A stretch of 39,628 bases of DNA, taken from the NCBI GenBank assembly GCA_949288145.1, contig CASEJD010000022.1:1-39628 (forward strand). The letters run 5' to 3'. This document shows positions 1-39,628 of this stretch, in pieces. The translations under genes were made by a program, and so were the position numbers. Positions within the stretch are counted from its first letter, which is position 1. The number at the start of each line of letters is the position of its first letter. Source of the DNA: an uncultured Coriobacteriia bacterium. Its GTDB lineage: Bacteria; Actinomycetota; Coriobacteriia; Coriobacteriales; Eggerthellaceae. The notes beneath the pieces were generated by a model. The model ran no database searches, was not told the DNA's origin, and saw nothing but the letters and a program-made list of their open reading frames with translations.

Positions 1-55
1 AGCAAGCGCAACGCGCCGACGCTGCGGCCTTTCGCAGCACCGACTCTTGCCGCTC

Positions 56-97
56 AAGCCGGGCTCGGCGGACCGAAGTCCAGCCGAGCCCGGCTTT
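56..97 (+). terminator. Intrinsic terminator, 14-bp stem
   Basis: Positions 56-69 pair perfectly with 83-96. The apex continues as GGAC-CGAA-GTCC (70-81) with a single bulged A at 82, and TTT follows at 95-97. It probably ends a plus-strand transcript from left of the window. Its apex is shared with the next terminator. Confidence 0.75.
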
Positions 98-186
98 CAC
101 GTCAATCTCCGGCACCGCGAAAGCCCTCGCTGACGGTACGAACGAGCCGTGGGATGAGAAAAGGACAGCCACTGTTTCCATGACGC

Positions 187-228
187 AAAGACCTCATGGC
201 GGACCGAAGTCCATCCATGGGGTCTTTT
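187..228 (+). terminator. Intrinsic terminator, 13-bp stem with T4 tail
   Basis: Positions 187-199 pair with 215-227 with one G-U pair. The apex is again GGAC-CGAA-GTCC (201-212) and the right arm runs into TTTT at 225-228. It is a second terminator in tandem with the one at 56-97. Confidence 0.75.
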
Positions 229-270
229 CATGCCCATCTGGGGTATCAGGGCGCTTCTGAAGACTTGCGG

Positions 271-303
271 GATGTGAAAAAGGGACTGACCCTTTTTCAC
301 ATC
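271..303. terminator. Hairpin overlapping the kinase stop codon
   Basis: Positions 271-284 pair with 290-303 (14 bp) around a 5-base loop. A/T runs lie in the stem, so it could stop transcription on either strand. Its right arm includes two bases of the stop codon of the minus-strand histidine kinase gene, which it most likely terminates. Confidence 0.6.
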
Positions 304-2824
304 ACAACACCTCCTGCAGCGCCTGCATGAGGGCGGCGAAGTCGATGGGCTTGGAGACGTGGCCGTTCATGCCGGCGGCGGTGGTGCGCGAGACGTCCTC
401 GGCGAAGGCGTTGGCCGTCACGGCAATGACAGGCACGGTGCGGGCGTCCGAGCGGTCGAGCGCGCGGATGGCCTCGCAGGCCTCGCAGCCGTCCATCTCG
501 GGCATCTGCATGTCCATGAGCACGGCGTCGACCGCGCCCACGTCGGTGGCAGCGAACGCTTCGACCGCCTCGCGCCCGTTCCATGCCTGGATGGTGGCAG
601 CGCCCATCATGTCCAGGTACTCGCAGGCGATCTCCATGTTGATCTCGTTGTCCTCTGCCACGAGCACCGTCATGCCGGTCAGGTCGAAGTCGTTTCCAGC
701 GGTGCTTTCCTCCGGCGCCTCCTCAAGGTCTTCCATGCCCTCGGCCGGCTGCAGCGGCAGCGTCACGGTGAACGTGCTGCCCACGCCCAGCTTGCTCTCC
801 ACGGCAATCTCGCCGCTCATCTGCTGCACGAGGCTCTTCACGATGGGCATGCCCAAGCCTGTGCCCACCACCTTGATGGGGGAGAAGGTGGTCTCGCGCG
901 CGAAGGGCTCGAAGATGTGGTCCAGGAACTCCTCGGTCATGCCGATGCCCGAATCCCGCACCACGATCTGGTACTTGCTTACCTTCGTGCCGACGGAGAC
1001 CTCTTTGAGCTCCACGGCGATGGTGCCGCCTTCCGTGGTGTACTTCACGGCGTTGGAGATGAGGTTGCTTGTCACCTGTCCCAGGCGGAACGCGTCGCCC
1101 ATGACGTGCGGGTTGTCCACCTCGACGTTGACGGACAGGTCCTTGCCCTCGGCGGCCGCCTGCACCTCGAACTGCGAGACGGCGTCGCGCACGCACTTCG
1201 CCAGGTCCATGGGCGCCACGTCGAGCATGCTGCCCTTGCCCTGCTCGATGCGCGACATGTCCAGCACGTCGTTCACAAGGGCGAGCAGCGTCTGCCCCGA
1301 CTGCTCGATGCGGGCTAGGTCGTGCGCGGTCTTCTCGGGGTCGTCGGTGTTCCGTTTCGCCAGGTCCGCGAGGCCGATGATGGCGTTGAGCGGCGTGCGC
1401 ATGTCGTGCGAGACCTTGCTGAAGAAGTCGTTCTTGCGCTGCGCCGTCTGCTTGGCGGAGCTGAGCGCGTTCTCCAGCAGCGTCTGCTGCTGCATCTGGC
1501 GGCGCTTCTCCTCGTCGATCTCGCGGAAGCTCATGATGGCCTCGTCGGGGCCGAGCTGGTCGCTGAACGTGACCTTGATGCTCACCCACTTGTACACCTC
1601 GCCGAAGCGACGGCGGTAGTCGCCGCCAAACTCGCTAATGCCCTCGTAGGCCAGTCGGCGGATGTTCTCGGGGGTGAACGTCTCCTCGAACACTGCGTAG
1701 GTCTTCTCCTCGACCACTTCGCCGACGGCATCCAAGAAGTGCTGGTACGAGCCGCGCGCGCCGAGCGTGTCGCGCACGTCGCCGGATGACTTGACCGTCT
1801 CGTAGGTGCCGTTGCGCAGGTTGATGCGATAGATGGCGTAGAAGGTGTCGCCCAGGATGCGCAGCGTCTCGGCGGTGTGCTCGATGGCACGATTTTTACG
1901 GTTCTCGCGCACGGCGACGGCGATGATGGCCAGCACAAGCAGCAGGCTCACCACAGCGAGCGACAGGATGGTGGTGTCCCAGCCGTCCTGCAGGATGTTC
2001 TCGAGCGGGATGGTGATGATGGACGCCCACCCGTTGTCGAGCACGGTGTAGTAGACGCCGCGGTTCGACCCGGAGGAGTCCTGAATGGACGCCGTGTGGT
2101 TCCGCAAGCTGCCGTCGCGCACGCGGTCGAAGAGCTCCTGCAGGTAGTCCTGCGATTTCGGGTCGGACAGGTCGAGCGCCGAATCGGCGTAGATGAAGGC
2201 GCCGTTGCTGTCGAACAGGTAGTACGAGCTGCCCTCGGGCATGCTCGCGCGGTTGCGGTGCGTGTGGAACTTGTCGAGCGCGATGTCGAAGGCGAGGACG
2301 TTGCCTTCGCCGTCAAGCCGCATGGACAGCGTCACGAGCTGCTCGCCGGTGATCACGTCGGTGTAGGCGTCCGTGAACGCCACGCCGCCTGCGGCGTCCA
2401 GGGCGCGCTGGTACCACTCGGTGGCAGCGTAGTCGTAGCCCTCGTCGCCCTCCCAAGGGTTCGCTGCCACGATGCGCCCGTCGATGACGGCGTACGGGTC
2501 GATGATCTCGGTCCTGAGGATGCTCGTCAGGTACCCGGAGTACGACGAAAGCCACTCCTCCATCTCTTCCGGGGTCTCGCTGCGCTCAATCTGGTCGTCG
2601 AGGTACTGCGCGCCGATGGCCATGAGCATCTCATAGGTGGCGAAGCGGCTCTGCTCCTCGGCGGCGTAGCTTTCCGCCAGGCGCGTGCCCATGTCGTCGG
2701 CGTTGGAGAGCAGCTTGTCCTTCACGAGCACGATGCTCCAGCAGAACAGCAGCGCGAGCGTCACGATCAAGGCGACGGTGAGCTTCCAGGACAAGCGGGT
2801 CTTCGTGCGCGGGGTCGCGGCCAT
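302..2824 (-). CDS. Membrane hybrid histidine kinase (Cache-like sensor, HisKA, HATPase, receiver)
   Basis: An 840-aa sensor kinase that should autophosphorylate on histidine and pass phosphate to its own receiver. Visible in order: TM helix near residues 12-34; an extracellular domain to about 285 that looks Cache-like (inference); a second TM to about 308; a PAS-like linker; the HisKA box SHDMRTPLN with His near 471; a HATPase domain with DSGIGM and GTGLGMPIV glycine boxes; and a C-terminal receiver with LVAEDNEIN, phospho-acceptor Asp near 769 in LMDMQMPEMDG, and SKP. I chose the ATG at 2824 because GGAGG lies 6 bases upstream; an in-frame ATG at 2830 directly abuts GGAGG. It has no cognate output regulator next door. 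It is divergent from the EAL protein and CheB/CheR fusion, so phosphorelay and c-di-GMP control may be linked here (inference). The ligand is unknown. Confidence 0.93.
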   Translation of the reverse strand: MAATPRTKTRLSWKLTVALIVTLALLFCWSIVLVKDKLLSNADDMGTRLAESYAAEEQSRFATYEMLMAIGAQYLDDQIERSETPEEMEEWLSSYSGYLTSILRTEIIDPYAVIDGRIVAANPWEGDEGYDYAATEWYQRALDAAGGVAFTDAYTDVITGEQLVTLSMRLDGEGNVLAFDIALDKFHTHRNRASMPEGSSYYLFDSNGAFIYADSALDLSDPKSQDYLQELFDRVRDGSLRNHTASIQDSSGSNRGVYYTVLDNGWASIITIPLENILQDGWDTTILSLAVVSLLLVLAIIAVAVRENRKNRAIEHTAETLRILGDTFYAIYRINLRNGTYETVKSSGDVRDTLGARGSYQHFLDAVGEVVEEKTYAVFEETFTPENIRRLAYEGISEFGGDYRRRFGEVYKWVSIKVTFSDQLGPDEAIMSFREIDEEKRRQMQQQTLLENALSSAKQTAQRKNDFFSKVSHDMRTPLNAIIGLADLAKRNTDDPEKTAHDLARIEQSGQTLLALVNDVLDMSRIEQGKGSMLDVAPMDLAKCVRDAVSQFEVQAAAEGKDLSVNVEVDNPHVMGDAFRLGQVTSNLISNAVKYTTEGGTIAVELKEVSVGTKVSKYQIVVRDSGIGMTEEFLDHIFEPFARETTFSPIKVVGTGLGMPIVKSLVQQMSGEIAVESKLGVGSTFTVTLPLQPAEGMEDLEEAPEESTAGNDFDLTGMTVLVAEDNEINMEIACEYLDMMGAATIQAWNGREAVEAFAATDVGAVDAVLMDMQMPEMDGCEACEAIRALDRSDARTVPVIAVTANAFAEDVSRTTAAGMNGHVSKPIDFAALMQALQEVL

Positions 2825-2889
2825 GGTCATCCTCCGGGCTGTGGGGTGCGGGGCGCGAAAGGGCGAAACGCCGTACCGCGCGTTCCTTC

Positions 2890-2898
2890 ACTATAGCA
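2890..2898 (-). promoter_or_regulatory. Extended -10 promoter of the hybrid kinase
   Basis: On the minus strand this reads TGC-TATAGT, an extended -10 element about 66 bases upstream of the chosen kinase start. No good -35 is visible, which is usual for extended -10 promoters. Confidence 0.45.
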
Positions 2899-3014
2899 AG
2901 CGCGTCAACCGCGCGCCCTCCGTCATGCTCCAGGTTGACTGGGAGGCCGCATGGCAGAGCGAGCGTGGTGGTCGCCGTGCCAAGGGATGTGCTGCCGCGT
3001 TGCGAAGTGGCGCG

Positions 3015-3048
3015 GTGCACGCTTCTCCGTGCGCGAAGAAGCGTGCAC
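3015..3048. repeat. Perfect 12-bp inverted repeat
   Basis: GTGCACGCTTCT (3015-3026) pairs exactly with AGAAGCGTGCAC (3037-3048) across a 10-base spacer. It lies between the two divergent promoters without a T tail, so an operator or RNA structure is more likely than a terminator. No known motif is recognised. Confidence 0.6.
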
Positions 3049-3124
3049 ATTCGCAGCCTGACGAGGCGCTTTCGTTACGGTTCGCCGGCATTGCCAAAAA
3101 CGGCATGCGGCAGGTCTCCTTTCG

Positions 3125-3133
3125 TGCTAGAGT
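3125..3133 (+). promoter_or_regulatory. Extended -10 promoter of the EAL gene
   Basis: TGC-TAGAGT is an extended -10 element about 62 bases upstream of the start at 3195. No matching -35 is evident. Confidence 0.4.
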
Positions 3134-3194
3134 CAAACAGATGGGCGTCGGTTCCTCTTCCGACGCGCCCTCTCGGAAGGATCGAGGTGTCCTC

Positions 3195-6100
3195 ATGGCG
3201 GATGTTCACGAGTCGATGCACGGTGCGCTCGAGAGCGGTCTGCCGCGCGACCGGGACGTCTGGCTGAGCATGCTGCTCTCGCAGACGGGGTCCCAGCTGT
3301 GGAGCGTCGACATCGCCGCGCGCACGCTGCGCGTCATCACGGTGGGCGGCCCGTCCAACCGCGAGGTCGTTTACGAGAACTTCCCTGACTCGTACCTGGA
3401 GAGCGGGCACGTGCACCCGTCCTCGCGCGCCGCGTTCCGCGCGTTCTCGCTTGACCTGCTTTCAGGCAAGGTCGCCGGCGTGGAGAACTTCACGCTCCAG
3501 TACCGAGAGACGAGCTGCTACGGGTGGGCGCGCCTGAGCTACCGCATGATATTCGACGACAAGGGCCGCCCGGTGCGCGCCGTGGGGCTGCGCAGCAACC
3601 TTTCGTACCGATCCAGCGGCGAGGCGGGCTTCTTGCAGCGTCGTCCTGCGCCCGAGAACTTGTTTCCTCACCTGTTCGCGAACGTCCAGGCTGACTTGAC
3701 GAACGATTTCGTGGAGCGCTTGGAGATCAAGGACGTCGACGCGAGCGAGCTCGAAGGCTACGGCAGCTACTCCGAGGTGGTCGCGTTCATTGCCGGGCGC
3801 CTGTTCTCGCGCGCTGACGAGCGTCCGTTCTTCGAGACGTTCTCGCGCGAGCGCCTGATCGCCGCGTTCGAAGGCGGCAGGCGTTGGCAAGCCGCCACGT
3901 TCCGCCTGGTCGACAACGCGGGCGCTATTCGGCGTCTGCACGTGGGCGCGAACATGGTGCGCAATTCAGAGACCGGCGACGTGCTCTTGTTCGCGTACGT
4001 GAGCGACGCCGAGCAGCGCCACTGGTGGGTCGCGGGACCCGAGTCAGGCGAGCCGCGCGACGAGGTGACGGGTCTGGTCGACGAAGGGGCAATCTCCAAC
4101 CTCGCGCGCCGTCGGATTGCCCTCGCGAACGGCGGCTCGTGCGCGCTCGCCCTCGTGTGGACCGAAGGCGACCTGGAGGCCGGCGCCCCCGAGGACGAGA
4201 CCGCGCGCATCCGCCGGCGCGACATCGCCACGGCGCTCACGGTCGCGTTCGACACGGACTGCATCCTGGGCCAGCACGGTCAGGACATGACGGCCGTGTT
4301 CTTCCCGGAGGCGTCCTCGCAGCAAGAGCTGCAGCGGCGTATCGAGCGCGCGATCTCGTTCGTGCGCCTCTCGCTCGACGACGAGCCGGACACGAGCACG
4401 TTGCGCTTCGTGACCGGCGTCGTGCGCTGCGCGTGCAAGGACGCCGACTTCGACGCCATGCTGGCGCAGGCCGAGTCCCTGTGCCGCCTGTACGGCGGGG
4501 AGGCGGCCGACATCGTGGTGTTCCCCGACGTGCGCGAGGAGCGCCAGCGCAGCGCCGCGGGCATGGGCGCCGCTGGCTCCACGGTGGTCCCGGTGTCGCT
4601 GCAGAAGGGGCGCAGCCTGACCACGAAGGAGAAGGACGTCGCCATCGCATGCCTGACCGGCATGCTCGCCGCCCAGTCGTTCGAGGAGTCGGTTGCGTCG
4701 TTCTTGGGCAGCGTGGGGTCTCACTACCACGCTGACCGCACGTACCTACTCACGCTCACGCGCGCCGACCGCACGATTGCGGTTCCGTACGAATGGTGCG
4801 CCGAGGGCAAGTACGGCATCGGCCAGGTCATCTCGGGCAAGAACATCGCGCAGTACCCGCTGCTCGCCCGCAGCGCCGACGCCGAGGCTCCGGAGCTCTT
4901 GGCCCGCGCCCGCACGCTCGAGGGCGGCCTGGACGGTGGGTCGGCATCGCCGCCGGCATGGCGCTTTGTGGTCTACCCGCTGCACGAGGAGAACGGCGTG
5001 CGCTGGACGCTCAACTTGGAGAACCCGCAAGGGGCGCTCGCTGACACCGCGCTGCTCGACGCGCTCGTGCCGATCCTAGAGTCCGAGCGCGTGCGATTCG
5101 GCCGCGACGGCACGTCCGGCGGCGCGGCGCGCGATTCCGCCATCGGGCGCCTCATGGGGCTGCCGAACCTGAGCTCGTTCATGGACGTGGTCTACTCGCT
5201 GAGCTCCGACGTGTACAACTCCATGGGCGCGCTCGCGGTGGATATCCCGGACCTCGAGTCCATCAGCGAAGGCGAGGGCTTCGAGCACAGCATGCGCTTG
5301 ATCCTGCGCGTCTCCGAGGTGCTCGGCGACGTGTTCGGCCAGGGCATGCTCTTCCACACGCGCGATTCTGAGTTCGTGGTGCTGAGCCCGGACACCATCT
5401 ACGAGGTGTTCGTGGACCGCTGCGCCCGCGCGCGCCAGCTGCTCCAAGCGTCGTGCCCCGACCAGTTTCGCTTCGGCTACACCTGGTCGGACAGCCCGTT
5501 CTCGGCCCAGACGCTCGTGCGCGAGGCGCGCGCCATCATGGGATTCGACGACCTGTCCGCCCGTCGCGGCGCCCAATCGCTCGGCGAGCAGGCAGCCGCC
5601 GCGCCCTCGCTGCCGACGTCGCGCCTGGCGAAGGGCGAGCGCTTCGAGGTGTACTTCCAGCCGAAGGTGGACTTGCGCTCCGGCCTGGTGGTGGGCGCTG
5701 AGGCGCTCGCGCGCGTGGTGGGGGAGGACGGCATCGCGCTGCCGCCCACGGGGCTCATCGAGGTCATGGAGCGCGAGGGCACCATTCGCGACTTGGACTA
5801 CTTCGTCTTCGACAGCACGCTCGCCATCATGGACGGCTGGGCGCGCCGGAGGCGCCGGATGATCCCGGTATCCACGAACTTCTCCCGCAACACGCTGCTC
5901 GGGTTGTCGTCGTTCGCGTCGGTCATGGCCATCATGAGCCGCTATCCTGACGTGCCGCACGCCATGGTGGAGATGGAGGTCACCGAGACCGCCTGCAACG
6001 TGGAGCGCGCAACGCTGGGCGACATCGTCCGGAAGTTCCACGAGCTGGGCGTGCGCCTGGGCCTTGACGACTTCGGGTCCGACTACTCGAACCTTGCGGC

Positions 6101-6374
6101 GCTCGCCAACGTCCCCTTCGACGAAGTGAAGCTCGACCGGAGCTTGGTGAAGGGCATCGTCGACAACGATGTGGCGCGGATGATTGTGCGCAACATCGTG
6201 CAGGTGTGCACGAGCCGAAAGACCCTGTGCGTGGCCGAGGGCGTGGAGACAAAAGAGCAAGTCGAAGCGCTGATTGACGAGGGCTGCGCGTGCGCGCAGG
6301 GGTATTATTACAGCAAACCCATTCCGGCGGCGGAATTCGAGCTGAAGTACCTGCACGGGCGCGGTACCGCCTGA
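3195..6374 (+). CDS. PAS-GGDEF*-GAF-GGDEF*-EAL protein, predicted c-di-GMP phosphodiesterase
   Basis: A 1059-aa cytoplasmic protein without TM helices. In order: a PAS-like N-terminus; a GGDEF-type domain starting DEVTGLVDEG near 287; a GAF-like domain around 470-630; a second GGDEF-type domain near 648-795; and an EAL domain near 815-1055. Both GGDEF signatures are lost (HGQDM near 360, RDSEF near 722), so cyclase activity is unlikely. The EAL domain keeps its catalytic set: EAL near 836, the Asn after FSR, EVTE, LDDFGSDYSN near 957, KLDRS, EGVET near 1014 and QGYYYSKP. Hydrolysis of c-di-GMP is therefore expected from family knowledge. The ATG at 3195 fits where the conserved protein begins and has GAGGTG upstream; the frame stays open further left without a better site. 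It lies 53 bases before the CheB/CheR fusion, probably in one operon. Confidence 0.9.
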   Translation: MADVHESMHGALESGLPRDRDVWLSMLLSQTGSQLWSVDIAARTLRVITVGGPSNREVVYENFPDSYLESGHVHPSSRAAFRAFSLDLLSGKVAGVENFTLQYRETSCYGWARLSYRMIFDDKGRPVRAVGLRSNLSYRSSGEAGFLQRRPAPENLFPHLFANVQADLTNDFVERLEIKDVDASELEGYGSYSEVVAFIAGRLFSRADERPFFETFSRERLIAAFEGGRRWQAATFRLVDNAGAIRRLHVGANMVRNSETGDVLLFAYVSDAEQRHWWVAGPESGEPRDEVTGLVDEGAISNLARRRIALANGGSCALALVWTEGDLEAGAPEDETARIRRRDIATALTVAFDTDCILGQHGQDMTAVFFPEASSQQELQRRIERAISFVRLSLDDEPDTSTLRFVTGVVRCACKDADFDAMLAQAESLCRLYGGEAADIVVFPDVREERQRSAAGMGAAGSTVVPVSLQKGRSLTTKEKDVAIACLTGMLAAQSFEESVASFLGSVGSHYHADRTYLLTLTRADRTIAVPYEWCAEGKYGIGQVISGKNIAQYPLLARSADAEAPELLARARTLEGGLDGGSASPPAWRFVVYPLHEENGVRWTLNLENPQGALADTALLDALVPILESERVRFGRDGTSGGAARDSAIGRLMGLPNLSSFMDVVYSLSSDVYNSMGALAVDIPDLESISEGEGFEHSMRLILRVSEVLGDVFGQGMLFHTRDSEFVVLSPDTIYEVFVDRCARARQLLQASCPDQFRFGYTWSDSPFSAQTLVREARAIMGFDDLSARRGAQSLGEQAAAAPSLPTSRLAKGERFEVYFQPKVDLRSGLVVGAEALARVVGEDGIALPPTGLIEVMEREGTIRDLDYFVFDSTLAIMDGWARRRRRMIPVSTNFSRNTLLGLSSFASVMAIMSRYPDVPHAMVEMEVTETACNVERATLGDIVRKFHELGVRLGLDDFGSDYSNLAALANVPFDEVKLDRSLVKGIVDNDVARMIVRNIVQVCTSRKTLCVAEGVETKEQVEALIDEGCACAQGYYYSKPIPAAEFELKYLHGRGTA

Positions 6375-6427
6375 CGAATCCGAAGCGCGGGATAGAGCGA
6401 GACAAGACAGCGACAAGGAGGTCGCGC

Positions 6428-8950
6428 ATGGCACAACAGAACGCGAGCACGCCCCCGCAGGGTGCGGAGGGCAGCATCCCGTTCATTGTCGGCATCGGCG
6501 CGTCGGCGGGCGGGTTGGAGGCGCTCCAGGAGTTCTTCCGCTCCATGCCGTCGAACAGCGGGCTGAGCTTCGTGGTGATCCAGCACCTCTCGCCCGACTA
6601 CAAAAGCCTCATGGCCGACATCCTCGGCAAGCACACCGACATGGAGGTGCTCCAGGTCGAGGACGACATGGAGGTGAAGGCCAACACGGTCTACCTCATC
6701 CCTCCGAAGAAGAACATGACGCTCAACAAGGGCAGGCTGCTGCTGTCGAACTACGACCACGGCATGTTGAACCACCCCATCGACATCTTCTTCACCTCCC
6801 TGGCGGAGGAGTGCCGCGAGCGCGCCATCGCCGTGGTGCTCTCGGGCACGGGCTCGGACGGCACGAGCGGCGTGCGCGCCGTGAAGGAGAACGGCGGCCT
6901 TGCCATCGTCCAGACGCCTGAGAGCGCGAAGTTCGACGGCATGCCGCGCAGCGCCATCAACACGGGCCTGGTGGACTGGGTGCTCGCTCCGCCGGAGATC
7001 TCCGAGGAGATTCTGAACTTCACGCACTACCACCTGGCGCTCCTGCCGGAGGCCGGGGAGGCGCTGTTCTCCGACGAAGAGAGCCTCTCGCACATTTACG
7101 TGCTGCTCAAGAAGGAGAGCGGCATCGACTTCACGTACTACAAGCGCAACACCGTGCTGCGCCGTATCGAGCGCCGTATCGTGGTCACGCACAGCAACGG
7201 CCTGGCGGAGTACGCGCGCTCGCTTGACGACAACCCCGAAGAGATCAACATCCTCGTGAAGGAGATCCTCATCGGCGTCACGAACTTTTTCCGCGACCCG
7301 GAGTACTTCGAGGTGCTCAAGCGCAACGTCGTGTACAACATCGTGCAGAACGCCGACGAGAACGAGCCCATCCGCGTGTGGAGCGCCGGCTGCTCCACGG
7401 GCGAGGAGGCGTACTCAGTGGCCATCCTGTTCCGCGAGGTGCTCGACGAGCTGCAGGTGCGCCGTGACGTGAAGATCTTCGCCACGGACATCGACGTGAA
7501 GGCCATCGAGCAGGCCGGCAAGGGCGTCTTCCCCGAGAGCATCATCGACGACGTCGCGACCGAGCGCCTGGCGCGCTTCTTCACCAAGCGCAACGACGAG
7601 TACCACATCTCGAAAGAGATCAGGCGCATGATCATCTTCGCGCCGCACAACATGCTCTCCGACCCGCCGTTCGGCAAGCTCGACCTTATCTGCTGCCGCA
7701 ACGTGATGATCTACTTCCAGCCGGTGCTGCAGCGCGGCCTGTTCGCCATCTTCCACTCCGCCCTCAAGAACGGCGGCTACCTGTTCCTGGGCAAGAGCGA
7801 GACGGCCAACGAGTACCCGAACGTCTTCCAGCCCGCGTGCAGCACGGAGAAAATCTACATCCACAACGGCTCCGGCAAGATGGAGAACCCCGCGCCCACC
7901 ACGTTCAGCGTGCCGAGCGTGCAGACCGCGCCCCCGAAACGCCAGGTGGCGGAGGGGCAGAACGGCTCGGAGTACGGGCTCGAGGCGGTCTACACGCAGT
8001 ACCTCGAGCGCTTCCTGCCGGCGTCGGTGGTCATCAACGAGCGCAACGACGTCATCCACTTCTTCGGCAGCTACATGGACTACCTGTCCATCGCACCGGG
8101 CCGCGCGTCGTTCAACCTGTTCAACATCATCAACGACGACCTGAGCCTGGCCGCCTCCACGGCGCTCTCCCGCTGCCGCACTGAGCAGACCTCGGTCACC
8201 TACGAGGACATCTCGGTGGACTGTCCAAGCGGGCGCAAGGTCATCGACCTCGTGGTGCAGCCCATTCCCATGCCGGGCGGCATGGACCCGAGCCTTACGG
8301 CCATGCTCTTCATCGAGAACCGCAAGGTGGACGTTGAGGCGGGCGTGGTGGAAAAATACGACATCAACACCACGACTGCACGCCGCATCGCCGACCTCGA
8401 GTTCGAGCTGCGCGAGTCGCAGAACGACCTGCAGGCCACCATCGGCGAGCTCGAGACGGTGAACGAAGAGCTGCAGGCCGCCAACGAAGAGCTGCTCACG
8501 GCGAACGAAGAGCTGCAGAGCTCCAACGAGGAGCTGCAGTCCGTCAACGAAGAGCTCTACACCGTGAACACGGAGTACCAGCAAAAGGTCGACGAGCTCA
8601 CCATGACGACGAACGACCTGTCGAACTTCCTGTCCTCGACGATGATCGGCATCCTGTTCATCGACGAGAACTTCAACATCCGCAAGTTCACGGAGTACGT
8701 CGGCCGCGAGTTCCAGCTCATGGACCACGACGTGGGACGCCCGATCCAGATTTTCGCGCACAGCTTCCCCGACGAGGACATCGTGGAGGACGCGAAGAAG
8801 GTGCTGAAGAACCTCACGCCCATCGACCGCGAGGTCTCGTCCATGAACGGCAGCTTCTACACGCTCCGTATCGCCCCGTACCGCACGACCGAGAACAGCA
8901 TCAAGGGCTTGGTCATCACCATCATCGACAGCCTCGAGGGCGGCAGGTAG
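6428..8950 (+). CDS. CheB-CheR-PAS fusion protein
   Basis: An 840-aa fusion of methylesterase and methyltransferase modules with PAS domains. The CheB part (about 15-200) has Ser26 in GIGASAGG, His53 in VIQHLSP and the Asp of [10 protein letters not shown], so the triad looks complete. The CheR part (about 215-480) has the N-terminal helical segment, [12 protein letters not shown], the SAM motif [21 protein letters not shown] and [13 protein letters not shown]-like region follows, then a coiled coil of repeated NEELQ/NEELL units near 650-720 and a C-terminal PAS. Larger relatives often carry a histidine kinase at the end; this one stops at the PAS. No chemoreceptor, CheA, CheW or flagellar gene is nearby, so a role outside classical chemotaxis is likely (inference). 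The start at 6428 has AAGGAGG about 7 bases upstream. The gene ends before a strong terminator. Confidence 0.92.
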
Positions 8951-8993
8951 CAGCGCTGTCGCCGCGCTTTGAGAGGATAATAAGACCGAACAG

Positions 8994-9032
8994 CGAAGGG
9001 CCCCGCCAGCGTCAAGTTGGCGGGGCCCTTCG
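8994..9032. terminator. Bidirectional terminator, 15-bp stem
   Basis: Positions 8994-9008 pair perfectly with 9018-9032 around a 9-base loop. It separates the converging CheB/CheR fusion and SLH gene. Neither strand has a long T run, but stem strength and position support termination. Confidence 0.75.
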
Positions 9033-9074
9033 TGCGCCATGAGCGCACCGTTTGGGAGGGAGAGGTTTCCGTGA

Positions 9075-10688
9075 CTAGCCTTCGAGCAGCTCTGCGGTGC
9101 GCTTCAGGAGCGCGGCCGCCTCACAGCGCGTGATGGAGTCGTGCGGACGGAGGCAACCGCCCGATCCGTTGATGATGCCGTTCGCATGCGCGCATGCCAG
9201 GGAAGGGACAGCCCAGCTGCTGCACGCGCTCGCATCGGCGAAGGAGGAGATCGCGGCGATAGCGTCGTCGGTGGGGGCAACATCGACGCCTTGCAGCTTC
9301 ATGACGCGCGTGAGCATGACGGCCGCTTCTTCGCGCGTGACGGCGCGGTTGGGCTCGAACGCGGTGCCAGTGCTGGTCTGCACGCCGGTGATGACGCCGT
9401 TCTGGAAGCACCAGTTGACCGCTTCGGTGTAGTACAGGCCGGATGCGACGTCGCCCATGCCGGTCACATTGCGCGCCGCCGCCGTGTTGGCGTTAGCAGC
9501 GGACGTGGGGTTCGCGTAGCGCCACAGGATCGTGGCGAACTCGGCGCGCGTGATGGAGGCGTACGGACGGAACGCGCCGTCGCTGCCCTGCATGATGCCG
9601 TTGCCGACCACGTAATCCAGCGTGCCGTCGGTGACGAACCAGTCGGTGGCGGAAACGTCGTTGAACAGGGGCTCTTCCGGCGCCGGGCCGTTGTACGTGG
9701 GCCATGCGTGCCCGTAATCAAACTGTGCGTCCGTAGCGGCGTACAGGGCGCGCTCTGCCTGGTGGCCGTTGGCTTCCATGTACGCGTCCGATTTCAGCAG
9801 GAACTTCTGCGTGACCACGCCGCTGTAGTCGTCCACGTCGACGTACGAGCCGTTGATCAGATAGCACGCGTCATCGTAGGTGACGTCCACGGCGTACCAG
9901 GAGCCGTCGATCTTCACATGGTTCCACGCGTGGCTGCCGCCGTTAGCGTTTCCGATGACGTACTCTGCTTCGATGCCGACGCGTCCGAGCAGGTCCTGGT
10001 AGGCCTTCGCGTACGCTGCGCAACGGCCGGTTCCGTTCACGAGGATTCCGTATGCGGAGTAGTCGATGTCGGACGCCGCAGCGTACTGGTACGTGCAATT
10101 CCGCACCAGGTAATCATGGAGGGCGACTGCCTTTTCCCAGTTGCTCATGCTCTCGGACGTCCAGCTGAGGGCTTCGGCGACCTTCGTCTCGTACGCAGCC
10201 ATCATGGCATCGACGTCGCCCTTGGAGTACGCCCAGTCGTTCTCGTAGCCAGTGACGTAGCCGTCGCACATGTGCCAGTAGCCATCGCCGTCCCAGAAGA
10301 TGACGGGGTTGTCGTACTGGACTTCGCGCCAGACCTCGTTCGCTTCATCGAGCGTCAAGCCGTACGGGGAGAGGTCGATGTTGCCTTCGGGCATGTCATA
10401 CCACGCCTGAGTGAGCGTGGCGCGGAAACCTTCGATGTCCGCGGCAGTTGCGGCAGTGGCCGTGGCGCTGGGGGTGGAGTCGGCGTCTTCGATAACGCTT
10501 GGGGATTCAGCGGTCTGCTCGGAAGCTTCCGTGGGCTGATCTGTCGTCGTGGCTTCGGCGGGGACTGCGTCAGGGGCGTCGCTGCGCTGCGGTTCGGCGA
10601 ATGCGACAGGGGCGCCAGCCATGCTGAACACGAGCACGAACGCTACGAGGGCTGTGAGGATGTTCTTGACCTGACGCATGGTTGCCAC
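9075..10688 (-). CDS. Secreted transglutaminase-fold protein with three SLH repeats
   Basis: A 537-aa exported surface protein. A signal peptide occupies about residues 1-32 and ends near AFAEP; a Thr/Ala/Glu-rich linker follows. The transglutaminase-like core has Cys in GTGRCAAYAKA near 222, His in SHAWNHVKIDG near 251 and Asp in AVDVTYDD near 266, the full Cys-His-Asp triad. Three SLH repeats (about 335-387, 400-460 and 475-535) should tether it to a secondary cell-wall polymer. The GTG at 10688 has AGGA 5 bases upstream; an ATG at 10679 is possible but is 14 bases from AGGA. The triad fits either a cross-linking enzyme or a cysteine protease; the substrate is unknown. The promoter overlaps a Fur-type box, suggesting repression when metal is plentiful (inference). 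It stands alone. Confidence 0.9.
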   Translation of the reverse strand: MATMRQVKNILTALVAFVLVFSMAGAPVAFAEPQRSDAPDAVPAEATTTDQPTEASEQTAESPSVIEDADSTPSATATAATAADIEGFRATLTQAWYDMPEGNIDLSPYGLTLDEANEVWREVQYDNPVIFWDGDGYWHMCDGYVTGYENDWAYSKGDVDAMMAAYETKVAEALSWTSESMSNWEKAVALHDYLVRNCTYQYAAASDIDYSAYGILVNGTGRCAAYAKAYQDLLGRVGIEAEYVIGNANGGSHAWNHVKIDGSWYAVDVTYDDACYLINGSYVDVDDYSGVVTQKFLLKSDAYMEANGHQAERALYAATDAQFDYGHAWPTYNGPAPEEPLFNDVSATDWFVTDGTLDYVVGNGIMQGSDGAFRPYASITRAEFATILWRYANPTSAANANTAAARNVTGMGDVASGLYYTEAVNWCFQNGVITGVQTSTGTAFEPNRAVTREEAAVMLTRVMKLQGVDVAPTDDAIAAISSFADASACSSWAVPSLACAHANGIINGSGGCLRPHDSITRCEAAALLKRTAELLEG

Positions 10689-10725
10689 GTTCTTCCTTGG
10701 TCCGGTTTCTCAGAGACGCGCTTGA

Positions 10726-10737
10726 TGACAAATGTCA
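10726..10737. promoter_or_regulatory. Inverted repeat resembling the MarR-type operator of this window
   Basis: TGACAAATGTCA is a TGACA/TGTCA palindrome just downstream of the predicted start of SLH-gene transcription. Taken as 14 bases it matches the operator at 23800-23813 at 12 positions, with the same half-site spacing. Binding by the same regulator is inference. Confidence 0.35.
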
Positions 10738-10742
10738 ACTAT

Positions 10743-10757
10743 TGATACTCATTATCA
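10743..10757. promoter_or_regulatory. Fur-type 7-1-7 box
   Basis: TGATACTCATTATCA differs at one position from the 7-1-7 Fur consensus TGATAATnATTATCA. It covers the -10 of the SLH-protein promoter, a classic place for repression. The regulator gene is not in the window, and a related Fur-family protein (Zur, Mur or PerR) is possible. Confidence 0.6.
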
Positions 10758-10779
10758 GTAGTGGCAAACGCGAAATCAA
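10751..10779 (-). promoter_or_regulatory. Promoter of the SLH-transglutaminase gene
   Basis: On the minus strand TTGATT (10774-10779) and GATAAT (10751-10756) are separated by exactly 17 bases. This predicts a leader of about 55 bases before the GTG at 10688. The -10 lies within the Fur-type box. Confidence 0.6.
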
Positions 10780-10848
10780 TAGACGGTATACCAATTAAGA
10801 AAGATTCTTGATAAGAAATTGTAAAGAACTATCGTGCGGACGGTGGCG

Positions 10849-10878
10849 TTGGGTGCGCGGCACAAGGTGCGCTAAGAT
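10849..10878 (+). promoter_or_regulatory. Promoter of acpS, apparently leaderless
   Basis: TTGGGT (10849-10854) and TAAGAT (10873-10878) are 18 bases apart. Only six bases separate the -10 from the ATG at 10885, and no Shine-Dalgarno sequence is present, so transcription probably starts at or next to the start codon. Confidence 0.5.
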
Positions 10879-10884
10879 ACGCGC

Positions 10885-11262
10885 ATGGTCAAAGGAGTCG
10901 GCATAGACACGGTCGAAATCGCGCGGATGCAAAAGCACTGTGCCGACCTCTCGTGCGCTTTCGCGCAGCGCACGTTCACGGAAGGGGAGCGCGCCGAAGC
11001 CGAACGACGGCATGACGCGGCATCGTACTTTGCGGGCCGCTTCGCCGTGAAGGAGGCCACGTACAAGGCCATCGCGCACCTGACCGACACCGGAGTGCTC
11101 GATTTCCGCTCGGTGGAGACGCTTGCGGACGAGCATGGGTGTCCGCGCGTGGTGCCGAGCGATCGCCTGCGTCGCGCGCTCGAAGAGGCAGGCGTCACCG
11201 AGTTGCTCGTCTCCATCACGAACGAAGCCGGCCTTGCCACCGCTATCGTGATCGCGCGGTGA
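10885..11262 (+). CDS. acpS: Holo-[acyl-carrier-protein] synthase
   Basis: A 125-aa protein of usual AcpS length. It transfers 4'-phosphopantetheine from CoA to a serine of acyl carrier protein, activating it for fatty acid synthesis. The N-terminus has the signature GVGIDTVEIARM with the Mg2+ ligand Asp8, and the second motif FAGRFAVKEATYKAI carries the conserved Glu and the Lys/Arg contacts to CoA. The start is fixed by the family N-terminus. There is no ribosome binding site, and the -10 lies six bases upstream, so the mRNA is probably leaderless. The neighbours are unrelated: a divergent surface protein on the left and a converging exporter on the right. Confidence 0.95.
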   Translation: MVKGVGIDTVEIARMQKHCADLSCAFAQRTFTEGERAEAERRHDAASYFAGRFAVKEATYKAIAHLTDTGVLDFRSVETLADEHGCPRVVPSDRLRRALEEAGVTELLVSITNEAGLATAIVIAR

Positions 11263-11345
11263 CGTGCTGGTGCGGACGACGGGCTGCAGGGCTGCAGGAC
11301 TGCAGGCATACTGAAGTGGTCCGTCGCTCGCGAAGCGGGCGGACG

Positions 11346-11364
11346 AGGGCGGCTCGCGCCCTTT
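11346..11364 (+). terminator. Short terminator after acpS
   Basis: AGGGCG (11346-11351) pairs with CGCCCT (11357-11362) around a 5-base loop, followed by TTTAAT. The T tail overlaps the stop codon of the converging exporter gene. A larger imperfect hairpin lies just before it, at about 11320-11345. Confidence 0.45.
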
Positions 11365-12646
11365 AATCGTTTTCTGCGGGAGCGTTGTTCGCGTGAGTTG
11401 CCGTGGCGTCCAACGTGCGAATGCTCTTCGGCAGGTACAGCACCAGGCCAAGGACAATGCAGGCTACGCCGTCCACGACGAAGAACGGCGCGATGCCGAT
11501 CGCCTCAGCGAGCAGGCCGCCGGCTGCCAGGCCAATCGGGGAGACAAGGCCGGACGCGGCCGTCGTGAACCCTAAGGCTCGCCCAAGCTTCTCTTCAGGC
11601 ACGTTGCGCTGCACGAGCGTGATGAGCGGTGCGTTGAACCACGAGCACACGATTGCCATGAGACCGCACAAGAGCGCGAACGCCGGGAACATGGTAGGGG
11701 GCAGCAGTCCGCTCGCTGCCGTGAAAAGGCCGCAAAGCGTGCACGCGAGCGCGATGAGCCCCGCAAGGCGCTTGCCTCCGCCCCATGCCATGATGACGCT
11801 GCTGCCGATGATCATGCCGACGCCCCAGACCGCTTCCGTCAGCGAGGCGTCGTAGCCATTGCCGCCGAAATACTCGTAGGTCATGAGCGGGTAGACGGAC
11901 GACAGGGGCGCGAAGATGATCATTCCCAACGTGACTCCGCCGATGAGCAGCACCAAACCGCGGCACGCCGTGATGGCGCGCCAACCGTCGTGCAAGTTCG
12001 CAATGACGTGCTGGTCTTTCGCTTGCTCGTCACGCACGAGGGGGATCTTCGCGAGCATGAGCCCAGCGCACGCGGCGAGCGCGCCGAAGAAGTCCAGGAA
12101 CATGACCGAATGGAATCCTATGGTGGTGTAGAGCAGGATGCCGAACGCCGGCGCGCCGATGGCCACGATGGAGAGCAGCAGCTGGTCGAGCGTGTTGATG
12201 CGCATGAGATGGCGCTCGGGCACGAGCAGCGGCATGGTGGCCATCATGGCGGGACTGTGGAACGCTTGGCCCACGCCGCGTGCCAGGACGAGCACGCCGA
12301 TGAGCGGCAGGCTCACGTCCCCGCCGCCCGCCAAGATGGCGAAGCCGAGGAGCAGCGAGACGATGCCGACGCCTAGGTCTGCCGCGATCATGATGACCTT
12401 GCGGTTGTAGCGGTCGGCGAGCACGCCGCCGAAGGGCGAGATGAGCCCGGTTGGCAAGTACGCGCAGATGGACATGAGCGCGAGCATGAGCGCACTACCG
12501 GTGGTCTCGGTCACGTACCAGATTGCGGCATAGCCCGCCGCGTAGCTGGTGACCATGGAGACGGCCTGGCCGGCCCAGATGACGGCGATGATAGCGAGCC
12601 AGTTTTTGGGAAGCGGGCGGCCGCCGGCGCTGAGCTCTTCGGTCAT
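11363..12646 (-). CDS. MFS exporter, MFS_3/EntS-like
   Basis: A 427-aa inner-membrane protein with about 12 hydrophobic helices. The loop after the second helix has the MFS signature (GGVLADRYNRK), and the family most resembled is MFS_3, which includes the enterobactin exporter EntS and macrolide-efflux-like proteins. It should use the proton gradient to export a small molecule; the substrate cannot be told. No siderophore or antibiotic biosynthesis genes are nearby. The start at 12646 has AAAGGA 5 bases upstream. The gene converges on acpS, and its stop codon overlaps the T tail of the acpS terminator. The C-terminus is short and charged, without extra domains. Confidence 0.88.
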   Translation of the reverse strand: MTEELSAGGRPLPKNWLAIIAVIWAGQAVSMVTSYAAGYAAIWYVTETTGSALMLALMSICAYLPTGLISPFGGVLADRYNRKVIMIAADLGVGIVSLLLGFAILAGGGDVSLPLIGVLVLARGVGQAFHSPAMMATMPLLVPERHLMRINTLDQLLLSIVAIGAPAFGILLYTTIGFHSVMFLDFFGALAACAGLMLAKIPLVRDEQAKDQHVIANLHDGWRAITACRGLVLLIGGVTLGMIIFAPLSSVYPLMTYEYFGGNGYDASLTEAVWGVGMIIGSSVIMAWGGGKRLAGLIALACTLCGLFTAASGLLPPTMFPAFALLCGLMAIVCSWFNAPLITLVQRNVPEEKLGRALGFTTAASGLVSPIGLAAGGLLAEAIGIAPFFVVDGVACIVLGLVLYLPKSIRTLDATATHANNAPAEND

Positions 12647-12734
12647 GAGCGTCCTTTCTCAGGGAACGAACTGCGGCCACGTCCGGCCCGGATGACATCG
12701 CGTCACGGTAGCGATCACTGCGCTGCGGCCATCA

Positions 12735-12755
12735 GAAGGCGAGTGTTCCGCCTTC
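12735..12755 (-). terminator. Weak hairpin downstream of thpR
   Basis: GAAGGCG (12735-12741) pairs with CGCCTTC (12749-12755). It lies 17 bases past the thpR stop and lacks a T tail, so termination is uncertain. Confidence 0.3.
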
Positions 12756-12771
12756 GAAGAGCCGAGCGCGG

Positions 12772-13323
12772 TTATTGCAGGTCGAGCGGGGCTTTCGCGT
12801 CCAGGTCGTACGTGTAGAGCGGTTTGTAGACGGCGCCGTCCTTTTCGAGCGTGCTCTTGAACACGGTCACGCGCGCAGCGTGGGAGTCCTGCGGGAAGGC
12901 GAGCTGCGGCAGCGACCCGCTGGGAATCTTCGCACGGCGGGCGATGGTGACGTGCGCCTTGAACGTCTTCTCGTCGAAGTCAAGCCCGTGGTCGAGCAGG
13001 GCGTCGCGGAGCGGGTAGACCAAATCGTCGAGCTCGGGGTTGGGCGCGATGCCAAGCCAGAGCGTCGCGTCGCCGGAGCGGCCGAACTTGCCCAGGCCGT
13101 CAGAGCGCAAGGGGATGGGATTGCACGCGGGGCACGTCTCCTCGACGGCCGCGATGGTGGAAGCGAGCTCCGTTTCGTCGATCTCTCCCAAGAAGGCGAG
13201 CGTGAGGTGGTACGACTCGCGCCGCAGGAAGCGGCCTTCCACCTCGGCGGAAAGCTGACGTGCCAAGCCTGCGATGTCGGCGGCGAAATCGTCCGGCAGC
13301 TCCAGGGCTATGAAAACTCTCAC
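12772..13323 (-). CDS. thpR: RNA 2',3'-cyclic phosphodiesterase (2H family)
   Basis: A 183-aa member of the 2H phosphoesterase superfamily, formerly called 2'-5' RNA ligase. It opens RNA 2',3'-cyclic phosphate ends. The two catalytic HxTx motifs are visible: HLTL at His39 and HVTI at His124. I chose the GTG at 13323 because the family typically begins with a short RxFIAL(E/D)LP strand and AAAGG lies about 6 bases upstream; the ATG at 13329 directly abuts that AAAGG, and frames further upstream have no support. It follows the LOR/SDH gene by about 230 bases across a terminator, so it is probably transcribed separately. Two Cys in a CxxC-like segment (about 64-67) are not part of the family core. 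Confidence 0.92.
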   Translation of the reverse strand: MRVFIALELPDDFAADIAGLARQLSAEVEGRFLRRESYHLTLAFLGEIDETELASTIAAVEETCPACNPIPLRSDGLGKFGRSGDATLWLGIAPNPELDDLVYPLRDALLDHGLDFDEKTFKAHVTIARRAKIPSGSLPQLAFPQDSHAARVTVFKSTLEKDGAVYKPLYTYDLDAKAPLDLQ

Positions 13324-13478
13324 GTACATCCTTTCATCGGGTGCGGCCATGCCGTCCGTTCGCTTCGTCGTCGCGGTCCGGCCGCGGGGCGCATGATGCG
13401 ATAGCGAACGAAAGCGCGTTTCGCACGAGAGTGCAGCTCGCGTTCGTCGGCGGACGGGTCGGCGCGCCCGCACAATGC

Positions 13479-13511
13479 GCGAAGCCCGCCAGGCTTCCCG
13501 ACGGGCTTCGC
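13479..13511 (-). terminator. Terminator of the purF-like/LOR-SDH operon
   Basis: GCGAAGCCCG (13479-13488) pairs with CGGGCTTCGC (13502-13511). A second small stem, GCCGCC/GGCGGC, lies between it and the gene, around 13517-13531. There is no strong T tail, but its place after the operon fits termination. Confidence 0.5.
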
Positions 13512-13551
13512 ATCAAGCCGCCCAAGGCGGCCATGCGCAATGCGCAGTATG

Positions 13552-14667
13552 TTACAGCAGACCGAGGCCTTTCGCCACGTTGGCGATGAAGTCCTGCACG
13601 TTCGTCACGATGCCGCGCGAGCCAAGGGAACCGCGGTCGATGAGCTTGTTGACCGCGAACTCGGCGATGTCGACGCAGTAGAAGTACACCGGACGGATCG
13701 TGCCGTCGGGCAGGACGCGGTAGGAGGGCGTCATGTTGCCGGTGGCAATGGTGTGCAGCATGGTTGCCATGCAGATGACCGTGGTGGCCTTGCGCACGTG
13801 GGCGCGCATGGCGTCCTGCGCCTCGTAGACGTTGCCGTAGACGGGCGGCAGCGGGCCGTCGTCGCGGATGGAGCCGGCCAGCACGTAGGGCACGTCGTTC
13901 TTCACGAGGGCGTGCACGATGCCGTCCTCCACGCCCTCTGCCACGATGAACTTCTCGATGGAGCCGTGGTAGCGCACGCGGTTGATGGTGTCGAGGTGGT
14001 GGTAGTGGCCGTTCGGGCGGTTCTCCTGCGTCTCGATGTCCTGGCCGAGCGCCGTGTGGAAGTACGCGCCTTCCAGATCGTGCGTGGCAAGCGCGTTGCC
14101 CGCGAGCACCGCGTTGGCGTAGCCGCCTTCGATGATCCTCGAGAACGCCTTGCGCGAGAAGTCGTTGAACGAGAACGCGGGGCCCATGACCCACACGATG
14201 TACCCACCGTTGTCACGCTCGTATTTCAGCAGCTCGTAGAGCTCGTCGTAATCGCGCGAGAACGCGGTCTCGCGGCTGCGGCCCAGGCGGAACGCGAAGT
14301 TGTCGGCGCGGCGGCCGGCGTTCTCCTGCTCGGGCTGCTCCTCGGCGAAGCCTTCGGTGTAGACGAAGATGCCGTCGGCGCCGGTCTCGGTGCGGCCGCA
14401 GATGATGGCGTCACCCTCGCGAATGTGGCGGAACTCGCGCACGAACAGCTCGCCGTCCTCGTAGACGACGACGCTGTCCATGCGGCTGTCCTTCGGCAGG
14501 AGCCATTCGCCATCGACCTTGAAGTACTCGGGGAAGATGCTCATGGCATGGTAGCCCTCGGGCGCCACGCCGTCCTTTGGGGCAGGCTTGATCTGCGCGT
14601 TCGGCGCGTTGACGAACTGTGGCAGCGTGAAGTCAGGCTCGCGGTAGATGTGCGGGGTGAAGCTCAT
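13552..14667 (-). CDS. LOR/SDH-domain protein (TIGR00300 family), possible ornithine cyclodeaminase
   Basis: A 371-aa cytoplasmic protein that I recognise as the TIGR00300 / LOR-SDH conserved-domain family. Conserved blocks seen are LAGNALATHDLE, the YVLAGSIRDDGPLPPV region, QDAMRAH, ATMLHTIATGNM and the C-terminal VDIAEFAVNKLIDRGS with GIVTNVQDF. Archaeal members and the C-terminal half of cyanobacterial arginine dihydrolase (AgrE/ArgZ) have been linked to NAD-dependent ornithine cyclodeamination (ornithine to proline plus ammonia). That activity is inferred here, not shown. It starts 8 bases after the stop of the PurF-like gene, so the two are co-transcribed. An AGG lies about 8 bases before the ATG. 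The N-terminal region specific to longer archaeal members seems reduced. Saccharopine-dehydrogenase-like annotations for this family are misleading. Confidence 0.8.
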   Translation of the reverse strand: MSFTPHIYREPDFTLPQFVNAPNAQIKPAPKDGVAPEGYHAMSIFPEYFKVDGEWLLPKDSRMDSVVVYEDGELFVREFRHIREGDAIICGRTETGADGIFVYTEGFAEEQPEQENAGRRADNFAFRLGRSRETAFSRDYDELYELLKYERDNGGYIVWVMGPAFSFNDFSRKAFSRIIEGGYANAVLAGNALATHDLEGAYFHTALGQDIETQENRPNGHYHHLDTINRVRYHGSIEKFIVAEGVEDGIVHALVKNDVPYVLAGSIRDDGPLPPVYGNVYEAQDAMRAHVRKATTVICMATMLHTIATGNMTPSYRVLPDGTIRPVYFYCVDIAEFAVNKLIDRGSLGSRGIVTNVQDFIANVAKGLGLL

Positions 14668-14675
14668 GACAGGAC

Positions 14676-16100
14676 CTATTCCTTGCCGTCCCAGCAGTAC
14701 GTGCAGATCTTCTCGCGATCGATGCCGATGGCTTCAAGCATGCCGTCGAGGGACTGGTACTCGAGCGAGTCGAAGCCCAGCTGCTCGCAGATGGACTTCA
14801 GCAGGCACTTGCCGCGCTCGGTGGTGGCGTCGGAGTACTCGTCGAGGTGCTTCTGGCCCTCGTCGCCCTCAAGCTCCTGCACGACGCGGCGGCCGATGAG
14901 CTCCATGTCGGACTTGGAGCTGGAGAAGCTCAGGTACTTGCAGCTGTACATGATGGGCGGGCAGGCGGAGCGCATGTGCACTTCCTTGGCGCCGGCGCCG
15001 TAGAGGAACTCGACCGTCTCGCCGAGCTGGGTGCCGCGCACGATGGAGTCGTCCACGAACAGGAGCTTCTTGTCCTTGATGAGCTCCGGCACAGGGATTT
15101 GCTTCATCTTCGCCACGCGGTTGCGGACCGCCTGGTTGCTCGGCATGAAGGAGCGCGGCCAGGTGGGGGTGTACTTGATGAACGGGCGGGCGAACGGCTT
15201 GTTCGTCTCCGTGGCGTAGCCGATGCCGTGCGGCAGGCCAGAGTCCGGCACGCCGGCGACGTAGTCGACGTCGGGAATCTGCCCGTTGCGGGCTTCCTCG
15301 TCGCGCGCCATGATGGCGCCGTTGCGGTAGCGCATGGTCTCGACGTTCACGCCCTCGTAGTTGGAGTTCGGGTAACCGTAGTAGACCCACAGGAACGCGC
15401 AGATCTTCATCTGGTCGCCGGCGGGGGCGAGGGTCTCGAAGCCTTCGGCCGTGACGCGGACGATTTCGCCCGGGCCGAGCTCGTAGCAGTCCTCGTAGCC
15501 GAGCTTCTGGTAGGCGAAGGACTCGAAGGAGATGCAATGGCCGTCGTCGTCCTTGCCGATGAGGACGGGCAGGCGGCCCATGCGGTCGCGCGCGGCGATG
15601 ATGGCGCCGTCATCGGTCATGATGAGCAGCGTGAGGGAGCCGTCGATGGCCTCCTGGGCGAACTTGATGCCCTCGACCAAGGTCTCCTTGCGGTTGATGA
15701 GACCGGCGACGAGCTCGGTGGTGTTGACCTTCGTGGAGCCCATGGCCATGAACTGCTTGCCGCCGTCGGCGAAGAAGTCCTCGATGAGCTGGTCGGCGTT
15801 GTTGATGGCGCCGACCGTGGTGATGCCGAACACGCCGAGGTGCGAGCGCACGAGCAACGGCTGCGGGTCGGTGTCGCTAATGCAGCCGATGCCGCTGTTG
15901 CCGTGGAAGTCGACGAGGTCGTCCTCGAACTTCGTGCGGAACGGCGCGTTCTCGATGGAGTGAATCTGGCGCTGGAACGTCCCGTTGTCGTAGAAGACCA
16001 TGCCGGCGCGACGCGTTCCCAGGTGGGAGTGGTAGTCGACGCCGAAGAAGACGTCGAGCACGACGTCGCGCTTGGAAGCTGCTCCAAAAAATCCGCCCAT
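14676..16100 (-). CDS. PurF-like phosphoribosyltransferase lacking the glutaminase cysteine
   Basis: A 474-aa homologue of amidophosphoribosyltransferase. True PurF starts Met-Cys-Gly, and the freed Cys is the Ntn glutaminase nucleophile. Here the start is MGGFFGAAS, so that Cys is Gly. The rest of the N-terminal fold is recognisable (RSHLGVFGITTVGAINN, DGSLTLLIMT). The phosphoribosyltransferase half has an intact PRPP loop, LFVDDSIVRGTQL near 345. Cysteines at 234, 380/387 and in the C-terminal CTYC (466, 469) resemble the 4Fe-4S ligand pattern of Bacillus PurF. AAAGG lies 6 bases before the ATG, and no upstream start restores a Cys. From memory, similar Gly-starting paralogues exist in gut Bacteroides and Clostridia, so this is a stable clade, not a sequencing error. 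It may use free ammonia or another amine. It leads an operon with the LOR/SDH gene. Confidence 0.85.
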   Translation of the reverse strand: MGGFFGAASKRDVVLDVFFGVDYHSHLGTRRAGMVFYDNGTFQRQIHSIENAPFRTKFEDDLVDFHGNSGIGCISDTDPQPLLVRSHLGVFGITTVGAINNADQLIEDFFADGGKQFMAMGSTKVNTTELVAGLINRKETLVEGIKFAQEAIDGSLTLLIMTDDGAIIAARDRMGRLPVLIGKDDDGHCISFESFAYQKLGYEDCYELGPGEIVRVTAEGFETLAPAGDQMKICAFLWVYYGYPNSNYEGVNVETMRYRNGAIMARDEEARNGQIPDVDYVAGVPDSGLPHGIGYATETNKPFARPFIKYTPTWPRSFMPSNQAVRNRVAKMKQIPVPELIKDKKLLFVDDSIVRGTQLGETVEFLYGAGAKEVHMRSACPPIMYSCKYLSFSSSKSDMELIGRRVVQELEGDEGQKHLDEYSDATTERGKCLLKSICEQLGFDSLEYQSLDGMLEAIGIDREKICTYCWDGKE

Positions 16101-16134
16101 GTCAGACCTTTCATGTCGGTGTTGGTTCGGGCGC

Positions 16135-16194
16135 GCCTTCGCCCTCGTCCACAGCGGCAGCCTGCGTGGCTGCGCTGAGGACGAGGGCGAAGGC
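16135..16194 (-). repeat. Large hairpin in the leader of the PurF-like gene
   Basis: Positions 16135-16150 pair perfectly with 16179-16194 (16 bp). The interior continues as 16152-16155 with 16174-16177 and 16157-16162 with 16168-16173, with one A-A mismatch and one bulge. It starts 34 bases upstream of the PurF-like ATG on the minus strand and has no T tail, so it looks like a leader RNA structure and not a terminator. Confidence 0.65.
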
Positions 16195-16375
16195 AGCGTT
16201 CCTCTTTCGTCTGTAAAGGGATTTTAAGACCTGGGTGGGCGTTTCGTGCCGTCAATCGGCTAGTTAGCGGCTTGTTTACACATCAACGGCGAAAGTGACC
16301 CATTGCGCACGACGGCGAAGAGGCGCAGTTCCCGTCACCGTGATACCGCGTTCACGCGCGGCAGCCTCTGCCGAA

Positions 16376-16417
16376 ACGCAATCGGGCTGCCGTACGGGCA
16401 GCTCGATTGCGTGTTTT
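16376..16417 (-). terminator. helD terminator, 16-bp stem
   Basis: Positions 16376-16391 pair with 16397-16412 (one G-U) around a 5-base loop, 28 bases past the helD stop. The minus strand continues with TTTCGG and the plus strand with GTTTT, so it may work both ways. Confidence 0.75.
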
Positions 16418-16439
16418 GGTTCGGATGCGCGCTCTTGGC

Positions 16440-18743
16440 TTAGCGCGCGTGCGCGAGCAGCGGGGTGAGCGTGCCGCGCGACAGAATGGTGATGCGACCC
16501 GTGGCGCGCGAGATGGTGGTGTAAAGGCGGCGGCGCGCCAGCGGCTCGTCGGGGAAGACGGCGGCGCTCGCGTCCGGCACGATAACGTGGTCGAACTCGA
16601 GGCCTTTCGCCAGCTGCAGCGTGATGATCACGACGCCCGACTCAGGCAGGCGCGCGGTCTTGTCCACCAGGGCGGGGGCTGCATCGCCAAGCTCCTTGCT
16701 CAGGCGGCGCGCCTGGTCCTTCCACGGCACGATGACGGCCGTGAGGCCGCCGCGCTTCCGGGAGCGCGCGTCCGCTTCGCCGATCGCCTGCGCGAGCGCC
16801 TGCAGGTGCGCTTCTTCGTCGGCCGTGCCGTCTTCGCGCGCGAACGCGCGGACGTCCGGCGCGGTCTCGGGGCGCATGACCGAGGAGATTTGCAGCTGCT
16901 CGCTTTCCGGCAGCAGGCCGGCGAACAGCGCCGTGATCTCGGGGGAGGAGCGGTAGCTCGTCATGAGGCGGCATTCGCTGACCTCGCCGAACCCGGCTTC
17001 GAACACGTCGCGCACCTCGGCGAAGGAGGCGGTGTGCGGCTTGATGGCCTGGTTCTCGTCGCCGAGCAGCAGGAAGTGCGCGCGACGGAAGTAGCGCGCG
17101 AGCACGAGCAGCTGCGCGGCGGTGTAGTCCTGCACCTCGTCGATCATGACGTACTTGGCCCAGGGATTGCCCATGCCCGTGACCGCCATCTTCACGTAGA
17201 GCCATTCTGCCGGCTCGAGGCTCTTCTCGCCGAGCAGGCGCATTCCGATGCGGTCGATGCGCAGCCACTCGTCGTTGCGGATGGCGTCCAGCACGTCGGC
17301 GTACTTCGCGGCCACGAAGCGCTTGGCCATGGCGCGCTCTTCCTGCTCGCTTTGCGGATCGGCGGTCTCGTCGAAGAGCGCCAGCTGCTCGTTGATGGAC
17401 AGCGCGCCGATCTCGTTGAGCACGGACTCGTTGGCTGCCATGGACGAGATGCGGTTTTCGAAGCGCGCTTCCAGCTCGTCGCGCATGAGGGCCACGAGGT
17501 GCGGGCCGGGCGTGGCATTCTTGAACTTGGCGGCGACGGAGCGCACCTGGTTCGCGCTTACCACGACCTCGTCGCCGTGGCGCAGGTCGCGGAAGTCGGC
17601 TTGGTCGAACTTGAATGCGCGCATGCGCTCGTCAATCATGCGCAGGCGCTCCACAGGGACATCGAGGTTGCCCTGCGCGCGGCCGGCCGGCATGAGGTCC
17701 GCGGCGAACTCGTCCCAGGTGAGCGTCTCAGGGTTGCGCTCGCCCAGTTCGGGCAGCACGTTGTCGATGTAGCGGCGGAACACCTGGTTCGGCGTGACCA
17801 GGAAGACCTCGCTCGGGTCGAGCGTGCCACGCTGCTGGTAGAACAGGTAGGCGATGCGCTGCAGCAGCACGGACGTCTTGCCCGAGCCGGCGATGCCCGC
17901 CACCAAGAGCACGGGCACGTCGGCATGGCGGATGACCTGGTTCTGCTCTTTCTGGATGGTGGCCGTGATGGCCTTCATGTGGTCGGTGCGGCGCTTCGAG
18001 AGCGACGCCAGCAGCAGCGAGTCCTGGATGGCGACCGTCGTGTCGAAGTAGGCGTTCAGCACGTCATGCTTGATGTCGAACTGGCGGCGCAGCTTGAGGT
18101 CCACGTGGATGGTGCGGCCGTTCGCCTCGTAGGAGGTGGGGCCGTTCTCCTGGTTGTAGTAGACCTCGGCGACGGGCGAGCGCCAGTCCACGATGAGGCG
18201 GCGGTAGTCGTCGTCGGAGATGCCGGCGGCGCCAATGTAGACTTCCTTGGGCGCGGCGCCCTGCTTGAACTGCAGCGAGACCTTCGCGAAATAGGGTTGC
18301 TCCAGCAAAAGGCGGATGTCGTCGAGCTTGCGCGCGTAGGATTCCTCGGCCTGGTTGTACGCGTCGACGACGCGGTTGGCGGAGGAGTACTCGATCCACG
18401 TCTCCTGCGCTTCTTCCCAGCTGGCCAGGTTCGAGGACATCTCGTCCGCCATCTTCTCCTTGTCCTTGGCGGCCTCCGCGCGGTTGCGCTCGAGGCGCTC
18501 CTGAAGCGGCCCTTCCATGGCCTTGAGCGTGGCGTAGACCTGGGAGAGGTGTGCCTGCTCTTCCTGGAACACGGGGTCGTTCGCGTCGTCGGGCAGGGTG
18601 TCGGCGTCCGCGGTGCCGTCAGCGGGCAGCGCGTCGGCGTCGACGTCGCCGTCGACTGGCAGCGCAGTCTCGCTTTCGATTGGGGTTGCGGCCTTGCTTG
18701 CGTCCAGGGCAATGGCGGGGTTCTGTTCGAAATCTGCGGTCAC
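16440..18743 (-). CDS. helD: HelD-type RNA polymerase recycling helicase
   Basis: A 767-aa superfamily 1 (UvrD/Rep-like) ATPase. HelD proteins bind RNA polymerase and use ATP to strip it from stalled complexes. Evidence: an N-terminal charged coiled-coil segment around 60-150; the HelD-specific DWRSPVAEVYY block near 188; Walker A in AGIAGSGKTSVLL near 283; motif II in DEVQDYTAAQ; GDENQAI; the Q-rich LQLAKGLEFDHV; and the motif-VI-like YTTISRATGRI near the C-terminus. The GTG at 18743 has GAGGAG about 5 bases upstream. Unusual is the extreme N-terminus (about 27-56), an acidic Pro/Asp/Ala repeat. HelD is an RNAP-interacting factor and in some actinobacteria gives rifampicin tolerance (family knowledge). 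It is a monocistronic gene with its own terminator. Confidence 0.92.
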   Translation of the reverse strand: MTADFEQNPAIALDASKAATPIESETALPVDGDVDADALPADGTADADTLPDDANDPVFQEEQAHLSQVYATLKAMEGPLQERLERNRAEAAKDKEKMADEMSSNLASWEEAQETWIEYSSANRVVDAYNQAEESYARKLDDIRLLLEQPYFAKVSLQFKQGAAPKEVYIGAAGISDDDYRRLIVDWRSPVAEVYYNQENGPTSYEANGRTIHVDLKLRRQFDIKHDVLNAYFDTTVAIQDSLLLASLSKRRTDHMKAITATIQKEQNQVIRHADVPVLLVAGIAGSGKTSVLLQRIAYLFYQQRGTLDPSEVFLVTPNQVFRRYIDNVLPELGERNPETLTWDEFAADLMPAGRAQGNLDVPVERLRMIDERMRAFKFDQADFRDLRHGDEVVVSANQVRSVAAKFKNATPGPHLVALMRDELEARFENRISSMAANESVLNEIGALSINEQLALFDETADPQSEQEERAMAKRFVAAKYADVLDAIRNDEWLRIDRIGMRLLGEKSLEPAEWLYVKMAVTGMGNPWAKYVMIDEVQDYTAAQLLVLARYFRRAHFLLLGDENQAIKPHTASFAEVRDVFEAGFGEVSECRLMTSYRSSPEITALFAGLLPESEQLQISSVMRPETAPDVRAFAREDGTADEEAHLQALAQAIGEADARSRKRGGLTAVIVPWKDQARRLSKELGDAAPALVDKTARLPESGVVIITLQLAKGLEFDHVIVPDASAAVFPDEPLARRRLYTTISRATGRITILSRGTLTPLLAHAR
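18576..18665 (-). repeat. Acidic peptide repeat at the HelD N-terminus
   Basis: Residues 27-56 of HelD form imperfect units of about 11 residues (ALPVDGDVDAD, ALPADGTADAD, TLPDDAND), mirrored in the DNA as repeated GTCGGCGTC-like blocks. This extension is probably disordered and is not part of the usual HelD core. Confidence 0.65.
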
Positions 18744-18785
18744 GTGCTCTCCTCGCGTTGTGTGCCTGCGATTTTTCGTCCAAGA

Positions 18786-18791
18786 ATTGTA
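18786..18791 (-). promoter_or_regulatory. Candidate -10 of helD
   Basis: TACAAT on the minus strand lies 42 bases upstream of the helD GTG. A clear -35 at 17 bases is missing, so support is moderate. Confidence 0.35.
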
Positions 18792-18870
18792 GCGCGCGGC
18801 ACGAGCGCTGCGTGCGGTGTTTTGGTGTGCATAATGCGCGGATGTCGCGCGGTCGAGCTGCTCCCATTGA

Positions 18871-18888
18871 CCTTGAGCGCGCTCAAGG
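18871..18888. repeat. Perfect 18-base palindrome
   Basis: CCTTGAGCGCGCTCAAGG is fully self-complementary and directly abuts the left copy of the 18-bp direct repeat. It could be an operator upstream of helD or a recombination site. No known motif is recognised. Confidence 0.5.
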
Positions 18889-18906
18889 GCGTACGCTTAC
18901 GAGTGC
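18889..18906 (+). repeat. 18-bp direct repeat, left copy
   Basis: GCGTACGCTTACGAGTGC is identical to 20723-20740 in the same orientation. The copies bracket about 1.8 kb of AT-richer DNA with the DUF559-like gene. This copy is in the intergenic region upstream of helD, next to an 18-base palindrome. Confidence 0.75.
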
Positions 18907-18948
18907 AGGTGTTAGGCTCTTTCCCGCGCACGTTGTTTTGCGGAAAGA

Positions 18949-19941
18949 CTATTGCCCTGTTCGAGCGGCATACAAGCGACGAAGCGGGGAATCTGATTTC
19001 GAAAACAGAGCTTTATGCAGCTTCCACCTGCGCAATCGAATATCAGGCACGCGACAGCGTTGCGTGACTCCAAGAAGCTCTCTCACTTCTTGAGCGAGGC
19101 CTTCTATGTACGAGAACTCTCTCACTTGGCGTCGTGTAACGGTCAGGACCGTCAAGCCGTTGAGCACAAGTTGGTTCCGACGGCGGGCATCGCGGTCAAT
19201 GTCCGCGTTTCCTTCGTGGTGCGTTGAGCTGTCGTACTCGATTGCCAGTTGTTTTTCGCGCCAGAGGATGTCGCATACGCGAATTTGGCGTTCTCCATTG
19301 ATTGAAAGAACGCTCATCTCAAGGTTCAACTCGGGCTTTGCGAGCCCGAATCCTCCCTGCGCGTTCGATTCCGAGAGGAGCAGCGCCACTTTAGACTCCA
19401 TGGGGGATCGCGCCTTGTCGAACGCACGGGAAGCCGCGCGGCGCGCCTGCTTAATTCCTTTTGCTCCCTGGCAGAGGGAAAGAATCCGCTCAAGATCTCG
19501 CCGGGATGTCAGGGGTTTGCATTGCACAAGGCGGTCATTGTCGTTGAGCAGCAGCGCGTAGTCCCCGCACAGTTCGCAGGCGAGCAGGGTCGATTCTAGC
19601 GGTGTCAAATGGCGCGATAGTTGAAGGAAGCTCAGCTCGGGCGAGCAGACCGCAACGGAGTCGTTCGCTATGAAAAACGATTTCGGGGGAGGAACAATGC
19701 TCATGCGATGACGAGCGGCAACGGCGCTGTCTTTGTTGGAGAAGCTTGGGTCGATCAACACGTCGAGAGGTCGCGTCAGCCCGCGCAGTGCTGGCTGCTC
19801 TGCAAGTGCGCGGATGTCGTTCTCATGGTGGACGCACGAGCGAAGCGACGCGATGCGCGAAGGCCGCGGTCGAGGCGCCGAACCAAGTCGGACGCGGGTC
19901 CAATATTCCAAAGCCGAGAGTCCGCCGAGAAAAACCTTCAT
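18949..19941 (-). CDS. DUF559-like protein with a restriction-endonuclease-like C-terminus
   Basis: A 330-aa protein of unproven function. The C-terminal third resembles the DUF559/Vsr-like PD-(D/E)XK fold: ESKVALLL near 180, a strand with CDILWREKQLAIEYDSSTHH near 222-243 that supplies Asp and Glu candidates, then a basic helix (RRRNQLVLNG) and VLTVTRRQV. The N-terminal part is helical and lacks a recognised domain; similar actinobacterial proteins have AbiEi-like N-termini, but I cannot confirm that here. AAAGG lies 8 bases before the ATG at 19941. Base composition is noticeably more AT-rich than the flanking genes, and the gene sits inside an 18-bp direct-repeat pair, both consistent with acquisition by transfer. 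It has no operon partner. A nuclease, toxin or regulator role is possible; none is established. Confidence 0.6.
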   Translation of the reverse strand: MKVFLGGLSALEYWTRVRLGSAPRPRPSRIASLRSCVHHENDIRALAEQPALRGLTRPLDVLIDPSFSNKDSAVAARHRMSIVPPPKSFFIANDSVAVCSPELSFLQLSRHLTPLESTLLACELCGDYALLLNDNDRLVQCKPLTSRRDLERILSLCQGAKGIKQARRAASRAFDKARSPMESKVALLLSESNAQGGFGLAKPELNLEMSVLSINGERQIRVCDILWREKQLAIEYDSSTHHEGNADIDRDARRRNQLVLNGLTVLTVTRRQVREFSYIEGLAQEVRELLGVTQRCRVPDIRLRRWKLHKALFSKSDSPLRRLYAARTGQ

Positions 19942-20371
19942 GGTGCCAGCCCTTTCGTATGATGGGTGAGAGCGCCGCTGTATGGCGAGCTACCAGGTGT
20001 GATACATGCTGGCAAAGAAGGGGCGTGCGAAAAAAGGTTCCTGGTTGCTGAGCGCTTGGAAGGGTGGTGGGATAGTGCGTTACCGCCCAGGAAGCACGAC
20101 GCTTGCTTTAGTATGCGCTTCTTTCGCGGCGATGAGAAAAGGGCGCTCCATTTTCTCGCAAACTCCAAGAACTCGCTCATGCGGAGGTGGGCTGGCGTTC
20201 GGGCGGTAGTGATTGGACAGCAGGGTGAAGATGGCTTGTCGCGCGGGCGCGATGGCCTGGTGCCCCGGTAGGACGGTGTGGTGCTCCATAGAGTGACGTG
20301 GCGCCCTGGCAGGAAGGCGAAGCGGATGTCCGCGTAGGACTGGCTTCGCGCAAGAAAGCAGGCCAAATCAG

Positions 20372-20425
20372 TGACGCTTTTGACGATAGGGACACTCATT
20401 TGCGCCCCAATCGTCAAAAGCGTCA
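20372..20425 (-). repeat. Repeat copy A within a perfect 16-bp inverted repeat
   Basis: Positions 20372-20387 pair exactly with 20410-20425, with GGG/CCC also able to pair inside. The minus strand of 20372-20397 carries GAGTGTCCCTATCG followed by AAAGCGTCA, as in the copies at 20546 and 20606. Confidence 0.7.
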
Positions 20426-20545
20426 TGCAGGTTTTCGCGAAGTTGGGAGGGTTCGTGAGCACACCTTAGGAACAGTTCAATGACCAGGCATTTTGCATGC
20501 GTGACTGAGCGTGCGCGGCGTTCGGTATTGCCGAGAGGCGCGACG

Positions 20546-20570
20546 GAGTGTCCCTATCGTAAAAGCGTCA
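20546..20570 (+). repeat. Repeat copy B
   Basis: GAGTGTCCCTATCG (20546-20559), a 2-base spacer and AAAGCGTCA (20562-20570). It has the same order as copies A and C but lacks a flanking inverted arm. Confidence 0.6.
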
Positions 20571-20573
20571 ACA

Positions 20574-20647
20574 AAAAGGGCCTCTCTCGTGCAAATGGAC
20601 GAACGGAGTGTCCCTATCGCGCAAAGCGTCAGGGGACAGGCCCTTTT
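20574..20647 (-). terminator. Large stem downstream of the DMT permease
   Basis: AAAAGGGCCT (20574-20583) pairs with AGGCCCTTTT (20638-20647), enclosing repeat copy C. On the minus strand the second arm runs into TTTTTGT, so it could terminate the DMT permease transcript about 85 bases after its stop. Confidence 0.5.
20606..20631 (+). repeat. Repeat copy C
   Basis: GAGTGTCCCTATCG (20606-20619), a 3-base spacer and AAAGCGTCA (20623-20631). It forms the apex of the stem at 20574-20647, where TGTCCC can also pair with GGGACA (20632-20638). Confidence 0.6.
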
Positions 20648-20722
20648 GCGCAGCATCATTGGTGGTTCGGTGGGGTGCGGTGACGTCCTTGTTGTGGGTG
20701 TTGGCGCGACTGTGGGCAAAAC

Positions 20723-20740
20723 GCGTACGCTTACGAGTGC
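20723..20740 (+). repeat. 18-bp direct repeat, right copy
   Basis: This copy of GCGTACGCTTACGAGTGC overlaps the last codons and stop (20731-20733) of the DMT permease gene. A duplication at a gene 3' end is typical of site-specific integration sites, but no integrase lies between the copies. Confidence 0.75.
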
Positions 20741-21702
20741 GATTGCCCGAGTCTGCGGGGGCGTGATGGCAGGGAGACGAGGACTACCATGGCCACCATG
20801 AGGGCGAAACCTGCCCAGTCTGCGGTGGAGATGGCGGTGCCCATCCACCAGGCGCCGATGAGCATGGCGGCAAGCGGCTCGAGCGCGCCCAGGAGGCTGC
20901 CGGTCACGGGGCCTGCGTGGTGGATGCCGTTCACGTACAGCCAGAACGCGGCGAACGTGCCCAGCACGGCAACGCCGCCGAAGAGCGCGAGCGCGCCGCT
21001 CGCATCAAACGCTGGCAGTTGGAACGCGCCCACGGACGCGGGCGCGCCCGCAGGCGTAGAGGCCAGCTGGGAACCGGCCCAGAGGAGCGTTGAGAGCACG
21101 GCGTTGAACATCATGCCAACCCCGCACGACGTGAACGCGCCGAAGCGCGCGAGCAGCTGGCGCGGGTACGCCACGTAGAACGCGGTTGAGACGCCGTTCA
21201 CAAGGCCCAGGGCAAGGCCTGCCGCGGGCAGGACGAGCGTGGAAGGGTCGCCTTGCGTCGCGATGAGCCACACGCCACCCACCGCGCACAAAAAGGCGCC
21301 GAGCTCGCGGACTCGGGGGAACGCCCGCGCGGAGAGCGCGGTCCTTATGAGCACGAACGCTGTCGAGGACATCTGCAGCACGGTGGCGGTGCCAGCGTTG
21401 GTGGCGGCGATGGAGAGCGCGTAGAAGAACTGGCTGCCGAAAAGCCCGAGGCCGAACAGCGCGTGCTGCGCAAGGAGCCTGCGGTTCGAGAGAATGAGGC
21501 GCAAGTTGGCGCGGTCGGTCGCGGAGATCACGGCAAGGAACAGCACCGCTGCCACCACGGAGCGCACCATGGTGGCGAACAGCGACGAAACGCCGAACGC
21601 GGACGAGAGGTACTGCAGGCACACGCCCGAAAAACCCCAGAGCAGCGCGCCGGCCGCGGCGCTCAGAATGCCAAGGTGCTTGGTGGTGGCGTCCAGGGAC
21701 AC
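20731..21702 (-). CDS. DMT-superfamily (EamA) permease
   Basis: A 323-aa membrane protein with about 10 hydrophobic helices in two EamA halves, each of about five. The N-terminal GALLWGFSGV and the second-half PLAAMLIGAWWMGT segments are typical of drug/metabolite transporters of this family, which mostly export amino acids or other small metabolites. The substrate cannot be assigned. The GTG at 21702 has GAGGAGG 4 bases upstream, a strong site. Its last codons and stop lie in the right copy of the 18-bp direct repeat, so its 3' end may have been an insertion target. It is divergent from the Nif11-type peptide gene, but nothing shows that it exports that peptide. Confidence 0.88.
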   Translation of the reverse strand: MSLDATTKHLGILSAAAGALLWGFSGVCLQYLSSAFGVSSLFATMVRSVVAAVLFLAVISATDRANLRLILSNRRLLAQHALFGLGLFGSQFFYALSIAATNAGTATVLQMSSTAFVLIRTALSARAFPRVRELGAFLCAVGGVWLIATQGDPSTLVLPAAGLALGLVNGVSTAFYVAYPRQLLARFGAFTSCGVGMMFNAVLSTLLWAGSQLASTPAGAPASVGAFQLPAFDASGALALFGGVAVLGTFAAFWLYVNGIHHAGPVTGSLLGALEPLAAMLIGAWWMGTAISTADWAGFALMVAMVVLVSLPSRPRRLGQSHS

Positions 21703-21890
21703 GGTGCCTCCTCTCGGGTTCTTGCTGTGCGTTCCGGCGGGGGATTATACCGCTGGAACGCAACCGAAGAACCCCCCATGGGCGCCGGCACTCATTCCGG
21801 GAGGGCTGCGTTCATGCCGCGTACGTCCGTGCGTCGATTCGCGTGGTGTATGCTTGCAGTGACAAAAGCACACGCGAGAAAGGACTGGTC

Positions 21891-22127
21891 ATGGAGGCGA
21901 AGCACGAAGCGTTGCTGGAGAAGCTGCAGGTCGCCAAAACGGCAGAGGACGTGCTTCAGGCCGCTCAGGAGGCGGGCGTCGAGCTGACCGCAGAGCAGGC
22001 GGTGCAGGTTCTTGCCGAGCGCGATGCCGAAGTGGCCGAAGGCGAGCTTTCCGACGATGCGCTCGCTGGCGCCACCGGCGGTGTTAGTTGGACGAAGCAC
22101 CTCGTCGATCTTCTCTTCGGAAAGTAA
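21891..22127 (+). CDS. Nif11-type leader peptide with double-glycine site (putative RiPP/bacteriocin precursor)
   Basis: A 78-aa small acidic protein. Residues 1-62 look like a Nif11-family leader: a helical EALLEKLQVAKTAEDVLQ segment, then VELTAEQAVQVL, then the ELSDDALAGATGG cleavage motif with GG at 63-64. After it come 14 residues, VSWTKHLVDLLFGK, an amphipathic and basic core. The leader type and GG motif are what C39-peptidase ABC exporters recognise (family knowledge). The core has no Cys, one Ser and one Thr, so lanthionine formation is excluded and an unmodified or differently modified peptide is more likely. The start at 21891 has AAAGGA 6 bases upstream; an in-frame ATG at 21843 lacks one. 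No maturase, peptidase or exporter is adjacent. A terminator follows at 22157. Confidence 0.72.
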   Translation: MEAKHEALLEKLQVAKTAEDVLQAAQEAGVELTAEQAVQVLAERDAEVAEGELSDDALAGATGGVSWTKHLVDLLFGK

Positions 22128-22156
22128 CGGCAGCTTCCAAGCAATTGAGCATGTGA

Positions 22157-22193
22157 AAGGGCGCCCGCCTCGGAGCGGACGCCCTTCGTGTTT
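22157..22193 (+). terminator. Terminator of the precursor-peptide gene
   Basis: Positions 22157-22168 pair with 22175-22186 with one mismatch, followed by CGTGTTTC. It lies 30 bases past the peptide stop. Confidence 0.6.
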
Positions 22194-22325
22194 CTCGGGC
22201 AGTGCGATGTGCTGTCGGCGCCAAAGTGGTGGTCTCGATTACGTGCGCGGTATGGCGAAGAACGTTTCGCGCAGGCGGCGTGGAGGAAGGTGCGCATGAT
22301 CGCGGCGCGGTCGAGGGGCGGGTGC

Positions 22326-23153
22326 TTACCGAGGGAGGACGTAACAGTCGTAGCGCACAGCCTTGCCTTCGATGGAGTGGCTGGGCTTCTTGCCCGCGAG
22401 CCAGGGACCCTTCGGTGGGCGCTTCACCACGACCTTCCGCGGGCGCGCCGCGAACGTCGCCGCCAGGAGCTCCTCCTCGTCGTCGCACGGGCGCTCGAGA
22501 TGGTGTAGCAGCTGGAACTTCTTCTTGACCGCCGCGCTCTTCGTGCGTTCAGGGAACATGGGGTCGAGGTACACCACGTCAGGCGCCGGGTCCAGGCCGG
22601 GCAGCTCGACGGTGCTGTCGCCGGGCAAGAGATCCATGCGCGAAACGACCTCCGCCAATGCGGGGTCGAGCGCCGCGCGGCGCAGTGCGTCTTGCAGCAT
22701 GAGTGCGATTACGGGGTTGCGCTCGAACAGGCGCACCTGGAATCCAGCCGCCGCCAGCAGAAGCGAGTCCTCGCCCAGGCCGGCGGTGGCGTCCACCACA
22801 GTGGGGTGCGCGTCAGGCGCAAGGCCCTTCAGGCGGGCGGCCTTCACAAGCAGCTCGCCGCGCAGCCTGCCTGGCTTCAAGCGGGGGAGCATTCGCCCGA
22901 AATCCTGCCGCAGCGTCATGCCGTCACCCTCAAGGGCGAGGCCGTTGGCGTCTGCACGTAGGACGACGATCGCGCCGGCGGCCTCTTCGGCAGTGCGCGC
23001 AAGCGGCGCGCCCAGGAGCGCCGCCGCTTGCTCGGCGGCAGGCAGCCCCGCCTCATCGGCCGCGAAGACTACAAGCGCGTTCGAGCGCCCACCGTTCGAC
23101 GGGTCGACTCGCACTCTGCTGTGAGCGGGGGCTTGCTCGCGTGTTCGTATCAT
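22326..23153 (-). CDS. rsmJ: RsmJ-like 16S rRNA (guanine-N2) methyltransferase
   Basis: A 275-aa SAM-dependent methyltransferase. RsmJ methylates N2 of G1516 of 16S rRNA in E. coli. Matching blocks are the SAM motif VDATAGLGEDSLLLAAAG near 118-135, the acidic end of the next strand (LFERNP), and the family signature LDPMFPERTKSAAVKKKFQ, which combines a DPMF catalytic motif with a basic stretch. The C-terminal VVVKRPPKGPWLAG also fits. The ATG at 23153 overlaps the marR stop by four bases (ATGA), and AAGGA lies 8 bases upstream inside marR, so translation is probably coupled and the gene should share the autoregulated marR promoter. Why an rRNA methylase is joined to a drug-type regulator is unclear. 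It converges on the precursor peptide gene. Confidence 0.88.
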   Translation of the reverse strand: MIRTREQAPAHSRVRVDPSNGGRSNALVVFAADEAGLPAAEQAAALLGAPLARTAEEAAGAIVVLRADANGLALEGDGMTLRQDFGRMLPRLKPGRLRGELLVKAARLKGLAPDAHPTVVDATAGLGEDSLLLAAAGFQVRLFERNPVIALMLQDALRRAALDPALAEVVSRMDLLPGDSTVELPGLDPAPDVVYLDPMFPERTKSAAVKKKFQLLHHLERPCDDEEELLAATFAARPRKVVVKRPPKGPWLAGKKPSHSIEGKAVRYDCYVLPR

Positions 23154-23722
23154 GCTTCACGTCCTTGCGCCGTGTCTGCGTGGCGCTCGTGCTCAGATGC
23201 GCCATTGCCAATGGAATCTGCTGCCTGCTCGCATGCGCGCGCTCTTGTGCGCCCCAGCTCGATATCGCGCAGTTTGCACAGCAGGCGCTCTGCCGTCCGC
23301 GACGCCTCGAGAAGTTGACTGCGCTCTTCCTTCGAGAGCAGTGCAAGGCGCGTGCGCACGTCTTCTGCCGCCTCTCGCTTGTGCTCGTGACAGAGCCTCT
23401 TGCCGCGCTCGGTTAGGGAGATCTCCACAACGCGGTGTTCGCGCGAACTGCGCTCTCGCTTGACGAAGCCAGCTTCCACGAGCGGCGCGACTGAGCGGGA
23501 GGTCTGCTCTTTTGACACCGCCAGATGGTCGCTCATCTGCGTCATGCTCATGGTGCCGAACAGGTCGAGCCCGATGATGACGTCCATTTGAATCTTCGTG
23601 AGCTTTGCACGCTGCGCCATCACGGTGCGACGTCCGAAGTTGTCGTATGCGCCCATAGCCTTGAGGAGCGCCACCTCCGGCGCGGTCGCGAGGTCATCGT
23701 GCTGTGTTCGATCGTCGTTCAT
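23150..23722 (-). CDS. MarR-family transcriptional regulator
   Basis: A 190-aa winged-helix repressor-type protein. The core has the MarR pattern: LTKIQMDVIIGLDLFGTMSM, the recognition region MSDHLAVSKEQTSRSVAPLVEAGFV, and the wing KRERSSREHRVVEISLTERGK. The C-terminal tail (about 145-190) is charged and longer than in short MarR proteins. The ATG at 23722 has GAGG 5 bases upstream; an in-frame ATG at 23767 lacks one. It is divergent from a drug exporter and its promoter lies in two palindromes, so it most likely represses itself and the exporter until a ligand binds (family knowledge plus inference). It overlaps rsmJ by 4 bases. Confidence 0.9.
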   Translation of the reverse strand: MNDDRTQHDDLATAPEVALLKAMGAYDNFGRRTVMAQRAKLTKIQMDVIIGLDLFGTMSMTQMSDHLAVSKEQTSRSVAPLVEAGFVKRERSSREHRVVEISLTERGKRLCHEHKREAAEDVRTRLALLSKEERSQLLEASRTAERLLCKLRDIELGRTRARACEQAADSIGNGASEHERHADTAQGREA

Positions 23723-23784
23723 GCTTGCCTCGAGAGAGTTCGTGCCGCGCGTGCAGTGCGGTCTCATGTGTCCGATAGGTGGCG

Positions 23785-23813
23785 ATTCTATGGAGTCGTT
23801 TGACGAATGTCAA
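23785..23813 (-). promoter_or_regulatory. marR promoter
   Basis: On the minus strand TTGACA (23808-23813) and TAGAAT (23785-23790) are separated by exactly 17 bases, near consensus. The -35 lies within the left palindrome, so bound MarR would block it. Confidence 0.65.
23800..23813. promoter_or_regulatory. MarR-type operator 1
   Basis: TTGACGAATGTCAA is an inverted repeat with one mismatched pair. It carries the -35 elements of both divergent promoters and is centred 31 bp (about three helical turns) from operator 2. Confidence 0.65.
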
Positions 23814-23828
23814 TTAATTGGGGATAAC
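23800..23828 (+). promoter_or_regulatory. Promoter of the MFS-CBS exporter
   Basis: TTGACG (23800-23805) and GATAAC (23823-23828) are separated by 17 bases. The -35 lies in the left palindrome, and the right palindrome covers the expected transcription start. The leader would be about 100 bases. Confidence 0.6.
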
Positions 23829-23829
23829 G

Positions 23830-23845
23830 TTTGACGAACGTCAAA
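23830..23845. promoter_or_regulatory. MarR-type operator 2
   Basis: TTTGACGAACGTCAAA is a perfect 7-2-7 palindrome, just downstream of the exporter -10. It shares half-sites and spacing with operator 1. Confidence 0.7.
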
Positions 23846-23932
23846 TGAGAGTCATGTGACACGAGAGCGCGCACCGTCATAGAGCGAAAGGACGGCGCGC
23901 TTTGGTCGGTAGCGATGCGTCAGTAGAAAGGG

Positions 23933-25903
23933 ATGATGCGCAACATGGGTCTGGGGGTCAGTAGAAAGCAGCTCGTCATGGTGGCGGTGCTGTTGTCGGG
24001 CGCGTTGGTCGCGGTGTTGAACATGACGCTGCTCACGCCGGCGTTGCCGTCCATCATGCGTGACGTGAACGTCCCGTCGACCACGGTGCAGTGGCTCACG
24101 TCGGGCTACGCGCTGGTCGAGGCGGTCATCATCCCGCTCGCGGCGTACATGATGGGGCGGCTGTCCACGCGCAAGCTGTTCATCGGCGGCATCGGCCTAT
24201 TCGGCATCGGCAGCCTGGTCGCCGCGCTGGCACCGAGCTTCCCGTTCTTGTTGTTAGGTCGCATCATCCAGGCTGCGTGCACGGGCTTGGTCATGCCTAT
24301 GGTGTTCAGCGTCATCCTGCTCGTGTTCCCGCGTGAGAAGCGCGGCAGCGCCATGGGCATCATCGGGCTCGTCATCGGGTTCGCTCCCACCATCGGCCCC
24401 TCGCTTTCTGGCGTGCTCGTGGACACGGTGGGGTGGCGTGCCATCTTCGTCATCGTCGCGGTCTTGGCTGCGGTGATCGTCGTCATGGCGTGCTTCGTAC
24501 TCGAGAACCATGGCTCGTTCAAACGCTCGAAGTTCGATCCGCTCTCGGTCGTGCTCTCTACGGTGGGCTTGCTGAGCTTGCTCTACGGCCTGTCCACGTT
24601 CAGCTCCTCGACGAACCATGCGGTCACGGTGGCGCTCGTGGTGATGGGCCTTGTCGTGGTGGGGCTCTACGCGCGCCGGCAGCTGAAGCTTGATCAGCCC
24701 ATGCTGCGCGTCGACATCCTGAAGACGAAGAACTACCGGGTGAACGTGATCACGGTCATGATCTTCCAGTCGGCGCTCATCGGCATGGAGACCACCATGC
24801 CCCTCTACATCCAGAACGTGCTCGGCCATTCCGCCACCGTCAGCGGCATGACGCTGCTGCCGGGCGCGCTTCTGGGCGCGTTTACCGGCGTGCTGGCAGG
24901 CCGCCTGTTCGACCGTCATGGCGTGCGCCGACCGGTGTGCATCGGCGCCGTGCTCATCGTAGCCGCCGCGTGCGGTTTCGCGTTCCTGCTCTGGCAGGAT
25001 TCGCCCATCTGGGTCGTCTCGGCAGTGTACGCGTGTATGGTCCTGGGCATGCAGTTCACTATGACGCCGCTTAACACCTGGGGCGTGAACTCGCTGCCGA
25101 ACGACGCCATCCAGCACGCGCAGAGCACGTCCAACACGCTCAACCAGGTGGCGGGTTCCTTCGGCACAGCGTTGCTCGTGTCGATCGCGGCCATGGTCTC
25201 GAACGCGTCGGCACACCTTGAGGGTGCCGCGCAGGCCTACGTGGGCGACCATGCCTCGTTCTGTGCGACGGCGCTCCTTGTGTGCGTGGCGGTCGCCGTC
25301 ATTCTGGCGTTCGTGCGCGATGGAAAGAAGACTGCCGTGATGGCCTCCTCTGTTGGCGAGGCTGGTGCCGAAGCCTCTGGTGCCGCGCAGCCTGGCGCTG
25401 AGCGGACTGGCGCTTCTGCTGCGCCTGCGGGCGAAGACGACGTGAAGCGACCGCAGCCGCTTGTGCGCGATGCCATGAACCCGCATGTTTCCGCGGTGCC
25501 AGCGGGCGCCACGATGGGCGAGGTCATCGCGCTCATGGGCGAAGAGGACACGACCGGCGTCGCCGTGGTGGAGGCAGGCGGCCGCTTGGCGGGCTACGTG
25601 ACCGACGGTGACGTGGCGAACTACCTAGCGCGCCACGACAGCCGCGTCGTGAGCCCGTCGGGCAACGTCCACGCGCTGTTCATGGACGACGACGATTTGC
25701 GCACGCGCCTGAGCGAGCTTTCTTCGGTCAACGTCATGGAACTTGCCACCAAGCACGTGATCACGGTGGACGCAGACCTGCCGCTTGACAAGGCGTGCAC
25801 GGTCCTTGCGGAGCGCAAGATTAAGAAAATGCCCGTCGTCTCCGACGGCAAACTCGTTGGCGCGCTCAGCCGCCGCAACGTGCTCCGCTACCTCATGAAG
25901 TAG
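23933..25903 (+). CDS. DHA2-type MFS drug exporter fused to two CBS domains
   Basis: A 656-aa fusion. Residues 1-465 form an EmrB/QacA-like (DHA2) exporter with about 14 helices and the loop motif MMGRLSTRKLFIGG; this part should expel drugs or other amphiphiles using the proton gradient. A low-complexity Ala/Gly/Glu linker (about 466-508) follows. Two cytoplasmic CBS domains come next: AMNPHVSAVPAGATMGEVI...GYVTDGDVANYL near 512-570 and VITVDADLPLDKACTVLAERKIKKMPVV...RRNVLRYLMK near 605-656. CBS pairs usually bind adenosine nucleotides or S-adenosyl ligands and gate the attached protein, so energy- or nucleotide-sensitive efflux is a plausible inference. There are starts at 23933, 23936 and 23945; AAAGG abuts the first, so 23936 or 23945 may be used. 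The gene lies downstream of MarR operators. Confidence 0.9.
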   Translation: MMRNMGLGVSRKQLVMVAVLLSGALVAVLNMTLLTPALPSIMRDVNVPSTTVQWLTSGYALVEAVIIPLAAYMMGRLSTRKLFIGGIGLFGIGSLVAALAPSFPFLLLGRIIQAACTGLVMPMVFSVILLVFPREKRGSAMGIIGLVIGFAPTIGPSLSGVLVDTVGWRAIFVIVAVLAAVIVVMACFVLENHGSFKRSKFDPLSVVLSTVGLLSLLYGLSTFSSSTNHAVTVALVVMGLVVVGLYARRQLKLDQPMLRVDILKTKNYRVNVITVMIFQSALIGMETTMPLYIQNVLGHSATVSGMTLLPGALLGAFTGVLAGRLFDRHGVRRPVCIGAVLIVAAACGFAFLLWQDSPIWVVSAVYACMVLGMQFTMTPLNTWGVNSLPNDAIQHAQSTSNTLNQVAGSFGTALLVSIAAMVSNASAHLEGAAQAYVGDHASFCATALLVCVAVAVILAFVRDGKKTAVMASSVGEAGAEASGAAQPGAERTGASAAPAGEDDVKRPQPLVRDAMNPHVSAVPAGATMGEVIALMGEEDTTGVAVVEAGGRLAGYVTDGDVANYLARHDSRVVSPSGNVHALFMDDDDLRTRLSELSSVNVMELATKHVITVDADLPLDKACTVLAERKIKKMPVVSDGKLVGALSRRNVLRYLMK

Positions 25904-25973
25904 CAGAAACTTGCGGCTCCGAGGTGTCGGCGACAACCCTCCCGACGCGCCTTCACGGCACTGATGGCAGCTT

Positions 25974-26003
25974 TCGGGCGTGCGGGCTCTCAAGCACGCC
26001 CGA
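25974..26003 (+). terminator. Hairpin after the MFS-CBS gene
   Basis: TCGGGCGTGC (25974-25983) pairs with GCACGCCCGA (25994-26003). It lies 70 bases past the exporter stop, just before the stronger terminator, and has no T tail. Confidence 0.4.
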
Positions 26004-26009
26004 TACGAA

Positions 26010-26047
26010 GCAGCCCCCTTCTCCTGAACGAAGGAGAAGGGGGCTGC
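26010..26047. terminator. Bidirectional terminator, 16-bp stem
   Basis: Positions 26010-26025 pair perfectly with 26032-26047 around a 6-base loop. It lies between the converging exporter and antiporter genes and should stop both. Confidence 0.75.
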
Positions 26048-26142
26048 GCGCATGGTGGGATGGGGTGCGAGGGGCGTTGCGATCCTGCGCCTGAGCGGGC
26101 GGTGTGCGCTTCGGGCGCTTGGCGAGGAGCAGCGCGGCTCGC

Positions 26143-27423
26143 TTATCGGCCGTCGTCCTCGCGGTGCTCCGGGTCGACGTCCTCATCGTCCTCGTGCGAG
26201 GCGGCGCCGCCCCAGTGGCCGCGGATGCGCTCGATGGGGTGCGCCTCGACCACGCGGTAGGTGGCAGAGGCCAGCAGCGGCATGATGAGCACGGTGAGCG
26301 CGCCCGCCGAGACGAAGACTGACGCGGTGGAAGCGTCCATGGCGCCTGCCGTCACGGCGACGGAGGTCACGGCGACGATGAGCGGGAGTGCCGTGGTGCA
26401 GTAGATGGCAACCGTGGCATGGTTGTTCGTGCCGAGCTGCTTGACCTCGGGGTCCTTGTCGCGGGCCATGGAGATGAAGATCGGCACGGCGCGGATGAGC
26501 ACGAGCATGACGATGAACAGCACAAGCAAATCGGGCTGTTCGGCGACGGCCGTGAGGTCGATCTTCGCGCCGGAGATGACGAAGAACAGCGGGATGAGGA
26601 AGCCGTAACCGATGGCATCGAGCTTGTGTTCGAGCATCTCGTCGCCTTCGGGGATGACATAGCGCAGGATGAAGCCTGCCGCGAACGCGCCGAGCACGAT
26701 GTCAAGGTCGAAGAGCGAGGATATGGCCACGAGCACGATGAGCAGCAGCATGGTCACGCGCACGAAGGTCTGCGAAGTGGTCTGGCGTCCTTCGAAGAGC
26801 ACGCGCGCGATGGGACCGTTCGAGCTGGAGGCTCGGTGGCCGAAGCGGCCGACGAGCACCGCGATGAGGACGAATGCCACGAGGATGACGACGGTGACCC
26901 ACGTGGCGCGCGTGGAGAGCAGAAGTGCCATGGCGAGCACCGGAGCGAGTTCGCCCCAGGTGCCGTATGCGAGGATGGACTCGCCGATGCGCGTCTCCAT
27001 GAGGCCGCGCTCCTTCAGGATGGGCATGAGCGCGCCGATGGCGGTGGTGGTGAGCGCGATGGTGACGGCCAGGCCGTCCAGGCCGCGCGCCGAAACGCCG
27101 GTGAAGACGTGCACCGCGCCGAAGGCGAGCGCGAGTGTCACCGCCCACGTGGCCAGGCCGCGCTTGCCCTCGCGGCCGGTGATGGTCTTGGGGTTAATCT
27201 CGTAGCCGGCCAGCAGGAAGAGCATGGCGCAACCCAAGTCAGAGAGCAGAAGCACGCTCTCGTCGAGCCAGATCTCGTTCAGGAGCGAGGGGCCCAGCAC
27301 GGCGCCGCCAATGAGCAGCAGCACGGTCTCTGGGATGGGGCGGCGCGGGATGAGGCGCGCGATGACGGGGGCCGCCGCCGCGACGAGCGCGATGATGGCG
27401 AGCGAGATGAAATCGTGGGTCAT
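26143..27423 (-). CDS. CPA2-family cation/proton antiporter
   Basis: A 426-aa membrane protein with about 12-13 helices, resembling the Na+/H+ exchanger domain of the Kef/NapA (CPA2) group. Typical features are LLIGGAVLGPSLLNEIWL, the LLFLLAGYEINPKTI segment, the ELAPVLAM and TTTAIGALMPIL cores and the late FFVISGAKIDLTAV helix. It should exchange Na+ or K+ for protons. No TrkA-N or other regulatory domain follows; the C-terminus is a short His/Asp/Glu-rich tail (HEDDEDVDPEHREDD), perhaps regulatory or metal-binding. I chose the ATG at 27423, which has AGGA 6 bases upstream; the frame opens further but only with a TTG lacking a site. The gene is monocistronic. Confidence 0.85.
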   Translation of the reverse strand: MTHDFISLAIIALVAAAAPVIARLIPRRPIPETVLLLIGGAVLGPSLLNEIWLDESVLLLSDLGCAMLFLLAGYEINPKTITGREGKRGLATWAVTLALAFGAVHVFTGVSARGLDGLAVTIALTTTAIGALMPILKERGLMETRIGESILAYGTWGELAPVLAMALLLSTRATWVTVVILVAFVLIAVLVGRFGHRASSSNGPIARVLFEGRQTTSQTFVRVTMLLLIVLVAISSLFDLDIVLGAFAAGFILRYVIPEGDEMLEHKLDAIGYGFLIPLFFVISGAKIDLTAVAEQPDLLVLFIVMLVLIRAVPIFISMARDKDPEVKQLGTNNHATVAIYCTTALPLIVAVTSVAVTAGAMDASTASVFVSAGALTVLIMPLLASATYRVVEAHPIERIRGHWGGAASHEDDEDVDPEHREDDGR

Positions 27424-27460
27424 AGGTCTTCCTGCGGTCAGGGCAGGCTGAATGCCTGTC

Positions 27461-27488
27461 AAGTTGTATTGGGCAACTTTTCAATATA
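27461..27488 (-). promoter_or_regulatory. Candidate antiporter promoter with inverted repeat
   Basis: On the minus strand TATATT (27483-27488) can serve as -10; no good -35 is seen. Just downstream AAGTTG/CAACTT (27461-27466 and 27474-27479) forms a 6-7-6 inverted repeat over the likely transcription start, a possible operator. Confidence 0.35.
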
Positions 27489-27618
27489 CCGGTTTTGGCC
27501 AGCCGAAGACGCGCAATCATTGGTTGAAAGGGCCGATGACGAGAATTCCGCGCAGCGAAACATGGGGTACGCGACCGCTGAGCGCATACCTGCTCCCTGC
27601 ACGCGAGGCGCAAGCAGG

Positions 27619-27638
27619 GTGCTCAGTTTTGTGAGCAC
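27619..27638 (-). terminator. Short hairpin overlapping the kinase stop codon
   Basis: GTGCTCA (27619-27625) pairs with TGAGCAC (27632-27638) around the last codons of the minus-strand kinase gene. It is short and lacks a T tail, so its role is uncertain. Confidence 0.25.
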
Positions 27639-29230
27639 TCGTCCTCCGGGAACACGAGCGTCGCGGCGAAGCCCGTACCCGGGCCTTCGCTGGCGAAGAG
27701 CACGGTGCCGCCATGGGCGCGGGCGATACCGCGCACGAGCAACAGTCCCAGGCCGTGGGCGGCGATGCCGTCACCTCGGCGCTGCGCCGCGTCGCCCAGG
27801 CTCGCGGGGCCGTTCTGCAGGTCCACGAGCGCGGCGGCGTCCACGCCCGCGCCATTGTCTGCCACGCGGACGTACCAGGCGGTGCCCGGGCGCACGCCAC
27901 CAGGGAACGCGACGGCGGACGCGTCGCCGATGCCCAGGCTCACGTCGATGCGGCAGCCGTCCGGGTTGTGGGTGACGGCGTTCTGCAGGAGGTTCCGCAG
28001 CGCGCGGCCGAGCAGGCGCCGGTCGGCGCGGAATCTCACGTCGGCGGCGCGCGGGTCCACGTCGAGCGAGAGCTCGTAGAGCGCGGGGTCGACGCTGTCG
28101 ACGAACTCTGCCACCGTCGTCCGCGCGAGCGCGGCGGGGGAGAGCTCCTCGGGGCGCATGGGTTGCAGGTCATACTCCAGGTGGGAGGCGAGGTTCAAAT
28201 CCTCCACCAGATCGCGCATCTTCATGCTCTGTGCGCGGATGATGGACGCCTCGGTGCGGGCGCGCTCGGGCACGGTCTTGTCGTCGGCGATGCGGTCGGC
28301 GTATCCCATCACCATGGACAGAGGCGTGCGGACGTCGTGCGAGACGCCGCTGATCCAGTTCGCCCGTGCGCTGTCTTTCGCGCGAATGACGTCGGATGCG
28401 GCGTTCACGTCGCTTGCGATGTCGGCAAGCTCGCCGTGCGCTTCGACGGAGGCGGGCTCTCCCTTCGCAAGCTTGCCGATGCCTTCGGAGATGGGCTCGA
28501 TGCCCTTCACGACCGACCGGCGCGAGATGACGTAGGCAACAAACAAAAAAGCGAGGTCAACGAACAGGATGACGGCCGCACCCGCGCCGAGCGAGGCGAA
28601 CGAGCTTCCTGAGAATGACGTCGTGGGGAAGACGACGCGGCTATTCTTGGGGTACACGAGTACGAGCAGCGTGTCCGCGCCCACGCTCGCCTCGCCGGCG
28701 ACGGAGTCGTCGCTTTGCGGCGTCTCGGCGTCGGACGCGTCGACGATCGGGTTGTCGGCCGGCGTGTAGACGAAGGCCGGGTGCCCGTCGAACGCGCCGT
28801 AGTGCGCCACGAGCGCGATGTCCTGCGCGGTGGCGGGCAGGACGGCGTTGTCCGGCGCGCCCTTGCTCGTCCAGACGACGCTGCCGTTCGCGGCCATGAG
28901 GAATCCCCACACGCCCTCGGCGTCAAGGCGCTCTTCCATCTCGGGCGCAAGCCGCCAGCCGTCCTCTTCCTGCTCAAGCGAGGCGCACACGCGCGTGGAG
29001 AGCTGCGTGGGGCCAGTGGTCTCGTCGGCGCCGCCCTGCATGCCGTAGACGGCGATGGCCACGTACAGCACGAAGTCCACAACGACGATGGCGAAGAGGA
29101 GCGCGCAGAACAGCAGGAAGTACTTGCCTACGAACACGGTGATGCCGCCCGAGCGTCGGCGCTCGCGACGGCGGGCGCGCTCCTGCGTGCGCGCCTGGGC
29201 AGGGTGGACAGGGTTGGACGGGCGCTTCAT
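27623..29230 (-). CDS. Sensor histidine kinase with extracellular domain
   Basis: A 535-aa membrane sensor kinase. After a basic cytoplasmic start there is a TM near 30-62, an extracellular domain of about 140 residues, a second TM near 206-232 and a short linker. The HisKA box is WISGVSHDVRTPLSMVMGYADRI with His298. The HATPase has NLLQNAVTHN (N box), VADNGAGVD and GLGLLLVRGIARAHGG. It should phosphorylate the response regulator, whose gene overlaps its start by four bases (ATGA). It is divergent from an ABC pair like BceAB. Classical BceS-type kinases have almost no extracellular loop and sense through the permease; this one has its own sensor domain, so signal detection may differ. The ligand is unknown. 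Confidence 0.92.
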   Translation of the reverse strand: MKRPSNPVHPAQARTQERARRRERRRSGGITVFVGKYFLLFCALLFAIVVVDFVLYVAIAVYGMQGGADETTGPTQLSTRVCASLEQEEDGWRLAPEMEERLDAEGVWGFLMAANGSVVWTSKGAPDNAVLPATAQDIALVAHYGAFDGHPAFVYTPADNPIVDASDAETPQSDDSVAGEASVGADTLLVLVYPKNSRVVFPTTSFSGSSFASLGAGAAVILFVDLAFLFVAYVISRRSVVKGIEPISEGIGKLAKGEPASVEAHGELADIASDVNAASDVIRAKDSARANWISGVSHDVRTPLSMVMGYADRIADDKTVPERARTEASIIRAQSMKMRDLVEDLNLASHLEYDLQPMRPEELSPAALARTTVAEFVDSVDPALYELSLDVDPRAADVRFRADRRLLGRALRNLLQNAVTHNPDGCRIDVSLGIGDASAVAFPGGVRPGTAWYVRVADNGAGVDAAALVDLQNGPASLGDAAQRRGDGIAAHGLGLLLVRGIARAHGGTVLFASEGPGTGFAATLVFPEDECSQN

Positions 29231-29949
29231 GCGCGCTTCCTGACGTTCAGCCGGTAGCCGAGCCCCTTCGCGGTGACGAGGCTTTCAGGACGGGACGGGT
29301 CCGCCTCGATCTTCTCGCGCAGGCGGCGCACGTGGGTCATGAGCGAGTTCTCGTAGCCGAAGCACGCCGGCCCCCACAGCTCCTCGCACAAAGCGTCGAT
29401 CGTGACGATGCGCCCGGCGTTGCGCGCGAGCGCCTCGAGCAGCGAGAGCTCCTTGGCCGTGAGCTGCGCCGTGGTGCCGTCGGCGCGGTGGACCTCGGCG
29501 TTGTCCATATCGACCGTGCAGGCGGCGAGCGCAAGCTCCGCGTTGGCGGCGTCCTGCGGGTAGCAGCGTCGCAGGATGGCGCCGATGCGCAGCGTGAGTT
29601 CCTGCGGCAAGAACGGCTTCACCAGGTAGTCGTCCGCGCCAAGCGTGAGGCCCGAAAGGCGGTCCTCGGGACGGTCCTTCGCCGTGAGGAACATGACGGG
29701 CAGGCGCGGGTCCATGGCGCGCAGCTGCCGCGCGAGCGAGAAGCCGTCGCCGTCGGGCAGCATGACGTCGAGCAGCGCGAACTCCGGCGCGAACCGCTGG
29801 AACTCCGCCAGCGCCTCTGCATGGTCCGCGGCGAACGCAAGGTTCGTATACCCCTCGTCTTCCAGCACCGCGCGCACGAGCGCGCGGATCTCCGGCGCGT
29901 CGTCAACGACGAGCAGGCGTTTCGTGTGTATGCGGTCGATGGCTCCCAT
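29227..29949 (-). CDS. OmpR-family response regulator
   Basis: A 240-aa two-domain regulator. The receiver has VVDDAPE (Asp16 and Asp17), phospho-acceptor Asp61 in FALLDVMLPDGDG, Thr in FLTAKDR and Lys in LVKPF. The C-terminal winged helix (about 140-238) has LTAKELSLLEALARNAGRIVT and SLMTHVRRLREKIEADP with the family ending GYRLNV. It is partnered with the kinase (ATGA overlap). It probably activates the divergent ABC operon, where a pair of GTwAGGA direct repeats 11 bp apart (30000-30017) is a plausible site. No clear ribosome binding site precedes the ATG at 29949, while a -10 lies six bases upstream, so the message is probably leaderless. Confidence 0.92.
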   Translation of the reverse strand: MGAIDRIHTKRLLVVDDAPEIRALVRAVLEDEGYTNLAFAADHAEALAEFQRFAPEFALLDVMLPDGDGFSLARQLRAMDPRLPVMFLTAKDRPEDRLSGLTLGADDYLVKPFLPQELTLRIGAILRRCYPQDAANAELALAACTVDMDNAEVHRADGTTAQLTAKELSLLEALARNAGRIVTIDALCEELWGPACFGYENSLMTHVRRLREKIEADPSRPESLVTAKGLGYRLNVRKRA

Positions 29950-29955
29950 GCGCCC

Positions 29956-29984
29956 ATTCTTGCAGCCGCCCCGGCGCCTCGCAA
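29956..29984 (-). promoter_or_regulatory. Promoter of the response regulator, apparently leaderless
   Basis: On the minus strand TTGCGA (29979-29984) and AAGAAT (29956-29961) have a 17-base spacer, and six bases separate the -10 from the ATG. The arrangement is the same as for acpS. Confidence 0.5.
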
Positions 29985-29999
29985 GCGATGGGCAGGAAA

Positions 30000-30017
30000 G
30001 TTAGGAAAACGTAAGGA
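30000..30017 (+). promoter_or_regulatory. Direct repeat upstream of the ABC operon
   Basis: GTTAGGA (30000-30006) and GTAAGGA (30011-30017) lie 11 bp apart start to start. This is the spacing of OmpR-family binding sites. They are about 75-90 bases before the ABC ATPase gene. Binding by the adjacent regulator is inference. Confidence 0.4.
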
Positions 30018-30090
30018 CGGCGCCAGGACCGCGCAAGGCTGCCTCGCGAGCATAGGGTGCGAGCAATTCACCCGATTGAAAGGAGCCCCC

Positions 30091-30876
30091 ATGGCAACTC
30101 AGTGCGCGCTCGACGTGCGCAACGTCACGAAGGTGTACGGCGGCCGCGGCAAGCGGACTGACGTCGCGCGGACCATCGCGCTCGAGAACGTGAGCATGCA
30201 GGTGGCGCCCGGCGAGTTCGTCGCCATCATGGGGCCGTCGGGCTCCGGCAAATCCACGCTGCTCAACTGCATCAGCACCATCGACGTGCCCACGAGCGGA
30301 CAGATCGTCATCGGCGGGCGCAACGTGGAGCGGCTGTCCCGTCGCGAGGTGGCGCGCTTCCGCCGCGACGAGCTGGGCTTCGTCTTCCAGGACGCGAACC
30401 TGCTCGACACGCTGACCGCCTACGAGAACATCGCGCTCGCGCTCACCATCAAGCACGTGCCCGCGCGCGAGGTGGACGTGCGCGTGCGCGAGCTGGCGCG
30501 CACGCTGGGCATTTCCGACGTGCTCGAGAAATACCCGCACCAGCTTTCGGGCGGTCAGCGCCAGCGCGTCGCCGCGGCGCGTGCCACGGTGGGCGACCCG
30601 ACGCTCGTCCTGGCCGACGAGCCCACCGGCGCGCTGGACTCCAAGAGCGCGAAAACCCTGCTCGAGACGTTCTCGCTGCTGAACCAACGCGGGTCGACCA
30701 TCGTCATGGTGACGCACGACAGCTTCACCGCCAGCTGCACCGAGCGCGTCGTCTTCATCAAGGACGGTCACTTGTGGGGCCACTTGGAGCGCGGTGGCAA
30801 GGACCGCAAGGCGTTCTTCGCCGACATCGTGTCGGTCACGACGAAGCTGGGAGGCGACCAAGATGATGTTCTGTAA
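30091..30876 (+). CDS. ABC transporter ATPase, BceA/LolD-like
   Basis: A 261-aa nucleotide-binding subunit. Walker A is GPSGSGKSTLLN near 50, the Q-loop is FVFQDANLLDTLTAYENI, the signature is LSGGQRQRVAAARA, Walker B is LVLADEPTGALDSKS and the switch His is in MVTHDS. This matches the MacB/LolD/BceA class that works with FtsX-type permeases and drives shape changes, not classical transport. AAAGGAG lies 5 bases before the ATG at 30091. The gene overlaps the permease start by 14 bases. With the divergent two-component pair it forms a likely antimicrobial-peptide detoxification module (family knowledge; ligand not known). The C-terminal about 25 residues extend past the usual end. Confidence 0.93.
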   Translation: MATQCALDVRNVTKVYGGRGKRTDVARTIALENVSMQVAPGEFVAIMGPSGSGKSTLLNCISTIDVPTSGQIVIGGRNVERLSRREVARFRRDELGFVFQDANLLDTLTAYENIALALTIKHVPAREVDVRVRELARTLGISDVLEKYPHQLSGGQRQRVAAARATVGDPTLVLADEPTGALDSKSAKTLLETFSLLNQRGSTIVMVTHDSFTASCTERVVFIKDGHLWGHLERGGKDRKAFFADIVSVTTKLGGDQDDVL

Positions 30877-32974
30877 GCTGGCCTGGGGAAACGTGCGTCG
30901 CAGCGCGCGCGATTTCGCCCTGTACTTCATGACGCTCGTCTTCGGCGTGAGCGTCTTCTACGCGTTCAACTCCATCACCGACCAGCAGGCGGTCTTGGCG
31001 CTGGAAGGGCAGAGCGGCGGATTGCTGGAGCTGCTCGGCATGCTCATCGGGGGCGTGTCGGTGTTCGTGGCGGCCATCCTGGCGTTTCTGGTGGTGTACG
31101 CCGACCGGTTCCTCATCCGCCGGCGTAAGCGCGAGTTCGCCGTGTACCTGACGCTCGGCATGCAGCGCGGACAGCTCGCGCGCTTGGTGGCGCTCGAGAC
31201 CGGCATGATCGGCGTGGCGTCGCTTGCGGTAGGCATCGCGCTGGGCGTGGGGCTCTCGCAGGTGCTCATGCGCGTGACGGCGTCGTTCTTCGGCGCGGAG
31301 GTGCCGGGGTTCGCGTTCGTGTTCTCAGAAGGGGCGCTCGCCAAGACGCTCGCGTGCTTCCTCGTGATCTTCGCCGTGACCATCGTCTCGAACTCGGGCG
31401 TGGTCATGCGCGCGCGGCTGATTGACTTGCTGTTCGCCTCGCGGGCGAGCGATGAGATGAAGTTGCGCAGCATCCCGCTGTCCTTCGCGCTGTTCGTGGT
31501 GGCGTGCGTCGTCATCGGCGTCTCGTACCATCTGCTGCTGGAGAACGGGCTCATGTCGGCCTCGCCGCAGTTCTACGCCGCGACGGCGCTCGTGTGCGCG
31601 GGCACGCTCCTGTTCTTCTACTCGCTTTCCGGCTTCTTGCTGCGCGCGGTGCAAGCGTGCCGCCCGCTGTACCTGCGCGGCCTGGCCATGTTCACGCTGC
31701 GGCAGCTGAACGCGCGTGTGAACTCTACGTTCCTGTCCATGAGCGTGATCTGTATGACGCTGTTCCTGGCGCTCACGAGCGTGTGCGGCGGCATCGGCAT
31801 CTGCAACGCGCTGCAGGAGAACATCGAGGCCACCACGAGCTACGACGCCACCGTCACGACGTACTGGGGAAATCCGGTGAACGCGGGGGAGGACGACGGC
31901 GTGACCGTCCTTGACTCCCCGTACGGCGCCTACGCGCGCGAAGTGGATTTCGACATGGCGCGCGGCTTGGCGGAGTCGGGGGCGCTGCTGGGGCAGCCGG
32001 CGTGGGATGCCATCGTGCAGCGCTCGGCGCAGGTGGACTACTGGGTCTCGACGACGCTCACGTACGCGACGCTCGACGAGCATGCGGACCTGAGCCTGAC
32101 CGAGCAGGGCGGAGACCTCATGTCGCCGGACTGGCAAGCTTCGCCCGTGCCGTACGTGAGGCTTTCGCAGTACAACGCGGCGCTCGAGCTGGCGGGACGG
32201 GAGCCCATCTCGCTCGGTCCCGACGAGTGCGCGCTTGCCGGCGACTCCGACATCACGCTGTCGTGGCTTCGCGACGTGGCGGACTCCCAGCCCATCCTGG
32301 ACGTTGAGGGCATCCAGCTGCGCGTGGTGGAAGCCGTGCAAGACGCGTGCGTGGAGACGTCGAGCATCCCGCTGCAGGCGGGCGCGCTCATCGTGCCGGA
32401 CGATGCGGTGCCTGAGGGGCTTGTGCTCTACCGCACGATCCTTGATGTCGACTACGTCGACGGCAACCCCGACGCGGAAGCGCAGTTCGCCGCCTTGTGT
32501 GACGCCGTGAACGACACTGCCGAGGAGCGCACGTGGCCGGTCACGACCTCCCTCACGCGCCAGCAGGTGTGGGATCAGAACATGGGGCTCACCGCCATCG
32601 TGGGCTACCTGGCGGTCTACATCGGCTTCATCCTCGTGGTGGCGTCAGCGGCCATCTTGGCCATCCAGCAGCTCTCGGGCGCGTCCGACAACGCGGGGCG
32701 CTACGCGCTGCTCGCGAAATTGGGAGCGTCGCGCAAGCAAGTGACGGCGTCCGTGCTCGTGCAGGTGGCAGTGTGCTTCGCGTTCCCGCTGGCGCTCGCG
32801 TTGGTGCACACGGTGTGCGCGTTCCAGGTGGTGGCCGACGTGGTCTCCGCGTTCGGCCACCTGGACATCACGGCGGCTGCCGGCATGACCGCCGCGGCGT
32901 TCCTGGGGCTCTACGGGCTGTACTTCGCGCTCACGTGCGTTGGCAGCGTGGGGCTGGCGCGCGGGGACCGGTAG
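30863..32974 (+). CDS. FtsX-type ABC permease, BceB-like
   Basis: A 703-aa membrane subunit with about ten helices. The first half has a TM near 16-38, paired helices near 55-80 and the FtsX segment RRRKREFAVYLTLGMQRGQLARLVALETG. After the helix around 300 comes an extracellular domain of about 250 residues (about 320-570). The last three helices follow, with the second FtsX segment YALLAKLGASRKQVTASVLVQVAV. This layout is that of BceB-like permeases, whose large loop binds peptide antibiotics or lipid intermediates. The ATG at 30863 has GGAGG 8 bases upstream inside the ATPase gene, so translation is coupled. An ATG at 30866 is equally possible. A terminator follows at 33043. Confidence 0.88.
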   Translation: MMFCKLAWGNVRRSARDFALYFMTLVFGVSVFYAFNSITDQQAVLALEGQSGGLLELLGMLIGGVSVFVAAILAFLVVYADRFLIRRRKREFAVYLTLGMQRGQLARLVALETGMIGVASLAVGIALGVGLSQVLMRVTASFFGAEVPGFAFVFSEGALAKTLACFLVIFAVTIVSNSGVVMRARLIDLLFASRASDEMKLRSIPLSFALFVVACVVIGVSYHLLLENGLMSASPQFYAATALVCAGTLLFFYSLSGFLLRAVQACRPLYLRGLAMFTLRQLNARVNSTFLSMSVICMTLFLALTSVCGGIGICNALQENIEATTSYDATVTTYWGNPVNAGEDDGVTVLDSPYGAYAREVDFDMARGLAESGALLGQPAWDAIVQRSAQVDYWVSTTLTYATLDEHADLSLTEQGGDLMSPDWQASPVPYVRLSQYNAALELAGREPISLGPDECALAGDSDITLSWLRDVADSQPILDVEGIQLRVVEAVQDACVETSSIPLQAGALIVPDDAVPEGLVLYRTILDVDYVDGNPDAEAQFAALCDAVNDTAEERTWPVTTSLTRQQVWDQNMGLTAIVGYLAVYIGFILVVASAAILAIQQLSGASDNAGRYALLAKLGASRKQVTASVLVQVAVCFAFPLALALVHTVCAFQVVADVVSAFGHLDITAAAGMTAAAFLGLYGLYFALTCVGSVGLARGDR

Positions 32975-33042
32975 GGTGCCGGGTCGTGGTGGCGCGCAGG
33001 GCGCGACGGCGTCCTCAACGACAAGCTTAAACTCGTTTCTCG

Positions 33043-33072
33043 GGCGAAGGGGGAGTAATTCCCCCCTTCGCC
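33043..33072 (+). terminator. Terminator of the ABC operon
   Basis: GGCGAAGGGGG (33043-33053) pairs with CCCCCTTCGCC (33062-33072) around an 8-base loop, followed by TCTT. It lies 68 bases past the permease stop. Confidence 0.65.
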
Positions 33073-33080
33073 TCTTGGTA

Positions 33081-33108
33081 TTGCGCTCGTTCTCCGTTGG
33101 GGTAGAAT
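33081..33108 (+). promoter_or_regulatory. Promoter of the NSS symporter
   Basis: TTGCGC (33081-33086) and TAGAAT (33103-33108) are 16 bases apart, giving a leader of about 40 bases before the ATG at 33155. Confidence 0.5.
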
Positions 33109-33154
33109 GGTGCGCGTTTTGTGTAAAGTTCTTGTAAATGCAAGGAGCGAGCGT

Positions 33155-34591
33155 ATGGCAGACATCGAGCGCACCGAGCAGGCGGCTCCGACCGCCGACG
33201 GCGTCAACCGCGAGCACTTCGCGTCGCGCATCGGCTTCATCCTCGTGGCGGCGGGCTGCGCCATCGGCCTGGGCAACGTGTGGCGCTTCCCGTACATCAC
33301 GGGCGAGTACGGCGGCGGCGCCTTCGTGCTCATGTACCTGATCTTCCTGGTCATCCTGGGCCTGCCCGTCATGGTGATGGAGTTCGCCGTGGGCCGCGCC
33401 GCGCAGAAAAGCTGCGCGCAGGCTTTCGACATCCTGGAGCCGAAGCGCCGGTACCACTGGTTCTCGTGGTGGGGCTACGTTGGCTGCATGATCCTCATGA
33501 TGTTCTACACCACGGTCGCCGGCTGGATGGTGGCCTACATCCCGAAGATGGCCTCCGGCATGTTCGACGGCGCGGACGCCGCGGCTACGGGCGAGCTGTT
33601 CAACGCCATGCTCGCCAGCCCAGGCGAGCTCGTCGCCTGGATGCTCATCGCCGTGTTCATTGGCTTCGGCATCGTGGCGCTGGGCTTGCAGAATGGCGTC
33701 GAGCGTATCACGAAGTGGATGATGGCCATCCTGTTCGTGGCCATGATCGCGCTCTGTATCCGCGCCATGACGCTGCCGGGCGCAGGCGAGGGCATCGCGT
33801 TCTACCTCGTGCCGGACTTCAGCCGCATGTTCGAAGGCGGCTGGGGCACGTTCGGCGAGGCGGTGTACGCTGCCATGGGCCAGGCGTTCTTCAGCCTGTC
33901 GCTCGGTATCGCCGCCATGGAGATCTTCGGCTCGAAGATCGGCCGCGAGCGCAGCCTGACCGGCGAGGCCGTGAACGTCACGGCGCTCAACACGCTCGTC
34001 GCCATCCTGGCGGGCCTCATCATCTTCCCGGCGTGCTTCGCCTACGGCGTCACGCCCGACTCCGGCCCGTCGCTCGTGTTCGTGACGCTGCCCGTCGTGT
34101 TCGGCCAGATGCCGCTCGGCAACGTGTGGGGCGCGCTGTTCTTCGTGTTCATGAGCTTCGCGGCGCTCTCCACCGTCATCGCCGTGTTCGAGAACCTCAT
34201 TAGCTTCACTATGGACAAATGGGGCGTCACGCGCATGCGCGCGGTCGTGTTCAACGGCGTGCTCGTCATCGTGCTGAGCCTGCCGTGCGCGCTCGGCTTC
34301 AACGTGCTCTCTGGCGTGACCATTCCCGGCATCGGCGACATCCAGACCATCGAGGACTTCATCGTCTCGAACAACATGCTTCCGCTTGGCTCGCTCGTGT
34401 TCGTGCTGTTCTGCACTACGCGCAAGGGCTGGGGTTGGGACAAGTTCCTGGCCGAGGCAGACGCAGGCGAGGGCATGAAGTTCCCGGCGAAGACGCGTCT
34501 GTGGGTGAAGTACGGCATCCCGGCCCTCATCCTGGTCATCTTCGTCATGGGCTACGTGCCGAAGATCACCGCCTGGTTGGGCATGGCGTAG
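33155..34591 (+). CDS. Sodium:neurotransmitter symporter family (NSS/SNF) amino-acid transporter
   Basis: A 478-aa membrane protein with about 11-12 helices. TM1 carries the NSS signature GCAIGLGNVWRFPYITGEYGGGAF near 25-48, with the unwound Gly-rich part that binds substrate and Na+. Later family segments include the WWGYVGCM region, TTVAGWMVAY, QAFFSLSLGIAAMEIFGS (TM6-like) and FAALSTVIAVFENLISF (TM8-like). Bacterial relatives such as LeuT, TnaT and MhsT take up hydrophobic or aromatic amino acids with Na+; the substrate here is not determined. AAGGAG lies 7 bases before the ATG at 33155. The gene has its own promoter and a strong terminator. Confidence 0.93.
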   Translation: MADIERTEQAAPTADGVNREHFASRIGFILVAAGCAIGLGNVWRFPYITGEYGGGAFVLMYLIFLVILGLPVMVMEFAVGRAAQKSCAQAFDILEPKRRYHWFSWWGYVGCMILMMFYTTVAGWMVAYIPKMASGMFDGADAAATGELFNAMLASPGELVAWMLIAVFIGFGIVALGLQNGVERITKWMMAILFVAMIALCIRAMTLPGAGEGIAFYLVPDFSRMFEGGWGTFGEAVYAAMGQAFFSLSLGIAAMEIFGSKIGRERSLTGEAVNVTALNTLVAILAGLIIFPACFAYGVTPDSGPSLVFVTLPVVFGQMPLGNVWGALFFVFMSFAALSTVIAVFENLISFTMDKWGVTRMRAVVFNGVLVIVLSLPCALGFNVLSGVTIPGIGDIQTIEDFIVSNNMLPLGSLVFVLFCTTRKGWGWDKFLAEADAGEGMKFPAKTRLWVKYGIPALILVIFVMGYVPKITAWLGMA

Positions 34592-34653
34592 TTGCCTTCG
34601 GCGCCCCGCGCTTCCCATTGAGGAATGGGCGGGGGAGCGCCTTCCTGGTAGGC

Positions 34654-34685
34654 AAAGACCCCGATGGATGCCATCGGGGTCTTTT
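34654..34685. terminator. Strong bidirectional terminator
   Basis: Positions 34654-34667 pair perfectly with 34671-34684 (14 bp, 3-base loop) with TTTT at 34682-34685. It separates the converging symporter and patatin genes; on the minus strand it ends in TTTG. Confidence 0.85.
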
Positions 34686-34732
34686 CGTGCGGGGGTATGT
34701 CGCGCGCTCCGCGCTTCGATGGGGGCGCTGCG

Positions 34733-35755
34733 CTATTGGATTTCCAGGTACTCCTTAAGCGCCGGCCAGGTTTTGGCGGCCACTTCCAGGCCGTGCTCGT
34801 AAAGGGCGAAGAGCTTCTCGCGGTCGTGCTCGATGTTCGAGACGCCCACGGGATGCTCGGGGCGGATGACGAAGGCCTCGCCGGCGGCCGCCATTCGCTC
34901 AAGGCGGCGGACCGTGCGGTTGTACTCGTAGTGACGATGCTCCAGGCGCTCAAGGTAGAACGGGTAGTCGCCGTACTTCTGGCGTTCGAGCGGGATGAGC
35001 TTGTCGGGCTGCTTGCGGTACTCGGCGTGCTGGGTGAGCACGACCACGTGCTTTGCGGCGCCGGTCGCGCGCGAGTAGTCGATGGGAATGCTGTCGCACG
35101 TGCCGCCGTCGAGCAGGCGCTTGCCGTCGACTTCCACGATCTGGCTGACGAGCGGCATGGCGGAGCTCGCGATGAGATACGGCAGGTCCGCCTTCGGGTC
35201 AGCGATCACGTGGTAGTCGGCCTCGCCCAGGTCGAGGTCGCTCGAGACGGCGGTGAGCTCGATGGGGGAGCGGCGGTACGCGTCGTAGTCGAAAGGCTCC
35301 AGGCGGTTCGGGATCTCGTCGAAGGAGAACTCGCGACCGTACACGTTGCCGGTCTTCGCGAAACTCTGCAGCGAGAGGTAGCGCCAGTCGGGCGCGAAGT
35401 GCACGTTGACGTAGCACGAGCGGCCCGTGGCGCCAGCGACGTAGTTATAGCCCATGAGCGCGCCGGCGGATGTGCCGATGACGCGCTTGCACACGACGCC
35501 CTGGTCCATGAGGTAATCGAGCACGCCCGCGGTGAACAGCCCGCGCATGGCGCCGCCCTCCAGCACGAGGTTCGCGTCGAGCACAGGCTTGCCCTCCCAG
35601 GCAGGCTCTTGCGCCATGACCGCGCGCAGGGGGTCGTCCTCTGCAGCTTCGGGGGCTTCGCTGGTGGATTCGGCTTGGTTGGGATCGCGTGCGCCCAGTT
35701 CGTCCGCTGCGTTCACCGGTGCTTTCATGCTCTCGACTTCGCGCTCTTCGCTCAT
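34733..35755 (-). CDS. Patatin-like phospholipase
   Basis: A 340-aa predicted lipid acyl hydrolase with a Ser-Asp dyad. The oxyanion block is LEGGAMRGLFTAGVLDYL near 65-82. The nucleophile is Ser96 in GTSAGAL, and the second catalytic residue is Asp216 in LLDGGTCDSIP. Residues 1-55 are acidic, low in hydrophobics and probably disordered; there is no signal peptide, so it is cytoplasmic. The subgroup with a C-terminal Glu/Arg/Tyr-rich helical domain (about 235-340) resembles bacterial RssA/YjjU-like patatins, though assignment to either is not certain. AAAGGA lies 6 bases before the ATG. It is monocistronic, with a shared terminator at 34654. Substrate is unknown. Confidence 0.9.
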   Translation of the reverse strand: MSEEREVESMKAPVNAADELGARDPNQAESTSEAPEAAEDDPLRAVMAQEPAWEGKPVLDANLVLEGGAMRGLFTAGVLDYLMDQGVVCKRVIGTSAGALMGYNYVAGATGRSCYVNVHFAPDWRYLSLQSFAKTGNVYGREFSFDEIPNRLEPFDYDAYRRSPIELTAVSSDLDLGEADYHVIADPKADLPYLIASSAMPLVSQIVEVDGKRLLDGGTCDSIPIDYSRATGAAKHVVVLTQHAEYRKQPDKLIPLERQKYGDYPFYLERLEHRHYEYNRTVRRLERMAAAGEAFVIRPEHPVGVSNIEHDREKLFALYEHGLEVAAKTWPALKEYLEIQ

Positions 35756-36068
35756 GATGGGTCCTTTCTGCGTTTCGAAGCAGTATAGGCGCGCGTGGCG
35801 ATCAGCTCACCAGCTCACGGCGGCGTTGACAACATGCCGTAACAAACCCGCGTGTCCTGCGCGCCACGCTACTCGCGGGGCGGACCGCCGTCTGCCGGTA
35901 AAATGGTACCGAGAAGGTAACATATATGAGAATGGGCTTGTGCGGCAGGGAAGCTCGGATACAATACGTCTCGAAACACAGGCAGTCCGGGCACGCCAGG
36001 GGCGCTGCGCCGGCGACGGGCTGAAGGCCGCTTCAGACGGGCGGTCCAGGGGCCAGAAGGAGACAGTC
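35756..36068. other. Divergent intergenic region, patatin/trxA
   Basis: It contains the trxA promoter (35938-35965) and, on the minus strand, a TATACT -10 candidate for the patatin gene at 35783-35788. A TAAAAT at 35899-35904 could be a second plus-strand -10 but lacks a -35. No gene is seen. Confidence 0.5.
35938..35965 (+). promoter_or_regulatory. trxA promoter
   Basis: TTGTGC (35938-35943) and TACAAT (35960-35965) are 16 bases apart, about 104 bases upstream of the trxA start. The long leader shows no clear riboswitch. Confidence 0.5.
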
Positions 36069-36377
36069 ATGAGCGAGATCATCTCTTCCGCGGAGTTCCA
36101 GTCGAAGGTTCTGCAGGCCACCGAGCCGGTGCTGGTGGACTTCTTCGCCACGTGGTGCGGCCCGTGCAAGATGCTGGCGCCCACGCTTGACGCGGTGGCC
36201 GCCGAGGTCGCCGACCGTGCGAAGGTCTACAAGGTCGACGTCGACCAGAGCCCGGACGTTGCCGCCATGTACGGCGTCATGAGCGTCCCGACGCTCATCC
36301 TGTTCAAGGGCGGCCGGCCGGTCAAGCAGACGGTCGGCGCCCAGCCGAAGCCGGCTTTGCTGGCCATGTTCGACTAA
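36069..36377 (+). CDS. trxA: Thioredoxin
   Basis: A 102-aa thioredoxin of usual length that reduces protein disulfides in the cytoplasm. The active site is WCGPC with Cys30 and Cys33. The buried Asp24 in VLVDFFATW, the cis-Pro in VMSVPTLILFKGG and the conserved core are all present. The ATG at 36069 has AAGGAG 6 bases upstream; the frame opens leftward through a promoter region and is not coding there. It precedes trxB by 104 bases across a terminator-like hairpin, so trxB may be made both by readthrough and from its own promoter. Confidence 0.96.
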   Translation: MSEIISSAEFQSKVLQATEPVLVDFFATWCGPCKMLAPTLDAVAAEVADRAKVYKVDVDQSPDVAAMYGVMSVPTLILFKGGRPVKQTVGAQPKPALLAMFD

Positions 36378-36395
36378 CCCTCAATCGCGCGTTTG

Positions 36396-36420
36396 CGGCC
36401 CGTCCTTGCGACGGGCCGTT
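36396..36420 (+). terminator. Hairpin between trxA and trxB
   Basis: CGGCCCGTC (36396-36404) pairs with GACGGGCCG (36410-36418) around a 5-base loop, followed by TTCTG. It is probably a partial terminator. Confidence 0.55.
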
Positions 36421-36481
36421 CTGCGTTGCAGGACGAAGGCAGTATCATGCGGGCATCGACCGCATTCCAGAAAGGAGTCTC

Positions 36482-37414
36482 ATGAGCGAGACCAAGCTCT
36501 ACGACGTCGCCGTCATCGGCAGCGGGCCGGCGGGCATGACCGCCGCGCTGTACGCCGCGCGCGCCGGCCTATCCGTCGCGCTGTTCGAGCGCATGATGCC
36601 AGGCGGCCAGATGGCCGAGACCGAGAAGATCGAGAACTACCCGGGCTTTCCCGAGGGCGTGAGCGGCTACGACCTGGCGCTGTCCATGTCGCAGCAGGCG
36701 GCCCGCTTCGGCGTGGAGGATATGGCAGAGGAAGTAGAGCGCATCGACCTGACTGCCGAGCCGCGCGTCATCACGACGCCGTACCGCACGGTCGAGGCCA
36801 AGGCCGTGATCGTGGCGACGGGCGCCCGCCCGCGCAAGATGGACCTGCGCAACAACGCCGAGCTGGAAGGCCACGGTATCAGCTACTGCGCCACGTGCGA
36901 CGGCAACTTCTTCCGAGGCAAGAAGGTCGTCGTCATTGGCGGTGGCGACACGGCTGCCGCCGACGCCATCTACCTTTCGCGCGTGTGCGAGGAGGTCACC
37001 ATCATCTACCGCCGTTCCCAACTGCGCGCCACGCGCGTCTACCACGACGTGCTCGAAGGCCTCGCAAACGTGCGCTTCGAGTGGGACAGCGTCGTGGAGG
37101 AGGCTTACGCCTACGACGGGAAGCTGTCCGGCGTGCGCATCCGCAACGTGCAGACCGGCAAGCAGAAAGAGCTTGCGTGCGCGGGCATGTTCGTCGCCAT
37201 CGGCACCGTTCCGAACACCGAGTTCCTGGCGGGCTCGGTGGAGCTTGACGAGGCCGGTTACGTCGTAGCGGGCGAGGGCTGCGCCACCTCCGTGCCTGGC
37301 GTGTTCGCGGCGGGCGACGTGCGCGCGAAGTCGCTGCGCCAGGTGGCCACTGCCGTCGCCGATGGCGCGAACGCCGCCGAGGCCGCTGCGGAATATGTGG
37401 CGGAGCACCGGTAG
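36482..37414 (+). CDS. trxB: Thioredoxin reductase
   Basis: A 310-aa flavoprotein that passes electrons from NADPH through FAD to thioredoxin. The FAD motif is VIGSGPAGMTAALYAARAG near 10-30. The redox pair is CATC (Cys136 and Cys139), close to E. coli numbering. The NADPH motif is VVVIGGGDTAAADA, and the 2'-phosphate-binding HRRxxxRA equivalent is YRRSQLRA. The second FAD contact is GVFAAGDVR near the C-terminus. AAAGGAG lies 4 bases before the ATG at 36482. It is adjacent to trxA, forming a complete thioredoxin system. Confidence 0.95.
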   Translation: MSETKLYDVAVIGSGPAGMTAALYAARAGLSVALFERMMPGGQMAETEKIENYPGFPEGVSGYDLALSMSQQAARFGVEDMAEEVERIDLTAEPRVITTPYRTVEAKAVIVATGARPRKMDLRNNAELEGHGISYCATCDGNFFRGKKVVVIGGGDTAAADAIYLSRVCEEVTIIYRRSQLRATRVYHDVLEGLANVRFEWDSVVEEAYAYDGKLSGVRIRNVQTGKQKELACAGMFVAIGTVPNTEFLAGSVELDEAGYVVAGEGCATSVPGVFAAGDVRAKSLRQVATAVADGANAAEAAAEYVAEHR

Positions 37415-37521
37415 CGCCTCATCGTCTGGTAACATATCCATTTGGCAAAAATCGTCCGCTCTGCGCGCGGCTTACCGTGCGGCAGGGCGGGCGTGTTTCG
37501 TGACGCGACGAAGGATAGGGA

Positions 37522-38598
37522 ATGCAAGAGACCGGAATGCGCGAGAAGCTCGAGAAGATCATCAAGGGCTACGAGGAGCTCCAGGCCAAGCTGGGCGACC
37601 CGGAGGTCCTGGGCAACCAGAAGGAGTACACGCGCCTGTCGAAGGAGTACGCCAACCAGGGCCCGCTCGTGGCGAAGGCCCGCGAGTACCTGCAGGCGTG
37701 CGCCGACATCGACGACGCGAAGGAGATGCTCGACGACCCCGACATGCGCGATTTCGCGCAGGAGACCATCGCTGCGGCGGAGAACACGCTGCCGGCGCTG
37801 GAAGAGGACATCAAGTTCATGCTCATCCCGTCGGACCCGGCGGACGAGAAGGACATCATCGTGGAGATCCGCGCCGCCGCCGGCGGCGACGAGGCCGCCA
37901 TCTTCGCGGGCGACCTGCACAAGATGTACATGCGCTTCTGCGAGCACCAGCACTGGAAGGTGGAGACCATGGACGCCTCCCCGTCCGACGAGGGCGGCTA
38001 CAAGGAGATCCAGTTCAAGGTGAAGGGCGACCACGTCTACTCCGTCATGAAGTACGAGTCTGGCGTGCACCGCGTGCAGCGCGTTCCCAAGACCGAAAGC
38101 CAGGGTCGCATCCACACCTCCACGGCGACCGTCGCCGTGCTGCCCGAGGCCGACGAGATCGACGTCGAGATCAACGAGAACGACCTGCGCATCGACGTGT
38201 ACCGCGCCGGCGGCCCGGGCGGTCAGTGCGTTAACACGACGGACTCCGCCGTGCGCATCACGCACCTGCCCACGGGCCTCGTGGTGCAGTCGCAGGACCA
38301 GAAGAGCCAGCTGCAGAACAAGATCGCGGCCATGGCGGTCCTCCGTGCGCGCCTGTACGAGAAGATGCTCGCCGAGCAGCAGGCTGCGGAGGGCGCCGAG
38401 CGCCTGGCGCAGATCGGCTCCGGCGCTCGCGCCGAGAAGATCCGCACCTACAACGGCCCGCAGGACCGCGTGACGGACCACCGCATTGGCTTCAACAGCA
38501 CGTACAGCGGCGTGCTCGAAGGCGACAACCTGGGCGACATCATCACCGCGCTCCAGGCCGCCGACCGCGCGCGCAAGCTGGAAGCGGCCGTCGAGTAA
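37522..38598 (+). CDS. prfA: Peptide chain release factor 1
   Basis: A 358-aa class I release factor that reads UAA and UAG. The codon-recognition PxT motif is PKT at 189-191 in [14 protein letters not shown], where RF2 would have SPF. The catalytic GGQ is at 233-235 in [17 protein letters not shown], matching E. coli numbering. The ATG at 37522 is preceded by AGGATAGGGA. The stop overlaps the next start as TAATG, so translation is coupled. It heads an operon that ends in prmC, whose product methylates the GGQ glutamine. Confidence 0.97.
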
Positions 38599-39224
38599 TG
38601 GCCGCGCAGGACAGCACCCTGCAAGATCAGACCGCCGTTGCCAGCATGGCAGCGGCGGTCTCGCCGTGTGTAGGGGCAGAACAAGTTTCGTTCCCGGGCG
38701 GCGCGGACGTGGACGTCGAGCAGCTTCGGGCGCTCTCGAAGGACGAGCTTGTCGAGCTCGTCCGCGCGTACGCGAAGAACCTCGTGGCGCTCGACGGCGT
38801 GTGGTTCCAGTCTCTCGAGCGCGAGGAGGGCATGGACGCCGCCATGCACCACAACAACGAAGCGTGGTCGCGCTTCCCGACGAGCGACGCCCGCCGCTTG
38901 AAGGCGTTTCTCGGCCTGGGCGAGCACCCCGGCCTTGAAGGTCTGGCCGCCGCGCTGCCGTACAAGTTCAACTCGATCGCGAACCATTACGACCTTTCAT
39001 GGGAGGACGGCGCGCTCGTCTACCGTGTGCTCGACTGCCGCGTGCAGACTGCGCGCACGCGCAAGGGCATGCCGCTGCACCCGTGCAAGGAGACAGGGGA
39101 GTGCGAGTTTCGCAGCTTCTGCGCGGCCATCGACGACCGCATCTCGTGCGAGTGCGTCAGCTGCTACCCGGATATGACCGACGAGGGCTGCAGCTGCTCG
39201 TGGAAGTTCACGGTGGACGCATGA
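38598..39224 (+). CDS. DUF6125-like protein between prfA and prmC
   Basis: A 208-aa cytoplasmic protein of unknown function, probably a DUF6125-family member (recalled from family blocks, not searched). The N-terminal about 45 residues are low complexity. The conserved part runs from LVRAYAKNLVALDGVWFQSLE near 50 through EAWSRFPTSDARRLKAFLGL to the C-terminal Cys-rich region: LDCRVQTARTRKG, HPCKETGECEFRSFC, ISCECVSCYPD and CSCSWKF. Nine or so Cys and some His in that half suggest metal binding. It overlaps prfA by one base (TAATG) and prmC by four (ATGA), so it is cotranslated with release-factor genes. No link to termination is established; the tight coupling makes one possible. Confidence 0.75.
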   Translation: MAAQDSTLQDQTAVASMAAAVSPCVGAEQVSFPGGADVDVEQLRALSKDELVELVRAYAKNLVALDGVWFQSLEREEGMDAAMHHNNEAWSRFPTSDARRLKAFLGLGEHPGLEGLAAALPYKFNSIANHYDLSWEDGALVYRVLDCRVQTARTRKGMPLHPCKETGECEFRSFCAAIDDRISCECVSCYPDMTDEGCSCSWKFTVDA

Positions 39225-39628
39225 GCGCGGAGGCGTGGACGGTCAAACGCGCCCTTGAGTGGACCGAGGGCTACCTCGCTCGCAAGGGCGACGAGAGCCC
39301 GCGCACGTCGGCGCAGTGGTTGCTGTGCGAAGCGTGCGGGCTTTCGCGGGTGCAGCTGTACACCGACGGCGAGCGCCCGCTCTCGCGCGAGGAGCTCGAC
39401 ACGCTGCACGAATGGGTGGCGCGCCGTGGTGCGGGCGAGCCGCTGCAGTACATCACCGGCGAAGTTGCCTTCCGCTACGTGACGCTCAAGGTGGCGCGCG
39501 GCGTGCTCATCCCTCGCCCCGAGACCGAGGTCCTGGTGAGCGAGGGCATCGGCGCCTTGCGCGCGGTGCAGAAGCGCCAGGAGGCTGCGGCGTGGGATGA
39601 TTTCGTGGCGGAGGCCGCCGAGCGGGCG
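39221..39628 (+). CDS. prmC: PrmC (HemK) release factor glutamine methyltransferase, 5' part
   Basis: The frame is open to the window end (136 codons, no stop), so the gene is cut. PrmC uses SAM to methylate the GGQ glutamine of release factors 1 and 2. The visible N-terminal part shows the family helical domain (TSAQWLLCEACGLSRVQLY near 33) and the signature GEPLQYITGEVAF...VLIPRPETEVLV near 79-107. The SAM and NPPY motifs would lie further right, outside the window. An insertion (RAVQKRQEAAAWDDFVAEA) after the signature is longer than usual. The ATG overlaps the upstream stop (ATGA), giving the order prfA, DUF6125-like, prmC. Confidence 0.93.
   Translation, partial: MSAEAWTVKRALEWTEGYLARKGDESPRTSAQWLLCEACGLSRVQLYTDGERPLSREELDTLHEWVARRGAGEPLQYITGEVAFRYVTLKVARGVLIPRPETEVLVSEGIGALRAVQKRQEAAAWDDFVAEAAERA

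Follow-up and report, generated by a model that had tools for sequence, protein, structure and literature searches.

In most accounts, Nif11-type peptides appear as precursors of modified products, often rich in cysteine, that are made in local gene clusters. The stretch of DNA analyzed here (39,628 nucleotides in total, hereafter the window) comes from a gut bacterium of the Eggerthellaceae and harbors a gene for a precursor of this type that stands alone and encodes a core without any cysteine. We lean towards the reading that the gene encodes a Nif11-derived double-glycine (GG) precursor of the N11P type that would be cut after Gly64 by a C39 peptidase, with the 14-residue core being exported, most likely unmodified, by an NHLM system encoded on a different contig (C50) of the same genome to serve as an extracellular signal or narrow-range antimicrobial. 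The precursor probably belongs to a familiar class of secreted peptides; that it is cleaved and exported, stays unmodified and has an activity is what we infer from gene content and comparison.

The precursor open reading frame (ORF) is a real small gene (Table 1), because it has a syntenic orthologue of 87% identity and has been subject to purifying selection. This orthologue is encoded by Candidatus Aveggerthella excrementigallinarum (G021; contig DVLD01000169.1) as the single copy from the same genus, Aveggerthella, among 138 genomes of the family that were searched, and a species-level genome scan again found this known Aveggerthella orthologue alone. Gene order around it is the same as in the window, i.e., genes for a SAM methyltransferase, a MarR protein, an MFS/CBS protein and a kinase/regulator set adjoin the precursor. 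Of the changes between the two genes, 20 are synonymous and 10 nonsynonymous (dN/dS about 0.12; binomial p about 1e-6), which indicates that the precursor gene is under purifying selection. Its codon-usage score, trained on the neighboring genes, is positive as well (+21.6 log units).

The signals flanking the gene are modest. The ribosome-binding site ends 6 nt ahead of the ATG, and upstream DNA aligns poorly with that of the orthologue except for the stretch comprising the -10-like hexamer and this site; no sigma-70 site was found at the hexamer in a consensus scan. Downstream, the GC-rich hairpin is not stronger than shuffled sequences in the window (z -1.2) and reaches z -3.1 at the same place in G021; a clear U tract is lacking. 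An Rfam scan of positions 20500-23900 gave no match, and the repeats around the gene amount to a single chance-like 15-nt pair.

Table 1. Features of the precursor gene and its surroundings (window coordinates).
Feature	Position	Strand	Remarks
Nif11-type precursor ORF	21891-22127	+	78 aa, ATG start, own ribosome-binding site
Ribosome-binding site GAGAAAGGA	21876..21884	+	Read from sequence; identical in orthologue G021
-10-like hexamer TATGCT	21849..21854	+	36 nt 5' of start codon; same hexamer at matching place in G021; weak
Nif11-type leader, residues 1-64, ending ELSDDALAGATGG	21891..22082	+	Pfam Nif11 above cut-off, TIGR03798 below
Core, residues 65-78, VSWTKHLVDLLFGK, without Cys	22083..22124	+	First nine residues same in G021
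Stop codon	22125..22127	+	From sequence
GC-rich hairpin, possible terminator	22157..22186		Between convergent Nif11 and methyltransferase genes

The precursor reads MEAKHEALLEKLQVAKTAEDVLQAAQEAGVELTAEQAVQVLAERDAEVAEGELSDDALAGATGG (leader) followed by VSWTKHLVDLLFGK (core). It just passes the Pfam Nif11 model (PF07862; E 4.3e-5, 24.1 bits with a cut-off of 23.8) and scores below the cut-off of TIGR03798, the NCBI model of the Nif11 leader / N11P family (E 1.7e-6, 28.2 bits with a cut-off of 32.3), on which its orthologues reach 29.0 and 24.9 bits. The GG motif occupies residues 63-64, with L-12, S-11, L-7, A-4, G-2 and G-1 counted back from the cleavage site, and it closes the conserved region with a variable core after it, as in N11P precursors. 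The likeness to this family (TIGR03798; Haft, Basu and Mitchell 2010, PMC2887384) extends from the Nif11-type leader with its ELSDxxLxxxxGG end and the variable C-terminal core to the presence of an NHLM exporter in the genome, whereas the precursor differs from it by falling under the TIGR03798 cut-off and by having neither exporter nor maturase linked to its gene. Cysteine is absent from leader and core alike, and the core contains one serine and one glycine. The first-pass annotation had described a Nif11-type GG precursor with a 14-residue cysteine-free core, which the Pfam match, the position of the GG motif and the conserved orthologue bear out. Its description of this core as basic and amphipathic did not survive, since the core carries a net charge of just +1, its helical hydrophobic moment is the same as for shuffled sequences (p 0.50), and related cores from other genera are acidic on the whole (net -1 to -3). 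An AlphaFold2 model built from a two-row alignment (mean pLDDT 74.8) predicts three helices in the leader, a linker of low confidence at residues 56-63 and a core helix of modest confidence.

Relatives of the precursor share this overall layout. Between the window and G021, core residues 1-9 (VSWTKHLVD) are invariant and the last five read LLFGK vs FILGR. A genome of another genus (G019; 92% complete) encodes a relative of 44% identity with the core VLWMEHILDLFK, located downstream of an apparent gene for a formate-dehydrogenase alpha subunit. Furthermore, a profile search retrieved orphan, syntenic precursors from two genomes in another family of the same order, with the cores IAWGEVIDKFLDEML and IAWGEVIDRVIGGLV; they matched no Nif11 model in NCBIfam, so that it is the profile search and the shared layout that tie them to the precursor. 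When their alignment was searched against the 67 genomes of their own family, it recovered those two and one marginal match, i.e., this subgroup is patchy. All five cores lack cysteine and carry tryptophan at position 3, and the GG motif and docking pattern are retained among relatives whose cores differ in length and C-terminus. Many other Nif11-type matches in the order carry cysteine-containing cores. One apparent relative, in genome G093, proved to be a false match inside a long transporter-like ORF, and no relative was found in the viral contigs searched. Separately, a locus of genus g56 (L091, G150:C73, 309-2030) contains a run of several small GG genes, some of them with cysteine-free cores, e.g., GIIATVEEWFTVALPALFR and GSYSFHPPIIGPDGRVFPPPQW.

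No maturase or C39 exporter is encoded in the window, as had been noted at first pass; the window has an ABC system (ATPase at 30091-30876 and FtsX-type permease at 30863-32974, plus a two-component pair), but this is not a peptide-cleaving exporter. A remote exporter had been suggested instead, along with a genome-wide search for C39 ABC exporters, and the source genome (G000; 2.1 Mb in 181 contigs, 98.4% complete) indeed holds a single Peptidase_C39 match over the cut-off, located on C50 and not on the contig of the precursor. This protein is a complete NHLM ABC1 (TIGR03796, 943 bits with a cut-off of 853.3) in which the Cys, His and Asp motifs of C39 are present by inspection. It is followed by ABC2 (TIGR03797, 749 bits with a cut-off of 709.4), and ahead of it lies a 156-residue ORF whose similarity to the NHLM HlyD protein is limited to the start of that protein (TIGR03794, 27.9 vs 156.2 bits). 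With ABC1 and ABC2 over their cut-offs, the locus resembles the NHLM/NHLP bacteriocin export system (TIGR03796, TIGR03797, TIGR03794), but it differs in the partial HlyD-like ORF and in that the precursor lies away from the exporter. The two are not linked, the exporter locus of G000 lacks a Nif11 precursor, and a comparison by eye of the regions upstream of the exporter, its adjoining LytTR gene and the precursor gene brought out no evident common promoter motif.

Precursor and exporter are nonetheless associated across the family. Nif11-type matches and an over-cut-off exporter co-occur in 10/14 vs 15/123 cases (Fisher p about 5e-6; 11/13 when counting a truncated exporter gene and leaving out a false match), a count of genomes that share ancestry rather than of independent events. 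The complete genome G052 has Nif11 precursors placed between ABC1/ABC2 and a regulator of the SnoaL-LytTR type, which adjoins the exporter also in G000 and G021, and N11P genes adjoining such NHLM exporters have already been reported for Eggerthella lenta (PMC2887384). Conversely, neither a C39 domain nor an NHLM ABC1 was detected in G019. For a single exporter locus that serves a peptide from another locus, ComAB and BlpC provide a precedent (PMC5295010). At the exporter locus itself, a 66-residue ORF with the GG-type motif PLTDADLELVLGG followed by LVELPDDPADALADLTPTEALPE (L025, G000:C50, 11690-11890, minus strand) lies directly upstream of the SnoaL-LytTR gene and is conserved in three Aveggerthella genomes (G000, G021 and G022). 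It has no Pfam or NCBIfam match and is possibly a further GG peptide of this locus.

How the precursor could use the C50 exporter is suggested by LahT150, a C39 domain that cleaves Nif11 leaders attached to widely differing cores and engages positions -12, -7 and -4 for docking (PMC6363468). Because L-12, L-7 and A-4 of the leader match these positions, we infer that ABC1 on C50 cuts and exports the 14-mer: the leader would dock via these residues on the C39 peptidase domain, ABC1 would cut after Gly64, and the core would leave the cell through the C50 ABC system, most likely without post-translational modification, to act outside as signal or narrow-range antimicrobial. The lah cluster of Lachnospiraceae (PMC6363468) is similar in that a C39 protein cuts Nif11-type leaders at GG while tolerating very different cores; it differs in that lah peptides come from a lanthipeptide cluster, whereas here the core has no cysteine and no synthetase is encoded near the gene.

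Export by the NHLM system is favored by the leader match with its GG and docking pattern, by purifying selection on leader and core in the orthologue, by the complete ABC1-ABC2 pair as the only over-cut-off C39 exporter of the genome, and by the co-occurrence in the family together with the linkage in G052 and Eggerthella lenta (PMC2887384); the core tolerance of LahT (PMC6363468) and cross-locus export by ComAB/BlpC (PMC5295010) point the same way. Against it stand the lack of a detectable exporter in G019, the missed TIGR03798 cut-off, the unlinked position without a common promoter motif, and the radical-SAM/SPASM maturase encoded elsewhere in the genome. A conserved, cysteine-free and unlinked precursor with its sole candidate exporter elsewhere suggests that, in common gut bacteria, NHLM exporters handle linear peptides encoded at scattered loci as well, and that unlinked peptides with Nif11 leaders are overlooked when mining relies on gene clusters. 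The prediction is small and directly testable, involving one 14-mer, one protease domain and one exporter.

Lanthionine rings are excluded because the core has no cysteine, just as the first-pass annotation had argued. Its statement that there is no maturase is true of the window, where no radical-SAM maturase lies next to the precursor or beside the orthologues, but not of the genome, which encodes a radical-SAM/SPASM enzyme on C28 (L108, 2690-4108), a short contig that has no cysteine-rich Nif11 gene. This enzyme, or another unlinked one, could modify the core before export, e.g., by a W-T-K crosslink, and thereby yield a cysteine-free RiPP, which we consider unlikely but worth keeping in view. 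The enzyme is of a kind found beside Nif11 genes, and the invariant first nine core residues include conserved Ser, Trp, Thr, Lys and His. However, its homologues in G022 (90% identical; L029, G022:C26, 4114-5523) and G306 (82% identical; L093, G306:C87, 8680-10140) both adjoin cysteine-rich Nif11 genes, and the source genome has such a gene, its second of Nif11 type, on C120 (L026, 10924-11260, minus strand), for which reasons the C28 enzyme probably serves cysteine-rich Nif11 peptides. In addition, no SPASM protein was detected in G021 (86% complete), which has the peptide and so favors an unmodified product, and no modifying gene was found beside any of the three close orthologues. Modification of the 14-mer therefore appears unlikely, and it would probably be secreted unmodified. 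Other GG-leader genes, a search for which had been proposed at first pass, were sought with TIGR03798 and by reading contigs, and the resulting list for this genome may be incomplete. The C120 gene appears frameshifted relative to an intact relative in G306 (L093, 7799-8404), and a protein-kinase gene with a small neighbor lies beside the cysteine-rich Nif11 gene in both genomes (L026, G000:C120, 9055-10764; L093, G306:C87, 4931-6907), which belong to different families.

It is rather improbable that the 14-mer is specifically a linear pheromone, released through the NHLM exporter and perceived by a regulator of the LytTR type, in the manner of competence or bacteriocin-inducing peptides. Such a role would fit a short, cysteine-free and partly invariant core, the SnoaL-LytTR gene beside the exporter in G000 and G021 (in G052 also together with Nif11 precursors), and a set of genes on C149 (L107, 4848-7652) in which a REC-LytTR regulator is followed by two membrane/kinase-like ORFs, one of them carrying the genome's sole detected HATPase_c_5 domain. 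Yet neither regulator is linked to the precursor gene, LytTR genes have other roles, and no peptide gene was seen beside the C149 set. Unlike in ComCDE/BlpRH-type systems, no receptor kinase and LytTR regulator are linked to the peptide gene. Similarity to the competence peptides CSP-1/CSP-2 was unconvincing after correction (best p 0.0015 among 16 comparisons). The double-glycine pheromones CSP and BlpC exported by ComAB (PMC5295010) resemble our case in the short linear core behind a GG leader, the C39 exporter, the LytTR regulators in the genome and possible service by an exporter encoded elsewhere, but differ in that the leader here is a long Nif11-type domain without a linked receptor. 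As for a bacteriocin, the precursor has a GG leader and no obvious immunity gene beside it. It is more doubtful still that Coriobacteriia use cysteine-free Trp-3 peptides with Nif11 leaders as pheromones more generally, with one NHLM exporter releasing several scattered GG peptides that LytTR regulators (SnoaL-LytTR or the C149 set) would read; if the pheromone reading were true, a RiPP-type leader and exporter would serve a quorum-sensing system.

Least probable is that the precursor escapes cleavage and export altogether, being either a small protein of the cytoplasm or what evolution has left of a Nif11 leader. This would agree with the solitary gene, the missed TIGR03798 cut-off and the G019 gene without a detectable C39 exporter, but is at odds with purifying selection, with the co-occurrence of leader and exporter, and with the GG and docking pattern that persists among relatives despite variation in core length and C-terminus.

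Elsewhere in the window, genes for a histidine kinase, a response regulator, an ABC ATPase and an FtsX-type permease follow in a row (27623-32974) and are reminiscent of BceRS-BceAB peptide-sensing/resistance modules; in G021 the kinase and regulator genes occupy the same place.
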